DNA of 64,000 bases from Mycobacterium mantenii. Lineage in GTDB: Bacteria > Actinomycetota > Actinomycetes > Mycobacteriales > Mycobacteriaceae. The stretch is taken from positions 310,001 through 374,000 of the forward strand of contig NZ_AP022590.1 in the NCBI RefSeq assembly GCF_010731775.1, written 5' to 3'. How positions within the stretch are numbered: position 1 is the stretch's first letter; the number at the start of each line of letters is the position of its first letter. Positions 1 through 64,000 of this stretch are shown here, in pieces. A program made the translations under genes and the position numbers. The notes beneath the pieces are model-generated. The model worked only from the letters and a program-made list of their open reading frames with translations. It ran no database searches and was not told the DNA's origin.

Positions 1-73
1 GGGCGGCGGCGATGGCCGCAGCGACAGCACCGGCAACAACCAGCGGTTTCATGAGTGTCAATTTCGATAACAT
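1..73 (-). CDS. Secreted/lipid-anchored protein, N-terminus only (cut by window edge)
   Basis: Reading leftward from an ATG at 73 (second in-frame ATG at 52) gives a short basic start followed by a hydrophobic Ala/Val run (MKPLVVAGAVAAAIAAA), which looks like a signal peptide. The rest lies outside the window. A GGAGG-like site sits at 89-93 on the minus strand, rather far from the ATG at 73. The gene would be divergent from the SDR gene at 186. Nothing can be said about function. The call rests only on the signal-peptide-like start, so it is tentative. Confidence 0.35.
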   Translation of the reverse strand, partial: MLSKLTLMKPLVVAGAVAAAIAAA

Positions 74-185
74 GCGCGTGGCATACCACCTCCACATGTG
101 TCCAAAACATCGCGAATAAAATTCGACAGCAAACGAAGTCTCCGCTGCCCGCGGTGGCTCTCACCGCGACGGAAGGCCCGCATCC

Positions 186-968
186 ATGACCTCACAAGAT
201 CTGACCGGCCGCACCGCGATCATCATCGGTGCATCGCGTGGAATCGGGCTTGCGATCGCCCAGCAGCTGGCGGCCGCCGGGGCCAATGTGGTGCTCACCG
301 CGCGTAAGCAGGAGGCAGCCGACGAGGCCGCCGCCCAGGTGGGAAAGCAGGCCCTCGGTGTCGGTGCCCACGCGGTCGACGAGGACGCGGCGCGGCGCTG
401 CATCGAGCTCACGCTGGAGCGATTCGGCGGCATCGACATCCTGGTCAACAATGCCGGAACCAACCCGGCCTACGGACAGCTGATCGACCAGGATCACGCG
501 CGGTTCACCAAGATCTTCGACGTCAACCTGTGGGCTCCGCTGCTGTGGACCTCGCTCGTCGTCAAGTCCTGGATGGGTGAACACGGCGGGACGATCGTCA
601 ACACGGCTTCGATCGGCGGCATTCACCAATCGCCGGCGATGGGCATGTACAACGCCACCAAGGCCGCGCTGATCCACGTCACCAAGCAACTGGCACTGGA
701 ACTTTCGCCCCGCGTCAGGGTCAACGCGATATGCCCGGGTGTAGTACGCACCCGGCTGGCCGAGGCGCTATGGAAGGACCACGAGGACTCACTCGCGTCG
801 TCGATCGCGCTCGGGCGCATCGGGGAGCCGATCGACGTGGCCGCGGCGGTCGCCTTTTTGGTGTCCGACGCGGCCAGCTGGATCACTGGCGAGACCATGG
901 TGATCGACGGTGGATTGCTGCTCGGCGCCGCACAGGGATTCCAGTCCGCGCCGGGCGGCGGGCAATGA
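186..968 (+). CDS. SDR-family oxidoreductase (Rv2766c-like)
   Basis: A 260-residue classical short-chain dehydrogenase/reductase. The nucleotide-binding motif GASRGIG is at residues 15-21, NNAG at 88-91, and the catalytic tetrad is visible as N114, S142, Y155 and K159 (YNATK). The C-terminal stretch ending in a VIDGG motif is typical of FabG-like 3-oxoacyl reductases. The substrate cannot be read from sequence. Its stop overlaps the start of the following acyl-CoA dehydrogenase (ATGA), and a second acyl-CoA dehydrogenase follows with the same overlap. This suggests it oxidises or reduces a beta-hydroxyacyl/ketoacyl intermediate of a fatty acid or side-chain degradation operon; that role is inferred from context. 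Confidence 0.85.
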   Translation: MTSQDLTGRTAIIIGASRGIGLAIAQQLAAAGANVVLTARKQEAADEAAAQVGKQALGVGAHAVDEDAARRCIELTLERFGGIDILVNNAGTNPAYGQLIDQDHARFTKIFDVNLWAPLLWTSLVVKSWMGEHGGTIVNTASIGGIHQSPAMGMYNATKAALIHVTKQLALELSPRVRVNAICPGVVRTRLAEALWKDHEDSLASSIALGRIGEPIDVAAAVAFLVSDAASWITGETMVIDGGLLLGAAQGFQSAPGGGQ

Positions 969-2155
969 CCGCCGTTGACACCGCCGACCTGGACGCGCGG
1001 GTGCAGGCACTGCTCGACGAGCACGATCCGGCGACCAGCAGCCCGCGGGATTTCCTTGGCGCGCAATACGATGCGGGCCTGGCCTGGGTGCATCTGCCGC
1101 GCGGTTTCGGCGGACTGGATCTGCCGCGCACCGCGCAGGAGCGCGTCGACGCAAAGCTGGCCGCCGCCGGTGCGCCGGTGGGAGGCACGCCGAAGAACTA
1201 CATCGGCATGGGCATGGCGGCGCCGACGATCGCGGCGTTCGGCACCGACGAGCAGAAGCGAAAGTTCCTGCGCCCGTTGTTCACCGGCGAGCAGATCTAC
1301 TGTCAGCTGTTCAGCGAACCCGGCGCGGGATCGGACCTGGCCGGGGTGGCCACGCGGGCGGTCCGCGACGGCGACGATTGGATCGTCAACGGGCAAAAGG
1401 TGTGGACGTCGCAGGCGCAGCACGCGCAGATGGCCATCCTGGTCGCGCGGACCGATCCGACGGTGCCCAAACACTATGGTCTGACTTATTTTCTGTGCGA
1501 CATGACGCAACCCGGTGTCGAGATCCGGCCGTTGCGCCAGATCACCGGCGAGGCGGAATTCAACGAGGTGTTCCTCACCGACGTCTGGGTGCCCGATGCG
1601 AATCGGCTCGGCCCGGAGGGTGGCGGCTGGCGCGTCGCGACCACCACCCTCAACAACGAGCGGGTCGCGATCGGTTCCCGCGCGGGTGCGCCGCGGGAAG
1701 GTGGTCACATCGGCAAGGTCGCCGACGCCTGGCGCGACGACCCGGCGCTGCGCAACCCTGCGATGCACGACCAGCTGATGCGGCTGTGGGTGGAGGCGGA
1801 GGTCCTTCGGCTCGCCGGCGAACGGCTGCGGCAACAGGCCGCCACCGGTCAGCCCGGCCCCGAGGGTGCCGGCATGAAGGTGGCGTTCGCCAAGCTGGCA
1901 CAAGCGATTTCGGGCTTCGAGATCGAGCTGCACGGCGAAGCGGGGCTGCTCTACGACGACTGGACCATGCGCAGGCCCGAGACGGTCGACCTGGTCGGTC
2001 GCGAGCCGGGCTACCGCTACCTGCGGGCGCGCGGCAACTCGATCGAGGGCGGCACGTCGGAGATCCTGCGCAACACCATCGCCGAGCGGATCCTCGGCCT
2101 GCCCGGCGAACATCGCGTCGACAAGGACGTCGCCTGGAAGGACCTGCCCCGATGA
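965..2155 (+). CDS. Acyl-CoA dehydrogenase, first of a co-translated pair
   Basis: A 396-residue FAD-dependent acyl-CoA dehydrogenase. The start was set at 965 because this ATG overlaps the SDR stop (ATGA) and gives a normal family length; an upstream in-frame extension to 731 is only a shadow inside the SDR gene. The middle region carries the family signature QLFSEPGAGSDLAG and the substrate/flavin loop with WTSQAQ. The C-terminus has the GGTSEILRN segment that many acyl-CoA dehydrogenases use around the adenine of FAD. It overlaps the next acyl-CoA dehydrogenase by 4 bases. Mycobacterial acyl-CoA dehydrogenases encoded as such pairs often form alpha2beta2 heterotetramers acting on bulky substrates. 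Confidence 0.88.
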   Translation: MTAVDTADLDARVQALLDEHDPATSSPRDFLGAQYDAGLAWVHLPRGFGGLDLPRTAQERVDAKLAAAGAPVGGTPKNYIGMGMAAPTIAAFGTDEQKRKFLRPLFTGEQIYCQLFSEPGAGSDLAGVATRAVRDGDDWIVNGQKVWTSQAQHAQMAILVARTDPTVPKHYGLTYFLCDMTQPGVEIRPLRQITGEAEFNEVFLTDVWVPDANRLGPEGGGWRVATTTLNNERVAIGSRAGAPREGGHIGKVADAWRDDPALRNPAMHDQLMRLWVEAEVLRLAGERLRQQAATGQPGPEGAGMKVAFAKLAQAISGFEIELHGEAGLLYDDWTMRRPETVDLVGREPGYRYLRARGNSIEGGTSEILRNTIAERILGLPGEHRVDKDVAWKDLPR

Positions 2156-3255
2156 GCGCGCACACCGCCGACCTGCTGTACTCCGACACCGAAGAGGCAC
2201 TGCGGGCCGGCGTCCGTCAGCTGTTCGCCGAGCGGTGCCCGCCCGAATCGGTGGCCCGCGTCTATGACCCTGAACCACAGAACTTTTCGGGTGTGTGGCG
2301 CACACTGGCCGCCGAGCTGGGCGTCGCCGGCCTGCTGGTTCCGGAGTCGCTCGGCGGCGCCGGCGCGAGCGCGCGCGAGGCCGCCGTGGTCATGGAGGAG
2401 ATCGGCCGGGCCGTGGCACCGGTGCCGTTTTTGTCCAGCGCGGTCCTCGCCACGATCGCACTGTCGCGGGCCGGGGACACCGAGACCGTGTCGGCGCTGG
2501 CCCAGGGCGAACTGACGGCGGCGTTGGTGGTGCCGCTGTCGAGCGCGCCGGGCGATCCGATCACAGTCGTCGGCGGCGACGCCGACGGACTGAGCGGGAC
2601 CGTCACCAGCGTGGCCGGTGCCGACGTTGCCGACGTGCTGGTGGTCCCGGTCGCCGGCCCGGACGGGCTCGAGTTGCATACCGTAGCCCGCGATGCGGCG
2701 GGCGTGCGGATTTCACCGTTGCTCGCGCTCGATATGACCAGAACCCTTGCTGCCGTGTCGTTTTCGGGAACGCCGTCATCGCGAGCCGGGGCGGGCGACC
2801 AGTCGGTCACCGAAGCCATCCGGACCGGGGCGGCCCTGCTCGCCGCCGAGCAACTCGGGGTCGCCCAATGGTGCTTCGAGACCACGCTGCAGTACACCAG
2901 GGAACGCAGGCAGTTCGGCCGCACCATCGGCTCCTACCAGGCGATCAAGCACCGGTTGGCGGATCTGTGGTTCGAGGTCGGTGCCGCGACGGCCGCGGCC
3001 CGTTATGCCGCCGACACCTGCGCCCGGGGCGGGGAAGACGCGGACGCCGCGGCGGCCATCGCCCAGGCCTACTGCAGCGATGTCGCCGTGCATGCCGCCG
3101 AGGAGTGCGTACAGCTGCACGGCGGCATCGGCATGACCTGGGAATATCCCGCGCACCTGTACCTCAAGCGGGCCAAGAGCGACCAGTTGGCATTCGGCAC
3201 CGCCTACCGGCACCGCGCCCGCCTGGCCGAATTGGTGGACCTGCCGGCGTTTTGA
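2152..3255 (+). CDS. Acyl-CoA dehydrogenase, second subunit
   Basis: A 367-residue acyl-CoA dehydrogenase-family protein. The start ATG at 2152 overlaps the preceding stop, so the two are probably translationally coupled. The C-terminal half has the QFGRTIGSYQAIKHRLADL and LHGGIGMTWEYP segments of the family. It ends shortly afterwards without the GTSEI motif found at the end of its neighbour, which fits the complementary partner of a heteromeric alpha2beta2 enzyme. Weakly conserved N-terminal region (residues 110-210, Ala/Val-rich). The exact substrate is unknown. The operon with SDR and first subunit ends here; 159 bases without a gene follow. Confidence 0.85.
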   Translation: MSAHTADLLYSDTEEALRAGVRQLFAERCPPESVARVYDPEPQNFSGVWRTLAAELGVAGLLVPESLGGAGASAREAAVVMEEIGRAVAPVPFLSSAVLATIALSRAGDTETVSALAQGELTAALVVPLSSAPGDPITVVGGDADGLSGTVTSVAGADVADVLVVPVAGPDGLELHTVARDAAGVRISPLLALDMTRTLAAVSFSGTPSSRAGAGDQSVTEAIRTGAALLAAEQLGVAQWCFETTLQYTRERRQFGRTIGSYQAIKHRLADLWFEVGAATAAARYAADTCARGGEDADAAAAIAQAYCSDVAVHAAEECVQLHGGIGMTWEYPAHLYLKRAKSDQLAFGTAYRHRARLAELVDLPAF

Positions 3256-3414
3256 CGCTCGGCGGCGCGCGCGATCACATCCTTTCGCTCGCGGTGATTT
3301 TTTACGCGTGCGCTGGCGAAAGTCGGCCGGGGCGCCCGAATCTCGCCGCGAGCTTCGCTGCAAGGCGCTCCGCCGGCGATAAGGTTTGCCGACCGGGCAG
3401 GTGGGGAGCGGCGA

Positions 3415-4629
3415 ATGCGAGTGTTGCTGTCGGCGTACGACTCGCGCGGAGGCGTCGAGCCGCTGGCGGCGCTCGCGGTGCAGTTGCGGACACTCGGCAT
3501 CGACGCACGGGTGAGCGCGCCGCCGGATGCCGAATTCGTTGAGCTGCTGGCCGGTGTCGGCGTGCAGATGCTGCCTTTCGGCGACTCACTGCGCGCGATG
3601 AAGACCGGGGCGACGCCCTCGGAGGAGGTCTTGCGCCGGCACCTGGACGGGTTGATCGCGGCCCAATTCGACACCGTGGCCGCCGCGGCACAGGGCTGCG
3701 ATGCGTTGGTGGTGGCCGGCTTTCCGCCGGCCGCGGCCGCCGCCCGGTCGGCATCGGAAAGCCTGGGGATCCCGTACGTCTACGCGAGTTACCAGCCCAC
3801 CATCCTGCCGTCGCCGCACCACCCGCCGCCGGCGTACGCGAACGGGCCGTTCGCTTTGGGCACGGTCGACAACCGGGTGCTGTGGCAACTCGATGGCCGC
3901 CACATGCAGGAGCTGTTCGGCGAGACGCTCAACGGTCACCGGGCGTCCCTCGGCCTGCCGCCGTTGGACAACCTGCGCGACTACGCGCTGACCGACTGCC
4001 CGTGGCTGGCGACGGATCCGATCCTGGACCCGTGGCGGCCCGGCGACCTCGACGTGGTCCAGACGGGCGCCTGGCTGCGGCGCGACGAACGCCCGCTGCC
4101 GGCCGAGTTGGTGACATTCCTCGAGGCCGGCGCACCGCCGGTCTACGTGGGTTTCGGCAGCATGCCCATGCGCGCCTCAGCGGACGTCGCCCGGACGGCC
4201 ATCGAGGCGGTCCGCGCCCAGGGCCGCCGCGTCCTGGTGTCGCGCGGCTGGGCAGGGCTGGCCCCGATCGACGACCGGGACGACTGCTTCGCCGTCGGCG
4301 ACGTCAACCACCAGGCGCTGTTCGGGCGGGTCGCCGCCGTCGTGCACCACGGTGGGGCGGGCACCACGACGGCCGCCGCCCGGGCCGGCGCGCCGCAGGT
4401 GGTGGTGCCCCAGGGCGCCGACCAGCCGTACTGGGCGGGCCGGGTGAGAGACCTGGGCATCGGCGCCGCCCACGACGGTCCCGCCCCGAGCACCGAGTCG
4501 CTCTCGGCGGCGCTCAAGGCGGCGCTGACCGAACCGGCCCGCGCGCGTGCGAGCGCGGTGGCCGCCACCATCCGCGCCGACGGCGCCGCGGTGGCGGCGA
4601 AGCTGCTGGTGAACGCGCTATCGCGGTAG
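3415..4629 (+). CDS. GT1-family glycosyltransferase
   Basis: A 404-residue glycosyltransferase of the UDP-glucuronosyl/GT1 type. The N-terminal MRVLLSAYDSRGG strand-loop and the C-terminal donor-binding motif HHGGAGTTTAAARAGAPQ (about residues 313-330), followed by VVVPQGADQPYW, are characteristic. Homologues in mycobacteria glycosylate lipids such as glycopeptidolipids, or small hydrophobic compounds, but no substrate can be assigned here. No other lipid-biosynthesis gene is adjacent. Its end overlaps the convergent dienelactone hydrolase gene by 12 bases. A distant paralogue lies at 23563. Confidence 0.85.
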   Translation: MRVLLSAYDSRGGVEPLAALAVQLRTLGIDARVSAPPDAEFVELLAGVGVQMLPFGDSLRAMKTGATPSEEVLRRHLDGLIAAQFDTVAAAAQGCDALVVAGFPPAAAAARSASESLGIPYVYASYQPTILPSPHHPPPAYANGPFALGTVDNRVLWQLDGRHMQELFGETLNGHRASLGLPPLDNLRDYALTDCPWLATDPILDPWRPGDLDVVQTGAWLRRDERPLPAELVTFLEAGAPPVYVGFGSMPMRASADVARTAIEAVRAQGRRVLVSRGWAGLAPIDDRDDCFAVGDVNHQALFGRVAAVVHHGGAGTTTAAARAGAPQVVVPQGADQPYWAGRVRDLGIGAAHDGPAPSTESLSAALKAALTEPARARASAVAATIRADGAAVAAKLLVNALSR

Positions 4630-5367
4630 CGCTGCGGCGAACACCGCCGTCATCGCGTCCCAATGCCGCTCGGCCGCGGCGGCGTCGTAGGGCGCGTTGT
4701 CCGGAACCGCGAATCCGTGGCCGGCCGAATACCACTCGATGGTGTGCTGCACGCCGGCCGCCGTCAGCGCCTTCTCGAGCTGTTCTGCGTGATCGGCGGT
4801 GAACGACGCGTCGTTCTGGGCGCCGCCGATGTACACCGTGGCGCGGATCCGGTCGGCCAGCAGGTGCGGGCTGTCTTCGGTGTCGGTCACCAGGCCGCCG
4901 CCGTGGAACGACGCCGCGGCCGCCACCCGGTCGGGCACCCGGCCGGCCACGATGAGCGCCGTCCGGCCGCCCATGCAGTAGCCGCACACCCCGAATCGCT
5001 CGCCGACCACCTCGGGGCGGGCGGCCAGATAGTCGAAGAACGCGCTCGCGTCGGCGGCCATGCGGTCCGGGGTGACGCTGCCGATCATCGAGAACAGCCG
5101 GCCGCGCTCCTTTTTGTCGCCGAAGACGGTCGCCATGTCGAAGGGCGCCCAGTCGGCGGTGCGGTAGTAGACATCCGGCAGCAGCACGGCATAGCCGTAA
5201 CCGGCCAGCTTGGCCGCCATCTGCTGGAACGTGTCGCGCACGCCGCCGGCGTCGGGGTACATGACCACACCGGGCCACGGGACTTGGGATTCCGGGCCGT
5301 CGGGGGTGAACAGGTGCACCGTGCAGGTGCCATCGGGGGTGGTGACGACGTCGATGATGTTCGGCAT
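4618..5367 (-). CDS. Dienelactone hydrolase family protein (Rv2765-like)
   Basis: A 249-residue alpha/beta hydrolase of the dienelactone hydrolase family. The start at 5367 (MPNIIDVV) was preferred to an upstream ATG at 5406, which would add a non-conserved 13-residue tail. The cysteine nucleophile sits in GYCMGG (about residue 121), with an Asp in the AQNDASF segment and the catalytic His in GHGF. Such enzymes hydrolyse dienelactones or related esters in the cytosol. The true substrate is unknown. It is divergent from thyA, with a copy of the dispersed repeat between them. Confidence 0.85.
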   Translation of the reverse strand: MPNIIDVVTTPDGTCTVHLFTPDGPESQVPWPGVVMYPDAGGVRDTFQQMAAKLAGYGYAVLLPDVYYRTADWAPFDMATVFGDKKERGRLFSMIGSVTPDRMAADASAFFDYLAARPEVVGERFGVCGYCMGGRTALIVAGRVPDRVAAAASFHGGGLVTDTEDSPHLLADRIRATVYIGGAQNDASFTADHAEQLEKALTAAGVQHTIEWYSAGHGFAVPDNAPYDAAAAERHWDAMTAVFAAALPR

Positions 5368-5408
5368 GGCACCCGTTCTACTCCGCGCGCGGAGCCCCGA
5401 ATTCACCG

Positions 5409-5455
5409 GCGCCGACCCGCCGCGCCCGGCTACGCCGCGCTTGCTATCGACGCTA
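5409..5455 (-). repeat. Dispersed intergenic repeat, copy A (minus orientation)
   Basis: Read on the minus strand this segment starts TAGCGTCGATAGCAAGCGCG and ends GGCGGGTCGGC. It is a degenerate copy of the element repeated three times at 47574-47738 and present at 14757 and 19610. Unlike those copies it lies between two divergent genes (dienelactone hydrolase and thyA) rather than at a stop codon, just upstream of the thyA GTG. Confidence 0.6.
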
Positions 5456-5465
5456 AGCTGACCGC

Positions 5466-6266
5466 GTGCCGATCTCGACGCCCTACGAGGACTTGCTCCG
5501 CCTGGTGCTCGATCGGGGAACGGCGAAATCCGACCGCACCGGCACCGGGACCCGCAGCCTGTTCGGTCAGCAGCTGCGCTATGACCTGTCGGCCGGTTTC
5601 CCGCTGCTCACCACCAAGAAGGTGCACCTGAAGTCGGTGGTCTACGAATTGCTCTGGTTCCTGCGCGGCGATTCCAACGTCGCCTGGCTGCGCGAGCACG
5701 GCGTCACCATCTGGGATGAATGGGCAAGCAGCACAGGCGATCTCGGGCCAATCTACGGTGTGCAGTGGCGGTCCTGGCCCACGCCGTCGGGTGAGCACGT
5801 CGATCAGATCAGCGCGGCCCTGGACCTGCTGCGCACCGATCCGAACTCGCGGCGCATCATCGTCTCGGCCTGGAACGTCGGCGAAATCCCGCAGATGGCG
5901 CTGCCGCCCTGTCACGCGTTCTTCCAGTTCTACGTGGCCGACGGGCGGCTGAGTTGCCAGCTCTACCAGCGCAGCGCCGACCTGTTCCTGGGCGTGCCGT
6001 TCAACATCGCCAGCTACGCGCTTCTGACACACATGATGGCCGCCCAGTCCGGCCTCTCGGTCGGTGATTTCGTGTGGACCGGCGGGGACTGCCACATCTA
6101 CGACAACCATGTCGAACAGGTGCGGCTGCAGCTGAGCCGCGAGCCCCGGCCGTATCCGGAACTCGTTCTGGGAGCTAGGGATTCGATTTTCCATTACACT
6201 TACGACGACGTTGTCGTAAAGAATTACGACCCGCACCCGGCGATCAAAGCCCCCGTCGCGGTATGA
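5466..6266 (+). CDS. thyA: Thymidylate synthase ThyA
   Basis: Converts dUMP to dTMP with methylene-tetrahydrofolate as carbon donor and reductant, producing dihydrofolate. The 266-residue protein begins with GTG at 5466 ([11 protein letters not shown]). The active-site cysteine is C149 in [10 protein letters not shown]; the phosphate-binding [11 protein letters not shown] (24-34) and the nucleotide-binding [12 protein letters not shown] segment are intact. Its stop overlaps the start of dfrA (ATGA), which recycles the dihydrofolate it makes. The window also encodes the unrelated flavin-dependent ThyX at 11338, so dTMP synthesis is duplicated as in M. tuberculosis. Confidence 0.97.
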
Positions 6267-6796
6267 CGCGTACGGCGGGCGTGGGCCTGGTGTGGGCCCA
6301 GTCGACCTCAGGCGTCATCGGGCGCGGTGGCGACATCCCCTGGAAGGTGCCGGAAGATCTGTCCCGGTTCAAAGAGGTGACCATGGGCCACCCGGTGATC
6401 ATGGGCCGGCGGACGTGGGATTCGTTACCGGCGAAGGTGCGGCCCTTGCCGGGCCGCCGCAACCTCGTCCTGTCCCGCGACGCCGGCTTCGTCGCCGAGG
6501 GGGCGCGGGTGGTCGGGTCCCTGGAGGACGCCCTCGCCGATGGCGCGGGCGGGCCCGAGGTCTGGGTCATCGGGGGCGAGCAGGTCTATTTGCTGGCGCT
6601 GCCGTACGCCACCCGCTGCGAGGTCACCGAGATCGAAATCGATTTGCGCCGCGATGACGACGACGCGCTGGCGCCGACGCTGGACGACACGTGGGTGGGT
6701 GAAACGGGGGAGTGGCTGGCCAGCCGCTCGGGCTTCCGGTATCGCTTCCACAGCTATCGCCGGGCGTCCGCGCTCCCGTTCGCGCCCTCCGCCTGA
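6263..6796 (+). CDS. dfrA: Dihydrofolate reductase
   Basis: Reduces dihydrofolate to tetrahydrofolate with NADPH. The 177-residue protein shows [21 protein letters not shown] (start of the fold), the acidic substrate-binding residue in EDLSRFK, the NADPH loop [10 protein letters not shown], and WVIGGEQVY near residue 100. It is translationally coupled to thyA by an ATGA overlap, the usual mycobacterial arrangement. The C-terminal tail after [10 protein letters not shown] is slightly longer than in M. tuberculosis. Confidence 0.96.
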
Positions 6797-6868
6797 CCTG
6801 ACATACTCGGACACGGGGGTCGGTCGCACAGGGCAACCAGGCGTTCGGAGAGATAGGGGGAATTGGCA

Positions 6869-7597
6869 GTGAATACCGAACCCGTGAAGACGTTCTCTCG
6901 AAAGTTCATGGGCTACGATGCGGCCGCAGTTGACGCCCACATCGAGATGCTGGCCACCAAGCAGCAGTTGCTGCTTGACGACGTGTCGAGCCTGCGGGCC
7001 CGGTTGCAGGAATCCGGCGATCAGACGGCCGCGCTGCGCAAGGAGGTGGCCGCGCTCACCGACACCTCGCCGTCGCCGCACGCCGTGCAGCAGCGGATGG
7101 CGAAGATGCTCAGCCGCGCGGTCGACGAGGTGGCCGAGATGCAGGCCGAGGCGCGGGCCGAAGCGGATGCGCTGATCGCGGCGGCCGAGGCCGAGGCCGA
7201 GGAAACCCAGCGGAAGCGCGAGCAGATGCTGTCAGACATGGCCGCGCAGCGGGAAGCCATGGAAGCCGAGTATCAGGAGACCAAGGAAAAGCTCGAGGCC
7301 GAGCTGGTCAGCCTGCGCGAAGACGCCCAGCAGGCGCGTGAGCGGCTGCTCGCCGAGGCGAAGGAGCGGGCCGACCGGGATCGTGACGAGGCCCGAAGGG
7401 CCGTGGACGAGGCGAGTCGGCAACGGATCCGGATTCTCGAGCAATTGATGGGCGTGTACCGCGACCTCGGCGACGTTCCGAAAGCTCTCGAGGCGGCCTA
7501 CGAGGAACAAACGAATGCGCCCGAGACCGATTCCGTGGCGCGGTTGGACGAGAAAGCGCGGCTGGACGAGAAAGTCAGCGCCGGTTCAGCGTCGTAG
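6869..7597 (+). CDS. DivIVA-like coiled-coil protein
   Basis: The N-terminus (FSRKFMGYDAAAVDAHIEML) resembles the DivIVA/GpsB lipid-binding motif (F..GYD...VD). From about residue 25 to 200 the protein is an almost continuous coiled coil rich in Ala, Glu, Arg and Gln. The tail has a short internal duplication (RLDEKARLDEK). I placed the start at GTG 6869: the purine-rich site AGGGGG at 6855-6860 is 8 bases upstream, whereas an in-frame TTG at 6863 would leave only 2. DivIVA proteins organise polar growth or septation, but this one is shorter than Wag31 and its role is unknown. It stands alone between dfrA and an AlkX-like gene. Confidence 0.7.
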   Translation: MNTEPVKTFSRKFMGYDAAAVDAHIEMLATKQQLLLDDVSSLRARLQESGDQTAALRKEVAALTDTSPSPHAVQQRMAKMLSRAVDEVAEMQAEARAEADALIAAAEAEAEETQRKREQMLSDMAAQREAMEAEYQETKEKLEAELVSLREDAQQARERLLAEAKERADRDRDEARRAVDEASRQRIRILEQLMGVYRDLGDVPKALEAAYEEQTNAPETDSVARLDEKARLDEKVSAGSAS

Positions 7598-7633
7598 CGC
7601 AGCACGTCGGACCCGGCCGGTATTCTCAGCGCC

Positions 7634-8857
7634 GTGTCGACCCGCAGGCTATCGGCCGCCCAAGCCCGGCGGATAGCCGTTGCGGCCCAAGGTTTTAGCG
7701 AGGCCCGGCCCGGTGGCCAGATCACCCGGGCCCACCTGAAGCGACTGATCTCCAGGATCCAAGTGCTGCAACTGGATTCGGTCTCGGTGGCGGTGCGCGC
7801 GCACTACGCTCCGGTATTCAGCCGGCTCGGCCCGTATGAGCGTGACGTGCTCGACCGCGCCGCCTGGGGCCCGCGCTCGTCGCGGCTGCTGGCCGAATAC
7901 TGGGCGCACGAGGCCGCGCTGATGGCCGTCGAGGACTGGCCGCTATTGCGCTGGCGGATGCGCCAGTACCGGCACGGCCGATGGGGCACCCACATCGTCA
8001 AGGCAAACCCGGAACTTGCCGACAAGATCGTCGCCGCCGTCGCCGAGCTCGGGCCCAGCACCGCCGGACAGATCGAGGCCCATCTCGAGGCCGAACCGCG
8101 CGGGCCCCGAGGGAGCTGGTGGGGCACCCGCAGCGACACCAAGTGGGTGGCCGAGGCGCTGTTCTCGTCAGGGGTCTTCACCACGGCCACCCGGGTCGGC
8201 TTCGCTCGTCACTACGACCTGGTGGAGCGGGTACTGCCGGCCGGCGTGCTGGCCCGCGAGGTCGACGACGACGAGGCGATCCGCGAACTGGTGCTGCGGG
8301 CCGCCACCGCGCTGGGCGTGGGCACCGAGGCCGACCTCCGCGACTACTTCCGGCTGTCGGCCCAGCAGGCCAAGCCCGCGATCGCCGCGCTGGTCGCCGC
8401 CGGTGACATTGAGCCAGTCGACGTCGACGGCTGGTCGGCACCGGCCTATCTGCGGGCGGGCCGCACGGTCCCCCGCGCGGACCGCGGCACCGCGCTGCTG
8501 TGTCCGTTCGACCCGCTGATCTTCTTCCGGCCGCGCGTCGAGCGCCTATTCGAATTCCATTACCGCATAGAGATTTACACCCCGGCCGCCCAGCGCCGCT
8601 ACGGCTACTACGTGTGGCCGCTGCTCATGGACGGGCGGCTGGTGGCGCGGGTCGACCTCAAGGCCGACCGGGCCGTCAACTCGCTGCGGGTCCTCGGTGC
8701 GTTCGGCGAGCCCGATGTGCCCAAGGCCCGCGTCGCCGCGGCGCTGGCCGGCGAACTGGCATCCATGGCGTCCTGGCTGGGACTGGGTGGATTCAGCGTC
8801 GCCGGGCGCGGTGATCTGTCCGGCGAGTTACGCGCGGCGGCCAAGCGGGTCAGCTGA
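7634..8857 (+). CDS. AlkX/YcaQ-type DNA glycosylase homologue (HTH_42 family)
   Basis: A 407-residue member of the winged-helix HTH_42 family, which contains bacterial glycosylases that unhook DNA interstrand crosslinks. The family's catalytic Q-x-Q/Q-x-D motif is visible as Q46-L47-D48 in VLQLDSVSV; the Asp form is the E. coli YcaQ (AlkX) type rather than the self-resistance AlkZ type. Other family hallmarks include LLAEYWAHEAALM (about 95) and the C-terminal LCPFDPLIFFRPRVERLF. The gene ends one base into the ATG of hsdM (TGATG). Activity on crosslinks is inferred from the family, not shown. Confidence 0.75.
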   Translation: MSTRRLSAAQARRIAVAAQGFSEARPGGQITRAHLKRLISRIQVLQLDSVSVAVRAHYAPVFSRLGPYERDVLDRAAWGPRSSRLLAEYWAHEAALMAVEDWPLLRWRMRQYRHGRWGTHIVKANPELADKIVAAVAELGPSTAGQIEAHLEAEPRGPRGSWWGTRSDTKWVAEALFSSGVFTTATRVGFARHYDLVERVLPAGVLAREVDDDEAIRELVLRAATALGVGTEADLRDYFRLSAQQAKPAIAALVAAGDIEPVDVDGWSAPAYLRAGRTVPRADRGTALLCPFDPLIFFRPRVERLFEFHYRIEIYTPAAQRRYGYYVWPLLMDGRLVARVDLKADRAVNSLRVLGAFGEPDVPKARVAAALAGELASMASWLGLGGFSVAGRGDLSGELRAAAKRVS

Positions 8858-10263
8858 TGCCGGCGTCGACGTCCAAGGAGCTCAAGGCCACGCTGTGGAA
8901 GGCGGCCGAGAAGCTGCGCGGCACTCTGTCGGCCAGTCAGTACAAGGACGTGATCCTGGGCTTGGTGTTCCTCGAGCATGTTTCCGAACCGCACTGGAAA
9001 GCTTTGACGGACAACGTGAATTCCGATCACCTCGGTCGGCTGGCAGATGAGGCGATGGATGCCGTGATGACGGCGAACCCGGCGCTGGTCGGGATGCTGC
9101 CCCGGCTGTACGAAAACCTCGATCGGCGCCGCCTTGCCCAGCTGGTGACCGTGCTCGACGGCGCGCGCCTTGGCGATCGCGGCCGCCGGGGCGGGGACCT
9201 GATGGGCGAGGTGTACGAGTACTTTCTGGGTAATTTCGCTCGCGCGGAAGGGCGGCGGGGCGGCGAATTCTTCACCCCGCCCAGCGTCGTGCGGCTTCTC
9301 GTCGAGGTGCTCGAACCGACCGGCGGGCGCGTGTATGACCCGTGCTGCGGCTCGGGCGGGATGTTCGTGCAGACCGAGCAGTTCATCGCGGAACACCAGG
9401 GCGATCCCGCGAAAGTCACCGTCTACGGCCAGGAAAGCGTGGAGCAGACCTGGCGAATGGCGAAGATGAACCTCGCCGTGCACGGCATCGACGACGCGGG
9501 CCTGGGCGCGCGGTGCGCCGACACCCTGGTCGTCGACCAGCACGCCGGTGTGCAGATGGACTACGTGATGGCCAACCCGCCCTTCAACATCAAGGATTGG
9601 GCGCGTGACCCGAACGATCCGCGCTGGCGCTTCGGTGTTCCCCCCGCAACCAACGCGAATTACGCTTGGATTCAACACATCCTGTGCAAGCTGGCGCCCG
9701 GCGGTCAGGCCGGTGTGGTGATGGCCAACGGTTCGATGTCGTCCAACGCGATGGGCGAGGGCGACATCCGGGCCCGGATCGTCGATGCGGATCTGGTGTC
9801 GTGCATGGTCGCATTGCCCGCTCAGCTCTTTCGGAGCACCGGAATACCGGTGTGCGTGTGGTTCTTCGCCATGGACAAGGGGCACCGGTCGGGCCAGGTG
9901 CTGTTCGTCGACGCGCGTGGCCTGGGCCACCTGGTGGACCGCGCCGAGCGCGCACTGACCAGCGAGGAGATCGTCCGCATCGGCGACACCTATCACGCGT
10001 GGTCGGGAGCGGCGTCGGCCCTCGCCAAAGGCGCTACTTACCAAGACGTTCCGGGATTTTGCCGGTCCGTGCCGCTGGACGACATCAGGGCGGCGGGCTA
10101 CCCGCTGACGCCGGGACGCTATGTGGACGCACCGACCGAGCGGGACGACGACGAGCCGGTCGGCGACAAGATCGCGCGATTGACCGACGACCTGCTGGCC
10201 GCGCTCGACGAATCGACGCGCGCGGAGAAATCGGTGCGCGAGCAGCTGGAGCGGCTGCGGTGA
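8857..10263 (+). CDS. hsdM: Type I DNA methyltransferase, M subunit HsdM
   Basis: A 468-residue N6-adenine methyltransferase subunit. The N-terminal HsdM domain begins with LKATLWKAAEKLRG. SAM-binding motif I is YDPCCGSGG (about residue 161) and the catalytic N-P-P-F motif is ANPPFNI (about residue 240). Length is close to the M. tuberculosis orthologue Rv2756c. The stop overlaps the GTG start of hsdS (GTGA). No hsdR restriction subunit is found here, so the pair probably acts as an orphan methyltransferase that marks a bipartite sequence and may affect expression, as known for its M. tuberculosis relative. Confidence 0.93.
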   Translation: MPASTSKELKATLWKAAEKLRGTLSASQYKDVILGLVFLEHVSEPHWKALTDNVNSDHLGRLADEAMDAVMTANPALVGMLPRLYENLDRRRLAQLVTVLDGARLGDRGRRGGDLMGEVYEYFLGNFARAEGRRGGEFFTPPSVVRLLVEVLEPTGGRVYDPCCGSGGMFVQTEQFIAEHQGDPAKVTVYGQESVEQTWRMAKMNLAVHGIDDAGLGARCADTLVVDQHAGVQMDYVMANPPFNIKDWARDPNDPRWRFGVPPATNANYAWIQHILCKLAPGGQAGVVMANGSMSSNAMGEGDIRARIVDADLVSCMVALPAQLFRSTGIPVCVWFFAMDKGHRSGQVLFVDARGLGHLVDRAERALTSEEIVRIGDTYHAWSGAASALAKGATYQDVPGFCRSVPLDDIRAAGYPLTPGRYVDAPTERDDDEPVGDKIARLTDDLLAALDESTRAEKSVREQLERLR

Positions 10264-11327
10264 AGACCGTCCTGGGCGAGCACCTCGACTTCAGCACCGG
10301 TAGCCGCGCGCCGCGGGCATCCGACGGGCGCTTTCCCGTCTACGGTGCCAACGGCGCGATCGGTTATGCCGCCGAACACAACGCCAGCGGACCCTTGGTC
10401 GTGCTCGGCCGCGTCGGCTCCTACTGCGGCAGCCTGCGCTACTGCGACTCCGATGTCTGGGTCACCGAGAACGCGCTGGTGTGCCGGGCCAAAGACCCGC
10501 GGGAGACCCGGTATTGGTACTACGCCCTGCAGACCTGCCGGCTGGCCGACCACCGATCCGGGTCGGGCCAGCCCCTGCTCAACCAGAAGATCCTGAACGA
10601 CGTGCCGGTGTGCACCGTCGCGGCCGACGAACGCCGGCGGGTCGCCGAACTGCTGGGCGCCCTCGACGACAAGATAGCCGCCAACGACCGGCTCATCGAG
10701 ACCGCCGAACGCCTGATGGTCGCCCTCGCCGCATCGGTGCCGGATCGCGTGCGGCTGTCGAGCCTGGCGACCCGGTCGACCGTGACCCGCAACGTGACCG
10801 AGTTCGACGATCGCGTCGCCCACTTCAGCCTTCCGGCGTTCGACGACGGGGCCAAACCCCGCCTGGTCGACGCCGCGGCGGTGCGCAGCGCCAAGCTGCT
10901 GCTGACCGAGCCGTGCGTTCTCTTCGCCAAGCTGAACCCGCGGATCCCACGGATCTGGAACGTGGCGAGCCTGCCGTCGGACATGGCCGTGGCCAGCACC
11001 GAGTTCGTCGTGCTGAGGCCGGTCGGCATCGATTCCTCGGCCCTGTGGTCGGCGCTGCGGCAGCCGGATATCTCGCTGCGCCTGCAGCAGCGGGCCGCGG
11101 GAACCTCGGGCAGCCATCAGCGGATTCAACCCCGCGACCTGCTGGATGTGGCGGTGCCCGACGTCCGCCGGCTGAGCCCGGCGGTGTCGCGGACGCTCAG
11201 CGGTCTGGGTGCGCTGTGTCATGCGCGCCGCACCGAAAGCGCGCGGCTGTCGGGATTCCGGGACGGGCTGCTGCCGTTGCTGGTCGCCGGCAAGGTGCGG
11301 GTCGGCGACTCCGGTCCGCCCGGCTAA
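10260..11327 (+). CDS. hsdS: Type I restriction-modification specificity subunit HsdS
   Basis: A 355-residue specificity subunit that would select the methylated DNA sequence for HsdM. The GTG at 10260 overlaps the hsdM stop. The first target-recognition domain spans roughly residues 1-120 ([26 protein letters not shown]), followed by a helical spacer ([20 protein letters not shown]) and a second, less typical domain to about 320 (SSHQ-type motif [13 protein letters not shown]). A C-terminal helix repeats the spacer. It is somewhat short for a two-domain HsdS but looks intact. The target sequence cannot be deduced. Confidence 0.88.
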
Positions 11328-11337
11328 GGTGAGCGCC

Positions 11338-13063
<1,726 letters not shown>

Positions 13064-13082
13064 CCCGAGGAGTTTCCGAGAA

Positions 13083-14759
13083 GTGGATGTAGACCTCGCC
13101 CCGCCAGGCCCTTTGGCCACGGGAGGGTTGCGGGTCACCGCTCTTGGCGGCATCAGTGAAATCGGCCGCAACATGACGGTTTTCGAGCACCTGGGCCGGC
13201 TGTTGATCATCGACTGCGGGGTGATGTTCCCCACCCACGACGAGCCCGGGGTCGACCTGATCCTGCCGGATCTGCGCCACATCTCCGACCGGCTCGACGA
13301 CATCGAGGCGTTGGTGCTCACGCACGCCCACGAGGACCACATCGGCGGCATCCCGTTCCTGCTCAAGCTGCGTCCCGACATCCCGGTCGTCGGTTCGAAG
13401 TTCACCTTGGCGCTGGTCGCCGCGAAGTGTCGCGAGCACCGTCTCAAGCCGGTGTTCGTCGAGGTGGCCGAGGGCCAGAAGAGCAGCCACGGCGTGTTCG
13501 AGTGCCAATACTTCGCCGTCAACCACTCCATCCCCGACGCGCTGGCCATTGCCGTGCACACCGGTGCGGGAACGGTCTTGCACACCGGTGACATCAAGCT
13601 CGACCAGCTTCCCTTGGACGGCCGCCCCACCGACCTGCCCGGCATGTCGCGGCTCGGGGACACGGGAGTGGACCTGTTCCTATGCGACTCAACCAATTCC
13701 GAGCACCCCGGCGTGGGGCCGTCGGAAAGCGAGGTCGGTCCGACGCTGCACCGTCTGATCCGCGGCGCCGACGGCCGCGTCATCATTGCGTGCTTCGCCT
13801 CCAACGTGGACCGGGTGCAGCAAATCATCGACGCCGCAGTCGCTTTGGGCCGGCGCGTCTCGTTCGTCGGCCGATCCATGGTGCGCAACATGGGGATCGC
13901 CCGCGAGCTCGGGTTCCTGCGGGTGGCCGATTCGGACGTGATCGACATCGGCGCCGCCGAGATGATGCCGGCCGACCGGGTGGTGCTGATCACCACCGGC
14001 ACCCAGGGCGAGCCGATGTCGGCGCTGTCGCGGATGTCGCGCGGGGAGCATCGCAGCATCACGCTGACCTCCGGTGACCTGGTGGTGTTGGCGTCGTCGC
14101 TGATCCCGGGCAACGAGGAGGCGGTCTACGGCGTCATCGACGAGCTCGCCAAGATCGGGGCCCGCGTCGTCACCAATGCCCAAGCACGCGTGCATGTTTC
14201 GGGTCACGCCTACGCCGGCGAACTGTTGTTCCTGTACAACGGGATTCGGCCGCGCCACGTCATGCCCGTGCACGGGACGTGGCGCATGCTGCGCGCCAAC
14301 TCAAAACTGGCGGCCAGCACCGGCGTGCCGGAGGAGTCGATCCTGCTGGCCGAGAACGGGGTGAGCGTCGACCTGGTTGCGGGCAAGGCCGCCATCGCCG
14401 GCGCGGTGCCGGTCGGCAAGATGTTCGTCGACGGCCTGATCGACGGCGACGTCGGCGACATCACCCTGGGCGAACGGCTGATTCTGTCGTCGGGTTTCGT
14501 GGCGGTGACCGTGGTGGTCGCGCGAGGCACCGGACGTCCGGTCGCCCCGCCGCAGCTGCATTCACGCGGCTTCTCCGAAGATCCCAAGGCGCTCGAGCCC
14601 GCGGTGCGCAGGGTCGAGGCGGAACTAGAAGCGCTGCTGGCCGAGAACATCACCGATCCGGGCCGCATCGCCCAGGGCGTGCGGCGCACCATCGGCAAGT
14701 GGGTGGGCGAAACCTACCGCCGGCAGCCGATGATCGTGCCGACCGTCATCGAGGTGTAG
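13083..14759 (+). CDS. rnj: Ribonuclease J
   Basis: A 558-residue metallo-beta-lactamase/beta-CASP ribonuclease with 5'-to-3' exonuclease and endonuclease activity in RNA maturation and decay. The zinc-binding motif H81-A-H83-E-D85-H86 is intact, along with LFLCDSTNSE and the beta-CASP segment containing TGTQGEP. GTG 13083 was chosen because it gives the M. tuberculosis length and MDVDLAPPG start. Its TAG stop is also the first triplet of a copy of the dispersed repeat. It converges on the methyltransferase gene. Confidence 0.95.
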   Translation: MDVDLAPPGPLATGGLRVTALGGISEIGRNMTVFEHLGRLLIIDCGVMFPTHDEPGVDLILPDLRHISDRLDDIEALVLTHAHEDHIGGIPFLLKLRPDIPVVGSKFTLALVAAKCREHRLKPVFVEVAEGQKSSHGVFECQYFAVNHSIPDALAIAVHTGAGTVLHTGDIKLDQLPLDGRPTDLPGMSRLGDTGVDLFLCDSTNSEHPGVGPSESEVGPTLHRLIRGADGRVIIACFASNVDRVQQIIDAAVALGRRVSFVGRSMVRNMGIARELGFLRVADSDVIDIGAAEMMPADRVVLITTGTQGEPMSALSRMSRGEHRSITLTSGDLVVLASSLIPGNEEAVYGVIDELAKIGARVVTNAQARVHVSGHAYAGELLFLYNGIRPRHVMPVHGTWRMLRANSKLAASTGVPEESILLAENGVSVDLVAGKAAIAGAVPVGKMFVDGLIDGDVGDITLGERLILSSGFVAVTVVVARGTGRPVAPPQLHSRGFSEDPKALEPAVRRVEAELEALLAENITDPGRIAQGVRRTIGKWVGETYRRQPMIVPTVIEV

Positions 14760-14829
14760 TGGCGATCGCGATCGCGAGCGCGGTCCAGCCGGGCGAAGCG
14801 GGTCGCCATCATCAGGTCTGACCCCGCTA
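14757..14829 (+). repeat. Dispersed intergenic repeat, copy B, bounded by two stop codons
   Basis: The segment opens with the rnj stop TAG and ends with CTA, which is the stop TAG of the convergent methyltransferase gene on the other strand. The core (14757-14807) reads TAGTGGCGATCGCG, then AGCGCGG, GCCGGGCGAAGCGGGTCGCC, matching the 55-bp unit of the array at 47574. Position and boundaries are the same as in that array. Confidence 0.75.
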
Positions 14830-15699
14830 GATCTTCTCGGCGTAGGCCGACCACTCCAGTTGCGAGGCCTTGAGTTTGCGGCCGGTGGGCTCGACGTAGC
14901 GATGGACGAGCTCGTCGGGACCGGCCTGCTCCACCAGCCGCCAGCCGTACTCGTCGAGGAACGCGGCGACCTCCTCGGGCTGCAGGCCGAAACGCCACAG
15001 TTGCCGCCGCTGGCGCACGGTGCGATACAGCGTGCGGGTGCCGTACCGATTCGTACCGTCGATGAAATCCCTACGGACGTAGGTGAATACCAAACGGCTG
15101 CCGGACGCCGCCGCGCGCAGGCCGTCCAGTGTTCGCCGGACGGTCGCCTCGGTGAGGTACTGGGTGACGCCTTCGCAGATGAAGAACACCCGGTAGTCGG
15201 TGCGATAGCCGTGTTCGGCGAGCGAGGTGAGCAGGTCGTCGTGCTCGAGGTTCAACGCCACCAACCGAACCGACAGCGGCAGCTCGCCGAGCACCCGCCG
15301 GACCGTCTTGAACTTCCTCGCGACGTTCACCGGCAGGTCGACCTCGAACACCGGGATGCGGACCCGCCGGGTCAGCTGGTAGGCGCGGGTGTCCAGCCCG
15401 GCTCCCAGGATGACGACGGCGTTGATGTCGTCGAGCGACTCGGCGAGTTTGTCGGCGATGAAACGCTTGCGGCAGGCCAGATTCGCCCACAATCCCGGAC
15501 CGGTGAACTCCGAGCCCCGGATCATCAGCCGGCGCGCCGGCGCGAACCGCGTCGCGCCGACGAGCCACCGCAGCGGGGCGGGCAAGAAGAGCTCGGCGAA
15601 GTCGTCGTCGACCAGGCGGCGTCCCGGCGGCTCGTTCTGCTCGACAGCGGCCAGCACCATCGGGCCAAATACCGTCTGCGCAGCCGGGTTTCGTGCCAT
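14827..15699 (-). CDS. SAM-dependent methyltransferase (LCM/PF04072-type, Rv2751-like)
   Basis: A 290-residue protein of the large mycobacterial class I SAM-dependent methyltransferase group related to leucine carboxyl methyltransferase. The SAM-binding segment is VVILGAGLDTRAYQL (about residues 92-106), followed by PVFEVDLP and the VFFICEGVTQYL motif. Start ATG at 15699 (MARNPAAQTV) was chosen over an upstream extension that lies inside the neighbouring SDR gene. It lies 5 bases downstream of that SDR stop on the same strand, suggesting co-transcription. The substrate is unknown. Confidence 0.85.
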   Translation of the reverse strand: MARNPAAQTVFGPMVLAAVEQNEPPGRRLVDDDFAELFLPAPLRWLVGATRFAPARRLMIRGSEFTGPGLWANLACRKRFIADKLAESLDDINAVVILGAGLDTRAYQLTRRVRIPVFEVDLPVNVARKFKTVRRVLGELPLSVRLVALNLEHDDLLTSLAEHGYRTDYRVFFICEGVTQYLTEATVRRTLDGLRAAASGSRLVFTYVRRDFIDGTNRYGTRTLYRTVRQRRQLWRFGLQPEEVAAFLDEYGWRLVEQAGPDELVHRYVEPTGRKLKASQLEWSAYAEKI

Positions 15700-15704
15700 G
15701 ACGG

Positions 15705-16535
15705 CTACTTGTTCAAGAATCCCGCGTCGACCGGCAGGGTCACCCCGGTGATGTAGCGGGCCTGGTCGGACACCAGCCACGCCACGGCGTTGGCGATGTC
15801 CTCGACGTCCAGCACCTCCACCGGCATCGCGTTGCCCATGGCCCCCGGCGTGTCGGTCCCGGCGGCCATCTTGGCCAGCCACTCCCGGGTGAACTCGTTG
15901 TTGATCATCGGCGTCTCGACGCCAGACGGATGGATCGAATTGACCCGAATCATCTGCCCGGCAAGCAGATTCGCGTATACCCGCATCAAACCGACCACCC
16001 CATGCTTGGCGGCGGCGTAGCCCACCGACCCGGCGTCCGGGCTGCCGACACCGGCCAGCCCCGCGCTCGAACTGATCAACACGATCGAGCCGCCGGTGCC
16101 CTGCTTGACCATGGTGGGTATCGCGACCTTGATGGTGTGGTAGACGCCGGTGAGGTTGACGTCGATGACGTCGCGCCAGCCGTCGTCACCGGATTGCATG
16201 GGAGCGATGCCGGCGTTGGCCACCACAATGTCCAGCCGGCCGAACTCGTCCAGGCCCGCCTGCAACGCCGCGGACAGCGATGCGCGGTCGCGGACGTCGC
16301 CACGGGTGGCCACGATGCGTGCGCCGGTGTCTTCCACCAGCTTCACCGTGGCCGCCAGGTCGTCGGCCGTGGCCAGCGAGTAGGGGACGCTGGCGATCTG
16401 GTCGCACAGGTCGACGGCGATGATGTCCGCGCCGTCGGCGGCCAACCGCACCGCGTGCGCGCGGCCCTGGCCGCGCGCGGCTCCGGTGATGAAGGCGACC
16501 TTGCCCTTGAGGGGGCCTTCCGACGAGCGGGCCAT
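15705..16535 (-). CDS. SDR oxidoreductase, mycofactocin-coupled type (Rv2750-like)
   Basis: A 276-residue short-chain dehydrogenase. The cofactor motif [16 protein letters not shown] and the insertion-bearing loop after IIAVDLCDQ are typical of the mycofactocin-dependent SDR subfamily, which holds NAD(H) non-exchangeably and passes electrons to mycofactocin. The catalytic SSSAG Ser and YAAAKHG Tyr/Lys are present. Start at 16535 overlaps the stop of the upstream small monooxygenase (TGATG), so these are co-translated. An alcohol substrate is likely but not identifiable. Confidence 0.82.
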
Positions 16536-16849
16536 CAGGGCCGCAGCTGCCCTTTGGCCGGGTCGCCCGCGGGTACCGGCTGCAGCATCTTGATGTCCGG
16601 CGCCCCGGCCAGGTGCTCGCCGGCCGCGGCGAACATGTTGGTGACCGCCGGCGCCGTGCTGTGCGCCTTGAGCGCCTCGGCGTCGGCCCACTGCTCGACG
16701 AAGACGAAGGTCTCGCCCGACTGGTGCAGCGAGTACACCTGGCAGCCCGGCTCGTCGTGCACTTCCTCGACCGCCCGCGTGAGGATGTCGCGAACGGTGT
16801 CGACCGACTCGGGTTTGACGGTCATGGTGGCGACGACGACAACGGGCAT
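16535..16849 (-). CDS. Antibiotic biosynthesis monooxygenase (ABM) domain protein (Rv2749-like)
   Basis: A 104-residue ferredoxin-like ABM-domain protein starting at ATG 16849 ([14 protein letters not shown]). The fold is suggested by the [19 protein letters not shown] strand-helix, [21 protein letters not shown] and AHSTAPAV segments. Members act as small cofactor-free monooxygenases, heme-degrading enzymes or quinone-modifying proteins. No catalytic pair specific to IsdG-type heme oxygenases is obvious. It leads a three-gene minus-strand unit with the SDR and methyltransferase and is divergent from ftsK. Confidence 0.82.
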
Positions 16850-17018
16850 TGATGGCCTCCTGGGCGCTCTGCGGATGGGGACGAGCACGACTTCTCGCAA
16901 CCGAATCTCACCCTACTCACGCGATTTGGGGCCCCGATTCGGCACATGCCCGACAAGCCGGGCCGTTACCAGTGTGGCGGGTGGTGTAGATGATGTCGTT
17001 GCGACTACCCTTGCCGTC

Positions 17019-19523
17019 ATGCCCAGTAAGACCGTCGCCCGCTCCGGAAGCCGAACGAGCAGGTCAAAGGCCCCGTCACGCGCCAGCGGATCCCGGCGCG
17101 CGCGCCCGGCGGCGCCCCGCAAGAAGGTCAGCAAGCCCGCCAGGCGGCGTGATCACGCGCCGTTGGTCGGAGCCGGGCTGACCTGCGGTCGCGCCATGCG
17201 CGCCATCTGGATGATGGCCGCCCGCGGGACCGGCGGTGCGGCCCGGTCGATCGGGCGGGCCCACGACATCGATCCCGGACATCGCCGTGACGGAATCGCG
17301 CTGCTGTTGCTGGGCTTTTCCGTGGTGGTCGCGGCGAGCTCGTGGTTCCACGCCGCAGGGCCGGTCGGCACGTGGGTCGACACTCTGCTGAGGACCTTCA
17401 TCGGCGCGGGTGTGCTGGCGCTGCCGGTCGTCACCGCCGCCGTTGCGGTGACGCTGATGCGCACCGAGCCCAACCCCGATGTGCGCCCCCGGCTGATCCT
17501 GGGCGCCAGCCTGATCTCGCTGTCGGTGCTCGGTTTGCGTCACCTGTGGTCCGGTTCGCCGGGAGACCCCGAAGCGCGCCGCCGCGCGGCCGGTTTCATC
17601 GGCTTCGCGATCGGCGGGCCGCTCTCGGACGGGCTCACCCCCTGGATCGCGGCGCCCCTGTTGTTCATCGGCTTCATGTTCGGGCTGCTGCTGCTGACCG
17701 GCACCACCATCCGCGAGGTGCCCCTGGTGATGCGCAACCTGTTTCACACCCGGTTCGTCGACGAGGTTTACGACGATGAGCCCTACGACTACGCCGACGA
17801 ATTCGACGACGACGCCGGGGCGGACCGCGACAGCCGCTACGACGACGCGCCTTCCGTGCCCGACGACGAGCCGCCGGCGTGGTCGCCGGACGACGATGCC
17901 CAGGCCGCGCTGCAGGACGACATTCCCACCGTGCCCGAACCCGCCGTGCAGCCCTCGCGGGGCCGCAAGCGCGGACGGTCGGCGGACAAGCACGACACCG
18001 TGCAGCTCGATCGCGTCGTCGAGGGCCCCTACACGCTGCCCTCGCTGAACCTGCTGGTGCCGGGGGATCCGCCCAAGAAGCGCAGCGCCGCCAACAACGT
18101 CATGGCCGACGCGATCACCGAGGTGCTGACCCAGTTCAAGGTGGACGCCGCCGTCACCGGATGCACCCGCGGACCGACCGTCACCCGGTACGAGGTCGAG
18201 CTGGGACCGGGCGTCAAGGTCGAGAAGATCACCGCGCTGCAGAAGAACATCGCCTACGCGGTGGCCACCGAGAGCGTGCGCATGCTGGCCCCGATCCCGG
18301 GCAAGTCGGCGGTGGGCATCGAGGTGCCCAACACCGACCGGGAAATGGTGCGGCTGGCCGACGTGCTCACCGCGCCGTCCACCCGGCGCGATCACCACCC
18401 GCTGGTGATCGGGCTCGGCAAGGACATCGAGGGCGACTTCATCTCGGCCAACCTGGCCAAGATGCCGCACCTGCTGGTGGCCGGCTCCACCGGATCCGGT
18501 AAGTCCAGCTTCGTCAACTCGATGCTGATATCGCTGCTGGCGCGCGCCACCCCGGAAGAGGTCAGGATGATCCTGATCGACCCGAAGATGGTGGAACTGA
18601 CGCCCTACGAAGGCATTCCGCATCTGATCACCCCGATCATCACCCAGCCCAAGAAGGCGGCGGCCGCGCTGGCGTGGCTGGTCGAGGAGATGGAACAGCG
18701 CTACCAGGACATGCAGGCGTCCCGGGTGCGCCACATCGACGACTTCAACGAGAAGGTCCGATCCGGTGCCATCACCGCGCCGCTGGGCAGCCAGCGCGAA
18801 TACCGGCCCTACCCGTACGTCGTGGCGATCGTCGACGAGCTGGCCGACCTGATGATGACCGCCCCGCGCGACGTCGAGGACGCCATCGTGCGGATCACCC
18901 AGAAGGCCCGCGCCGCCGGCATCCACCTGGTGCTGGCCACCCAGCGCCCGTCGGTGGACGTGGTCACCGGTCTGATCAAGACCAACGTGCCCTCCCGGCT
19001 GGCGTTCGCGACGTCCTCGTTGACCGACAGCCGCGTCATCCTGGACCAGGCCGGCGCCGAGAAGCTGATCGGCATGGGCGACGGCCTGTTCCTGCCGATG
19101 GGTGCGGGCAAGCCGATCCGGCTGCAGGGCGCCTTCATCACCGACGAGGAGATCCACGCCGTCGTCAGCGCCTGCAAGGGCCAGGCCGAACCCGAGTACA
19201 CCGAGGGCGTGACCACCGCCAAGCCCACCGGCGAGCGCACTGACGTCGACCCGGACATCGGCGACGACATGGACGTGTTCCTGCAGGCCGTCGAGCTCGT
19301 GGTGTCCAGCCAGTTCGGCTCCACGTCGATGCTGCAGCGCAAGCTGCGCGTCGGATTCGCCAAGGCCGGCCGGCTGATGGACCTGATGGAGACTCGCGGC
19401 ATCGTCGGGCCGTCGGAGGGGTCCAAGGCGCGCGAGGTGCTAATCAAGCCCGACGAGCTGGCCGGCACGCTAGCGTTGATCCGTGGTGGTAGCGACGCCG
19501 ACGGGGGGGACCCCGAGGACTAG
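17019..19523 (+). CDS. ftsK: DNA translocase FtsK
   Basis: An 834-residue septal DNA pump that clears and aligns chromosome termini during division. After a basic N-terminal tail (residues 1-70, Arg/Ser/Pro-rich) come four membrane segments (about 90-240), an acidic linker with YDDEPYDYADEFDDD, and the motor: Walker A GSTGSGKSS near residue 489 and Walker B VVAIVDELADLM near 608. The C-terminal gamma winged-helix (SQFGSTSMLQRKLRVGFAKA) that reads KOPS is present. Start ATG 17019 (MPSKTVARSG). A large inverted repeat follows immediately. Confidence 0.95.
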   Translation: MPSKTVARSGSRTSRSKAPSRASGSRRARPAAPRKKVSKPARRRDHAPLVGAGLTCGRAMRAIWMMAARGTGGAARSIGRAHDIDPGHRRDGIALLLLGFSVVVAASSWFHAAGPVGTWVDTLLRTFIGAGVLALPVVTAAVAVTLMRTEPNPDVRPRLILGASLISLSVLGLRHLWSGSPGDPEARRRAAGFIGFAIGGPLSDGLTPWIAAPLLFIGFMFGLLLLTGTTIREVPLVMRNLFHTRFVDEVYDDEPYDYADEFDDDAGADRDSRYDDAPSVPDDEPPAWSPDDDAQAALQDDIPTVPEPAVQPSRGRKRGRSADKHDTVQLDRVVEGPYTLPSLNLLVPGDPPKKRSAANNVMADAITEVLTQFKVDAAVTGCTRGPTVTRYEVELGPGVKVEKITALQKNIAYAVATESVRMLAPIPGKSAVGIEVPNTDREMVRLADVLTAPSTRRDHHPLVIGLGKDIEGDFISANLAKMPHLLVAGSTGSGKSSFVNSMLISLLARATPEEVRMILIDPKMVELTPYEGIPHLITPIITQPKKAAAALAWLVEEMEQRYQDMQASRVRHIDDFNEKVRSGAITAPLGSQREYRPYPYVVAIVDELADLMMTAPRDVEDAIVRITQKARAAGIHLVLATQRPSVDVVTGLIKTNVPSRLAFATSSLTDSRVILDQAGAEKLIGMGDGLFLPMGAGKPIRLQGAFITDEEIHAVVSACKGQAEPEYTEGVTTAKPTGERTDVDPDIGDDMDVFLQAVELVVSSQFGSTSMLQRKLRVGFAKAGRLMDLMETRGIVGPSEGSKAREVLIKPDELAGTLALIRGGSDADGGDPED

Positions 19524-19585
19524 CGCCGAGCGTGAACTCAGGGCGAAAAACGGCCCGAATCCCTCCACGAGTTCACGCTCGGCGC
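19523..19585. repeat. Perfect 17-bp inverted repeat downstream of ftsK
   Basis: Left arm GCGCCGAGCGTGAACTC (19523-19539) and right arm GAGTTCACGCTCGGCGC (19569-19585) are perfect reverse complements, separated by 29 bases that include GGGCGAAAAACGGCCC. The left arm starts at the last base of the ftsK stop. It could act as a bidirectional terminator between ftsK and the convergent argA gene. It may also be a dispersed mycobacterial palindromic element, since similar sequences occur between genes in relatives (recollection, unchecked). Confidence 0.8.
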
Positions 19586-19609
19586 GCCACAGCCGCTACA
19601 ACCGATGGC

Positions 19610-19654
19610 GGCGACCCGCCGCGCCCGGCTGCGCCGCGCTTGCGATCGCCGCTA
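19610..19654 (-). repeat. Dispersed intergenic repeat, copy C (minus orientation)
   Basis: Read on the minus strand it begins TAGCGGCGATCGCAAGCGCG, then GCGCAGCCGGGCGCGGCGGG and TCGCC. The first three bases are exactly the stop codon of the minus-strand GNAT gene. It matches the unit of the 47574-47738 array at most positions and shares its placement at a TAG stop. Confidence 0.7.
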
Positions 19655-20185
19655 CAACCTGAGCAGCATCCGCGAGTTGCCCAGAATGTTCGGCTTGACG
19701 TAGCTGAGGTCTAGGAATTCGGCCACACCGATGTCGTAGGACCGGCACATCTCCTCGAACACCTCGGCGGTGACCGGCGTGCCCTCGATCTCGGTGAACC
19801 CGTGCCGGGCGAAGAACTCGGTTTCGAACGTCAGCACGAACAGCCGCTTCAACTGCAGTTCGCGGGCGACCTCGAGCAGCCGATCCACGATCGCGTGGCC
19901 GATGCCGTGGCCGGTCATCGCCGGGTTGACCGCGACGGTACGAACCTCGCCGAGGTCGGACCACATCACGTGCAGCGCCCCGCAACCGATCACCTGACCC
20001 TCGTGCTCGGCCACCCAGAACTCCTGGACGGCCTCGTAAAGCGTCACGAGGTTCTTCTCCAGCAGGATCTTCCCCGCGTAGGTGTCGACCAGGTGCTTGA
20101 TGGCCGGAACGTCGGACGTTCGCGCGCGCCGAACCAGCGGCCGATAGCGCTGCGGACTTTGGGTCACGGGTAACAGTATCGACAT
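19652..20185 (-). CDS. argA: GNAT N-acetyltransferase, ArgA-type (Rv2747-like)
   Basis: A 177-residue GNAT protein closely resembling mycobacterial ArgA, which acetylates glutamate with acetyl-CoA to start arginine synthesis. The acetyl-CoA loop is the VNPAMTGHGIGHAIVDRLL segment (about 92-110), preceded by GCGALHVMWSDLGEVRTVAV; FETEFFARHGF is the C-terminal family motif. ATG 20185 and an in-frame GTG at 20167 are both possible starts; the latter removes a non-conserved 6 residues. It converges on ftsK. Confidence 0.85.
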   Translation of the reverse strand: MSILLPVTQSPQRYRPLVRRARTSDVPAIKHLVDTYAGKILLEKNLVTLYEAVQEFWVAEHEGQVIGCGALHVMWSDLGEVRTVAVNPAMTGHGIGHAIVDRLLEVARELQLKRLFVLTFETEFFARHGFTEIEGTPVTAEVFEEMCRSYDIGVAEFLDLSYVKPNILGNSRMLLRL

Positions 20186-20223
20186 CCCGGACGGCTGCGC
20201 TGGTCAACCGTTATTCTGTTGCG

Positions 20224-20814
20224 GTGTCGGGGCAGCCGCAGACGGGTCCGGTGGCAGGCCGCGCAAACATCGCCAATCTCGCCAATACGCTGACTCTGCT
20301 CCGGCTGGTGCTGGTGCCGATCTTCCTGCTCGCCCTGTTCGCCGGCGACGGCCACGAAACCGGCTTCCGCGTGGTGGCTTTCGTCATCTTCGCGGCCGCC
20401 TGCATCACCGATCGGCTGGACGGCCTGCTGGCCCGCAACTACGGCATGGCGACCGAATTCGGCGCGTTCGTCGACCCGATCGCGGACAAGACGCTGGTGG
20501 GGTCGGCGCTGATCGGCCTCTCGATGCTCGGTGAGCTGCCGTGGTGGGTCACCGTGCTGATCCTGGCCCGCGAAGTCGGGGTCACCGTGCTGCGGTTGGC
20601 CGTCATCCGCCGTGGCGTCATTCCGGCCAGCTGGGGCGGCAAACTCAAGACCGTCGTGCAGGTGCTGGCCATCGGATTGTTCGTGCTGCCGCTGGCCGGG
20701 CCGTTCCGGGTGTTCGCCGCCGTCGTGATGGGCGCCGCGGTCGTGCTGACGGTGATCACCGGTATCGACTACGTGGTGTCGACCGTCCGGGAAGTACGCC
20801 GCACGCCCGGCTGA
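20224..20814 (+). CDS. pgsA3: CDP-alcohol phosphatidyltransferase (PgsA3-like)
   Basis: A 196-residue integral membrane enzyme that transfers a phosphatidyl group from CDP-diacylglycerol to an alcohol, most likely glycerol-3-phosphate. The family motif D-G-x2-A-R-x8-G-x3-D-x3-D is visible as [20 protein letters not shown] (about residues 65-84). Several hydrophobic segments flank it. GTG start at 20224. It is divergent from argA and precedes clgR by 116 bases. Confidence 0.88.
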
Positions 20815-20832
20815 TTCCGCCGAGACCGAATG

Positions 20833-20858
20833 GGAACCAGACCACCGCCGGCGGCGTT
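20833..20858 (+). promoter_or_regulatory. SigE/SigH-type promoter of clgR
   Basis: GGAAC at 20833-20837 and CGTT at 20855-20858 are separated by 17 bases, matching the mycobacterial extracytoplasmic-stress sigma consensus (GGAAC-N16-18-CGTT). It lies about 70 bases upstream of the clgR ATG. Control of clgR by SigE is established in M. tuberculosis. Confidence 0.75.
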
Positions 20859-20930
20859 CACCTAGTGAGCACCTGCCGGAGGCAAGCTGAGTTCGTGCCG
20901 CGCAGGGCCGACTGGACGAAGGAGGGCGGG

Positions 20931-21257
20931 ATGCCGCCATTGGTGCGCGAGGTCATCGGCGACGTGCTGCGCGAGGCCCGCACGACACAAGGCCGGACGC
21001 TGCGCGAAGTGTCGGATTCGGCGCGGGTCAGCCTGGGATACCTGTCCGAGGTGGAGCGCGGGCGCAAGGAGCCCTCCAGCGAGCTGCTGAACGCGATCTG
21101 CGATGCGCTGGACGTCCCGTTATCGTCGGTTCTCACTTACGCCGGCGAGCGGATGGCCAGCGAGGAGCGGGCCGCCGTCGGCGCGCCCGCGGACGCGGCG
21201 AGCGGCACCAGCATCAAGGTCGTCATCCCGCCGGTGGCGTCGTTGGCGCTGGCCTGA
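20931..21257 (+). CDS. clgR: Transcriptional regulator ClgR
   Basis: A 108-residue XRE-type helix-turn-helix activator that in mycobacteria turns on clp protease and psp genes on envelope stress. The DNA-binding helices lie in [20 protein letters not shown] and [11 protein letters not shown] (about residues 21-52). ATG 20931 is preceded by a strong GAAGGAGG site (20919-20926), which fixes the start. The short tail ends in [12 protein letters not shown]; such hydrophobic-Ala tails are recognised by Clp proteases in this family. pspA follows 134 bases later. Confidence 0.93.
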
Positions 21258-21391
21258 GCATCGGGGACCGATCCCGCGTAAGGGGTAGGGCGATCGGCGC
21301 CGACCCACTAAATTGAGCCACAGGCGCACAGCCCGTTCAGGCCCGTCCGGGGACCATCCGGATTCTCAAGAAGCGAAGGTGGAGCTAACTC

Positions 21392-22219
21392 ATGGCCAAT
21401 CCGTTCGTCAAGGCGTGGAAGTACCTTGCGGCGCTGTTCAACGCCAAGATCGACGAGCACGCCGACCCCAAAGTGCAGATCCAGCAGGCCATCGAGGAAG
21501 CGCAACGCACGCATCAGGCGCTGACCCAACAGGCCGCGCAGGTCATCGGGAACCAGCGCCAACTGGAGATGCGGCTTAACCGTCAGCTCGCCGATATCGA
21601 AAAGCTGCAGGTCAACGTGCGTCAGGCGGTGACGCTGGCCGACCAGGCCACCGCGTCGGGCGACGCCGCCAAGGCCACCGAATACAACAACGCCGCCGAG
21701 GCGTTCGCCGCCCAGCTGGTGACCGCCGAGCAGAGCGTCGAAGACCTGAAAACCCTGCACGACCAGGCGCTCAGCGCGGCCGGGCAGGCCAAGAAGGCCG
21801 TCGAACAGAACGCCATGGTGTTGCAGCAGAAGATCGCCGAGCGCACCAAGCTGCTCAGCCAGCTCGAGCAGGCCAAGATGCAGGAGCAGGTGAGCGCCTC
21901 GCTGCGGTCGATGAGCGATCTCGCCGCCCCGGGCAACGTGCCCAGCCTCGACGAGGTGCGCGACAAGATCGAGCGACGTTACGCCAACGCGATCGGCGCC
22001 GCCGAGCTCGCGCAGGGTTCGGTGCAGGGCAGGATGCTCGAGGTCGAGCAGGCCGGGGTGCAGATGGCCGGACACTCCCGGCTGGAACAGATCCGCGCCT
22101 CGATGCGCGGCGAGGCCCTGCCGACTGGAGCGACGCCGGCCGCCGGGACCACCCCGGCCACTCCCGCGCCCGCCAAGGGCGCCGGCGGCCCGGTCAGCGA
22201 GAAGCCACTTGGTCAGTAG
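21392..22219 (+). CDS. pspA: Phage-shock protein A homologue (35-kDa antigen)
   Basis: A 275-residue PspA/IM30/Vipp1-family protein that binds stressed inner membranes. Residues 1-25 ([20 protein letters not shown]) are the membrane-binding amphipathic helix; residues 27-225 form the long coiled coil rich in Gln, Ala and Glu. The C-terminal tail is Pro/Ala/Gly-rich and low complexity. It lies downstream of clgR and is followed 10 bases later by the membrane protein PspM, so clgR-pspA-pspM form a regulated stress operon. Confidence 0.93.
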
Positions 22220-22229
22220 CCGGAGTGTC

Positions 22230-23039
22230 ATGTCGGTGAAAGCGACGCAGCCCGGTCCGTGGCGCGCATTGTTGCACCGGGGACTGGCGACAGCAGCCGA
22301 CCTTTCCGATCTGGTGGCCCGCAGGATCAGCGCGGCCGCGGATCCCCGCGCACGTCAGCTGCGCCGCCGTCGCCGCGCACTGCGCTGGGGCCTGATTTTC
22401 AGCGCCGGGTGTGTGTTCTGGGCCGCGGTGACGATGCTGCTCGCGGCCTGGGGGTGGTTCGCGCTGTTGCTGGAAATCACCGGGGGCGTAGCGGTTTTCA
22501 TGGCCATCCCGGCGACGTTGTTGCTGCTTCGCTATCGCTGGCTGCGGTCCGAGCCGCTGCCGGCGCCCCGAACCACCAACGTGCGCCGGCTGCCGCCGCC
22601 GGGCTCGGCGGCGCGCCCCGCGATGTACGCGCTGGGCGCCTCCGAGGACGGATTTTCTTCCTTGGTGGCCGTAATCGAGCGGGGTGCGATGTTGCCGACC
22701 GCCGAGATCCGCGATGTCACCGCGGCCGCCACCAGGACGTCGGCGGCCATGGCGTCCACCGCCGCGCAGGTGGTGTCGATGGAGCGGGCGGCGCAGGCGA
22801 GCGAGGAATCGCGGTCGTATCTGGTGCCCACCATCAACGCGTTCACCGCGCAGCTCAGCGCCGGCGTTCGCCAATACAACGAGATGGTCACCGCGGCAGC
22901 GCAATTGGTGTCCTCGGCGAACGGCGACGGATCGGCCGCGTCGCAGCACTACCGCGCCGAGCTGGCCGGGGCGACGGATCGCCTGGTCGGTTGGGCGCAG
23001 GCGTTCGACGAACTCGGCAGACTGCGCGGGACCGGCTAG
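22230..23039 (+). CDS. pspM: PspM-like membrane protein (Rv2743c)
   Basis: A 269-residue protein with two adjacent transmembrane segments (about residues 55-105: LRWGLIFSAGCVFWAAVTML and FALLLEITGGVAVFMAIPAT) flanked by Arg-rich cytosolic stretches, then an Ala/Thr-rich helical C-terminal half. I chose ATG 22230, 10 bases after pspA; a TTG at 22209 would overlap pspA by 11. In M. tuberculosis the orthologue binds PspA. The next M. tuberculosis operon gene, pspN (Rv2742c), is absent: the convergent ephG stop lies 41 bases away. Confidence 0.85.
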   Translation: MSVKATQPGPWRALLHRGLATAADLSDLVARRISAAADPRARQLRRRRRALRWGLIFSAGCVFWAAVTMLLAAWGWFALLLEITGGVAVFMAIPATLLLLRYRWLRSEPLPAPRTTNVRRLPPPGSAARPAMYALGASEDGFSSLVAVIERGAMLPTAEIRDVTAAATRTSAAMASTAAQVVSMERAAQASEESRSYLVPTINAFTAQLSAGVRQYNEMVTAAAQLVSSANGDGSAASQHYRAELAGATDRLVGWAQAFDELGRLRGTG

Positions 23040-23080
23040 CTGCAGGGTTTCCGCGCCGGCCCCGGCCCTGGAACGTGGCT

Positions 23081-23512
23081 CTAGAACGTCGCTTTCAGCG
23101 ACGGCACCACCAGCGCCGCCAGACCCCGTGCGGTGGCCTTGAGCATGTCGAAGAAGTCGAAGTAGTCCCGCCACAACGTGATTCGCCCATTGTGGACTTC
23201 GAACACGCCGCACACCCAGAACTGCAGCCGCAGCGGGCCGAAGATCAGCGCGTCGGTGCGTTCGGTGAGCACCGCGCCGCCGTCGGACGCGATGCGATGG
23301 ATCTTCACCTCGAAGGCGGCGCGGCCCTCCATCCGGCGAAACAGCTTCATGGCCCTGGCCCGGCCATGGATAGTGGGCAGGCCGACGTTTTCGTAGACGA
23401 GATCGTCGGCCAGCGCGGCGTCCGCGGCCTCGTAATCCGCGTCTTGCAGCGCGTTCAGGAATCCTTCGACCGTGCGGGTGTTCGCAACGGTTGTCCCAGT
23501 CAGCTCGGTCAT
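23081..23512 (-). CDS. ephG: Limonene-1,2-epoxide hydrolase-like protein EphG
   Basis: A 143-residue SnoaL/NTF2-like-fold protein related to limonene-epoxide hydrolase. The catalytic Asp-Arg-Asp set of that family is plausible from the conserved TERTDALIFG and RITLWRDYFD segments, and YENVG is also conserved. It matches M. tuberculosis EphG (Rv2740), which hydrolyses epoxides of cholesterol or fatty acids in vitro. Start ATG at 23512 (MTELTG); an ATG at 23536 adds 8 unconserved residues. Confidence 0.85.
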   Translation of the reverse strand: MTELTGTTVANTRTVEGFLNALQDADYEAADAALADDLVYENVGLPTIHGRARAMKLFRRMEGRAAFEVKIHRIASDGGAVLTERTDALIFGPLRLQFWVCGVFEVHNGRITLWRDYFDFFDMLKATARGLAALVVPSLKATF

Positions 23513-23562
23513 CTTGCCAGCGTAGGCGCGTGGCAACCGGGCGCTATGGCAGGGTAAGCACG

Positions 23563-24729
23563 ATGCGTGTCGCCGTGGTCGCCGGGCCGGATCCCGGGCA
23601 TTCGTTCCCGGCGATCGCGCTGTGCCGGCGCTTCGCCGAAGCCGGCGATGAGCCCACGCTTTTCACCGGAGCCGAATGGCTCGAGACCGCCCGCGGCGCC
23701 GGCATCGACGCGGTCGCCCTGGACGGGCTGGCGGCCACCGACGACGACGTCGACGCAGGGGCCAGGATCCACCGCCGCGCCGCGCGGATGGCCGTGCTCA
23801 ACGTGCCGGCGCTGCACGAACTGGCGCCCGACCTGGTGGTGTCCGACGTCATCACCGCCGGCGGTGGCATGGCCGCCGAGCTGTTGGGCATCCCGTGGAT
23901 CGAACTCAACCCGCATCCGCTGTACCTGCCGTCGAAAGGATTGCCGCCGATAGGCAGTGGCCTGGCGCCGGGCACCGGCATCCGGGGCCGGCTGCGCGAT
24001 GCCACGATGCGCGCGCTGACGGCGCGGTCCTGGCGCGCGGGCTTACAACAGCGGGCGAACTCCCGCGTCGAGATCGGCCTGTCCGCGCGGGATCCCGGGC
24101 CGCTGCGGCGGCTGATCGCGACGCTGCCCGCGCTGGAAGTGCCCCGCCCGGACTGGCCCGCCGAGGCCGTCGTGGTCGGGCCGTTGCACTTCGAACCGAC
24201 CGATCGGATCCTCGAGGTCCCGGCCGGTTCCGGGCCGGTGGTTGTCATCGCGCCGTCGACCGCGCTGATCGGGACCGAAGGTCTGGCCGAAGTCGCGCTG
24301 GGGTGTTTGACACCGCAGGAGACCCTGCCGGCGGGGTCGCGGCTGCTGGTGTCGCGGTTGGACGGACCGGAACTGACGGTGCCGCCGTGGGCGGCGGTCG
24401 GGCTGGGACGTCAGGACGAGCTGTTGGCGCACGCCGATGTGGTGATCTGCGGCGGCGGCCACGGCATGGTGGCCAAGACGCTGCTGGCCGGGGTGCCGTT
24501 GGTGGTGGTGCCCGGCGGCGGTGACCAATGGGAGATCGCCAACCGGGTGCTGCGCCAGGGCAGCGCGCGGCTGATCCGACCGCTGACCCGCGACGCGCTG
24601 GTGGCCGCGGTCAACGAGGTGCTGTCGTCGCCCGGCTACCGCGCGGCGGCGCAGGCGGCGGCCGCCGGCATCGCCGACGTCGCCGATCCGGTCCGGGTGT
24701 GCCGCGACGCGCTGGCGGTGGCCGGATGA
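23563..24729 (+). CDS. GT1-type glycosyltransferase (Rv2739c-like)
   Basis: A 388-residue glycosyltransferase-fold protein. The N-terminal VVAGPDPGHSFPAIALCRRF has the nucleotide-sugar transferase HS/H-F pattern, and the donor site is represented by VVICGGGHGMVAKTLLAGVP and VVVPGGGDQWEIANRV (about residues 295-330). The family's usual HGG is here GGGHG, as in MurG-like and aureolic-type enzymes. ATG 23563 was chosen over an upstream extension. Substrate unknown; the neighbours give no hint. Confidence 0.8.
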   Translation: MRVAVVAGPDPGHSFPAIALCRRFAEAGDEPTLFTGAEWLETARGAGIDAVALDGLAATDDDVDAGARIHRRAARMAVLNVPALHELAPDLVVSDVITAGGGMAAELLGIPWIELNPHPLYLPSKGLPPIGSGLAPGTGIRGRLRDATMRALTARSWRAGLQQRANSRVEIGLSARDPGPLRRLIATLPALEVPRPDWPAEAVVVGPLHFEPTDRILEVPAGSGPVVVIAPSTALIGTEGLAEVALGCLTPQETLPAGSRLLVSRLDGPELTVPPWAAVGLGRQDELLAHADVVICGGGHGMVAKTLLAGVPLVVVPGGGDQWEIANRVLRQGSARLIRPLTRDALVAAVNEVLSSPGYRAAAQAAAAGIADVADPVRVCRDALAVAG

Positions 24730-24769
24730 TCCGCTGCGCGCGCCCTCATGCTTCGGCGGGAGGCACCCG

Positions 24770-25042
24770 ATGAGGATCAGGACGACAATCGCCGCCGGCG
24801 CCGTGCTGGCGGGCTCGCTGGCCGGTGCGGCCGTCGCGCACGCCGACAGCCCCGAGGAACAGCAGGCATGCCAGTTGATGGACGATCCGGCCGCCGCCCA
24901 ACAGGGACTCGCGCCGGCCGAATACACCTTCATGCAGTTGCGCGCCACCATGTCGGCCCAACGCGCGCGCGACGTGATGTCCATTGCGGTTCAAGAGGAC
25001 TGCCCCAATCACATCATCGATCTGCCGGCCAGCTGGCGGTAG
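24770..25042 (+). CDS. Secreted DUF732-type small protein
   Basis: A 90-residue protein with a clear signal peptide (MRIRTTIAAGAVLAGSLAGA ending AVAHA, cleavage near residue 26) and a mature domain of about 64 residues with two cysteines (QQACQLMDD and EDCPNHIID), which may form a disulphide. This pattern fits the actinobacterial DUF732 family of small exported proteins of unknown function. GGGAGGC lies 6-12 bases upstream of the ATG. Confidence 0.75.
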   Translation: MRIRTTIAAGAVLAGSLAGAAVAHADSPEEQQACQLMDDPAAAQQGLAPAEYTFMQLRATMSAQRARDVMSIAVQEDCPNHIIDLPASWR

Positions 25043-25095
25043 GCGGGCGGCCCGCTCAGGTGTCCGATCCATGCGGGCTGGGTATGTTGGCTGGC

Positions 25096-25290
25096 GTGCG
25101 GCTAACGGAGTTTCACGAACGGGTGGTCCTGCGCTTCGGCACCACCTACGGGTCCTCGGTCCTGGTGGACCACGTGCTGACCTGCTTCGACGGACGCACG
25201 GCCGCCCAAGCTATCGAGGCGGGCATCGAGCCCCGCGACGTCTGGCGGGCGTTGTGTGTGGACTTCGACGTGCCTCGGGATCAGTGGTGA
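25096..25290 (+). CDS. DUF3046 family protein (Rv2738c-like)
   Basis: A 64-residue protein starting RLTEFHERVVLRFG and ending DVWRALCVDFDVPRDQW, both conserved in the actinobacterial DUF3046 family, usually found just upstream of recA. GTG 25096 gives the standard MRLTEF start; an ATG at 25084 is also in frame. Function unknown. It converges on the FhuF-like gene. Confidence 0.8.
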   Translation: MRLTEFHERVVLRFGTTYGSSVLVDHVLTCFDGRTAAQAIEAGIEPRDVWRALCVDFDVPRDQW

Positions 25291-25303
25291 GCCCGTTGTC
25301 GGG

Positions 25304-25954
25304 TCACAGCCCGCAGTCCCCGCACCTGGCTCCGGCGGGTGTTCGGTAGAGCAGGCAACAGCTGCGGCGCCGGAATCCGAGACCGTTGCCGGTCATCGTG
25401 CCGGCGAGCGAGCCAGTGTTCAGCAGCGAACCGGTGAGTGCGACGATCGGCTCGCGTAGGTCGGGCCGCACCGCGAGCAACGCCCGCGCGGTTCCGGCGA
25501 GGGCGGACGCGATGTTGCCCGCCAGCAGGTCGGGCGCCACCTTGACCCGCAATCCGGCCGCGAACGGTTCCATGTGCTGCCGCACGACGACCCGGTACAG
25601 CGCCTCCGGCAACGACGAGTCGCGCTCGACCGGGTCTCCGACGGGCTCGGGCAGCCGTAGCCGCGCCCCGTCGTCGGCCCGCTGCAGGTGCGTCAGATCC
25701 GGGACGACGCCGTGGCCCAAGACGCAGGCCAGGACGGGGGACCACAGCCGGGCGGCGTGGCCGAGCTGAACCAGGGACGCCCCGATCCGGCGCTCCGACG
25801 TGCGATAGCGCGCGAGGGTGGCGTCGATCAGATCGGTGTAGCCGGTGTCGTAGGACCGGCCGACCGGATGCCATCCGGCGGCGTCGCCGCCGACGGTCAC
25901 CGCGAAGAATCCGCCGTAGGACGATATTTCCGACAGCTCCGCGGAGATGTCCAT
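25304..25954 (-). CDS. FhuF-like [2Fe-2S] protein
   Basis: A 216-residue protein whose last 25 residues carry C-C-x10-C-x2-C (SCCLLYRTPAGARCGDCGL), the iron-sulphur ligand pattern of the FhuF ferric-siderophore reductase C-terminal domain. The upstream region is helical without other known motifs. FhuF proteins reduce iron in hydroxamate siderophores in the cytosol. No siderophore gene is adjacent and I found no IdeR box upstream, so an iron role is only inferred. It shares a 178-base divergent region with recA. Confidence 0.75.
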   Translation of the reverse strand: MDISAELSEISSYGGFFAVTVGGDAAGWHPVGRSYDTGYTDLIDATLARYRTSERRIGASLVQLGHAARLWSPVLACVLGHGVVPDLTHLQRADDGARLRLPEPVGDPVERDSSLPEALYRVVVRQHMEPFAAGLRVKVAPDLLAGNIASALAGTARALLAVRPDLREPIVALTGSLLNTGSLAGTMTGNGLGFRRRSCCLLYRTPAGARCGDCGL

Positions 25955-26010
25955 CTGTTTCGGGGCCGGCCTTTCGCGATGTTGGCGTTTCGCGGCGTGT
26001 CGAACTTGAA

Positions 26011-26026
26011 TCGAACACCTGTTCGG
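26011..26026 (+). promoter_or_regulatory. LexA (SOS) box upstream of recA
   Basis: TCGAACACCTGTTCGG matches the mycobacterial SOS box TCGAAC-N4-GTTCGA with one mismatch in the last base. It is 107 bases upstream of the recA ATG, in the region shared with the divergent FhuF-like gene. Confidence 0.85.
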
Positions 26027-26055
26027 CTACTGTGGTGGGCGTTCGGCCAGTCAGC

Positions 26056-26078
26056 TTGTCGGTGGCCTTCTCTAGTGT
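26056..26078 (+). promoter_or_regulatory. RecA-independent (PafBC-type) damage promoter of recA
   Basis: TTGTCGGTG, 8 bases, then TAGTGT exactly fits the RecA-NDp motif TTGTCRGTG-N8-TAnnnT described for mycobacterial DNA-damage genes induced without RecA/LexA. It lies 54 bases upstream of the recA start and downstream of the SOS box, matching the two-promoter arrangement known for M. tuberculosis recA. Confidence 0.85.
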
Positions 26079-26132
26079 CACCGCCAACCGACCGATACCG
26101 GTCAGACGAACACCGACTATAGGAGAGACACC

Positions 26133-27173
26133 ATGGCGCAAGCCCCCGACCGCGAGAAGGCTCTCGAACTGGCGATGGCCCAGATTGAAAAGAGCTACGG
26201 CAAAGGCTCAGTGATGCGTCTCGGCGACGAGACGCGGCAGCCGATCTCGATCATCCCGACCGGATCCATCGCACTGGACGTTGCCTTGGGCATCGGCGGG
26301 CTGCCCCGCGGCCGGGTCGTAGAGATCTACGGCCCGGAATCCTCGGGTAAGACCACCGTCGCCCTGCACGCGGTGGCCAACGCCCAGGCCGCCGGCGGCG
26401 TCGCCGCCTTCATCGACGCCGAGCACGCCCTGGACCCGGAGTACGCCAAGAAGCTCGGCGTGGACACCGATTCCCTGCTGGTCAGCCAGCCCGACACGGG
26501 GGAGCAGGCCCTCGAGATCGCCGACATGCTGATCCGCTCCGGCGCCCTGGACATCCTGGTCATCGACTCGGTGGCCGCGCTGGTGCCGCGCGCCGAGCTC
26601 GAAGGCGAGATGGGCGACAGCCACGTCGGGCTGCAGGCCCGGCTGATGAGCCAGGCCCTGCGGAAAATGACTGGCGCGCTGAACAATTCGGGCACCACCG
26701 CAATCTTCATCAACCAGCTGCGCGAGAAGATCGGGGTGATGTTCGGCAGTCCCGAAACCACCACGGGTGGAAAGGCTCTGAAGTTCTACGCGTCGGTGCG
26801 CATGGACGTGCGCCGGATCGAGACGCTCAAGGACGGCACCAACGCGGTCGGTAACCGCACCCGGGTCAAGATCGTCAAGAACAAGGTGGCGCCGCCCTTC
26901 AAGCAGGCCGAGTTCGACATCCTCTATGGCCAGGGGGTCAGCCGGGAAGGCTCGCTGATCGACATGGGTGTGGAGCAGGGCTTCATCCGCAAGTCCGGCT
27001 CCTGGTTCACCTATGAGGGCGAGCAGCTCGGCCAGGGCAAGGAGAACGCCCGCACCTTCCTGAAGGAAAACGACGAAGTCGCCAACGAGATCGAGAAGAA
27101 GATCAAGGAAAAGCTCGGCATTGGCGCGGTCGTGACCGATGACGACGTCCTGCCCGCCCCCGTCGACTTCTGA
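26133..27173 (+). CDS. recA: Recombinase RecA, intein-free
   Basis: The strand-exchange ATPase and SOS co-protease. At 346 residues it is the plain length: the Walker A GPESSGKT (67-74), the Walker B region [10 protein letters not shown], loop L1 and the L2 region with [14 protein letters not shown] are continuous. M. tuberculosis carries an intein in recA; there is none here. RBS AGGAGAG precedes ATG 26133. Regulation is by a LexA box and a RecA-independent promoter upstream. recX overlaps its 3' end by 35 bases. Confidence 0.98.
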
Positions 27174-27660
27174 GCCCTCCCGCGAGGAGCAGGCGCGCGC
27201 GCTGTGCCTGCGTTTGCTCACCGCGAGAGCGCGCACCCGGGCCGAGCTGCACGGCCGGCTGGCCAAACGCGGCTATCCGGACGATGTCAGTGAGCGGGTG
27301 CTCGACCGGCTGGCCGCCGTCGGCTTGATCGACGACGCCGACTTCGCCCAGCAGTGGGTGCAGTCCCGCCGGGCGCACGCCGGGAAAAGCAAGCGTGCGT
27401 TGGCCGCCGAGCTGCACACCAGGGGCGTCGACAACGACGTGATCACCGCGACGCTCGCCGGGATCGACGCCGGCGCCGAGCGGGACCGGGCGGAGCAGTT
27501 GGTCCGGTCCAAGCTGCGTCGGGAGACGCTCAACGACGACGACGCGCGGGTGACCCGCAGGCTGGTGGGGATGCTGGCGCGCCGGGGTTACAGCCAGAAC
27601 ATGGCGTGCGAGGTCGTTTTCGCCGAGTTGGCCGCCGAGCGGGAGCGCCGCCGGGTCTAG
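27139..27660 (+). CDS. recX: Regulatory protein RecX
   Basis: A 173-residue inhibitor of RecA filament growth. The all-helical RecX repeats are seen in [20 protein letters not shown] and [20 protein letters not shown], and a third toward the C-terminus ([15 protein letters not shown]). It starts at ATG 27139, inside the 3' end of recA (35-base overlap), the organisation known in mycobacteria. It is therefore induced with recA. Confidence 0.93.
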
Positions 27661-27730
27661 TCCGCCCGGCGGCCACCGCCTGCTAGCTGCGGGTTAATCC
27701 GGTGGGTCCCGGTCGCCGTACCATGGCCCC

Positions 27731-29260
27731 GTGACTTCGATGGTGGCCCGAGACGTTTCGGGGGTGCGTACCTACCAGGTGCGCACCTACGGCTGCCAGA
27801 TGAACGTGCACGATTCCGAGCGGTTGGCGGGCCTGCTGGAAGCGGCTGGCTACCAGCGGGCAATCGAGGGTACCGACGCCGACGTGGTGGTGTTCAACAC
27901 CTGCGCCGTCCGGGAGAACGCCGACAACAAGCTGTACGGCAACCTCAGCCACCTGGCTCCACGCAAGCGCGGTAATCCCGAGATGCAGATCGCCGTCGGT
28001 GGCTGCCTGGCCCAAAAAGACCGGGACGCGTTGCTGCGCAAGGCGCCCTGGGTCGACGTCATCTTCGGCACCCACAACATCGGGTCGCTGCCCGCGCTGC
28101 TGGAGCGCGCCAGGCACAACAAGGTCGCCCAGGTGGAAATCGCCGAGGCGCTGCAGGAGTTCCCGTCGTCGCTGCCCAGCGCACGCGAATCCGCCTATGC
28201 CGCTTGGGTTTCCATCTCGGTCGGGTGCAACAACAGTTGTACGTTCTGCATCGTTCCGTCGCTGCGGGGGAAAGAGGTTGACCGCAGTCCGGACGACATC
28301 CTGGCCGAGGTCCGGTCGCTGGTGGACGACGGCGTGCTCGAGGTCACGCTGCTGGGCCAGAATGTCAACGCCTACGGGGTGTCCTTCGCCGACCCGGCGC
28401 TGCCCCGCGACCGCGGCGCCTTCGCCCGGCTGCTGCGGGCCTGCGGCGACATCGACGGGCTGGAACGGGTGCGGTTCACCTCACCGCATCCGGCCGAATT
28501 CACCGACGACGTCATCGAGGCCATGGCGCAGACGCCCAATGTCTGCCCCGCCCTGCACATGCCGCTGCAATCCGGATCCGACCGCGTGCTGCGCGCGATG
28601 CGGCGGTCGTACCGCGCCGAGCGTTACCTCGGCATCATCGACCGGGTCCGGGCCGCCATGCCGCACGCCGCCATCACCACCGATCTGATCGTCGGATTCC
28701 CCGGTGAGACCGAAGAGGACTTCGCCGCCACGCTGGACGTGGTGCGCCAGGCCCGGTTCTCGGCCGCGTTCACCTTCCAGTACTCCAAGCGGCCCGGCAC
28801 CCCGGCCGCCGAGCTCGACGAGCAGATACCGAAAGCCGTTGTGCAGGAACGCTATGAACGGCTCGTCGAACTGCAGGAGTCGATCTCGCTGGAAGGCAAT
28901 CAGGCCCTGATCGGACAGACGGTCGAACTGCTGGTGGCCACGGGTGAAGGCCGCAAGGACAACCGCACCGCGCGGATGACCGGGCGGGCCCGCGACGGCC
29001 GGCTGGTGCACTTCGCCGCCGACACGCCCGCCGGTGCCGCGGTGCGGCCCGGCGACATCAGGCCCGGGGACATCGTCACCACGGTGCTCACCGGGGCCGC
29101 ACCCCACCACCTCATCGCCGACGCGGGCATCGTCACGCATCGCCGCACCCGGGCGGGTGATGCCCAGGCCGCCGGGCAGCGCCCGCGTGGCATCGGTCTT
29201 GGCATGCCCGCCGTCGGGCCGCCCGCCGGCCCGGCCGAACCCCTTGGATGTGCGCTGTGA
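27731..29260 (+). CDS. miaB: tRNA-2-methylthio-N6-dimethylallyladenosine synthase MiaB
   Basis: A 509-residue radical-SAM methylthiotransferase that modifies A37 of tRNAs already prenylated by MiaA (33535). The N-terminal UPF0004 domain has the cluster cysteines in YGCQMN, NTCAVRE and GGCLAQ; the radical-SAM cluster is C166-x3-C170-x2-C173 (CNNSCTFC). A C-terminal TRAM domain (about 380-450) is followed by a 50-residue Ala/Pro/Gly tail. GTG start 27731. Confidence 0.95.
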
Positions 29261-29883
29261 AAAAAGAGATCAACAACGACGACGTACAGCTCGGCGCCCT
29301 TCGCACCGAGATTGAGGCCGCCGAACGCCGGGTGGCACGCGGCATCGATCCCGGCCCACGGGCCTTCTTCGTGTCGATCCTGGTGTTCGTGCTGCTGGCG
29401 TCGTTCATCCTGCCGCACACCGGCGAGGTCCGCGGCTGGGACGTGTTGTTCGGCAGCCACGGCGCCGGCGCGGCCGCCGTCGCCCTGCCGTCGCGGGTGT
29501 TCGCCTGGCTCGCGCTGGTGTTCGGCGTGGGGTTCTCGATGCTGGCGTTGGTGACGCGGCGCTGGGCGCTGGCCTGGATTGCGTTGGCGGGGACAGCCAT
29601 TGCGGGCGCCGCGGGCATGCTGGCGATCTGGTCGCGCCAGACCGTCTCGGCCGGGCACCCGGGGCCGGGTTGGGGCCTGATCGTCGCCTGGCTGACCGTG
29701 CTCGCACTCACCTACCACTGGGCCCGCGTGGTCTGGTCACGCACCATCGTGCAACTCGCCGCCGAGGAGCAGCGGCGCCGCGTCGCGGCGGCCCAGCAGT
29801 CGGTCACGCTGCTGGACGCCCTGGACGGCCCGCCCGCGCCGGACACCCCCGACGAGCCGGGCGCCGCCAAGGGATCCGGCTAG
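29257..29883 (+). CDS. Conserved membrane protein (Rv2732c-like)
   Basis: A 208-residue protein with four hydrophobic segments (about residues 37-52, 75-98, 105-125 and 140-158) after a charged N-terminus with [16 protein letters not shown]; the C-terminal 50 residues are polar and Pro/Ala-rich. GTG 29257 overlaps the miaB stop (GTGA), supporting this start; ATG 29248 is an alternative. Conserved in mycobacteria, function unknown. It ends 4 bases into the convergent DUF349 gene. Confidence 0.8.
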
Positions 29884-31208
29884 GGCTTGCGGGTCAGGGC
29901 CTCGACAGCCGCCTGCGCCCACTGCCGCCACTGCTCGGCGTTGGCCCTGGCATCCTCGGCTTCCTTGGTCCGGCCCGCCGCCGCGGCCTTCTGAGCCTGC
30001 TGTTCGTATTGCTCAGCGCGGGCCTGAAACTGCTCGGCCCGGGCCTGCGCCTGCGGGTCCGACCAGCCCGCGTCGCCGGCGTCGCGCACCTTCTTCTCGA
30101 CCGCGCGCAGCCGGCGCTCCAACTCGGCGGACCGCTCGCGCGGGACCTTGCCGATCGCATCCCACTTCTCGGTGATCGAGCGCAGCGCCGCGCGGGCGGC
30201 ATCGTGGTTGCTGGTGTCCAGCTTCTCCGCCTCGGCGAGCAGCGCCTCCTTGGCGGTCGCGTTGGAGTGGAACTCCGCGTCCTTGTCCGCCGTCACCGCG
30301 TTGCGGGCGGTGAAGAACACATCCTGGGCCGCCTTGAAACGCCGCCACAGGGCGTCATCGACCTCCCTGGTCGCCCGCCCGGCCGCCTTCCACTCGGTGA
30401 GCAGCTTGCGGAATTCGGCGCTGGTCGCGGCCCAGTCGGTCGAGTCGGACAACGCTTCTGCCCGCTCGCACAGGCTTTCCTTGGCTTGGCGGATCCCCGA
30501 ACGCTCCCGGTCCAACTCGGCGAAATGGGCTCCCCGCCGCCGGTTGAACGCCTCCCGGGCCGCGGAGTAGCGCTTCCACAACGCGTCGTCGACCTTGCGG
30601 TCCACACCGCTGATCGTTTTCCACTCATCGAGGATCGCGCGGAAGCGGTCGCCGGCGGCCTTCCATTGCGTCGAGTTGGCGGCCAAGTCCTCGGCCTCCG
30701 CGGCCAGCGCCTCCTTGCGCGCGGTCTGGGTGGCCCGATGCTCGTCGCGCCGGGAGCGCTCCGCGGCGACGGCCGCCTCGGCGTGTTCGGCGATGCTGGT
30801 CAGCCGGCCCGCGAGCGCGTCGACGTCGCCCAGCACGGCGGCCGTCGGCAGCGTTTCGGCCAGTTCGGCCGCGTGCGCCTTGATCTTGCGCGCGTCACCG
30901 GTCCCGGACGTCAGGCGCTCCTCCATGAGCGTGACCTCGGTGGCCAGGTCATCGAAGCGGCGGCCGAAATGGGCGAACGCGGCTTCACGATCGCCGGCCT
31001 GCCAGGAGCCGATGATGCGCTCGCCGGCCGCGCTGACCAGCCACACGGTGCCGTCGTCGTCCACGCGCCCGAATTGGTGCGGATCGCTGGGCGGCGGCAT
31101 CACCAGCGGGTGAGCGGTGGTGGGCCGCGGTGTCGGCCGGGGACCGGGACGCGGTCCCGGACGCGGCGCGGGCCGAGCTGAATCGTCGCGAGGCTCGTCA
31201 GCCGTCAT
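29880..31208 (-). CDS. DUF349-repeat protein (Rv2731-like)
   Basis: A 442-residue protein that begins with a proline-rich tail (residues 11-37, [20 protein letters not shown]), followed by a small domain with [16 protein letters not shown] and three helical DUF349 repeats, each with a W-K...[16 protein letters not shown] core (about residues 190-380). The C-terminus is a coiled coil rich in Ala, Gln and Glu. DUF349 proteins are cytosolic with no firmly assigned biochemical role. It converges on Rv2732c and is followed upstream by a 593-base gap. Confidence 0.85.
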
Positions 31209-31801
31209 GCGCTCGTCACTACCCTTTCCAGCCCTTCCGCGCGGTCCGTGTCCCGCGCCCCTGCCGCGCGAAGCGGCACCGTCTCCTGCCGCTGCCGGAC
31301 GCCCCGGGGCCGGGTTCTGCCAACAGCTGCTTTAACAGTATTCAAGCAGCTTGCTCCGCCACCTTGCTATTCCCAACCGGCCCGGCGGCCGGGCGGCGCC
31401 GTCGCGGTGTCCGCGCGGACGTGCACCGGCGTGCTGGCGCGTCGCCGCGTCGGAGTCGGCCGGCCCGCGGTGGGCCCGTATCGGTCGACGCGGCCGACGG
31501 CTCGGCGGTCGATCGGGACGGGTTTGTGACGCTGATCCCATCGAGCGTGCTGGGTGAAGCTTGAAAGGGCTGGCAGCGACGAGAGCTCAGCCGGCGGCCT
31601 CACCTAACCTACGTACTTCTCTTAGAGTTATCCCACGCGTTACATAGGTTGCTGCCGTAGTACTTGAACGGTTACCTGCGGCGCTATTGGCAACGTGTGC
31701 AACGTCATAGATTTGTAGTTGAACTGAACGCAAATTGTGCGTGTATTTGCTTGCGGTGCGGGGAAAGCTGGGTCGAACGGGCGTGAGGCGGAGGGGTCGA
31801 T
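31209..31801. other. 593-base intergenic region with an AT-richer island
   Basis: No credible coding sequence: the short ORFs here lack an RBS and family-like composition. The last 190 bases (about 31600-31790) are visibly less GC-rich than anything nearby. They contain a 10-bp imperfect inverted repeat (AACCTACGTA at 31606-31615, TACATAGGTT at 31641-31650, one mismatch), a GCAACGTGTGCAACGT direct repeat near 31690, and TTGAAC at 31719-31724, a possible -35 for the downstream gene. It probably holds the promoter and perhaps a leader or small RNA; nothing more can be said. Confidence 0.5.
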
Positions 31802-32779
31802 ATGTCGAAGGTTGATGTCGCAGCGTTACTCGCGGTGTGCGCCGCGCTGGCATCGGCTGTCGGCGATGTGATCCGCCAGCGCTCCGCGCACGAGATCACC
31901 GACCGGCCAGTGGGCCACCTGGAACTGTTCCGCATGTCGCTGCGGGACACCCGGTGGTGGCTGGGCGGCCTGGCCGCGATCACCAACTACAGCCTGCAGG
32001 CCGCCGCCCTGGCCTGGGGTTCGGTGGTGCTGGTTACCGCGCTGCAGGTGACGGCGCTGCTTTTCGCCCTGCCCATCTACGCGCGGCTCGCCCATCACCG
32101 GGTCAAGCCCAGGGAGTGGATGTGGGCGCTCATCCTGGCCGCCGCGCTGGCGGTGGTCATCATCGTCGGCGACCCGGCAGCCGGTCATCAGCGCGCGCCG
32201 CTGCGAACCTGGATGGTCGTGGCCGTGATCATCGTGCCGCTGCTGGTGACCTGCGTGGTGGTGGCACGGCTGCGGGCCGGCCGCCCGTTCTCGGCCGTGC
32301 TGCTCGCCGTCGTGGCGGGTTCCTCGCTGGCGCTGTTCGCGGTGCTGACCAAGGGCGTCGTCGAGATATCCGAGTACGGCCCGGTGGCCGTGCTGACCTC
32401 GCCGGAGTTCGTGCCGTGGATCCTGGTGGCCCTGTGCGGGATGATCTTCCAGCAATCGGCGTTCCGGGCCGGCGGACTGACCGCGTCGCTGCCGACGATG
32501 ACGGTGGCCAAGCCGGTGGTCGCCGGCCTGCTCGGGGTTCTCGTGCTGGGTGAGACGCTGAACGCCACCGGCCCCAAGGCGTTTGTGCTGATCGGGGCGG
32601 TGGCCGTGGTCATCGTCGCGACGATAGCGCTGGCCCGCGGCGAAGCCGCCACGATCGACCGGGCCGAGCAGGGGCCGGGTGGTGCCCCGCGAGAAATACG
32701 GGCCCAAGAGGTAACCAAAGACGATGGCTTCGGCCCCTTCAGTGGCCGCCTGGCTGTGGCGGACAGCTTCCCCCGGTGA
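31802..32779 (+). CDS. DMT-type integral membrane protein (Rv2729c-like)
   Basis: A 325-residue protein with about ten hydrophobic segments between residues 5 and 285, arranged as two similar halves as in drug/metabolite transporter (EamA-like) proteins: e.g. ITNYSLQAAALAWGSVVLVT and LCGMIFQQSAFRAGGLTASL carry the family's Gln/Leu-rich helix. A polar 40-residue tail follows. Transport function and substrate are inferred only from the fold. It starts with ATG 31802 after GGAGGGG. Confidence 0.82.
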   Translation: MSKVDVAALLAVCAALASAVGDVIRQRSAHEITDRPVGHLELFRMSLRDTRWWLGGLAAITNYSLQAAALAWGSVVLVTALQVTALLFALPIYARLAHHRVKPREWMWALILAAALAVVIIVGDPAAGHQRAPLRTWMVVAVIIVPLLVTCVVVARLRAGRPFSAVLLAVVAGSSLALFAVLTKGVVEISEYGPVAVLTSPEFVPWILVALCGMIFQQSAFRAGGLTASLPTMTVAKPVVAGLLGVLVLGETLNATGPKAFVLIGAVAVVIVATIALARGEAATIDRAEQGPGGAPREIRAQEVTKDDGFGPFSGRLAVADSFPR

Positions 32780-32845
32780 CTTCCGGCGCGCGGGCGGCGC
32801 CGAGCACATCGAACTAGCGCCGGGCCGCCGGGTTAGTTTGGTGGC

Positions 32846-33538
32846 GTGCTGAGCGCCATTGCGATCGTCCCGTCGGCACCGGTCCTCGTTCCCGAACTCG
32901 CCGGAGCGGCCGCCGCCGAGGTGGCCGACCTGGCCGCGGCCACCGTCGCCGCGGCCGCACTGCTGCCCGAACGCTGGGTGGTGATCGGCACGGGCTCCGC
33001 CGACCAGGTGTTCGGTCCGGACATGGTGGGCACCTTCGCGGGTTTCGGTGCTGACGTCCGCGTCCGGCTCTCCCCACCGGTGGCCGAGACCGCGGCGCCG
33101 GCCGCACTCCCCGTCTGCGCGCTGCTGGCAGGCTGGGTGCGCGGCCAGGCACAGCCGCACGCCAGCGCACAGGTCCGGGTCTATCGCGCCGACCACGAGG
33201 CCGGCGCCGCGCTGCGCTGCGGCGAACACCTGCGCGCCGAGATCGATCGGCTGCCCGAGCCGGTCGGGGTGCTCGTCGTGGCCGACGGCGCGAACACCCT
33301 GACACCGTCCGCGCCGGGCGGATACGACCCGGACAACGCCGCCGCGCAGGAGGCCCTGGACGACGCGCTGGCCAGCGGCGACGTCGCCGCGCTGAGCGGC
33401 CTGCCGCACCCGATCCTGGGGCGGGTCGCATTTCAGGTGCTGGCCGGGCTGGCCGGACCCGGACCCCGATCGGCCAAGGAGCTGTACCGCGGAGCGCCCT
33501 ACGGGGTGGGCTACTTCGCCGGCGCCTGGCAGCCGTGA
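32846..33538 (+). CDS. Conserved protein, class III extradiol dioxygenase-like fold (Rv2728c-like)
   Basis: A 230-residue Ala-rich protein starting at GTG 32846. The [16 protein letters not shown] start, [18 protein letters not shown] and [11 protein letters not shown] segments resemble the LigB/MEMO-type fold, but the usual metal-binding histidines are not evident. Function unknown. It is coupled to miaA by a GTGA overlap, and the same neighbour occurs in M. tuberculosis. Confidence 0.75.
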
Positions 33539-34503
33539 CGGACGCCGTGCGCCCCTTGGCGATCATCGGCCCCACCGGCACCGGCAAGTCGCAGTTGGCG
33601 CTCGACTTCGCGGAACGGGTCGAACGGCTCGGCGTCCGCGCCGAGATCGTCAACGCCGACGCGATGCAGCTCTATCGCGGCATGGACATCGGCACCGCCA
33701 AGCTGCCCGTCGAGGCCCGCCGCGGCATCCCGCATCACCAGCTCGACGTCCTCGAAGTCACCGAGACCGCGACCGTCGCCCGCTATCAGGGCGCCGCCGC
33801 GGCCGACATCGAAGCGATCGCGGCCCGGGGGGCGCTGCCGATCATCGTGGGCGGCTCCATGCTCTACATCCAGTCGCTGCTCGACCACTGGTCGTTTCCC
33901 GCCACCGATCCCGCGGTGCGCGCACGCTGGGAACGGCGACTCGCCGAGATCGGGGTGGGCAAGCTGCACGCCGAACTGGCCCGTCGCGATCCCGCCGCGG
34001 CCGCATCCATTCTGCCCACCGACGCCCGGCGCACGGTGCGTGCCCTGGAAGTGGTCGAGCTGACCGGGCAGCCGTTCGCCGCGTCCGCACCACAGATCGG
34101 CGCCCCGAGGTGGGACACCGCTATCGTCGGGTTGGACTGCGACACAACGATTCTCGATGAGCGGCTGGCCCGGCGCACCGACGCCATGTTCGAGCAGGGT
34201 CTGGTCGGTGAGGTGATTGCGCTGCTGGACAAGGGCTTGCGCGACGGCGTCACCGCGTCGCGCGCGCTGGGCTATGCGCAGGTGCTCGCGGCGCTGGACG
34301 CGGGCGGTCCGGCGGGCCCAAGCGCCGAACAACTGCGGGACGCCCGCGAGCAGACCTTCTTCGGCACCCGGCGCTATGTGCGACGCCAGCGGTCCTGGTT
34401 TCGCCGCGACCACCGGGTGCAGTGGCTCGACGTCGGCGCGGCGACCCCGACCGAGGGCGCCGTCGTCGACGCCGCCGTGCGGGCGTGGCGCCACGTATCC
34501 TGA
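33535..34503 (+). CDS. miaA: tRNA dimethylallyltransferase MiaA
   Basis: Adds a dimethylallyl group to A37 of tRNAs reading UNN codons, the substrate MiaB then methylthiolates. The P-loop GPTGTGKS is at residues 12-19; [18 protein letters not shown] and [14 protein letters not shown] are family signatures, and the insertion with [14 protein letters not shown] lies near the C-terminus. 322 residues. GTG start overlaps the preceding stop; dapF follows 4 bases after its stop. Confidence 0.95.
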
Positions 34504-34507
34504 GCAG

Positions 34508-35383
34508 GTGTATTTCGCGAAGGGCCACGGCACCCAGAACGACTTCGTGGTGCTGCCGGACCCGCAGGCCGAGCTGAGTCTGACCGAGTCGGCGGTGGCT
34601 GCGCTCTGCGACCGGCGGCGCGGCCTGGGCGCCGACGGGGTGCTGCGAGTGACCACCGCCGGTGCGGCGCTGGCGGCCGGAGTGCTCGACCGGGCGCCCG
34701 ACGGCGTGGCCGCCGACGACTGGTACATGGACTATCGCAACGCCGACGGGTCCGTCGCCCAGATGTGCGGCAACGGCGTGCGGGTCTTCGCGCACTACTT
34801 GCGGGCCAGCGGCATGGAGGCCCGCGACGAATTCGTGGTCGGGTCGCTGGCCGGCCCGCGGCCGGTCGCCGTGCATCGCGTCGACGCGACCACCGCCGAC
34901 ATCAGCGTCGACATGGGCAAGGCCAACACGCTGGGCCCCGGTGACGCCGTCGTCGGGGGCCGGCGATTTTCCGGCCTGGCTGTCGACGTGGGCAACCCCC
35001 ACCTGGCCTGTGTCGACCCGCGCCTGACCGTCGAGGCGTTGGCGGGGCTGGATGTGGCCGCGCCGGTGAGCTTCGATGCCGCCCAATTCCCGGACGGGGT
35101 GAACGTCGAGATTCTCACCGCACCGGCCGACGGGACGGTGCACATGCGCGTCCACGAGCGCGGAGTCGGCGAGACACGTTCGTGCGGCACCGGGACGGTC
35201 GCGGCCACGGTCGCCGCGCTGGCCGGCACCGGGACGGTGGCGACCGGCAGCCTGACCGTGTGCGTGCCCGGTGGCGAGGTCGTCGTCACCATCACCGACG
35301 CCACCAGCTTCCTGCGCGGACCGTCGGTGCTGGTGGCCCAAGGAGAACTCAGCGAGGAATGGTGGCGCGAGCAGCAGCGTTAA
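34508..35383 (+). CDS. dapF: Diaminopimelate epimerase DapF
   Basis: Converts LL- to meso-diaminopimelate for lysine and peptidoglycan synthesis. GTG 34508 ([13 protein letters not shown]) gives 291 residues. The two catalytic cysteines are C87 (QMCGNG) and C226 (RSCGTG), each in the expected motif. It follows miaA closely and precedes hflX by 46 bases. DapA at 12161 begins the same pathway. Confidence 0.95.
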
Positions 35384-35429
35384 ATCAGGTGCACGACACC
35401 GTTTTGCCGTGCATCATCTTGTATTGCCT

Positions 35430-36869
35430 ATGACAGAACCTGAATTTCGCCACCACGCTCCGGCAATCCCGGAGCCCAGCACGGGTGAACTCGCCCTCGA
35501 AGACCGGTCGGCGCTGCGCCGCGTCGCCGGCCTATCGACCGAGCTCACCGACGTCTCCGAAGTCGAATACCGCCAGCTGCGGCTCGAGCGGGTCGTCCTG
35601 GTGGGCGTGTGGACCGACGGCAGCGCCGCGGACAGCGAAGCCAGCATGGCCGAGCTGGCCGCCCTGGCCGAGACCGCGGGCTCGCAGGTGCTCGAGGGGC
35701 TGATCCAGCGCCGCGACAAGCCCGACCCGTCGACCTACATCGGCTCGGGTAAGGCCCAGGAACTGCGCGAAGTGGTGCTGGCGACCGGCGCCGACACCGT
35801 CATCTGCGACGGTGAGCTGTCCCCGGCGCAGCTGACCGCACTGGAAAAGGCGGTCAAGGTCAAGGTCATCGACCGGACCGCGTTGATCCTGGACATCTTC
35901 GCCCAGCACGCCACCAGCCGGGAAGGCAAGGCACAGGTATCGCTGGCCCAGATGGAATACATGCTGCCGCGGCTCCGCGGCTGGGGTGAGTCGATGTCCC
36001 GGCAGGCCGGTGGCCGGGCCGGCGGCAGCGGGGGAGGCGTGGGCCTGCGCGGTCCCGGTGAAACCAAGATCGAGACCGACCGGCGGCGCATCCGCGAGCG
36101 CATGTCCAAGCTGCGCCGCGAGATCAAAGAGATGAAGCAGGTCCGCGACACCCAGCGCAGCCGCCGGCTGCGCAGCGACCTGTCCTCGATCGCCATCGTC
36201 GGCTACACCAACGCCGGCAAGTCGAGCCTGCTCAACGCGCTGACCGGGGCCGGGGTGCTGGTACAGGACGCGCTGTTCGCCACCCTGGAACCCACCACCC
36301 GGCGAGCCGAGTTCGAGGACGGCCGGCCGTACGTGCTCACCGACACCGTCGGGTTCGTCCGGCACCTGCCCACCCAGCTGGTCGAGGCCTTCCGCTCCAC
36401 GCTGGAGGAGGTCGTCGACGCCGACCTGTTGGTCCACGTCGTCGACGGCTCCGACGTCAACCCCCTGGCGCAGATCAACGCGGTCCGCCAGGTGGTCTCC
36501 GAAGTCTTCGCCGACTACGGGGCCGACCACGACGGGGAGCCACCGCCCGAGCTGTTGGTGGTGAACAAGATCGACGCCGCAAGCGATCTGACGCTGGCCA
36601 AGCTTCGTCACGCCCTGCCCGGCGCCATGTTCGTCTCGGCGCGCACCGGCGACGGTATCGACGCCCTGCGCCGCCGGATCGCCGAGCTCGCCGTTCCCGC
36701 CGACACGGCCGTCGATGTGGTGATCCCGTACCATCGCGGCGATCTGGTGGCCCGCCTGCACGCCGATGGGCGAGTCCAACAGGAGGAGCACAACGCCGAG
36801 GGCACCCGCATCAGGGCCCGGGTCCCGGTGGCCCTGGCCGGTCGGCTGCGCGAGTTCGCGGCTCGCTGA
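35430..36869 (+). CDS. hflX: Ribosome-associated GTPase HflX
   Basis: A 479-residue GTPase that splits or rescues ribosomes under stress. The N-terminal HflX domain includes DPSTYIGSGKAQEL and the long helical linker; a Gly-rich loop (AGGRAGGSGGGVGLRGPGE) precedes the G domain with Walker A GYTNAGKSS near residue 258, switch DTVGFVRHLP and NKIDAA. ATG 35430 chosen; an RBS is weak and upstream extension cannot be excluded, as the M. tuberculosis protein is annotated slightly longer. Confidence 0.93.
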   Translation: MTEPEFRHHAPAIPEPSTGELALEDRSALRRVAGLSTELTDVSEVEYRQLRLERVVLVGVWTDGSAADSEASMAELAALAETAGSQVLEGLIQRRDKPDPSTYIGSGKAQELREVVLATGADTVICDGELSPAQLTALEKAVKVKVIDRTALILDIFAQHATSREGKAQVSLAQMEYMLPRLRGWGESMSRQAGGRAGGSGGGVGLRGPGETKIETDRRRIRERMSKLRREIKEMKQVRDTQRSRRLRSDLSSIAIVGYTNAGKSSLLNALTGAGVLVQDALFATLEPTTRRAEFEDGRPYVLTDTVGFVRHLPTQLVEAFRSTLEEVVDADLLVHVVDGSDVNPLAQINAVRQVVSEVFADYGADHDGEPPPELLVVNKIDAASDLTLAKLRHALPGAMFVSARTGDGIDALRRRIAELAVPADTAVDVVIPYHRGDLVARLHADGRVQQEEHNAEGTRIRARVPVALAGRLREFAAR

Positions 36870-36877
36870 CGGGCGTT

Positions 36878-36910
36878 TGCGCCGCGTAATCGGGCGATCC
36901 GTGCGGCGCA
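36878..36910 (+). terminator. Terminator-like hairpin after hflX
   Basis: Perfect 8-bp arms TGCGCCGC (36878-36885) and GCGGCGCA (36903-36910) with a 17-base loop, 9 bases past the hflX stop. There is no U-tract, as usual for mycobacterial hairpin terminators. Functional role is inferred. Confidence 0.45.
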
Positions 36911-36960
36911 CGACCGTTCGCGACGCCGAAGCGCGACGGTAGCCGACCCCGCCAGCTGCC

Positions 36961-36980
36961 TACCAACCGTCCGGTTGGTA
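36961..36980. promoter_or_regulatory. TetR-type palindromic operator upstream of fadE20
   Basis: TACCAACCGTCCGGTTGGTA has perfect 9-bp arms around a central TC. It ends 41 bases before the fadE20 ATG, where it would cover a promoter. The ACCnnCCG-type palindrome is typical of TetR-family repressors that sense acyl-CoAs. No tetR gene is adjacent. Confidence 0.75.
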
Positions 36981-37021
36981 TATGTTGGGCTGCAGAAATC
37001 CCAGTCGCCGGAGGTCTTCCA

Positions 37022-38182
37022 ATGAGCAGCGCCATCAAATACCAGCGCACGCTTTTCGAGCCAGAGCACGACCTGTTCCGTGAGTCCTACCGGGGCTTCC
37101 TCGAGCGCCACGTCGCGCCGTACCACGACGAGTGGGAGAAGGCGAAGATCGTCGACCGTGGTGTGTGGCTAGAGGCGGGCAAGCAGGGCTTCCTGGGCAT
37201 GGCGGTGCCCGAAGAGTACGGCGGCGGTGGCAACCCCGATTTCCGGTACAACACGATCATCACCGAGGAGACCACCGCGGGCCGCTACAGCGGCATCGGC
37301 TTCGGCCTGCACAACGACATCGTGGCGCCCTACCTGTTGGCCCTGGCCACCGAGGAGCAGAAGCAGCGCTGGCTGCCGAAATTCTGTACGGGAGAGCTGA
37401 TTACGGCGATCGCGATGACCGAGCCGGGAACCGGCAGCGACCTGCAGGGCATCAAGACCCGCGCGGTCAAGCAGGGCGACCATTATGTGCTCAACGGATC
37501 AAAGACGTTCATCACCAACGGAATCAACTCCGACCTGGTGATTGTGGTCGCACAGACCGACCCGGAGAAGGGTGCGCAGGGCTTCTCGCTGCTCGCCGTC
37601 GAGCGGGGCATGGAGGGCTTCGAGCGCGGGCGCCACTTGGACAAGATCGGGCTCGACGCGCAGGACACGGCCGAGCTGTCGTTCACCGACGTCAAGGTGC
37701 CGGCCGAAAACCTGCTGGGCCAAGAGGGTATGGGCTTCATCTACCTGATGCAGAACCTGCCACAGGAACGGATCTCGATCGCCATCATGGCGGCCGCGGC
37801 GATGGAGCAGGTGCTCGAGCAGACCCTGCAATACACCAAGGAACGCAAGGCATTTGGCAAGCCGATCGGCAGCTTCCAGAACAGCCGCTTCGTGCTCGCC
37901 GAACTGGCGACGGAAGCGACCGTGGTACGGATGATGGTCGACGAATTCGTTCGCCTGCACCTGGATCACAAACTCACGGCCGAACAGGCCGCGATGGCCA
38001 AGTGGTACTGCACCGAAAAGCAGGTGCACCTGATCGACCGCTGCCTGCAACTGCACGGTGGCTACGGCTACATGCGTGAATATCCCGTTGCCCGTGCCTA
38101 TCTGGATGCGCGGGTGCAAACCATCTACGGCGGCACGACCGAGATCATGAAGGAAATCATCGGCCGCAGCCTCGGCGTATAG
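37022..38182 (+). CDS. fadE20: Acyl-CoA dehydrogenase FadE20
   Basis: A 386-residue acyl-CoA dehydrogenase for a beta-oxidation or branched-acyl oxidation step. Family signatures: IAMTEPGTGSDLQGIKT (about 130), FITNGINSDLVIVVAQT, the helix QNSRFVLAELA, and the C-terminal QTIYGGTTEIMKEIIGRSL. GGAGG at 37010-37014 supports ATG 37022. It is preceded by a perfect palindrome suggestive of TetR control, so transcription may respond to fatty acids. Confidence 0.92.
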   Translation: MSSAIKYQRTLFEPEHDLFRESYRGFLERHVAPYHDEWEKAKIVDRGVWLEAGKQGFLGMAVPEEYGGGGNPDFRYNTIITEETTAGRYSGIGFGLHNDIVAPYLLALATEEQKQRWLPKFCTGELITAIAMTEPGTGSDLQGIKTRAVKQGDHYVLNGSKTFITNGINSDLVIVVAQTDPEKGAQGFSLLAVERGMEGFERGRHLDKIGLDAQDTAELSFTDVKVPAENLLGQEGMGFIYLMQNLPQERISIAIMAAAAMEQVLEQTLQYTKERKAFGKPIGSFQNSRFVLAELATEATVVRMMVDEFVRLHLDHKLTAEQAAMAKWYCTEKQVHLIDRCLQLHGGYGYMREYPVARAYLDARVQTIYGGTTEIMKEIIGRSLGV

Positions 38183-38242
38183 CGTTTCGTTTGCTGGACC
38201 GCGGTCCGCGACCGCGAACCCCCGCGGGCGATAACGGCGCGG

Positions 38243-38277
38243 GAATGTTCGGCAATCGCAGGGCGCGACGAACATTC
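38243..38277 (+). terminator. Hairpin downstream of fadE20
   Basis: GAATGTTCG (38243-38251) and CGAACATTC (38269-38277) are perfect 9-bp arms with a 17-base loop, 61 bases after the fadE20 stop. It may terminate fadE20 transcription, or be an operator-like palindrome; there is no U-tract. Confidence 0.35.
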
Positions 38278-38730
38278 GGCGGTCGACTGGGCGCGGCGCT
38301 ATTGCCGGTGAGCGATAAACCGACCGGTGCGGATGATTGGTCCGTCGCGCCGGGGTATGGCGTGAATGCGTCGACGGCTCACGTACCGTCGGCACATGTG
38401 TTTCTGGTGTGCCGACCGCGCCATCGCGCATAGTCAGGCTCATGAGCGCGTCGCCGGTGGCGGCGTGCGCGCCCCGCGCCACCGCGACCGGCGCAATTCT
38501 GCTGTGCGAGTCGGCAGTCCGGCGGCGCGCCCCGATCCCGCGTTGGCCCTCCCTTTTGTCTGCGGCATCGGCAACCTCGCGTGAACCGTGGCGCTGTTCG
38601 TCGCAATTGGGCCGTGGCCCGGCATCATTTCGACATCGGTGTGGTATCCGTTTTTGTAGAATTTGTGATTTGACTTCGCATTTCTTGTTGGCTGGAGCAA
38701 AGTTATGCGAGCCCGGCGATAAGGCTGATC

Positions 38731-38796
38731 GCGTGCGGGTTTCTTTCCCGCGCACACCCGGCCCGCTCGCCGGCTATGCAGGTAAGGGCATAGCCG
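38731..38796 (+). promoter_or_regulatory. Two hairpins in the leader of the LGFP-repeat gene
   Basis: First hairpin: GCGTGCGGG (38731-38739), loop TTTCTTT, CCCGCGCAC (38747-38755), about 7 pairs with one wobble. Second: CGGCTATGC (38771-38779), loop AGGTAAGG, GCATAGCCG (38788-38796), a perfect 9-bp stem whose loop is RBS-like. They lie 35-100 bases upstream of the start and could regulate translation or mRNA stability. I do not recognise a known riboswitch class. Confidence 0.4.
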
Positions 38797-38830
38797 CAGA
38801 TAAAGCCATATCCGCCGGCTGGGAGGCTTG

Positions 38831-41041
38831 GTGAAGGTGCAGAGAGGTCACATGCGCAGGCTGATCGGAAGCGCGCTGGTCAGCTTGACGACTACCGCAC
38901 TGGCCACCGTATTGCTGGCCCCCACGGCGGTAGCGAGCCCGATCGGCGACGCCGAGGCGGCGATCATGGCCGCATGGGACAAGGCCGGCGGTGACACGTC
39001 GCCGCTGGGTGCCCGCAAGGGCGATGTCTACCCCGTCGGCGACGGTTTCGCCCTGGACTTCGACGGCGGCAAGATGTTCTTCACCCCGGCCACCGGGGCC
39101 AAATTCGCCTACGGGCCCGTCCTGGACAAATACGAGTCGCTCGGCGGGCCGGCGGGCAGCGATCTGGGCTTCCCGACCATCAACGAGGTGCCCGGCCTCG
39201 CCGGTCCGGACAGCCGGGTAATCACATTCTCGGCCAGCGACAAGCCGGTGATTTTCTGGACCCCCGAGCACGGCCCGCACGTGGTGCGCGGCGCCCTCAA
39301 CACCGCCTGGGACAAGCTCGGCAGCTCGGGCGGGGTGCTCGGGGTGCCCGTCGGCGACGAGACCTACTCCGGCGAGGTGTCGTCGCAGAACTTCAGCGGC
39401 GGCCAGGTGTCGTGGAACCGGCAGACGAAGCAGTTCACCACCGAGCCGCCGGCGCTGGCCGACCAGTTGAAGGGCCTGCAGGTGGCGATCGATCCCACCG
39501 CGTCGATCAACACGGCCTGGCGCGCGGCCGGCGGACCCACCGGACCCTTGGGCGCCAAGCAGGGCGGGCAATATCCCGTCGGCGGCGACGGCATCGCCCA
39601 GAACTTCGCCGGCGGCAAGGTGTTCTTCACCCCGGCCACCGGCGCAAACGCCGTCGAGAGCGACATCCTGGCCAAATACGAGTCGCTCGGCGGACCGGTC
39701 GGCAGCGACCTGGGATTCCCCACCACCAACGAAACCGACGGCGGCATCGGGCCTTCCAGCCGCATCTGCACTTTCTCCGCCGCCGACAAGCCGGTCATCT
39801 TCTGGACCTCCGACCACGGCGCGTTCGTCGTGCGCGGGGCGATGAGGGCCGCATGGGACAAGCTGCGCGCCCCCGCCGGCAAACTGGGTGCGCCGGTCGG
39901 CGACCAGTCCGTGAGCGGCGATGTGATCTCGCAGCAGTTCACCGGCGGCAAGATTTCGTGGAACCGGGCGAAGAACACGTTCACTACGGAACCGGCCAAC
40001 CTGGCGCCGTTGCTGTCGGGCCTGCAGGTGTCGGGCCAGAATCAGCCGAGCACTTCGGCCGTGCCGGCGCATCCCAAGAAATTCACCTGGCACTGGTGGT
40101 GGCTGATGGCCGCAATTCCGGTGCTGGCGCTGCTCGTGCTGTTGGTGTGGATGCTGTTCGTCTGGCGCCGGCGCCGGTCCGGGCACGAGGACGCCGCGGG
40201 CTACGCGCCCGAGCACGGCGGGGATTTCGGTTATGACGCCGAAGGGCCCTGGGGGCGGGACGATTCCGACCTCGACGCCGAGCCGCTCCGGCTGAGCGCG
40301 CCGCAGCAGCCCGAACCGGCACCGGAGGCCGCGCGGGTCAGCTGGCAACGTCAGATGCCGGCCGAGAGTGAATACGGGTTCACCGACGCTGATCCCGACG
40401 CGATCGTCACCGACTCCATCCCGGTCGTCTCCGAGGAGATGCTGTCGGAGGCCGACTATGCCGATGCCGGAGCCGACTACACCGACTACACCGACGGCGT
40501 TCCCGAGGTCGCCGAGTCCGAGACGGCCGACGACGCCGCATACGTCGACGCGGATGAATACGATGCTGGCTACGCGGACACGGAGTATGCCGAGGACGAG
40601 TATGCCGACGTCGCCGTTCCGCACACCCCGCCGGACACCGAAGCCGTGACCGGCGCCCTGGAAACCGCCGAGCCCGAGGACGAATACCACGAGCTCGCAA
40701 CGCCGGAGCAGGACGTCGAGTCCCTAGAGGAGACCCCCGCGGACGTCGGGACGGGAGCCGGTGCGGTCGCGGCCGGGACGCTGGCACGAAGCGGTCGGCA
40801 CGCCGCCGCGGACGACGAGGACGGCTCGGAGAACGGTTTGGCGGGCCCGGACGGACGCCCCACGATTCACCTGCCGCTCGATGACCCGTACCAGGCGCCC
40901 GAGGGGTACCCGATCAAGGCCAGCGCTCGTTACGGCCTGTATTACACGCCGGGCAGCGACCTGTATCAGGACACGCTCGCCGAGATCTGGCTGTCGAGCG
41001 AAGAAGTCGCGTTGGCCAACGGCTTCACCAGGGCCGACTGA
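38831..41041 (+). CDS. LGFP-repeat envelope protein with acidic tail (Rv2721c-like)
   Basis: A 736-residue single-pass protein: signal peptide (MRRLIGSALV...TAVASP, cleavage near 36), an extracytoplasmic part made of two tandem 182-residue modules of LGFP repeats (YESLGGP.GSDLGFPT occurs in both), a transmembrane helix near residues 418-440 (WHWWWLMAAIPVLALLVLLV), and a cytosolic tail of about 290 residues rich in Asp, Glu and Tyr. LGFP repeats are linked to cell-wall anchoring in Corynebacteriales. Start is GTG 38831 after GGGAGG, or ATG 38852 after AGAGAGG. The conserved C-terminal end contains ASARYGLYYTPGSDLYQDTL. Confidence 0.85.
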   Translation: MKVQRGHMRRLIGSALVSLTTTALATVLLAPTAVASPIGDAEAAIMAAWDKAGGDTSPLGARKGDVYPVGDGFALDFDGGKMFFTPATGAKFAYGPVLDKYESLGGPAGSDLGFPTINEVPGLAGPDSRVITFSASDKPVIFWTPEHGPHVVRGALNTAWDKLGSSGGVLGVPVGDETYSGEVSSQNFSGGQVSWNRQTKQFTTEPPALADQLKGLQVAIDPTASINTAWRAAGGPTGPLGAKQGGQYPVGGDGIAQNFAGGKVFFTPATGANAVESDILAKYESLGGPVGSDLGFPTTNETDGGIGPSSRICTFSAADKPVIFWTSDHGAFVVRGAMRAAWDKLRAPAGKLGAPVGDQSVSGDVISQQFTGGKISWNRAKNTFTTEPANLAPLLSGLQVSGQNQPSTSAVPAHPKKFTWHWWWLMAAIPVLALLVLLVWMLFVWRRRRSGHEDAAGYAPEHGGDFGYDAEGPWGRDDSDLDAEPLRLSAPQQPEPAPEAARVSWQRQMPAESEYGFTDADPDAIVTDSIPVVSEEMLSEADYADAGADYTDYTDGVPEVAESETADDAAYVDADEYDAGYADTEYAEDEYADVAVPHTPPDTEAVTGALETAEPEDEYHELATPEQDVESLEETPADVGTGAGAVAAGTLARSGRHAAADDEDGSENGLAGPDGRPTIHLPLDDPYQAPEGYPIKASARYGLYYTPGSDLYQDTLAEIWLSSEEVALANGFTRAD

Positions 41042-41056
41042 TTCGGCCTGGGCGGG

Positions 41057-41755
41057 TCACACCTTGCGGATGACCGTGACAACCTTGCCCAGCACGCTCG
41101 CGTCATTGCCGGGGATGGGGTCGAACGCCGGGTTGTGCGGCATCAGCCACACCTGACCGCCGGCGCGTTTGAATGTCTTGACGGTGGCCTCGCCGTCAAG
41201 CATCGCCGCGACGATGTCGCCGTTGTCGGCGACGTTCTGCTGACGCACCACCACCCAGTCGCCGTCACAGATCGCGGCCTCGACCATCGAGTCTCCGACC
41301 ACCTTGAGCAGGAAAAGCGTTCCTTCGCCGACCAATTCGCGCGGTAGGGGAAAGACATCTTCGACGGCCTCTTCGGCAAGGATGGGGCCGCCGGCCGCGA
41401 TGCGCCCGAGCACCGGGACGAACGTGGGCTCCGGCAGGGCATCCGACCCGGCCACCTCGGTGGCGGGCGCCGCCACGTCGTCGTCGGCCCCGCGGACGTC
41501 GACCGCGCGCGGGCGGTTCGGGTCGCGGCGCAGGTACCCCTTGCGCTCCAGGGTGCGCAGCTGGTGCGCCACCGACGACGTCGACGTCAGACCGACGGCG
41601 TCGCCGATCTCCCTGATGCTCGGCGGGTAGCCGCGGCTGGTGACCGAGGCGCGGATGACATTCAGAATGGTGCGCTGCCGTTCGGTCAGCGAGGTATCGA
41701 CGGAGTGCAACCGGCCGTCGGGATCGGCCGGTGAATTGTCGTTGCTGTCGCCCAT
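41057..41755 (-). CDS. lexA: SOS repressor LexA
   Basis: A 232-residue repressor that self-cleaves on RecA filaments. The N-terminal winged helix ([32 protein letters not shown]) binds SOS boxes. The cleavage site is A121-G122 (IAAGG), with catalytic S156 (GDSMV) and K193 (TVKTF). ATG 41755 (MGDSND) is the likely start; the upstream ATG at 41791 would run through its own SOS box region. Autoregulated by the box at 41788-41803. Confidence 0.96.
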
Positions 41756-41787
41756 GGCACTGAATGTAGCGGTACCGCGAACAAGAA

Positions 41788-41803
41788 TCAAACATGTGTT
41801 CGA
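41788..41803 (-). promoter_or_regulatory. LexA (SOS) box of lexA
   Basis: TCAAACATGTGTTCGA (plus strand) fits TCGAAC-N4-GTTCGA with one mismatch. It is 33 bases upstream of the lexA start, placed for autorepression. Confidence 0.85.
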
Positions 41804-41944
41804 GTAGCGTGTCGCCTGGGGCGCATGAGGGCCAAAAGTCCCTGCCGCTGGTGGATCAAGACCCTATAGCCGGTGAATCACACGTGTGTAACTTTTGGGG
41901 ATATCGGGTATTTGAACTGCAGGCCCAACAGTGACCGGCGAAGT

Positions 41945-41967
41945 TTGTCGGTGGTGTGATCTAGCGT
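41945..41967 (+). promoter_or_regulatory. RecA-independent (PafBC-type) damage promoter of chiZ
   Basis: TTGTCGGTG-N8-TAGCGT is an exact match to the RecA-NDp motif, 100 bases upstream of the Rv2719c-like ATG. The M. tuberculosis orthologue is known to be damage-induced independently of RecA. Transcription should start near 41974. Confidence 0.85.
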
Positions 41968-41985
41968 TTGCTCGTGCGACACGCT

Positions 41986-42042
41986 TCGCTCAAATGTTCG
42001 GGCTTCGAACATACAAGCGATTAGAGTCGAACACACGAGCGA
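41986..42042 (+). promoter_or_regulatory. Three-copy 15-16 bp element in the chiZ leader
   Basis: An inverted copy TCGCTCAAATGTTCG (41986-42000) is followed by two direct copies, TCGAACATACAAGCGA (42005-42020) and TCGAACACACGAGCGA (42027-42042), 22 bases apart and identical at 14 of 16 positions. The inverted copy can pair with either direct copy: with the first, 5 and 7 pairs around a 3x3 internal loop and a 5-base loop. The CGAAC/GTTCG halves are SOS half-sites in the reverse order. It could be an operator cluster or alternative leader RNA hairpins. Confidence 0.55.
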
Positions 42043-42067
42043 GAGTTAGTTGACCGGAGGAACGAAG

Positions 42068-42562
42068 ATGACAGTCATCCACACGCCTGCGCCGCGTACC
42101 AGCAGTCTTCGGCGCCCGATCAACGGTCCCGTCCAGGGTGCTCGATATGGACGAGACGGCCTGACCCGGCCTCGCAGGCCCGCGCCGTCGCGGCCGGCGG
42201 TTGCGCCGACGCGCTACTACGGCACCGGGGTGGCAATGTCCGTAGCTCCCCACCGCAGGCGTTCGGCCACCTGGGCTTCGACCATCGGGTTGGCACTGGC
42301 CGCCGGGGCGATCACGCTGTGGCTGGGTCTGGTCGCGAACGTCGGCCAGGCGCTCAACGGTGACTCCACGACGTCGGCGGCGCACGTTCCGGACCGGCTC
42401 GCCGTCGTCCGCGTCGACGCGGGGGAGTCGCTTCAGGACTTCGCGCACCGGGTGGCGCCCGACGCGCCGACCACTCAGGTCGCCGACCGCATCCGTGAAC
42501 TGAACGATTTGCACTCGCCCACCCTGATGGCGGGTCAGGCCCTGATCGCCCCGGTCGGCTGA
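42068..42562 (+). CDS. chiZ: DNA-damage-induced cell-wall protein (Rv2719c/ChiZ-like)
   Basis: A 164-residue protein with a basic, Pro/Arg-rich cytosolic N-terminus (1-68), one transmembrane segment (about 72-95, WASTIGLALAAGAITLWLGLV) and an extracytoplasmic LysM-like end (VRVDAGESLQDFAHRVA ... LMAGQALIAPVG). In M. tuberculosis the orthologue affects cell division on DNA damage. ATG 42068 follows GGAGG at 42056-42060. Divergent from lexA; its own promoter matches the RecA-independent motif. Confidence 0.85.
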   Translation: MTVIHTPAPRTSSLRRPINGPVQGARYGRDGLTRPRRPAPSRPAVAPTRYYGTGVAMSVAPHRRRSATWASTIGLALAAGAITLWLGLVANVGQALNGDSTTSAAHVPDRLAVVRVDAGESLQDFAHRVAPDAPTTQVADRIRELNDLHSPTLMAGQALIAPVG

Positions 42563-42707
42563 CAGCCGTTGTGCGAAAGCGACTCTGGACGGGCGCCCTC
42601 GGACGCGAGTGGTGAGGCCGTACGTCGGGCGGCTCCATTAGCCGTGCAGGTCAGCGCGCGGGTACGCTCAGAGTCCTGCGGTACCTCGTCACGGTGAAGG
42701 AGCGGTC

Positions 42708-43172
42708 ATGCATTGTCCGTTCTGCCGTCATCCCGACTCCCGGGTGATCGACTCGCGCGAAACCGATGAAGGGCAGGCGATCCGCCGCCGCCGATCCTGT
42801 CCCGAGTGCGGACGACGGTTCACCACCGTGGAGACCGCCGTCCTGGCGGTGGTGAAACGCAGTGGCGTCACCGAGCCGTTCAGCAGGGAGAAGGTCATCA
42901 GCGGCGTGCGCCGGGCTTGCCAGGGGCGTCAGGTCGATGACGACGCGCTGAATCTGCTGGCCCAGCAGGTCGAAGACACCGTGCGCGCCGCGGGTTCGCC
43001 GGAGATCCCCAGTCACGAGGTCGGCTTGGCCATTCTGGGGCCGCTGCGCGACCTCGACGAGGTGGCCTACCTGCGGTTCGCCTCGGTGTATCGGTCCTTT
43101 GAGTCCGCGGACGATTTCGAGCGTGAAATCCAGGCGCTTCGGGAGCACCGGGGAGTGGCGACCCCGGGCTGA
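42708..43172 (+). CDS. nrdR: Transcriptional repressor NrdR
   Basis: A 154-residue zinc-ribbon/ATP-cone repressor of ribonucleotide reductase genes. The zinc ligands are C3, C6, C31 and C34 (CPFC, CPEC), followed by the ATP-cone [29 protein letters not shown] precedes ATG 42708. Together with dut, thyA and thyX in this window it sets dNTP supply. Confidence 0.96.
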
Positions 43173-43213
43173 CGAAAACCGGGCTGGCTCCTCAGCGGGC
43201 TAGGCTCGGTTCC

Positions 43214-43699
43214 ATGCCCACTGACTTGCATCCCGACCTCGCGGCGCTGGCCCCCCTGCTTGGGACCTGGTCCGGCCAGGGCGCGGGTAAGTACCCGACG
43301 ATCCCGCCCTTCGACTATCTCGAAGAAGTCGTGTTCTCCCATGTCGGCAAACCGTTTCTGGCGTACGGGCAGAAAACCAAGGCGGCAGCCGACGGCAAGC
43401 CGCTGCACGCCGAAACCGGCTACCTTCGCGTGCCCCAACCGGGCCACGTCGAACTGGTTCTGGCGCATCCCAGCGGCATCACCGAAATCGAGGTCGGCAC
43501 CTACTCGGTCACCGGTGATCTCATCGAAATGCAAATGTCGACCACGACCGTCGGGTTGACTCCTAGTGCCAAAGAGGTGACGGCGCTGGGTCGTTCCTTC
43601 CGCGTGGACGGCGACGAGCTCTCTTACACGGTGCAGATGGGTGCGGTCGGGCAACCGTTGCAGGACCACCTCGCCGCGGTGCTGCACCGGCAGCGCTGA
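43214..43699 (+). CDS. Nitrobindin-like heme protein (Rv2717c-like)
   Basis: A 161-residue beta-barrel heme-binding protein of the nitrobindin/THAP4 family. The GxWxGxG signature is G17-T-W-S-G-Q-G23 and the proximal heme histidine should be H158 (AVLHRQR). The family binds heme through this histidine and is implicated in NO or peroxynitrite chemistry. Its position downstream of nrdR is conserved. Confidence 0.88.
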   Translation: MPTDLHPDLAALAPLLGTWSGQGAGKYPTIPPFDYLEEVVFSHVGKPFLAYGQKTKAAADGKPLHAETGYLRVPQPGHVELVLAHPSGITEIEVGTYSVTGDLIEMQMSTTTVGLTPSAKEVTALGRSFRVDGDELSYTVQMGAVGQPLQDHLAAVLHRQR

Positions 43700-43723
43700 G
43701 CCCTCCGAGGGCGTGCGACGCCG

Positions 43724-44410
43724 TCAGTCCAGGTGTCTCACACCGTCATTGACGACCCGCCCGGCCACCCGGACCCAGCCTTCGGCGCTCCACGTCGTGT
43801 CGATGACCGAGCCCCTGCCCTGGGTGATCCGCAGGCTCTGGCTCAGGTAATCGGTGATCCGCATCGCCGCCGAACCGGTTGCCTCGTCCTCGACCACACC
43901 GAGGTTGGCGGCGAACATGCGCACCCGCAGCGACCCGGCCGCGCGGTCGACCCAGGCCCACAGGTAGTGGGCGGCATCGTCGGGAAAGTCCGCCGGATCC
44001 GCGGCCAGAACCTCGTCGGGCGAAGCGAATTCGTGCAGGGCGAAGTCGGGTGCCCACTGCGCGCGGGCGTTGATGCTGGCGCGGTGTTCGTCGTAACCCA
44101 CCTGCACGAGCCCGGCCGGTACCTGCAGCGTGTTGATCGGCGAACCGACCTCGCGCAGCCACCACGTCGCGCCGACGGTCGGGTGGCCGGCGAACGGCAG
44201 TTCGGTTCGCGGCGTGAAAATGCTGGCGTGCGCGGTGGAGGAGCCGGCCGCCGGCAGGTCGACGAAAACCGTCTCGCTGTAGCCCAATTGGGTTGCCAGC
44301 CGCTGCCGGTGCGCCGGGTCGACCTGGCGGGCGTCCACCACGCCCAGCGGGTTACCGAAGTTGCCGCCCGAATCGGTGAACACCCGCAACACCGTCACGT
44401 CGATCCCCAT
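43724..44410 (-). CDS. PhzF-family isomerase (Rv2716-like)
   Basis: A 228-residue PhzF-like protein with the two-fold related fold of diaminopimelate-epimerase type. Signatures include [30 protein letters not shown] with the presumed catalytic Glu, [16 protein letters not shown] and [14 protein letters not shown]. The natural reaction of mycobacterial members is unknown. It ends 24 bases from the convergent nitrobindin gene. Confidence 0.88.
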
Positions 44411-44455
44411 GGCCCGACTGTACGGCGCCGGAGCCGGTTGCCCCGACCGAGGTGA

Positions 44456-45487
44456 TCAGGTGGCGCTGCGCTCGTCGGATCCCATGGCGTTGAGCACGGC
44501 GACGCGAGTGGGAGCGGGGCCCGAGACGGCCCGCTCGCCGCCGCCGGTGCGCAGCAACCCGCGAAGGTTGGCCTGGTCGTATTCGGCGGGATCGGTGGAG
44601 TCGATGAAGCGCTCGACGACGTCGATGAAACGCGCCGGGTCGTCGTGAAAGGGGAAGTGGCCCGATCCTTCGAAGATTTCGAGCCGGGAGCCGGGCATCG
44701 CGGCATGCGCCATCCACGCGTGCCGGACCGGAACCACCACATCCTTTGTGCCCCAGACGATCTGTACTGGGATGGCCTCGGTCAAATAGCAGCGGTCGAG
44801 CATGGTGACGATCTGTCCGCGCCAATCCACCACCGCGCGCAGCGTCCGGCTGAATGCCGCGGACGCCGTCGGTTCGGGCAAATCGTCGAGGATCCGCAGC
44901 ACGTTGGGCAGGTCGCGGCCCAGCCCGCTGCTGCCCAACGCCACACCCAGGACGCGTCCCATGAGCTGAACCGCGGGCAGCACCAGCGGCAACCGCAGCA
45001 GGGCGATCGCTTCGCTGCCCATCGGCAGCGAGGCCCAGCGCAGGACGAAGTTGACGTCTTTGGTCACGCCGCCGGCGCCGACCAGGATCAGCCGTTCCAC
45101 CAAATGCGGAAATTGGTAGGCGAATTGCATGGCCACGCCGCCGCCCAGCGAGTGACCGATGATGGTGACCCGCTCGATGTCGAGCACGCTGAGCAGGTCA
45201 CGCATCCCGTTTGCATAGGCCGCGATCGAGTAGTCGGCGCGCGGCTTGTCGGATTGCCCGTGGCCCAGTAGATCCGGGGCGATCACCGTGAAACGCTGGG
45301 CGAGCTTGGCCTGCACGGTGTTCCACGTGGTGGAGTTGTCGCCGATGCCGTGGATCAGCAGGATCGCCGGCCCGGAACCGGCGATGCGGTAGGCCCGTTT
45401 GTAGCCGTGGATGGTGCGGAACTCGAGTTTGGGTGCGGTCACTTCACGCACCGGGCGGAGCGTGTTTTTGCGCTTCCGCTCGGTCAT
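44456..45487 (-). CDS. Alpha/beta hydrolase (Rv2715-like)
   Basis: A 343-residue hydrolase with oxyanion HGIGDN (46-51), nucleophile S113 in GHSLGGG, acid D in WGTKDVVVP and base H in GSGHFPF. The 55-residue C-terminal extension after the catalytic His is polar. Substrate unknown; esters or epoxides are possible. It lies upstream of phzF on the same strand with a 45-base gap. Confidence 0.88.
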   Translation of the reverse strand: MTERKRKNTLRPVREVTAPKLEFRTIHGYKRAYRIAGSGPAILLIHGIGDNSTTWNTVQAKLAQRFTVIAPDLLGHGQSDKPRADYSIAAYANGMRDLLSVLDIERVTIIGHSLGGGVAMQFAYQFPHLVERLILVGAGGVTKDVNFVLRWASLPMGSEAIALLRLPLVLPAVQLMGRVLGVALGSSGLGRDLPNVLRILDDLPEPTASAAFSRTLRAVVDWRGQIVTMLDRCYLTEAIPVQIVWGTKDVVVPVRHAWMAHAAMPGSRLEIFEGSGHFPFHDDPARFIDVVERFIDSTDPAEYDQANLRGLLRTGGGERAVSGPAPTRVAVLNAMGSDERSAT

Positions 45488-45550
45488 ATCGCCAACCTTG
45501 GTGTCGGGCCGGGCTAAGGCCGGTGTGGCTAGGGACTCTTGCTAAGTCGG

Positions 45551-46522
45551 TCAGGCATGATCGTCGTCGTCGAACTTCTTCTCCGCCTGTTGGGCCAGAA
45601 ATCGCTCAAACTCTGCGCCCAGCTCGTCGCCGCTAGGCAGATCCTCGTCGCGAGCTAGTAACGATCTGTTCTCCTGAGCGTCGATGAAGGCATCGTACTG
45701 GCGCTCAAGCGCGGCCACCACTTGAGCGACCTCCGCGCTCGCTTCGACCTGCTCGTCGATCTTGGCCCGGATCACCTCGGCCGCCTCCGTCAGCGCCGTC
45801 AGCGGCAGCTCCAGCGACGCGGTCTTGGCGACTTGCTCGAGCAGCGCCTGCGCGGCGGCGGGGTAATCGGTCTGCGTGAGGTAGTGCGGGACGTGCACGG
45901 TATACCCGACGACCTCGTGGCCGTGCTGGCCCATCCGGTACTCCAGCAGGTTGGACGCGCTGCCGGGTACCTGGATCTCCGAGATCCACGGCTGGAAGTT
46001 GGCGATCAACTCCGGGTTGTTCGAGTGCGCGGTCATGGTGGTCGGCCGGGTGTGCGGAACGGCCATCGGGACAGTGCCCAGACCGATGGTCTGGCGCACG
46101 CCGAGGCGTTCGGCCAGCAACCGCACCGCGGTGATGAAGCGCTCCCACTTGAGGTCCGGTTCCATGCCGGACAGCAACAGGAACGGCGTGCCGACCGTGT
46201 CGCGCATCGCGTACAGGCTCAGCTCGGGATCCTCGTAGTGGGTGAAGTGATCGGTCTTGAACGTCATCAGCGGGCGCCGCGAACGGTAGTCCAGCAATTC
46301 GTCGATCGCGAAGGACGCGACCAGTTCGGTGTCCAGCACCGCCTTGAGATGCGTGGCCGCCAGCTTGATGGCATGACCGGCGTCGGAAAACCCCTCGAGG
46401 GCATGCACCAGCACGGGACCGCGGCCGTCGGACGTCGACAACTGCGGCGCCGGCAGCTCGAGCTCGTACATGCCAGCCTGCCCTGGCTGGTACTGATCAC
46501 CTGGGTCTTGATGGTGAGCCAT
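45551..46522 (-). CDS. PAC2-family protein (Rv2714-like)
   Basis: A 323-residue protein of the PAC2 (proteasome assembly chaperone 2-like) family, found in actinobacteria and archaea. Family segments: LVHALEGFSDAGHAIKLAA, LLDYRSRRPLM, LLLSGMEPDLKWERF and VGYTVHVPHYL. The C-terminal 60 residues are a charged coiled coil. Start ATG 46522 (MAHHQD) after GGAGG. Function in bacteria is not established. Confidence 0.88.
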   Translation of the reverse strand: MAHHQDPGDQYQPGQAGMYELELPAPQLSTSDGRGPVLVHALEGFSDAGHAIKLAATHLKAVLDTELVASFAIDELLDYRSRRPLMTFKTDHFTHYEDPELSLYAMRDTVGTPFLLLSGMEPDLKWERFITAVRLLAERLGVRQTIGLGTVPMAVPHTRPTTMTAHSNNPELIANFQPWISEIQVPGSASNLLEYRMGQHGHEVVGYTVHVPHYLTQTDYPAAAQALLEQVAKTASLELPLTALTEAAEVIRAKIDEQVEASAEVAQVVAALERQYDAFIDAQENRSLLARDEDLPSGDELGAEFERFLAQQAEKKFDDDDHA

Positions 46523-46739
46523 CTCCGATCGCCTCCTCTCGGCAATCTCTTCAGGGTGCCCTACCAAGTGTCCCCCGAATCAGGCGGCACCAATATCTAT
46601 CAGCAAATTTCGTGCCCACGCTGTTAGCTGAAACGCGATAACACCCGGGCGTAATCCGGGATCATCGCATCGAGGACGCCGGCCACCGCGGTGGCGCACC
46701 GAGGTGCATGGAAGTCGGCTTGCCGGCGGCCGGTCAGGC

Positions 46740-47576
46740 ATGATGAAGGCGATGCGCATTCGGATCCTGATGCTGTGCTCGGTGGTGGGGGTGGCGACGT
46801 TGTTGACGTCGTGTCACCGTCCCATCGAGCAGGTGTCGGGTGCTCCGGTATCCGCTCCGCGCGTCGGTGGCCCGGTGCAGCGGCTCAGCCAGCCCGAGCA
46901 GAAGGCCGTCGCGGGCCCGGTCGAGCCGGACCGGCGCATCGGGGCGATCTTCATCGACGGCGGGCCGCTGCACGTCTGCACGGGATCGGTGGTGCATTCG
47001 ACGGGCGGCAACCTGATCATGACCGCCGCGCACTGCCTGGCCGGAGCCTCGCTGATCACCTTCGTTCCCGGTTTCGCCGGGGACGCCGCACCCGGCCCCG
47101 CCGACGTGTGGAAGGCCGACGCGGTCTATCTCGATCCACGCTGGACGGCCAGCAAGGATCCGCACGCCGACTACGCGATCGCGCGGGTCAGCAACGATTC
47201 CGGCGCTCCCGTCGAGTCCCGGGTCGGCCTGGCGCTGACGCTGGGTGTGACGCCTCCGCCGGGCAGCCGCGTCACCGTGCTGGGCTATCCCGCGGGGGTG
47301 GGCGGATCGCCCATCGGGTGTCAGGCCAACACGTCGGTCACCGACACCGGCTTCCCCGCATTGGCGTGCGAAGGGATGGTGGACGGCACCAGCGGCGCGC
47401 CCTGGGTCAGCGGCACCACACTCATCGGCCTGATCGGCGGTCTCGAGCGGGGCGGGTGCGCCGCGAACATGTCGTATTCTGCACCGTTCGACGCGCACAC
47501 CGCGGAGCTGCTGACCCGTGCCGAGGTCGGTGGGCCCGGCGATCCGGTCTCGGGCGACCTCCAAGACGCCTGTTAG
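46740..47576 (+). CDS. Trypsin-like serine protease, predicted lipoprotein
   Basis: A 278-residue exported protease. The N-terminal hydrophobic segment ends in a lipobox L-L-T-S-C25, so it is probably lipid-anchored outside the membrane. The chymotrypsin-fold triad is H98 (TAAHC), D144 (HADYA) and S218 (GTSGAP); cysteines 80/99 and 194/210 could form disulphides. ATG 46740 is followed by in-frame ATGs at 46743 and 46752. M. tuberculosis lacks a protease gene between its Rv2714 and sthA, as far as I recall. Its TAG stop starts the 3 x 55 bp repeat array. Confidence 0.85.
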   Translation: MMKAMRIRILMLCSVVGVATLLTSCHRPIEQVSGAPVSAPRVGGPVQRLSQPEQKAVAGPVEPDRRIGAIFIDGGPLHVCTGSVVHSTGGNLIMTAAHCLAGASLITFVPGFAGDAAPGPADVWKADAVYLDPRWTASKDPHADYAIARVSNDSGAPVESRVGLALTLGVTPPPGSRVTVLGYPAGVGGSPIGCQANTSVTDTGFPALACEGMVDGTSGAPWVSGTTLIGLIGGLERGGCAANMSYSAPFDAHTAELLTRAEVGGPGDPVSGDLQDAC

Positions 47577-47738
47577 TGGCGATCGCCAGCGCGGGGGAGC
47601 CGGGCGCAGCGGGTCGCCGCCGTCGGGCTAGTGGCGATCGCCAGCGCGGGGGAGCCGGGCGCAGCGGGTCGCCGCCGTCGGGCTAGTGGCGATCGCCAGC
47701 GCGGGGGAGCCGGGCGCAGCGGGTCGCCACGGTCGGGC
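47574..47738 (+). repeat. Tandem array of three 55-bp units between two stop codons
   Basis: Three units of exactly 55 bases begin at 47574, 47629 and 47684, each with TAGTGGCGATCGCCAGCGCG, then GGGGAGCCGGGCGCAGCGGG and TCGCC. Units 1 and 2 appear identical; unit 3 differs near its end (CCACGG for CCGCCG). The first TAG is the protease stop. The base after unit 3 continues CTAG, where CTA at 47738-47740 is the stop of sthA on the minus strand. The array therefore exactly fills the gap between the two genes. It is likely a VNTR locus. Confidence 0.9.
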
Positions 47739-49153
47739 TAGTGGCGGAACTGGTTGAGCGCCCGGACTTTGTTCATCACGTCCAGCGCCGCGACCTTGTA
47801 GGCCTCGGAGAACGTCGGGTAGTTGAACACGGCGTCCACCAGGTACTCGACGGTGCCGCCGCAGCCCATGACGGCCTGCCCGATGTGCACCATCTCGGTG
47901 GCGCTGGTGCCGAAGATGTGAACGCCGAGCACCTTGAGGTCGTCGGTGGACACCAGCAGCTTGAGCATGCCGTAGGAGTCGCCGGCGATCTGGCCCCGGG
48001 CGAGCTCCCGGTACCTGGCCACGCCGACCTCGTAGGGGATGGCGTTCTTCGTCAGCTCGACCTCGGTGGCGCCGACGTAGGAGACCTCAGGAATGGAGTA
48101 GATGCCGATCGGCTGCAGCTCGGTGATGCCGTCGCACGCTTCCCCGAACGCGTGGTAGGCGGCCAGCCGTCCCTGCTCCATCGACGTCGCGGCCAGCGCG
48201 GGGAAGCCGATCACGTCGCCGACGGCATAGATGTGGGGCACCTTGGTCTGAAAATTGTCGTCGACGAAGATCCGCCCGCGGTTGTCGGCTTCCAGCTCGG
48301 CGTTGTGCAGATCGAGGTGATCGGTCTGGCCCTGCCGTCCGGCCGAATACATCACCGTCTCGGCGGGAATCTGCTTGCCGCTGGCCAGGGTCGTGACGGT
48401 GCCCGCCGACCCGACGTCGACCGCGGTCACCTCCTCGCCGAACCGGAACGTCACCGCCAGGTCGCGCAGGTGGAACTTCAGCGCCTCGACGACCTCGGGG
48501 TCGCAGAAGTCGAGCATGTCGTTGCGCTTTTCCACGACGGTGACCTTGGTGCCCAGCGCGGCGAACATCGAGGCGTACTCGATGCCGATGACGCCCGCGC
48601 CGACCACCACCATCGAGGTGGGCAGCGACTTGAGATCGAGGATGCCGTCGGAGTCGAGCACCCGGTGTTCGTCGAACTCGACGCCGGAGGGCCGCGCCGG
48701 CCGGGTACCGGTGGCGATGACGACGTATTTGCCGCTGATGGTTATCTTTTCGCGCCGCGACGGGTCTTCGACCTCGATGGTGTGCGGGTCGACGAAACGC
48801 CCGTGGCCGATCAACAGGTCGACGCGGTTGCGCATCAGCTGGCTGCGCACCACGTCGACCTCCTTGCCGATCACGTGCTGGGTGCGGGCCAGCAGATCGG
48901 CCGGGGTGATCTTCTCCTTGACGCGGTAGCTCGCGCCGTAGAGTTCGCGCTGGCTCATCCCGGTGAGGTAGAGGACCGCCTCGCGCAACGTCTTCGACGG
49001 GATGGTGCCGGTCTGGACGCACACGCCGCCGAGCATCTGGCCGCGTTCGACGACGGCGACCGACTTACCGAGCTTGGCCGAGGCGATGGCGGCCTTCTGT
49101 CCGCCGGGCCCGGACCCGAGGACCACCATGTCGTACTCTTGCGCCGAACTCAT
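47738..49153 (-). CDS. sthA: Soluble pyridine nucleotide transhydrogenase SthA
   Basis: A 471-residue flavoprotein that exchanges reducing equivalents between NADPH and NADH. The FAD motif [10 protein letters not shown] is near residue 12 and the NAD(P) motif [17 protein letters not shown] near 180. The segment that holds the redox disulphide in lipoamide dehydrogenases reads [12 protein letters not shown], with only one cysteine, as expected for SthA. The dimerisation domain is intact. It converges on the serine protease with the repeat array between them. Confidence 0.93.
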
Positions 49154-49265
49154 GGCTTAAACAGTAAGGCAGCACAACGCACAGTGCTGGGTTCATGCAC
49201 AGGTCCGCTCCGGCACCCGTCCTCGTGCGCACCGGTTGACGGTGGGGCCCGTCAGCGTGGTGTCC

Positions 49266-50324
49266 ATGACCACGGATGGACCTGACTTCAAACTGAACCG
49301 ACCCGGCGCACTCATCGCCGCGCTGCCGGCCGTTCTCGGCTTCGTTCCCGAAAATTCATTGGTACTGGTGTCTTTGGACGGTGGCGACCTCGGCGCCGTG
49401 ATGCGGGTCGACCTCTCCGATGAGCTCGCCGCGCGGGTCGGACACCTCGCGGAGGTCGCCGCCGCGGCCCAGCCCGACGCCGCGATCGCGGTCATCGTCG
49501 ACGCGGAGGGGGCGCACTGCCCATGCTGCAACGAGGATTACCGGCTGGTGTGCGGCGCGCTCGCAAAGTCGTTGTCCGAGCACGACATCGAGCTATGGGC
49601 CGCACACGTGGTCGACCGGGTCGCCCTCGGTGGGCGCTGGCACTGCGTGGACGGTTGCGGTTCGAGCGGGCTCGTCGACGATCCGTCGGCGTCGCCGCTG
49701 GCAGCCGCGGCGGTGCTCGACGGCAGGCGGCTGTACGCGCGCCGAACCGACCTGCAGGCTCTCATCGCGGTTGAGGACATGGCGCGCAGCGCCAAATTGA
49801 CCGCCGTGATCGACCGGCAGGAGGCCAGGCGCTGGGCCGCCCACCGCGCGGATCCGGCTCGTTGCGCCCGCGCCGACGTGAAGCACGCGATGGCGGCCGC
49901 GTCCCGAGTCGCCGCGGGCCAGGCGCTGACCACAGCCCAGCTGGCGAAGCTGGGCTGCGCGCTCAGCGACGCGCAGGTGCGCGACATCCTGTACGCCCTG
50001 GCGGTCGGTGAGCGCGCCGACGAGGCGGAGTCGTTGTGGGCGCTGCTGGCTCGGACCCTGCCTCCGCCCTGGCGGGTGGAGGCGCTGGTGTTGCTCGCGT
50101 TCAGCGCTTACGCGCGCGGCGACGGGCCGCTGGCCGGGGTATCGCTGGAGGCTGCGCTGCGCTGCGAGCCCGGGCATCGGATGGCGGGCATGCTGGACAC
50201 CGCTTTGCAATCGGGTCTGCGGCCCGAGGACATCCGGGACCTGGCGCTGACCGGCTACCGGCTGGCCGAACGGTTGGGCGTGCGGCTACCGCCGCGAAGG
50301 CCGCTAGGCCGCAGGGCGGGATAG
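49266..50324 (+). CDS. DUF4192 protein (Rv2712c-like)
   Basis: A 352-residue actinobacterial DUF4192 protein. It opens with FKLNRPGALIAALPAVLGFV and ENSLVLVSLDGG, the family hallmark, and includes a Cys/His cluster (HCPCCNEDY, WHCVDGCG) around residues 90-140 that might bind metal. The C-terminal half is helical with TPR-like character. Function unknown. ATG 49266 was chosen over GTG 49236. Divergent from sthA. Confidence 0.82.
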   Translation: MTTDGPDFKLNRPGALIAALPAVLGFVPENSLVLVSLDGGDLGAVMRVDLSDELAARVGHLAEVAAAAQPDAAIAVIVDAEGAHCPCCNEDYRLVCGALAKSLSEHDIELWAAHVVDRVALGGRWHCVDGCGSSGLVDDPSASPLAAAAVLDGRRLYARRTDLQALIAVEDMARSAKLTAVIDRQEARRWAAHRADPARCARADVKHAMAAASRVAAGQALTTAQLAKLGCALSDAQVRDILYALAVGERADEAESLWALLARTLPPPWRVEALVLLAFSAYARGDGPLAGVSLEAALRCEPGHRMAGMLDTALQSGLRPEDIRDLALTGYRLAERLGVRLPPRRPLGRRAG

Positions 50325-50344
50325 GTGGGCAGGAACGGGCCGCG

Positions 50345-51034
50345 TCAGACCTTCTCGACCTTGACCGCGTGCGCCATCTCGTGCGGCAGGGTGACGTTCT
50401 CGTGGCCCGGAATGACGATGGTCACCCCGGCGGAGCTGGTCTCCACGGTGACCCGTGCGTTGGGGACGACACCGGCGTCCTTCAGGCGAGAGATCAGGTC
50501 GATGTCGCCCTGGACGTGTTCGGTCAACTGCCGCACCACCACGGCCACGGGCGCGCCGGCGGGCAGCTCGGTCAGCCGAACCAAAGGACCGTCCTCCGAC
50601 CAGGATTCCGGGCCCACGCCAAGGTCCAGCAGGCCGGGGATCGGGTTGCCGAAGGGCGAGGTGGTCGGGTTGTTGAGCACCTTCACCAACCGCCGCTCGA
50701 CGTCCTCGCTCATCACGTGCTCCCAGCGGCACGCCTCGGCGTGGACCTCTTCCCAGGGCAACCCGATGACGTCGACCAGCAGCCGTTCGGCGAGGCGATG
50801 CTTGCGCATCACGGAAATGGCCAGCGCGCGGCCCTTGTCGGTGAGCTCGAGGTGGCGGTCGCCGGCTACGTGGAGTAAACCGTCCCGCTCCATGCGCGAA
50901 ACGGTTTGGCTGACAGTCGGCCCACTCTGATCGAGGCGCTCGGCGATTCGGGCACGCAGCGGCGTCACGCCCTCTTCTTCGAGATCGTAGATGGTCCGCA
51001 AGTACATCTCGGTGGTGTCAACCAGGTCGTTCAT
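50345..51034 (-). CDS. ideR: Iron-dependent regulator IdeR
   Basis: A 229-residue DtxR-family repressor of siderophore and activator of iron-storage genes. Metal ligands are all present: M10, C102, E105, H106 for site 2 and H79, E83, H98 for site 1. The winged helix lies in residues 22-60 and the SH3-like domain at the C-terminus (about 150-229). It lies downstream of sigB, separated by a hairpin. I saw no full IdeR box elsewhere in the window. Confidence 0.97.
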   Translation of the reverse strand: MNDLVDTTEMYLRTIYDLEEEGVTPLRARIAERLDQSGPTVSQTVSRMERDGLLHVAGDRHLELTDKGRALAISVMRKHRLAERLLVDVIGLPWEEVHAEACRWEHVMSEDVERRLVKVLNNPTTSPFGNPIPGLLDLGVGPESWSEDGPLVRLTELPAGAPVAVVVRQLTEHVQGDIDLISRLKDAGVVPNARVTVETSSAGVTIVIPGHENVTLPHEMAHAVKVEKV

Positions 51035-51106
51035 TCAGCACCCTCCGTCGACGCTGAGTCTACTTGCCCAGCTGCGCGAATGGTTGTAACGCCTCCCAGG
51101 CAAGCA

Positions 51107-51136
51107 GTATGCCCGCCGCTGACGCGGCGGGCATAC
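51107..51136 (-). terminator. Strong hairpin between sigB and ideR
   Basis: A perfect 13-bp stem, GTATGCCCGCCGC (51107-51119) and GCGGCGGGCATAC (51124-51136), with a 4-base loop, extended by CAAG/CTTG beyond a bulge. It starts 29 bases after the sigB stop. It lacks a U-tract but is probably the sigB terminator, separating sigB from ideR transcription. Confidence 0.75.
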
Positions 51137-51164
51137 CGTCTTGCTACCTAGCTTGAGTGAGGTG

Positions 51165-52124
51165 TTAGCTCGCGTACGACCGTAGCCGGTCGGCGCGCTC
51201 GCCGTTGCGGAGTTTCGACATTACGTCGCGCTCGATTTGCCGGACCCGCTCGCGGGACAGGCCGAACAGCTTGCCGATCTGGTCGAGGGTGCGGGGCTGG
51301 CCGTCGTCCAGGCCGAACCGCAACCGGATCACCTGGTGCTCACGCTCGTCCAGGGTGGCCAGCACGCTGCGGATGTCGGTGTGCAGCAGCTCGGCGATCA
51401 CCGCGTTCTCGGCCGACATCGCCTCGGCGTCCTCGATGAAGTCGCCCAGCGGGGCTTCTTCCTCGGAGCCGACCGGCATGTCCAGGCTTACCGGGTCGCG
51501 GCTGTGCTCGAGCAGGTCGTTGATCTTTTCGACCGGGATGCCGGACTCGGCGGCCAGTTCCTCATCGGTGGCCTCGCGTCCCAGGTTCTGGTGCATCTCG
51601 CGCTTGATCCGCGCCAACTTGTTGACCTGCTCCACCAGGTGCACGGGCAGCCGGATGGTGCGGCTCTGGTCGGCCATGCCGCGCGTGATGGCCTGACGGA
51701 TCCACCACGTCGCGTAGGTCGAGAACTTGAATCCCTTTGTGTAGTCGAACTTTTCCATCGCGCGGATCAGTCCGAGGTTGCCCTCCTGGATCAGGTCCAG
51801 CAGTGGCATGCCCCGACCCGTGTACCGCTTGGCCAGCGACACCACCAGACGCAGGTTCGCTTCCAGCAGGTGGCGGCGCGCAGCCTGACCATCCCGCACC
51901 ACGGCCTCCAGATCGCGTTTACGGTTTTCCCCGAGGCGCTTACGCGTCGCAAGCAGATGCTCGGCGTAAAGTCCGGCTTCGATGCGCTTGGCAAGCTCAA
52001 CCTCGCCGGCAGCATTCAGCAGTGCCGTCTTACCGATCCCGTTCAGATATACGCGCACCAGGTCCGCTGCGGGGCTTTGAGCATCCAGATCGCCGTCAAA
52101 TCTGCTCGTGCTGGCGTTCGCCAT
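51165..52124 (-). CDS. sigB: Principal-like sigma factor SigB
   Basis: A 319-residue sigma-70 group 2 factor for general stress and stationary phase. Region 1.2 ([15 protein letters not shown]), region 2 ([32 protein letters not shown]), region 3 and the region 4 helix-turn-helix ([20 protein letters not shown]) are intact. It lacks the long N-terminal extension of SigA. RBS GGGAGG precedes ATG 52124. Transcription probably comes from the SigE/SigH-type promoter at 52163-52188. Confidence 0.97.
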
Positions 52125-52162
52125 AGCGACCTCCCGTTCGGCTTTGTTCTGTCATGGAGTTC

Positions 52163-52188
52163 AACGACAGATCAGCTCTGAGAGTTCC
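52163..52188 (-). promoter_or_regulatory. SigE/SigH-type promoter of sigB
   Basis: On the minus strand GGAAC (52188-52184), 17 bases, CGTT (52166-52163), the same spacing as upstream of clgR. It is 39 bases before the sigB ATG. In M. tuberculosis sigB is transcribed by SigE and SigH from such a site. Confidence 0.82.
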
Positions 52189-52289
52189 CAGCGATTCCCC
52201 ATCTCACACGTCTTGACGTGCAGAAATGTCCCGTCGACCTGAGAATGTCCTGAGAAGTGCGGCGGCGGCACCTTCGTCTGCAACGGCGG

Positions 52290-52718
52290 CTAGCCGTGAT
52301 CCATTCCGCCGCGCTCCCCGGAAGGCCCCTCCGGCTGCGGGTGTCGCGGGGCCTCGAGCGCGGGATGTTCGGCCCGGGGGAACAGTGGGGTGCGCTGCCG
52401 GGCACTGTCGAACCGGCGCGGCTCGTCGGCACTGCGCGGCGGCCGGTCGTTGGCGATCAGCACGGCCATCCAGGGCAACGGGATGGACAGCGCCACGATC
52501 GCTAAGGAGATCAGGCCGTTGTGCCACGCGCCGTAGGCGACCGCGGCCAGGATGAGCGCCGGAATCCGGAAGGCCATCAGGGTCAGGTATTTACGAACCC
52601 GCGCCCGGTGCTGCTCCTCGTACGAGGTCGCGGCGGCGGTGATGAGCACTGGCCGGCCTTTGTTGCCGTCAAAGTCATCGAACCTGCCGTCGAAACCCGG
52701 GTCGGAGCCGTGCTTCAT
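52290..52718 (-). CDS. DUF3099 membrane protein (Rv2709-like)
   Basis: A 142-residue protein with two transmembrane segments (about 50-65 and 70-88: LTLMAFRIPALILAAVAYGA and LISLAIVALSIPLPWMAVLI) and polar ends; the region VLITAAATSYEEQHRARVRKY is the DUF3099 hallmark. ATG 52718 (MKHGSD) chosen. Function unknown. Divergent from the DUF3039 gene. Confidence 0.82.
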   Translation of the reverse strand: MKHGSDPGFDGRFDDFDGNKGRPVLITAAATSYEEQHRARVRKYLTLMAFRIPALILAAVAYGAWHNGLISLAIVALSIPLPWMAVLIANDRPPRSADEPRRFDSARQRTPLFPRAEHPALEAPRHPQPEGPSGERGGMDHG

Positions 52719-52793
52719 TTCTCCACTGTCCCACAACTGGCGGATTCCGGCTCGGGCGGTTTCGGGGCCAGCGGGCAGTGCACAATGTCAGGT

Positions 52794-53033
52794 ATGCAGA
52801 CCCAAACGATCGAACGCACCGAGACCGACGAACGCGTCGACGACGGGACCGGCAGCGACACCCCGAAGTACTTTCATTACGTCAAGAAGGACAAGATCGC
52901 CGAGAGCGCGGTGATGGGCAACCACGTCGTGGCGTTGTGCGGCGAGGTCTTTCCCGTCACCAAGGCGGCCAAGCCGGGCTCACCGGTCTGCCCGGACTGC
53001 AAGCAGATCTACGACCGGATGAAGAAGGGCTGA
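52794..53033 (+). CDS. DUF3039 protein (Rv2708c-like)
   Basis: A 79-residue actinobacterial protein with HYVKKDKIAESAVMGNHVVA followed by LCGEVF and C-P-x-C (VCPDCKQIYDRMKKG); the three cysteines and histidine suggest a small zinc site. ATG 52794. Function unknown. Its stop abuts the stop of the convergent YihY gene with no gap. Confidence 0.85.
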   Translation: MQTQTIERTETDERVDDGTGSDTPKYFHYVKKDKIAESAVMGNHVVALCGEVFPVTKAAKPGSPVCPDCKQIYDRMKKG

Positions 53034-54038
53034 TCAGCCGGGCGGTTCGACCGTTGCAACGTCGCGTTGCGCGGTGATGGGATTCGTCGTCACGGGATTG
53101 GACAGCGTGTCCGCCGCCTTCGCCAGCGCGGGCGAGCGCGACAGCAGCCATCTGCGCAGCCGGTGCGCATGCGTGCGGGGCGCGGGGAATTCCTCCTGGA
53201 TGGCGGCATTGAGTTCGGCGCCGATCATGATCGCGAAGCCCCCGAAGAACGAGAACAGCAGGAATGCGATCGGCGTGGACAGCGCGCCGTAGGTGTAGCC
53301 CGTACTGGTGATCCACTGCAGGTAGATCCGCAGGCCCAGGGTGGCAACCACGAACACCGTGGTGGCCAGCGCCGCGCCGAAGATCAGCCGATGCGTTGGA
53401 AGCGGCTCGGGCAACGACACGCGGTACAAGATCACCACCCCGAACAGCAGGACGAGGATCAGCGCGGGGTAGTAGCCGTAGCGCAGCACGTTGGCCAGGC
53501 TGACCGGAATGTGCTCACCCACCTTGCGCGGCCCCAGGACCACCAGCGGCGCCGTCGCCACCACGAACACCAGCCCCACCACGTACAGGAACAACGCGAA
53601 GAGCCGCTGGCGCACCGGGTGGCGCAACGGCGTTTGGTCGTGCGCCTCGACCACGGAGTCGACGAACGACGAGATGGCCGATGACCCCGCCCACAACGAG
53701 ATGATGAAACCCAGCGACACCACCTCGCCGCGGGCGTGGTTGGCGATGTCGCGCACGGTCGGCTCGATGATCTCGTTGACCACGCTGCGGGAGAACACGC
53801 TGTGCGCCGTCGAGATCAGCTGGCGCAGGATGCTGGGCAGCATGTCCGGGCCGAATAGCGGCGCCACATAGGCCAAGGTGCCGAGCAGCCCGAGCAGCAG
53901 CGGCGGCAGGGACAACGCCGACCAAAAACCAGCCTGGGCCGACTCCGAGAAAATTGAGTCGTCCCAACTCTTGGAAAGCGTCCTCAGGGTGATTCGCCAA
54001 ATGTGGTGGCGCGACGGTTTTGCGACCTGCTCGCTCAT
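53034..54038 (-). CDS. YihY/virulence factor BrkB family membrane protein (Rv2707-like)
   Basis: A 334-residue protein with about six transmembrane segments between residues 35 and 275 and the family motifs SAQAGFWSALSLPPLLLGLL, SLGFIISLWAGSSAISSFVD and LIFGAALATTVFVVATLGLR. The hydrophilic C-terminus is Thr/Pro-rich. Members were once called ribonuclease BN, which is not correct; their function is unknown. Confidence 0.85.
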   Translation of the reverse strand: MSEQVAKPSRHHIWRITLRTLSKSWDDSIFSESAQAGFWSALSLPPLLLGLLGTLAYVAPLFGPDMLPSILRQLISTAHSVFSRSVVNEIIEPTVRDIANHARGEVVSLGFIISLWAGSSAISSFVDSVVEAHDQTPLRHPVRQRLFALFLYVVGLVFVVATAPLVVLGPRKVGEHIPVSLANVLRYGYYPALILVLLFGVVILYRVSLPEPLPTHRLIFGAALATTVFVVATLGLRIYLQWITSTGYTYGALSTPIAFLLFSFFGGFAIMIGAELNAAIQEEFPAPRTHAHRLRRWLLSRSPALAKAADTLSNPVTTNPITAQRDVATVEPPG

Positions 54039-54105
54039 ACCCGTCCAGCATTACCGAAGATTGCTCGCACCGCCCACATTGGCGATGGGCGAGTTCCGCG
54101 CCGGG

Positions 54106-54291
54106 TTAGCTTTCGCTGAACTCCAGCACGGCGTCCAGCTCGGTCAGCTTCGCCTCGTGCTCGTTGGCGTGATGCTGGCAGAAGAGAAGCTCTAGTCCGG
54201 AAGGCAGCTTGGCGCGTACTCGAGCTGCCGCGCCGCAGCGGTCGCAGCGGTCGGCTCTGGTCAGTTCGGGACTCGTCAGAGTTGCATTCAT
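54106..54291 (-). CDS. Small zinc-ribbon-like protein (DUF7455-type)
   Basis: A 61-residue protein with C-x2-C (DRCDRCGAAARV) and C-x2-H (LFCQHHANEH), a likely zinc-binding set, common near sigA in actinobacteria. ATG 54291 (MNATLTSPELTRAD) chosen over an upstream ATG at 54312. Function unknown. Confidence 0.78.
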   Translation of the reverse strand: MNATLTSPELTRADRCDRCGAAARVRAKLPSGLELLFCQHHANEHEAKLTELDAVLEFSES

Positions 54292-54424
54292 GGCTTCTCC
54301 GTTCTCGTACATTCACTTTCTCAGACGTATGGCGTTTTCGCCTTGTTCCCCGATCGTTATCGGGTGTGTCGTTTCTCACGGCCTGGTCAGGTTTGGTTTA
54401 GGCGGTCTCTAGGGTGTCGAAGTT

Positions 54425-54805
54425 GTGACCTTCGTTCCTGACTTCCTGGTGCACCTGTGCGGAACCGAGCAGTGGGCGCAGGCCCGTGAGCAGGGCGGCA
54501 TACGCCCGGACGCCGCCGGCGGTGCGGCCTTCATCCATCTGTCGGCCCCCGAGCAGGTGCACCTGCCGGCCAACCGGCTCTACCGCGGGCGTCGCGACCT
54601 GATCCTGTTGCACATCGACCCGGCCGGGCTGACCGCGCCGGTGCGGTGGGAGCCAGGGGTATCAACCGATCCGGCGTCGATGTTGTTCCCGCACCTGTAC
54701 GGTCCGCTGCCGGTGACCGCTGTGGTCCGGGTCACCGCCTACCCGCCGGCCGACGATGGCACCTTCCCGCCGCTCGCCGGCGAAGAGGCCGGGGAGTCGA
54801 CGTAG
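54425..54805 (+). CDS. DUF952 protein (Rv2705c-like)
   Basis: A 126-residue protein of the DUF952 family, related in fold to ADP-ribosyltransferase/2'-phosphotransferase-like proteins. Signatures: LVHLCGTEQWAQAREQGGIR, FIHLSAPEQVHLPANRLYRG and LFPHLYGPLP. GTG start 54425. It overlaps the convergent RidA-family gene by 67 bases at the 3' end. Confidence 0.82.
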   Translation: MTFVPDFLVHLCGTEQWAQAREQGGIRPDAAGGAAFIHLSAPEQVHLPANRLYRGRRDLILLHIDPAGLTAPVRWEPGVSTDPASMLFPHLYGPLPVTAVVRVTAYPPADDGTFPPLAGEEAGEST

Positions 54806-55167
54806 GCGTCAACCTCGATCTCCACCAGAAGCTCGGGTGCGATCAGCGCCGAGACTTCGACCATGGTGGCTGCGGGGCGTATCGCACCGAAGACCCCCTC
54901 GTGCACCGCTCCTACCTCGCGCCAGCGCGAGATGTCGGTGACGTAGATGCGGGTGCGCACCACGTCGGTGAGCGCGGCGCCCGCCTCATGCAACGCAATC
55001 TCGATGCGGCGCAGAGCATCTCGTGTCTGAGCGGCGATATCGCCGGGCGGCCCGACTCCGGTTGTCCCGGCCACCGACACCTGCGGACCTACCCGCACCG
55101 CGCGCGAGTAACCGACCACCGATTCGTAGGCGGATTCGCCGGCGACCAGTTTGCGGTTGGTTGACAT
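54739..55167 (-). CDS. RidA (YjgF/YER057c/UK114) family protein (Rv2704-like)
   Basis: A 142-residue RidA-family protein. Such proteins hydrolyse reactive enamines/imines made by PLP enzymes. The conserved arginine is in VVRTRIYVTD and the Glu in LLVEIEVDAYV. ATG 55167 (MSTNRKL). Overlaps the convergent DUF952 gene. Confidence 0.88.
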   Translation of the reverse strand: MSTNRKLVAGESAYESVVGYSRAVRVGPQVSVAGTTGVGPPGDIAAQTRDALRRIEIALHEAGAALTDVVRTRIYVTDISRWREVGAVHEGVFGAIRPAATMVEVSALIAPELLVEIEVDAYVDSPASSPASGGKVPSSAGG

Positions 55168-55303
55168 GGGAGTCACCGTACGACGGTGGCGCCGTCGGCG
55201 CAGCCGAATTTCCCGGCAGCCGAGGTTGTTTGACCTACCGTCCCATGGCGTGCATCGAAAATGCTTGCACGCCAACCATTCTGAGGTGAACGACCGGATT
55301 TAC

Positions 55304-56842
<1,539 letters not shown>

Positions 56843-57019
56843 TTACACCCCTTCGTTTGGGCTCACCTTCGGTGGGTAGTGGGCATGGTTAACCGAAAGT
56901 GTCTGCTATGTCGATGTCGGCGTTGGTATCAGCGTGACTGGTCGCACGCTATCGGTTGGGCGTTCGCCGAGGACCATTGTAACGACAGTGCGCGGGTCCT
57001 ACGGCTCTGCCGGGCAAAA

Positions 57020-57829
57020 TCAGTGGGTCACGTCCGAGGTGGCGGCCATGGCCGCGCCGACGATCCCGGCGGTGTTGAGCAGGGCCGCGGCCACCACCGG
57101 GGTGCGGTTGGTCAGCAGCGGCAGCCATTTGTCGGCCTTGCGGCTGATTCCGCCGCCGGCGATGAACAGATCCGGCCACACCGCGTTCTCGATGCTCACC
57201 AGCACCCTGGTCACCTGCTTGGCCCACTTTTCGTAGGACCAGTCTTTCTTCTCCTTCACCGAGGACGCCGCGCGCTGCTCGGCCTCCTTGCCGCCGACCT
57301 CGAGATGGCCGAACTCGGTGTTCGGGATCAGCGTCCCGTTGTGAATCACCGCGGAGCCGATCCCGGTGCCGAACGTCAGCAACACCACCAGGCCCGACTG
57401 GCCCTTGCCCGCGCCGTAATGCTCCTCGGCCAGCCCTGCCGCGTCGGCGTCGTTGAGGACGGTGACGTCCTGACCGTCCAGCTCGGCGCTGATGATGTCG
57501 CGCGCGTTGGTGCCGATCCACGCCTTGTCCACGTTGGCCGCCGTCTGCACGACGCCGTGCGTGACGACCCCGGGATAGGTCACCCCCAGCGGGCCGGTCC
57601 ACTCGAAGGCGTTGACCACCTGGGCGATGGTCTTGGCCACCGCCGAGGGCGTCGCGGGCTGCGGGGTCAGCAGCTTGACCCGCTCGCCGATCAACTGTCC
57701 GGTGTCCATGTCGACGATGCCGCCCTTGATGCCACTGCCGCCGACGTCGATGCCGAACCCGCGCCGCTGTGGCGCGCCGTCGCCGGCAGCGATGCCGGGC
57801 GTGTCCGTGGTCGAGTCGGTGCTGGTCAT
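57020..57829 (-). CDS. ppgK: Polyphosphate glucokinase
   Basis: A 269-residue ROK-family kinase that phosphorylates glucose with polyphosphate or ATP. The phosphate-binding GIDVGGSGIKGGIVD is at about residues 25-40, VTYPGVVTHG and VLNDADAAGLAE carry sugar-binding and catalytic residues (D in NDADAA), and LTFGTGIGSA the second phosphate loop. ATG 57829. Divergent from suhB. Confidence 0.95.
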   Translation of the reverse strand: MTSTDSTTDTPGIAAGDGAPQRRGFGIDVGGSGIKGGIVDMDTGQLIGERVKLLTPQPATPSAVAKTIAQVVNAFEWTGPLGVTYPGVVTHGVVQTAANVDKAWIGTNARDIISAELDGQDVTVLNDADAAGLAEEHYGAGKGQSGLVVLLTFGTGIGSAVIHNGTLIPNTEFGHLEVGGKEAEQRAASSVKEKKDWSYEKWAKQVTRVLVSIENAVWPDLFIAGGGISRKADKWLPLLTNRTPVVAAALLNTAGIVGAAMAATSDVTH

Positions 57830-57930
57830 CGAATCTCCTGCGCGTGACTGGGCTGTCCGCCCACCTTAGCGCCGCGACGGTGCCGCCTGCGGCGTCTACG
57901 CGGCCGTGGCGACTGTGATGCGATAGAGGC

Positions 57931-58809
57931 GTGACCCCTTCCGATGACGAGCTCGCAGTGCTGCGCTCGGTCGCCGAAACCCTGGCCGCGGACGCCGCCG
58001 CATTCGTGAGGCGTCGGCGGGCAGAGGTTTTCGGCGCCGACGCGGGCAGCTGGAACGCCCAAGACGGTGGCGCGGTGCGATCGAAGAGCACCCCGACCGA
58101 TCCGGTGACCGTGGTCGACACCGAAACGGAGCGGCTGTTGCGCGACCGGTTGGCCGAATTACGGCCCGGGGAGCCGATTCTCGGCGAGGAAGGCGGCGGC
58201 CCGACCGACCCGGCGGGCACGCCGGCCGGATCGGTCACCTGGGTTCTCGATCCCATCGACGGCACGGTGAATTTCGTCTACGGCATCCCCGCCTACGCCG
58301 TGTCGGTCGGAGCACAGGTCAACGGCGAGTCGGTGGCCGGGGCCGTCGCCGACGTCGTCGGGCGCCGGGTGTACTCGGCGGCTCTCGGCCTGGGTGCGCA
58401 TGTCACCGACGACGACGGCACGCAGCCGCTGCAGAGCGCTGCCGTCGACGATTTGTCGATGGCGTTGCTGGGCACCGGGTTCGGCTATTCGCGGCAGCGC
58501 CGCGCGGCGCAGGCGGCGCTGTTGGCGCGCCTGCTGCCGGTGGTCCGCGATGTCCGTCGCATCGGTTCGGCCGCACTGGATCTGTGCATGGTCGCCTCGG
58601 GTCGGCTCGATGCCTACTACGAGCACGGCCTGCAGGTGTGGGACCGCGCCGCGGGCGCGCTGATCGCCGCGGAGGCCGGGGCGCGGGTGGTCCTGCCCGC
58701 ACCCGGAGTGGACGGGGCCGGTTTGGCGCTGGCCGCCGCGCCCGGAATCGCCGACGAGCTGTTGGCCGTCCTGGAGCGGTTCAACGGCCTGGATCCGATT
58801 CTGGACTGA
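57931..58809 (+). CDS. suhB: Inositol-1-monophosphatase SuhB
   Basis: A 292-residue phosphatase releasing inositol for phosphatidylinositol, mannosides and mycothiol. Metal-binding motifs: ILGEEGGG (Glu) and LDPIDGTVNFVYG (Asp-x2-Asp), and the C-terminal LQVWDRAAGALIAAEAGA. GTG start 57931. Same neighbours as in M. tuberculosis Rv2701c. Confidence 0.93.
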   Translation: MTPSDDELAVLRSVAETLAADAAAFVRRRRAEVFGADAGSWNAQDGGAVRSKSTPTDPVTVVDTETERLLRDRLAELRPGEPILGEEGGGPTDPAGTPAGSVTWVLDPIDGTVNFVYGIPAYAVSVGAQVNGESVAGAVADVVGRRVYSAALGLGAHVTDDDGTQPLQSAAVDDLSMALLGTGFGYSRQRRAAQAALLARLLPVVRDVRRIGSAALDLCMVASGRLDAYYEHGLQVWDRAAGALIAAEAGARVVLPAPGVDGAGLALAAAPGIADELLAVLERFNGLDPILD

Positions 58810-58818
58810 CCGCCCGCG

Positions 58819-59469
58819 TCAGCAGCTGCTGGCGTGAATCTTGGCCAGCAGCGTGGGATCTGAGGGCTCGGTGGCGCCGGGACGCAGGGTGGCGAGCACG
58901 GCATCGATGTCGTCGTTGTGCGCCAGCGCGCTGAAGTCGGTGCCCAGGGACAGGTCGACGGAGTCGTCGGCGCGGTTGTCGTTGAAGAGTTCGGTGCACG
59001 GCGCCACCAGCCACACGGCGGCCGCGGTGGCCTGTCCGGCGGTGCCGAACCGGATTTGGCCCTGGCACGTGAGTCGGGTGCCTGCATAGAGGGGGTCATT
59101 TGCGGCGGTCGGTTGCGCGAAGCCGAGATCTTTCATGGCCCCGGCGACGTCGCCGGCCTGTCCGCCCCGCCCGCTGGCGTTGAGGACCCGGACTTTGGTG
59201 TCGGCGAGCTTGGCGGGCGTGACGTCCATCATGGCGCTGCGCGACACGTGCTCACCCAGCTGGGCCGGCGCTGAACCGGTCGACTGCGGCGGGGGATTGC
59301 ACACCGCGGCCTCGTGCACCTTGGCGGGCCGCGTCAAAGCGATCGTCCAGATCACGCCGGTGGCCACTGCGAGAAGAATCACCACGACGATGGCGGGCTG
59401 GGGGTTGCGCCGCCGAAAAGGCCGACCGTGCTTGTCAAAAGCTGTACCCTCGGTGATTTGCGTGACCAC
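58819..59469 (-). CDS. cei: Cell-envelope integrity protein, LytR C-terminal domain (Rv2700-like)
   Basis: A 216-residue single-pass protein with a cytosolic N-terminus, a transmembrane helix (about 27-46, AIVVVILLAVATGVIWTIAL) and an extracytoplasmic LytR_C-like domain containing TKVRVLNASGRGGQAGDVA. Paired cysteines (C57, CQGQ, PCTEL, final C216) suggest disulphides. The M. tuberculosis orthologue supports envelope integrity. A CRP-type site lies in its divergent upstream region. Confidence 0.88.
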   Translation of the reverse strand: MVTQITEGTAFDKHGRPFRRRNPQPAIVVVILLAVATGVIWTIALTRPAKVHEAAVCNPPPQSTGSAPAQLGEHVSRSAMMDVTPAKLADTKVRVLNASGRGGQAGDVAGAMKDLGFAQPTAANDPLYAGTRLTCQGQIRFGTAGQATAAAVWLVAPCTELFNDNRADDSVDLSLGTDFSALAHNDDIDAVLATLRPGATEPSDPTLLAKIHASSC

Positions 59470-59533
59470 AGCTGCACTCTAGCCGCACGCCAAACCCACT
59501 GTTCAGAGGCGAGCGCAAGGGTAAGAATGGTCA

Positions 59534-59549
59534 TGTGATGCAAATCACA
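59534..59549. promoter_or_regulatory. CRP (cAMP receptor protein) site
   Basis: TGTGATGCAAATCACA is a perfect TGTGA-N6-TCACA palindrome, embedded in a slightly longer one (AT.. and ..AT flanks). It sits between the divergent cei and DUF4193 genes, 65 bases from the former start and 102 from the latter. The equivalent M. tuberculosis intergenic region is a known CRP target. Confidence 0.85.
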
Positions 59550-59650
59550 TAGTAATGGGGCGCGATACGGGCACGAATCGTTTGGTGGATGCGTTCGACG
59601 CTGGTACAAAGCGATGCTTGGATAACGAGGGCATGTGAGGGGATAGGGCA

Positions 59651-59953
59651 ATGCCTACCGACTACGACGCTCCACGGCGTACCGAAACCGACGACGTTTC
59701 GGAGGACTCGCTGGAGGAGCTCAAAGCGCGACGGAACGAGGCGGCTTCGGCCGTCGTCGATGTCGACGAATCTGAATCCGCTGAGAACTTTGAACTGCCT
59801 GGCGCCGACCTGTCCGGTGAAGAGCTGTCGGTGCGCGTGATTCCGAAGCAGGCCGACGAGTTTACCTGCGCGAGCTGCTTCCTGGTGCAACACCGCAGCC
59901 GGCTGGCCAGCGAGAAGAACGGCATGATGATCTGTACCGACTGCGCGGCCTGA
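59651..59953 (+). CDS. DUF4193 protein (Rv2699c-like)
   Basis: A 100-residue actinobacterial protein. The acidic first half (TDDVSEDSLEELKARRNEA) is followed by a C-terminal C-x2-C ... C-x2-C set (FTCASCFLVQ, MICTDCAA) that should bind zinc. ATG 59651 follows GGGGATAGGG. Function unknown; probably under CRP control. Confidence 0.88.
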   Translation: MPTDYDAPRRTETDDVSEDSLEELKARRNEAASAVVDVDESESAENFELPGADLSGEELSVRVIPKQADEFTCASCFLVQHRSRLASEKNGMMICTDCAA

Positions 59954-59957
59954 GCGG

Positions 59958-60443
59958 TCAGCTCCGCAATGCCGACAGCACCCGCTCGGGGTGACGGCAG
60001 CTCACCAGCCAATACGGCGTCGGATCGTCCGGGTCGTCGAGTACCACCAGGACCATCGGCCCCACCCATGCCCGGTGCACCACGTACGCCGCCGGGTCGA
60101 GTTGGCGGCCCAGGGCGGCGGACTTGGCCGAGGGCGCTATCTCAGCGGAGCGGGCGATCACGGTGACCGGCAGATGCGCCTGGCCGGCCCACAGCTGCAC
60201 TTCGCCCGGAGCGGCGGGGTCGGCTGTCACCCGTATCTCGATGCGGCCCAGCCACAGCAACGCCGCGGCCGCCACGGCGAACAGCGTCGCGTACGGCCAC
60301 CAGGACGACTGGCGGGTGACGCCCATGTTGAACTCGAAAGCGATGATGCCCGCGAGCGCGAACGCCGGTGCCCACCACCACCACGGAACCCACAATCGTT
60401 CGCGATACCGCACGTTGTGCGGCGCGACGCGCGTATCGGACAC
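59958..60443 (-). CDS. DUF3093 membrane protein (Rv2698-like)
   Basis: A 161-residue protein with two transmembrane segments (about 16-34, [20 protein letters not shown], and 42-58) followed by a cytosolic or periplasmic beta-rich domain. The [13 protein letters not shown] start is the DUF3093 signature. GTG 60443 avoids overlap with the divergent dut gene. Function unknown. Confidence 0.85.
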
Positions 60444-60468
60444 GCAGTCAAGGGTAGTCTGTGGCCCC

Positions 60469-60933
60469 GTGTCGACCAGTCTGGCCATCGTCCGCCTTGA
60501 CCCCGAACTTCCGCTGCCCAGCCGCGCCCACGAAGGCGACGCCGGGATCGATCTTTACAGCGCCGAAGACGTCAAATTGGAACCGGGTCGGCGCGCCCTG
60601 GTGCGGACGGGGGTGGCGGTCGCCATCCCGTTCGGGATGGTCGGCCTGGTGCATCCCCGGTCGGGACTGGCTGCGCGCGTTGGACTTTCGATCGTCAACA
60701 GTCCGGGTACCATCGACGCGGGCTATCGCGGCGAGATCAAGGTCGCGCTGATCAACTTGGACCCGACCGAGCCGATCGTGGTGCACCGGGGCGATCGCAT
60801 CGCCCAGTTGCTGGTGCAGCGGGTCGAATTGGTCGAGCTGGTCGAGGTGTCGTCGTTCGACGAGGCCGGGCTGGCCGAAACATCCCGTGGCGACGGTGGT
60901 CACGGTTCCTCCGGCGGACATGCGAGTTTGTAA
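60469..60933 (+). CDS. dut: dUTPase (deoxyuridine triphosphatase)
   Basis: A 154-residue trimeric dUTPase that hydrolyses dUTP to dUMP, protecting DNA from uracil and supplying ThyA/ThyX. Motifs: GDAGIDLYS (1), PRSGLAAR (2), [11 protein letters not shown] (3), [10 protein letters not shown] (4) and the C-terminal arm [11 protein letters not shown] (5). GTG 60469. Its TAA overlaps the next ATG (TAATG). Confidence 0.96.
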
Positions 60934-61724
60934 TGGCATTCGGTAAACGCACACGCAAAGACGACAACGAAAACGCCCCCCGCGGGTCTGCGGGCGTCGA
61001 CACTCCGGCGGCGGACGAGGCGGCGGCCCTCGACGCCGACGAGCAGGCGCCCGAAGGGCTCGAGGGCCCGTTCGACATCGAGGACTTCGACGACCCCGCC
61101 GTCGCGGAGTTGGCCCGGCTCGACCTGGGCTCGGTGCTGATTCCCATGCCGGAGGCCGGCCAGCTGCAGGTCGAGCTGACCGAAACCGGTGTGCCGAGCG
61201 CGGTCTGGGTCGTCACGCCTAACGGGCGTTTCACCATCGCCGCCTACGCCGCGCCCAAGACGGGCGGCCTGTGGCGCGAGGTGGCCGGCGAGCTCGCCGA
61301 GTCGCTGCGCAACGACTCGGCCCAGGTCAGCATCAAGGACGGCCCGTGGGGTCGCGAAGTGGTGGGTACCGCCACCGGCGTGGTGCGCTTCATCGGCGTG
61401 GACGGCTACCGCTGGATGATCCGCTGCGTCATCAACGGTCCGCACGAGACCATGGAAGTTCTCGAGCAGGAGGCGCGAGCGGCCTTGGCGGACACCGTGG
61501 TTCGGCGCGGTGACACACCGCTTCCGGTGCGGACTCCGCTGTCCGTGCAGCTGCCCGAGCCGATGGCGCAGCAGCTGCGCGAAGCCGCCGCGGCGCAGCA
61601 GGCCCCCCAGCAGGGCGACGGCCAGCAGGCCGAGGGGCAACAGACACCGCCCGGCGAGCCGGCCGCGCGCCGCAGCGTCGATGGGTCGGCCATGCAGCAG
61701 CTCCGCACCACCACCGGCGGCTGA
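60933..61724 (+). CDS. DUF3710 protein (Rv2696c-like)
   Basis: A 263-residue conserved actinobacterial protein, acidic in the first 65 residues, then the DUF3710 core with LGSVLIPMPEAGQLQVEL, GRFTIAAYAAPKTGGLWREV and VDGYRWMIRCVINGPHE. The tail is Gln/Ala-rich. Translationally coupled to dut by TAATG. Function unknown. Confidence 0.85.
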   Translation: MAFGKRTRKDDNENAPRGSAGVDTPAADEAAALDADEQAPEGLEGPFDIEDFDDPAVAELARLDLGSVLIPMPEAGQLQVELTETGVPSAVWVVTPNGRFTIAAYAAPKTGGLWREVAGELAESLRNDSAQVSIKDGPWGREVVGTATGVVRFIGVDGYRWMIRCVINGPHETMEVLEQEARAALADTVVRRGDTPLPVRTPLSVQLPEPMAQQLREAAAAQQAPQQGDGQQAEGQQTPPGEPAARRSVDGSAMQQLRTTTGG

Positions 61725-61729
61725 GCCGG

Positions 61730-62428
61730 CTACAGGTCGGCCAGCGCGCTCAGGCAGGCCGCACCCAGGGCGGCGGGATCCGCCCCGATCTGCTCCAGCG
61801 TCACGGTGCGCAGCGCCGCGCGCGGCGCGGCGGCGACCCAGTCGACCCCGGCCTGCAACGGGTGGATCGGGTCGTCGACCGCGGACGCCACCCCCAGCGG
61901 CGCGGCCAGGCCGGCCAGCTCGTCGCAGCTCGGCGCGATGTAGGCGGCGGCTTCTTCCATGGCGTCGGGCAGATGTGGCCACTGAGCGGCCCACGATCGG
62001 GTCAGCTCGTCGGCCAGCCACGGGGGGCTGGACGCCCGCATCTGGGTCGTGGTCGACGCCAGCCCGTCGGCACGCAATTGTGACGCCGAATACTGCGCCG
62101 CGAGCGCCGCGGGCGCCGTCCCGGGCGCGCCCGCCCAGGCCGGCAGGGCGGCCAGCACCGCGACCGCACGATCGGGATGGGCCAACGCCCAGGCGACCGC
62201 CACCGCGGCGCCGATTGAGACCCCGCCCACAGCGATCGGCCCGCCGCGGGCCGCGCCGTCCAACGCCGCGAGGTAGCCCTCGATCAACCGGTCGGGCCGC
62301 GGCGGCGGGGTCACCGGCACCGCGCCGACCTCGGTTAACGGGCCCGAAAACGCCCGGTGAACGTAGTCGTCGTCGGAGCCCGTTCCGGGTAACAACACCG
62401 TCGCGACACCGCGCAGATCGACCGCCAT
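61730..62428 (-). CDS. Alpha/beta hydrolase (Rv2695-like)
   Basis: A 232-residue alpha/beta hydrolase. The N-terminus is VDLRGVATVLLPGTGSDDDY with an oxyanion loop, the nucleophile is in GGVSIGAAVA, an Asp in VASAVDDPIHPLQ; the expected C-terminal His is not clear, so activity is uncertain. Substrate unknown. Convergent to DUF3710. Confidence 0.8.
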   Translation of the reverse strand: MAVDLRGVATVLLPGTGSDDDYVHRAFSGPLTEVGAVPVTPPPRPDRLIEGYLAALDGAARGGPIAVGGVSIGAAVAVAWALAHPDRAVAVLAALPAWAGAPGTAPAALAAQYSASQLRADGLASTTTQMRASSPPWLADELTRSWAAQWPHLPDAMEEAAAYIAPSCDELAGLAAPLGVASAVDDPIHPLQAGVDWVAAAPRAALRTVTLEQIGADPAALGAACLSALADL

Positions 62429-62565
62429 CTCTCGATAGTGCCCGGCCGTTCACTCGCCCTCCAACACGACGTTTGAGTCGGTTGGCGCCGGGGAACCAAG
62501 AGGTCTACGGTGTCCGTTGGCATAAATGGAAGCATCGAGGCTTATCAGCATTGTCAGGAGTGGCC

Positions 62566-62934
62566 ATGGGGGCCCAAGGGTATCTGCGCCGGCTCACCCG
62601 TCGGTTGACGGAGAATCCGGAGCAACTCGACTCGGAGGAACTCTCCGACGAGGTCGCAAGCACCGGCGCGCAACGCGCCATCGATTGCGAGCGTGGCCAG
62701 GAGGTCACGATGGTGGGCACGCTGCGTAGCGTCGAGTGCAACGGCAGGGCCTGCGCCGGCGGAGTCCGCGCCGAACTGTTCGATGGCAGCGACACCGTCA
62801 CACTCGTGTGGCTGGGACAGCGCCGCATCCCCGGCATCGACTCGGGACGCACCCTGCGGGTGCGTGGCCGCCTCGGCAAGCTGGAGAACGGAACCAAGGC
62901 GATCTACAACCCGCACTACGAAATTCAGCGGTGA
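62566..62934 (+). CDS. OB-fold nucleic-acid-binding-domain protein (Rv2694c-like)
   Basis: A 122-residue protein with an OB-fold (about 45-122: VTMVGTLRSVECNGRACAGG, TLVWLGQRRIPGIDSGRTLR, VRGRLGKLENGTKAIYNPHY). The N-terminal 40 residues are helical and charged. ATG 62566; GTG 62560 is in frame too. Its stop overlaps the GTG of the next gene. Confidence 0.82.
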   Translation: MGAQGYLRRLTRRLTENPEQLDSEELSDEVASTGAQRAIDCERGQEVTMVGTLRSVECNGRACAGGVRAELFDGSDTVTLVWLGQRRIPGIDSGRTLRVRGRLGKLENGTKAIYNPHYEIQR

Positions 62935-63644
62935 CCGATCCCGACAATCTGGGGGCAACCCCGCGGGAGTCGGGTTCGTCGAAACGATTGACCACTAAAC
63001 GCATCTCCCCGGAACGTCTGCTGGCACAGGCAGGCGGGGTCGGCGGTGTCATCTACTCGTCGCTTCCGGTGGTGGTCTTCGTCATCGCGTCGAGCGTGTC
63101 GGGATTGATTCCTGCGATCGTGGCCGCGCTGGCCGTGGCCGCTCTGATCCTGGCGTGGCGGCTCATTCGGCGCGATTCCGCACAGCCGGCGATTTCCGGC
63201 TTCTTCGGCGTCGCCCTGTGCGCGCTGATCGCCTACGTGTTGGGGGAGTCCAAGGGCTATTTCCTGCTGGGCATCTGGATGTCGCTGGTTTGGGCGGTGG
63301 TCGTCGCCGTGTCGGTGGTGATCCGCCGGCCCCTGGTCGGCTACGCATGGAGCTGGGTGACCGGGCGTGGTGACGGCTGGCGCGGGGTGCCCCGCGCCGT
63401 CTACGCGTTCGACGTCGCGTCGGTGGCCTGGGTGCTGGTGTTCGCGGCCCGGTTCGTGGTTCAGGGGTTGCTGTACCACGCCGACCGGACCGGTTGGCTG
63501 GCGGTCGCACGGATCGGGATGGGCTGGCCGCTGACCGTGTTGGCCGCGTTGGCCACGTACGCGGCGATCAAGGCGGCGCAGCGGGCCATCGCCGCCACCA
63601 CTACCCCCGCGGTCGACATGGGACCCGGCGCCGTCACCGACTGA
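62931..63644 (+). CDS. DUF3159 membrane protein (Rv2693c-like)
   Basis: A 237-residue integral membrane protein with about six hydrophobic segments from residue 40 to 225. The DUF3159 signature includes GGVGGVIYSSLPVVVFVIAS and SGFFGVALCALIAYVLGESK. GTG 62931 overlaps the preceding stop (GTGA). Function unknown; it ends at the stop of the convergent trkA-like gene. Confidence 0.83.
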   Translation: MTDPDNLGATPRESGSSKRLTTKRISPERLLAQAGGVGGVIYSSLPVVVFVIASSVSGLIPAIVAALAVAALILAWRLIRRDSAQPAISGFFGVALCALIAYVLGESKGYFLLGIWMSLVWAVVVAVSVVIRRPLVGYAWSWVTGRGDGWRGVPRAVYAFDVASVAWVLVFAARFVVQGLLYHADRTGWLAVARIGMGWPLTVLAALATYAAIKAAQRAIAATTTPAVDMGPGAVTD

Positions 63645-64000
63645 CTAGTCGGCGGCCGGACTGTGACTGCCCAATAGCAGCTTCTGCAGGTCCTCCTCCG
63701 CATCGGCGACCGCGACGAACAACAGCTCGTCGCCGCCTTCGAGCGGCTCGTCCTCCTCGGGCACGATCACCCGCGGGCCGCGCAGGATCGTCACCAGCGA
63801 GGTGTCCCGCGGCAGCTGCAGTTTGCGCACCGGTTTGCCGCCCCACGGCGTGTCGTCGGGCAGGGTGATCTCGACGAGGTTGGCCTGACCCTTGCGGAAT
63901 TCCATCAGCCGCACCAGATCGCCGACGGCGACGGCCTCTTCGATGAGCGACGCCAGCATTCGCGGCGTCGACACCGCCACGTCGACCCCCCAGGCGTCGG
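63645..64000 (-). CDS. ceoC: TrkA-family K+ uptake regulator (CeoC-like), C-terminal part
   Basis: The visible 118 residues end a TrkA-type NAD-binding potassium-uptake protein; the start is off the right edge. They cover the end of the RCK_N domain (STPRMLASLIEEAVAVGDLV) and the RCK_C domain (VEITLPDDTPWGGKPVRKLQ, GRP-type loop RGPRVIVPEEDEPLEGGDEL). M. tuberculosis CeoC is about 220 residues. Adjacent partner genes are outside the window. Confidence 0.88.
   Translation of the reverse strand, partial: DAWGVDVAVSTPRMLASLIEEAVAVGDLVRLMEFRKGQANLVEITLPDDTPWGGKPVRKLQLPRDTSLVTILRGPRVIVPEEDEPLEGGDELLFVAVADAEEDLQKLLLGSHSPAAD

Follow-up and report, generated by a model that had tools for sequence, protein, structure and literature searches.

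A Probably Mobile Family of Hairpin Repeats of about 50 bp, Mostly at Stop Codons, in Mycobacterium

The Repeat Array between the Protease Gene and sthA

The window, the whole stretch of 64,000 nucleotides that was analyzed, corresponds to positions 310001–374000 of the Mycobacterium mantenii genome, which consists of one contig of 6.19 Mb. In it, a gene for a trypsin-like protease (Trypsin_2; 46704–47576, plus strand) and sthA, the gene for an Si-specific NAD(P)+ transhydrogenase (47738–49153, minus strand), are convergent, and a repeat array fills the gap between both stops. Three 55-bp units on the plus strand, at 47574–47628, 47629–47683, and 47684–47738, can be read in the sequence and were reported by TRF, which placed the array at 47574–47746 with 3.1 copies and 98% matches. 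The original prediction described three exact repeats. Its starts and its period of 55 are correct, but exactness holds for units 1 and 2 alone, as unit 3 has A in place of G at 47729 and G in place of C at 47731. An incomplete unit 4, TAGTGGCG (47739–47746, plus strand), doubles as a portion of the 3′ end of sthA on the minus strand. Each unit contains the hairpin described below; in unit 1, the 5′ arm of its stem (model columns 5–15) lies at 47576–47586 and the 3′ arm (columns 38–49) at 47609–47620, both on the plus strand, and the arms of units 2 and 3 follow at +55 and +110.

The borders of the array are part of the stop codons. The left border, TTAG (47573–47576), includes the protease stop, and the first triplet of the array is indeed the TAG of the protease reading frame 46704–47576. 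The right border, CTAG (47738–47741), is the sthA stop on the minus strand. The array was said to end where this stop begins; the two do meet, but they have one base in common, since 47738 is the C of CTA (47738–47740). Similarly, the claim that each junction reads CTAG is right at 47628, 47683, and 47738 and wrong at 47573, where TTAG is found. Because 55 equals 1 modulo 3, the TAGs at the unit boundaries occupy all three frames. A comparison of 47400–47900 with Rfam, at E up to 1, gave no match.

A Large Family in One Genome and One Genus

When the array sequence was used as a query, 46 matching places were found in the M. mantenii genome. The search was sharpened by iterated profiles and then by a covariance model (R1), which gave at least 149 matches (149 of 150 candidates scored, E up to 0.1); 7 of these look like duplicates from overlapping contig ends, and 3 have E > 0.001. 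A 35-base core with up to three mismatches matched the genome 120 times, compared with 0 matches for the reversed control pattern, so the family is not a product of chance. The array is one site of a large family and no lone minisatellite. As had been anticipated for a repeat with a preference for stop codons, the genome-wide search for the unit brought up many more copies, and these mostly adjoin stop codons.

The fetched loci contain 77 arrays of at least 25 bits: 47 single, 9 double, 12 triple, 5 four-unit, 2 five-unit, and 2 six-unit. The periods range from 54 to 60 in 29 multi-unit arrays. These 77 arrays correspond to about 76 places because the contig ends overlap by about 36 kb and one place was seen twice, as L059 and L070 (other loci and genomes are likewise given L and G numbers). 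Both were kept among the 77 arrays and among the 67 clean arrays discussed below, while L030 and L083 were excluded from the own-genome counts owing to the same overlap. Contig positions 1–36000 and 6148900–6185541 (L070/L059, L031/L030, L052/L083) share about 99.5% identity where they were compared; their offsets vary by about 1.3 kb, which could reflect an untrimmed circular overlap or a genuine difference. The region from 100 to 640 kb holds 23 arrays, some of them weak, and is denser than the rest of the genome.

Four arrays of the family lie in the window. Besides the array at sthA, there are single-unit copies at 5408–5456 (minus strand), at 14766–14813 (plus strand) in a gap between convergent genes, and at 19604–19654 (minus strand) with a 12-bp flanking direct repeat. 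Beside the last copy, positions 19525–19600 form a long palindrome, GCGCCGAGCGTGAACT..AGTTCACGCTCGGCGC, and other palindromes occur at the same gene boundary in some relatives. Its motif has 4 matches in 522 kb of M. mantenii loci, two of which are its own two strands.

The genus survey gave matches in 56 of 118 genomes at E up to 1e-4, four of them with only 1 or 2, while the counts per genome reach at least 49 at the upper end. Two carrier genomes are 3.3 Mb in size. Across the taxonomic family, 7 of 201 genomes matched, all belonging to Mycobacterium and thereby to 1 of 31 genera. The 25 top-scoring genomes for sthA, ending with G029, are all carriers; the next five (G018, G109, G090, G087, G084) are not. 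Judged by the sthA loci, the closest named relatives are M. colombiense and its kin. Phage sequences gave no match to the unit, and among plasmids, two records matched, from M. riyadhense and M. branderi.

Placement at Gene 3′ Ends

Genes were predicted with a crude, home-made codon-usage finder trained on 12 long open reading frames. Of the 77 arrays, 67 are clear of predicted genes, and the 10 overlapping ones were excluded from the following counts. The clean arrays divide into 25 in convergent, 33 in tandem, and 9 in divergent gaps. In a background of 864 kb, made up of the syntenic relatives and the window, convergent gaps account for 14,013 of 133,045 intergenic bases, yet they hold 25 of the 67 clean arrays (p 7e-9); when gaps are counted by junctions, with 171 of 780 being convergent, p is 0.003. 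The habit of adjoining stop codons claimed in the original prediction is a family trait: a gene 3′ end flanks 58 arrays, and 46 of these are within 10 nt of the stop, compared with 6 within 10 nt of the start among the 42 flanked by a 5′ end. Even in tandem gaps, 27 of 33 arrays are closer to the 3′ end. TAG stops were found in 28 of 33 genes entering the left side, a figure inflated because the unit itself supplies TAG, and in 11 of 22 entering the right side, compared with 109 of 365 elsewhere. Stop codons may be chosen targets or merely tolerated safe sites, and the closeness to them may be partly a matter of survival or an effect of the element’s own TAG.

The Unit as a Covarying Hairpin

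The consensus nnTAGTGGCGATCGCnAGCGCGGCGnAGCCGGGCGnAGCGGGTCGCCACCATC folds into an outer stem of 11 pairs and an inner stem of 6 pairs. This structure was evaluated in two alignments. The first (A1) is gap-free and contains 41 of 69 distinct units, hand-picked, mostly one per locus, with truncated units excluded. In it, 97.6% of 697 cells are paired, 6 of the 17 pairs have double-sided changes, none of 500 shuffles matches on any measure, and shifting the pairing partner worsens every measure. The second (A2) contains 27 of the relatives’ 36 units; the nine omitted units (position 1501, L084–L091 and L093) had been selected by model score. Here, 95.9% of the cells are paired and 5 pairs are double-changed, with 0 of 500 shuffles reaching the values on four of five measures and 14 of 500 doing so for pair types. 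The unit is a covarying hairpin, and what is conserved is the hairpin and not the exact arm sequence.

The variation is concentrated in the outer arm, where columns 6–9 face columns 45–48. In A1, 5 of 41 units fail to form pair 7–47, and in A2, 7 of 27 fail to form pair 8–46. The T12–G42 pair is invariant in A1 and forms a wobble solely on the plus strand. Folding is better on this strand, with a mean MFE of −28.7 compared with −24.6 on the minus strand; z is below −2 for 27 of 41 units on the plus strand and 14 of 41 on the minus strand. The unit of the sthA array itself is a weak example of the family: on the plus strand, its folding does not surpass that of shuffles (z −0.67), and on the minus strand, z is −1.41.

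In five loci (L058, L059, L063, L066, L080), one unit is nested in the apical loop of another, apparently twice in L058 and L066. The left junctions are closely similar, which suggests either a composite form that went on to spread or recurrent insertions into the loop. The original reading, which saw a variable tandem repeat at stop codons, holds in part, but it overlooked the hairpin, the niche at 3′ ends, the nesting in loops, and the IS110-family remnant on the unit in two species.

Filled and Empty Sites

Syntenic regions were read in 14 relatives of the genus (60 kb each, two of 40 kb), together with 80 named loci around sthA; about 10 of 81 sthA sites were unreadable by motif. Plain empty sites between the protease gene and sthA read CTGCTAGTGGCGGAACTGG in G038, TTAGCGGCGG in G100, G062, and G036, and TTAGTGGCG in L172, L173, and L179. 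It is at sthA alone that the pre-insertion site is well read, as a CTAG or TTAG stop. Of the 80 named loci, 10 carry one or two units (degenerate in L167), for example a single unit in L164, L165, and L177 and a double one in L175 and L191. G046 also has two units, and M. mantenii has three. The border TTAGTGGCG flanks the unit on both sides in L164 and L165, whereas all copies in G046 read TAGCGGCG, matching the sthA flank of that genome. G031 carries an inverted copy at the same boundary, and in L171, a unit tail remains as a deletion scar.

A wider comparison of M. mantenii with G046 covered 460 kb, in which 20 of its arrays (19 places) were comparable. Five places are occupied in G046, three of them with a different copy number, and 14 are without a recognizable unit. 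In one such contrast, the array of L031 has an unoccupied counterpart that continues from the same left flank. Two of the 14 places (L043, L063) look like decayed copies, and L028 is doubtful. At the first array of L022, the 27 bases to the left cannot be aligned and resemble a truncated inverted unit, so this place, which also seems to be decayed, does not count as a clean empty site. The place of the copy at 14766–14813 is without a unit in G046, G029, G017, and G116 and has one unit in G080. At most places, we take the difference to stem from an insertion and not from a loss. Copy number, which had been expected to vary in the manner of a VNTR, does differ among relatives in species-level records.

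The direct repeats at the borders are about 4 to 12 bp long. For 49 single copies, the mean longest flanking match is 5.04, compared with 4.53 after permutation, and none of 300 permutations reaches 5.04; matches of at least 6 bp occur in 11 of 49, which is not unusual against 8.1 expected. A uniform or fixed-length target duplication was sought at the copies and not found. In the 29 multi-unit arrays, the right flank agrees with the 5′ arm in 22 arrays at column 7, in 17 at column 8, and in 6 to 16 at columns 11–16; this match is biased because the last unit of an array may be a partial one. In L046 and in the case of 14766, the arm is missing from the right copy.

An IS110-Family Element on the Units

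A remnant of an insertion sequence sits on the unit in two species. In M. arosiense, it lies at 11526–12041 of L168 and splits the same array, the one at sthA, between TAG and the first unit, so that the sequence runs TTAG, ACGGTATG..CATATCA, and then GTGGCGATCGCC. In M. mantenii, an element of the same group lies in L021 (1893–3001), likewise ahead of the first unit and between TAG and GTGGCGATCGC; an open fragment of this element matches Transposase_20 (IS116/IS110/IS902 family). The point of the unit is identical in both species, with two cases in all. The two insertions look separate because the core of the L168 unit, GATCGCCAG, is of the sthA type. Among 28 distinct junctions of the element, many touch no hairpin, and the two at the repeat score −1.2 and 0.1. 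The three G065 copies all adjoin another kind of hairpin (z −2.0, −3.8, and −5.1). The IS110 family is the bridge-RNA class of transposons, and the unit offers a possible natural target of one of its members, with a candidate junction between TAG and TGGCGATCGC.

How the Hairpins May Have Spread

These data are probably best explained by a mobile, REP-like family of hairpins of about 50 bp that is tandemly amplified and located mostly at stop codons. The family, its hairpin, its niche, its presence or absence at given places, and the change in copy number between relatives are all shown by the data. Such hairpins would be non-coding elements of Mycobacterium that apparently move without a gene of their own; no mobilizing gene was found for the family. 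They would insert chiefly on a stop codon or directly after it, and insertion is seen most clearly from the empty sites at sthA. Genes would not suffer from it, since TAG or CTA is brought in or preserved at the junction, and near-neutrality at stop codons can be inferred. The arrays would then expand and contract by way of the short direct repeats that border them, a process suggested by the partial units at array ends and the differing copy numbers. At sthA, an ancestor of the M. colombiense-like group may have acquired a single insertion in the TTAG or CTAG common to the two convergent genes, and the array would later have grown to three units. The hairpin may matter for spreading, or it may be tolerated as a 3′-end structure.

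A bolder version, which we regard as rather unlikely, is that the 3′ arm selects its targets, TAGYGGCG-like sequence at stops, through its complementarity to the element’s own 5′ arm and that insertion rebuilds both stops and hairpin. The agreement of right flanks with the 5′ arm, biased as it is, lies behind this idea. The family would then be a Y1-free counterpart of REP that nests in loops and hosts an IS110-family element. If true, MIRU and the hairpin family would share out the 5′ and 3′ ends of genes.

The main competitor holds that the hairpins are functional 3′-end signals under selection (terminators, mRNA stabilizers, or insulators between convergent genes), with mobility being secondary. 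In its favor, the arrays concentrate at 3′ ends and within convergent gaps, the hairpin is maintained by covariation, and z falls below −2 in the units counted above, but on balance it is unlikely. None of 139 units has TTTT within 12 nt past the hairpin on either strand, as an intrinsic terminator would, and a terminator scan of 47300–48000 around the sthA array found no terminator-like site. Moreover, orientation in the tandem gaps is not clearly biased (++ 19, −− 14), divergent gaps hold nine of the clean arrays, and G046 does without a recognizable unit at most of the comparable places. It is very doubtful that the hairpins are moved by the IS110-family element as their autonomous partner; it would more likely be a guest landing on them. 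The remnant does abut the unit at the same position in L021 and L168, and the G065 copies abut another hairpin; however, the other end of the element in L021 has no unit, nor do its right junctions in the carriers G083, G091, and G101, and the evidence consists of two cases.

The other two alternatives assign the unit to known repeats. In enterobacteria, REP/BIME sequences are likewise short, clustered, extragenic hairpins near gene ends. IS621 of Escherichia coli is an IS110-family element that docks at REP, to which the remnants on the unit in two species may be a parallel, and the CTAG-like foot and the tandem clusters add to the resemblance. Nevertheless, a true REP family moved by a Y1 transposase (RAYT/TnpA_REP) is improbable. 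The M. mantenii genome has no Y1_Tnp, and this domain is found in 10 of 56 carrier genomes and 11 of 62 repeat-free genomes of the genus. The REP foot is a conserved GTAG/GGAG, whereas the foot here is CTAG or TTAG at stop codons and otherwise variable, and the arrays are composed of single hairpins in a head-to-tail arrangement. The original prediction compared the array with MIRUs in habit but not in sequence, and this judgment stands. Dispersed tandem units of 50–60 bp between genes, variable copy number, and contact with stop codons are common to both, but it is highly improbable that the unit is a MIRU subtype. The MIRU core forms a separate, unrelated family with 44 matches in the same genome, and at the MIRU copies of ten loci read, the unit profile scores at chance level. 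The MIRU copies read here, with their RBS-like stretch, occupy gene 5′ ends, lying just before a start codon in 11 of 12 reads (four from two overlapping loci), whereas the hairpin family does not follow the MIRU placement ahead of start codons or between co-directional genes and is found mostly at 3′ ends (6/42 near a start vs. 46/58 near a stop). In passages of PMC4128351, 17 of the 24 loci used for MIRU typing are given as overlapping with 5′ UTRs of M. bovis. The 44 MIRU places of M. mantenii are partly tandem, with a spacing of 50–53 bp, and the copies read precede start codons.

The favored reading of a mobile hairpin family also invites comparison with MITEs, which are short, non-coding, and dispersed and have inverted arms and direct repeats, as found here at some borders. 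A MITE would have a target duplication of fixed length and a related autonomous transposon; the border repeats here vary from about 4 to 12 bp, and no candidate for such a parent element was seen in the loci read. The set of filled and empty sites provides material for learning how such hairpins move.

Traces of the Unit in Earlier Work

The sequence of the unit has already appeared in print, both as primers for rep-PCR and within a deletion described for BCG, as far as the consulted parts of these papers go. In the titles and abstract openings searched, which included few subscription journals, it is nowhere described as a family of hairpin elements with a niche at 3′ ends. Parts of the repeats thus serve the typing of mycobacteria, while their nature is unaccounted for in the literature searched; a single hairpin family with a 3′-end niche would explain the variable number at typing loci.

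The rep-PCR primers 1, 2, 4, and 5 for M. intracellulare are reverse complements of parts of the unit, while primer 3 is the MIRU core and distinct from it (PMC10117815). The consulted parts of that paper report 226 loci for the five primers in strain ATCC 13950, place the primer sequences in genes or hypothetical proteins, and give Primer 2 as also present in M. tuberculosis, M. kansasii, M. avium, M. ulcerans, and others; they contain no analysis of hairpins, insertion, or stop codons. The Rv3833 reverse primer in the accessible part of PMC4916473 contains 16 bases of the unit.

Two further records are treated as single loci in the parts of the papers at hand. An intergenic deletion of 79 bp in BCG has the arms and the core of the unit, and the loop region there holds a further small hairpin (PMC9870133). 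The rnc-fpg VNTR has repeat lengths of 37+18 and 37+16+26, and the repeat length went with the fpg1 mRNA level (PMC2734929, in part). These lengths would fit 55 and 79 bp, and the BCG deletion may be the same locus. The extra structure, a mini-hairpin of about 25 bp with C/G runs, is present in the loop region of the unit both in G017 (region position 30234) and in the BCG deletion as given in the accessible part of PMC9870133, and it is perhaps another tiny mobile hairpin.
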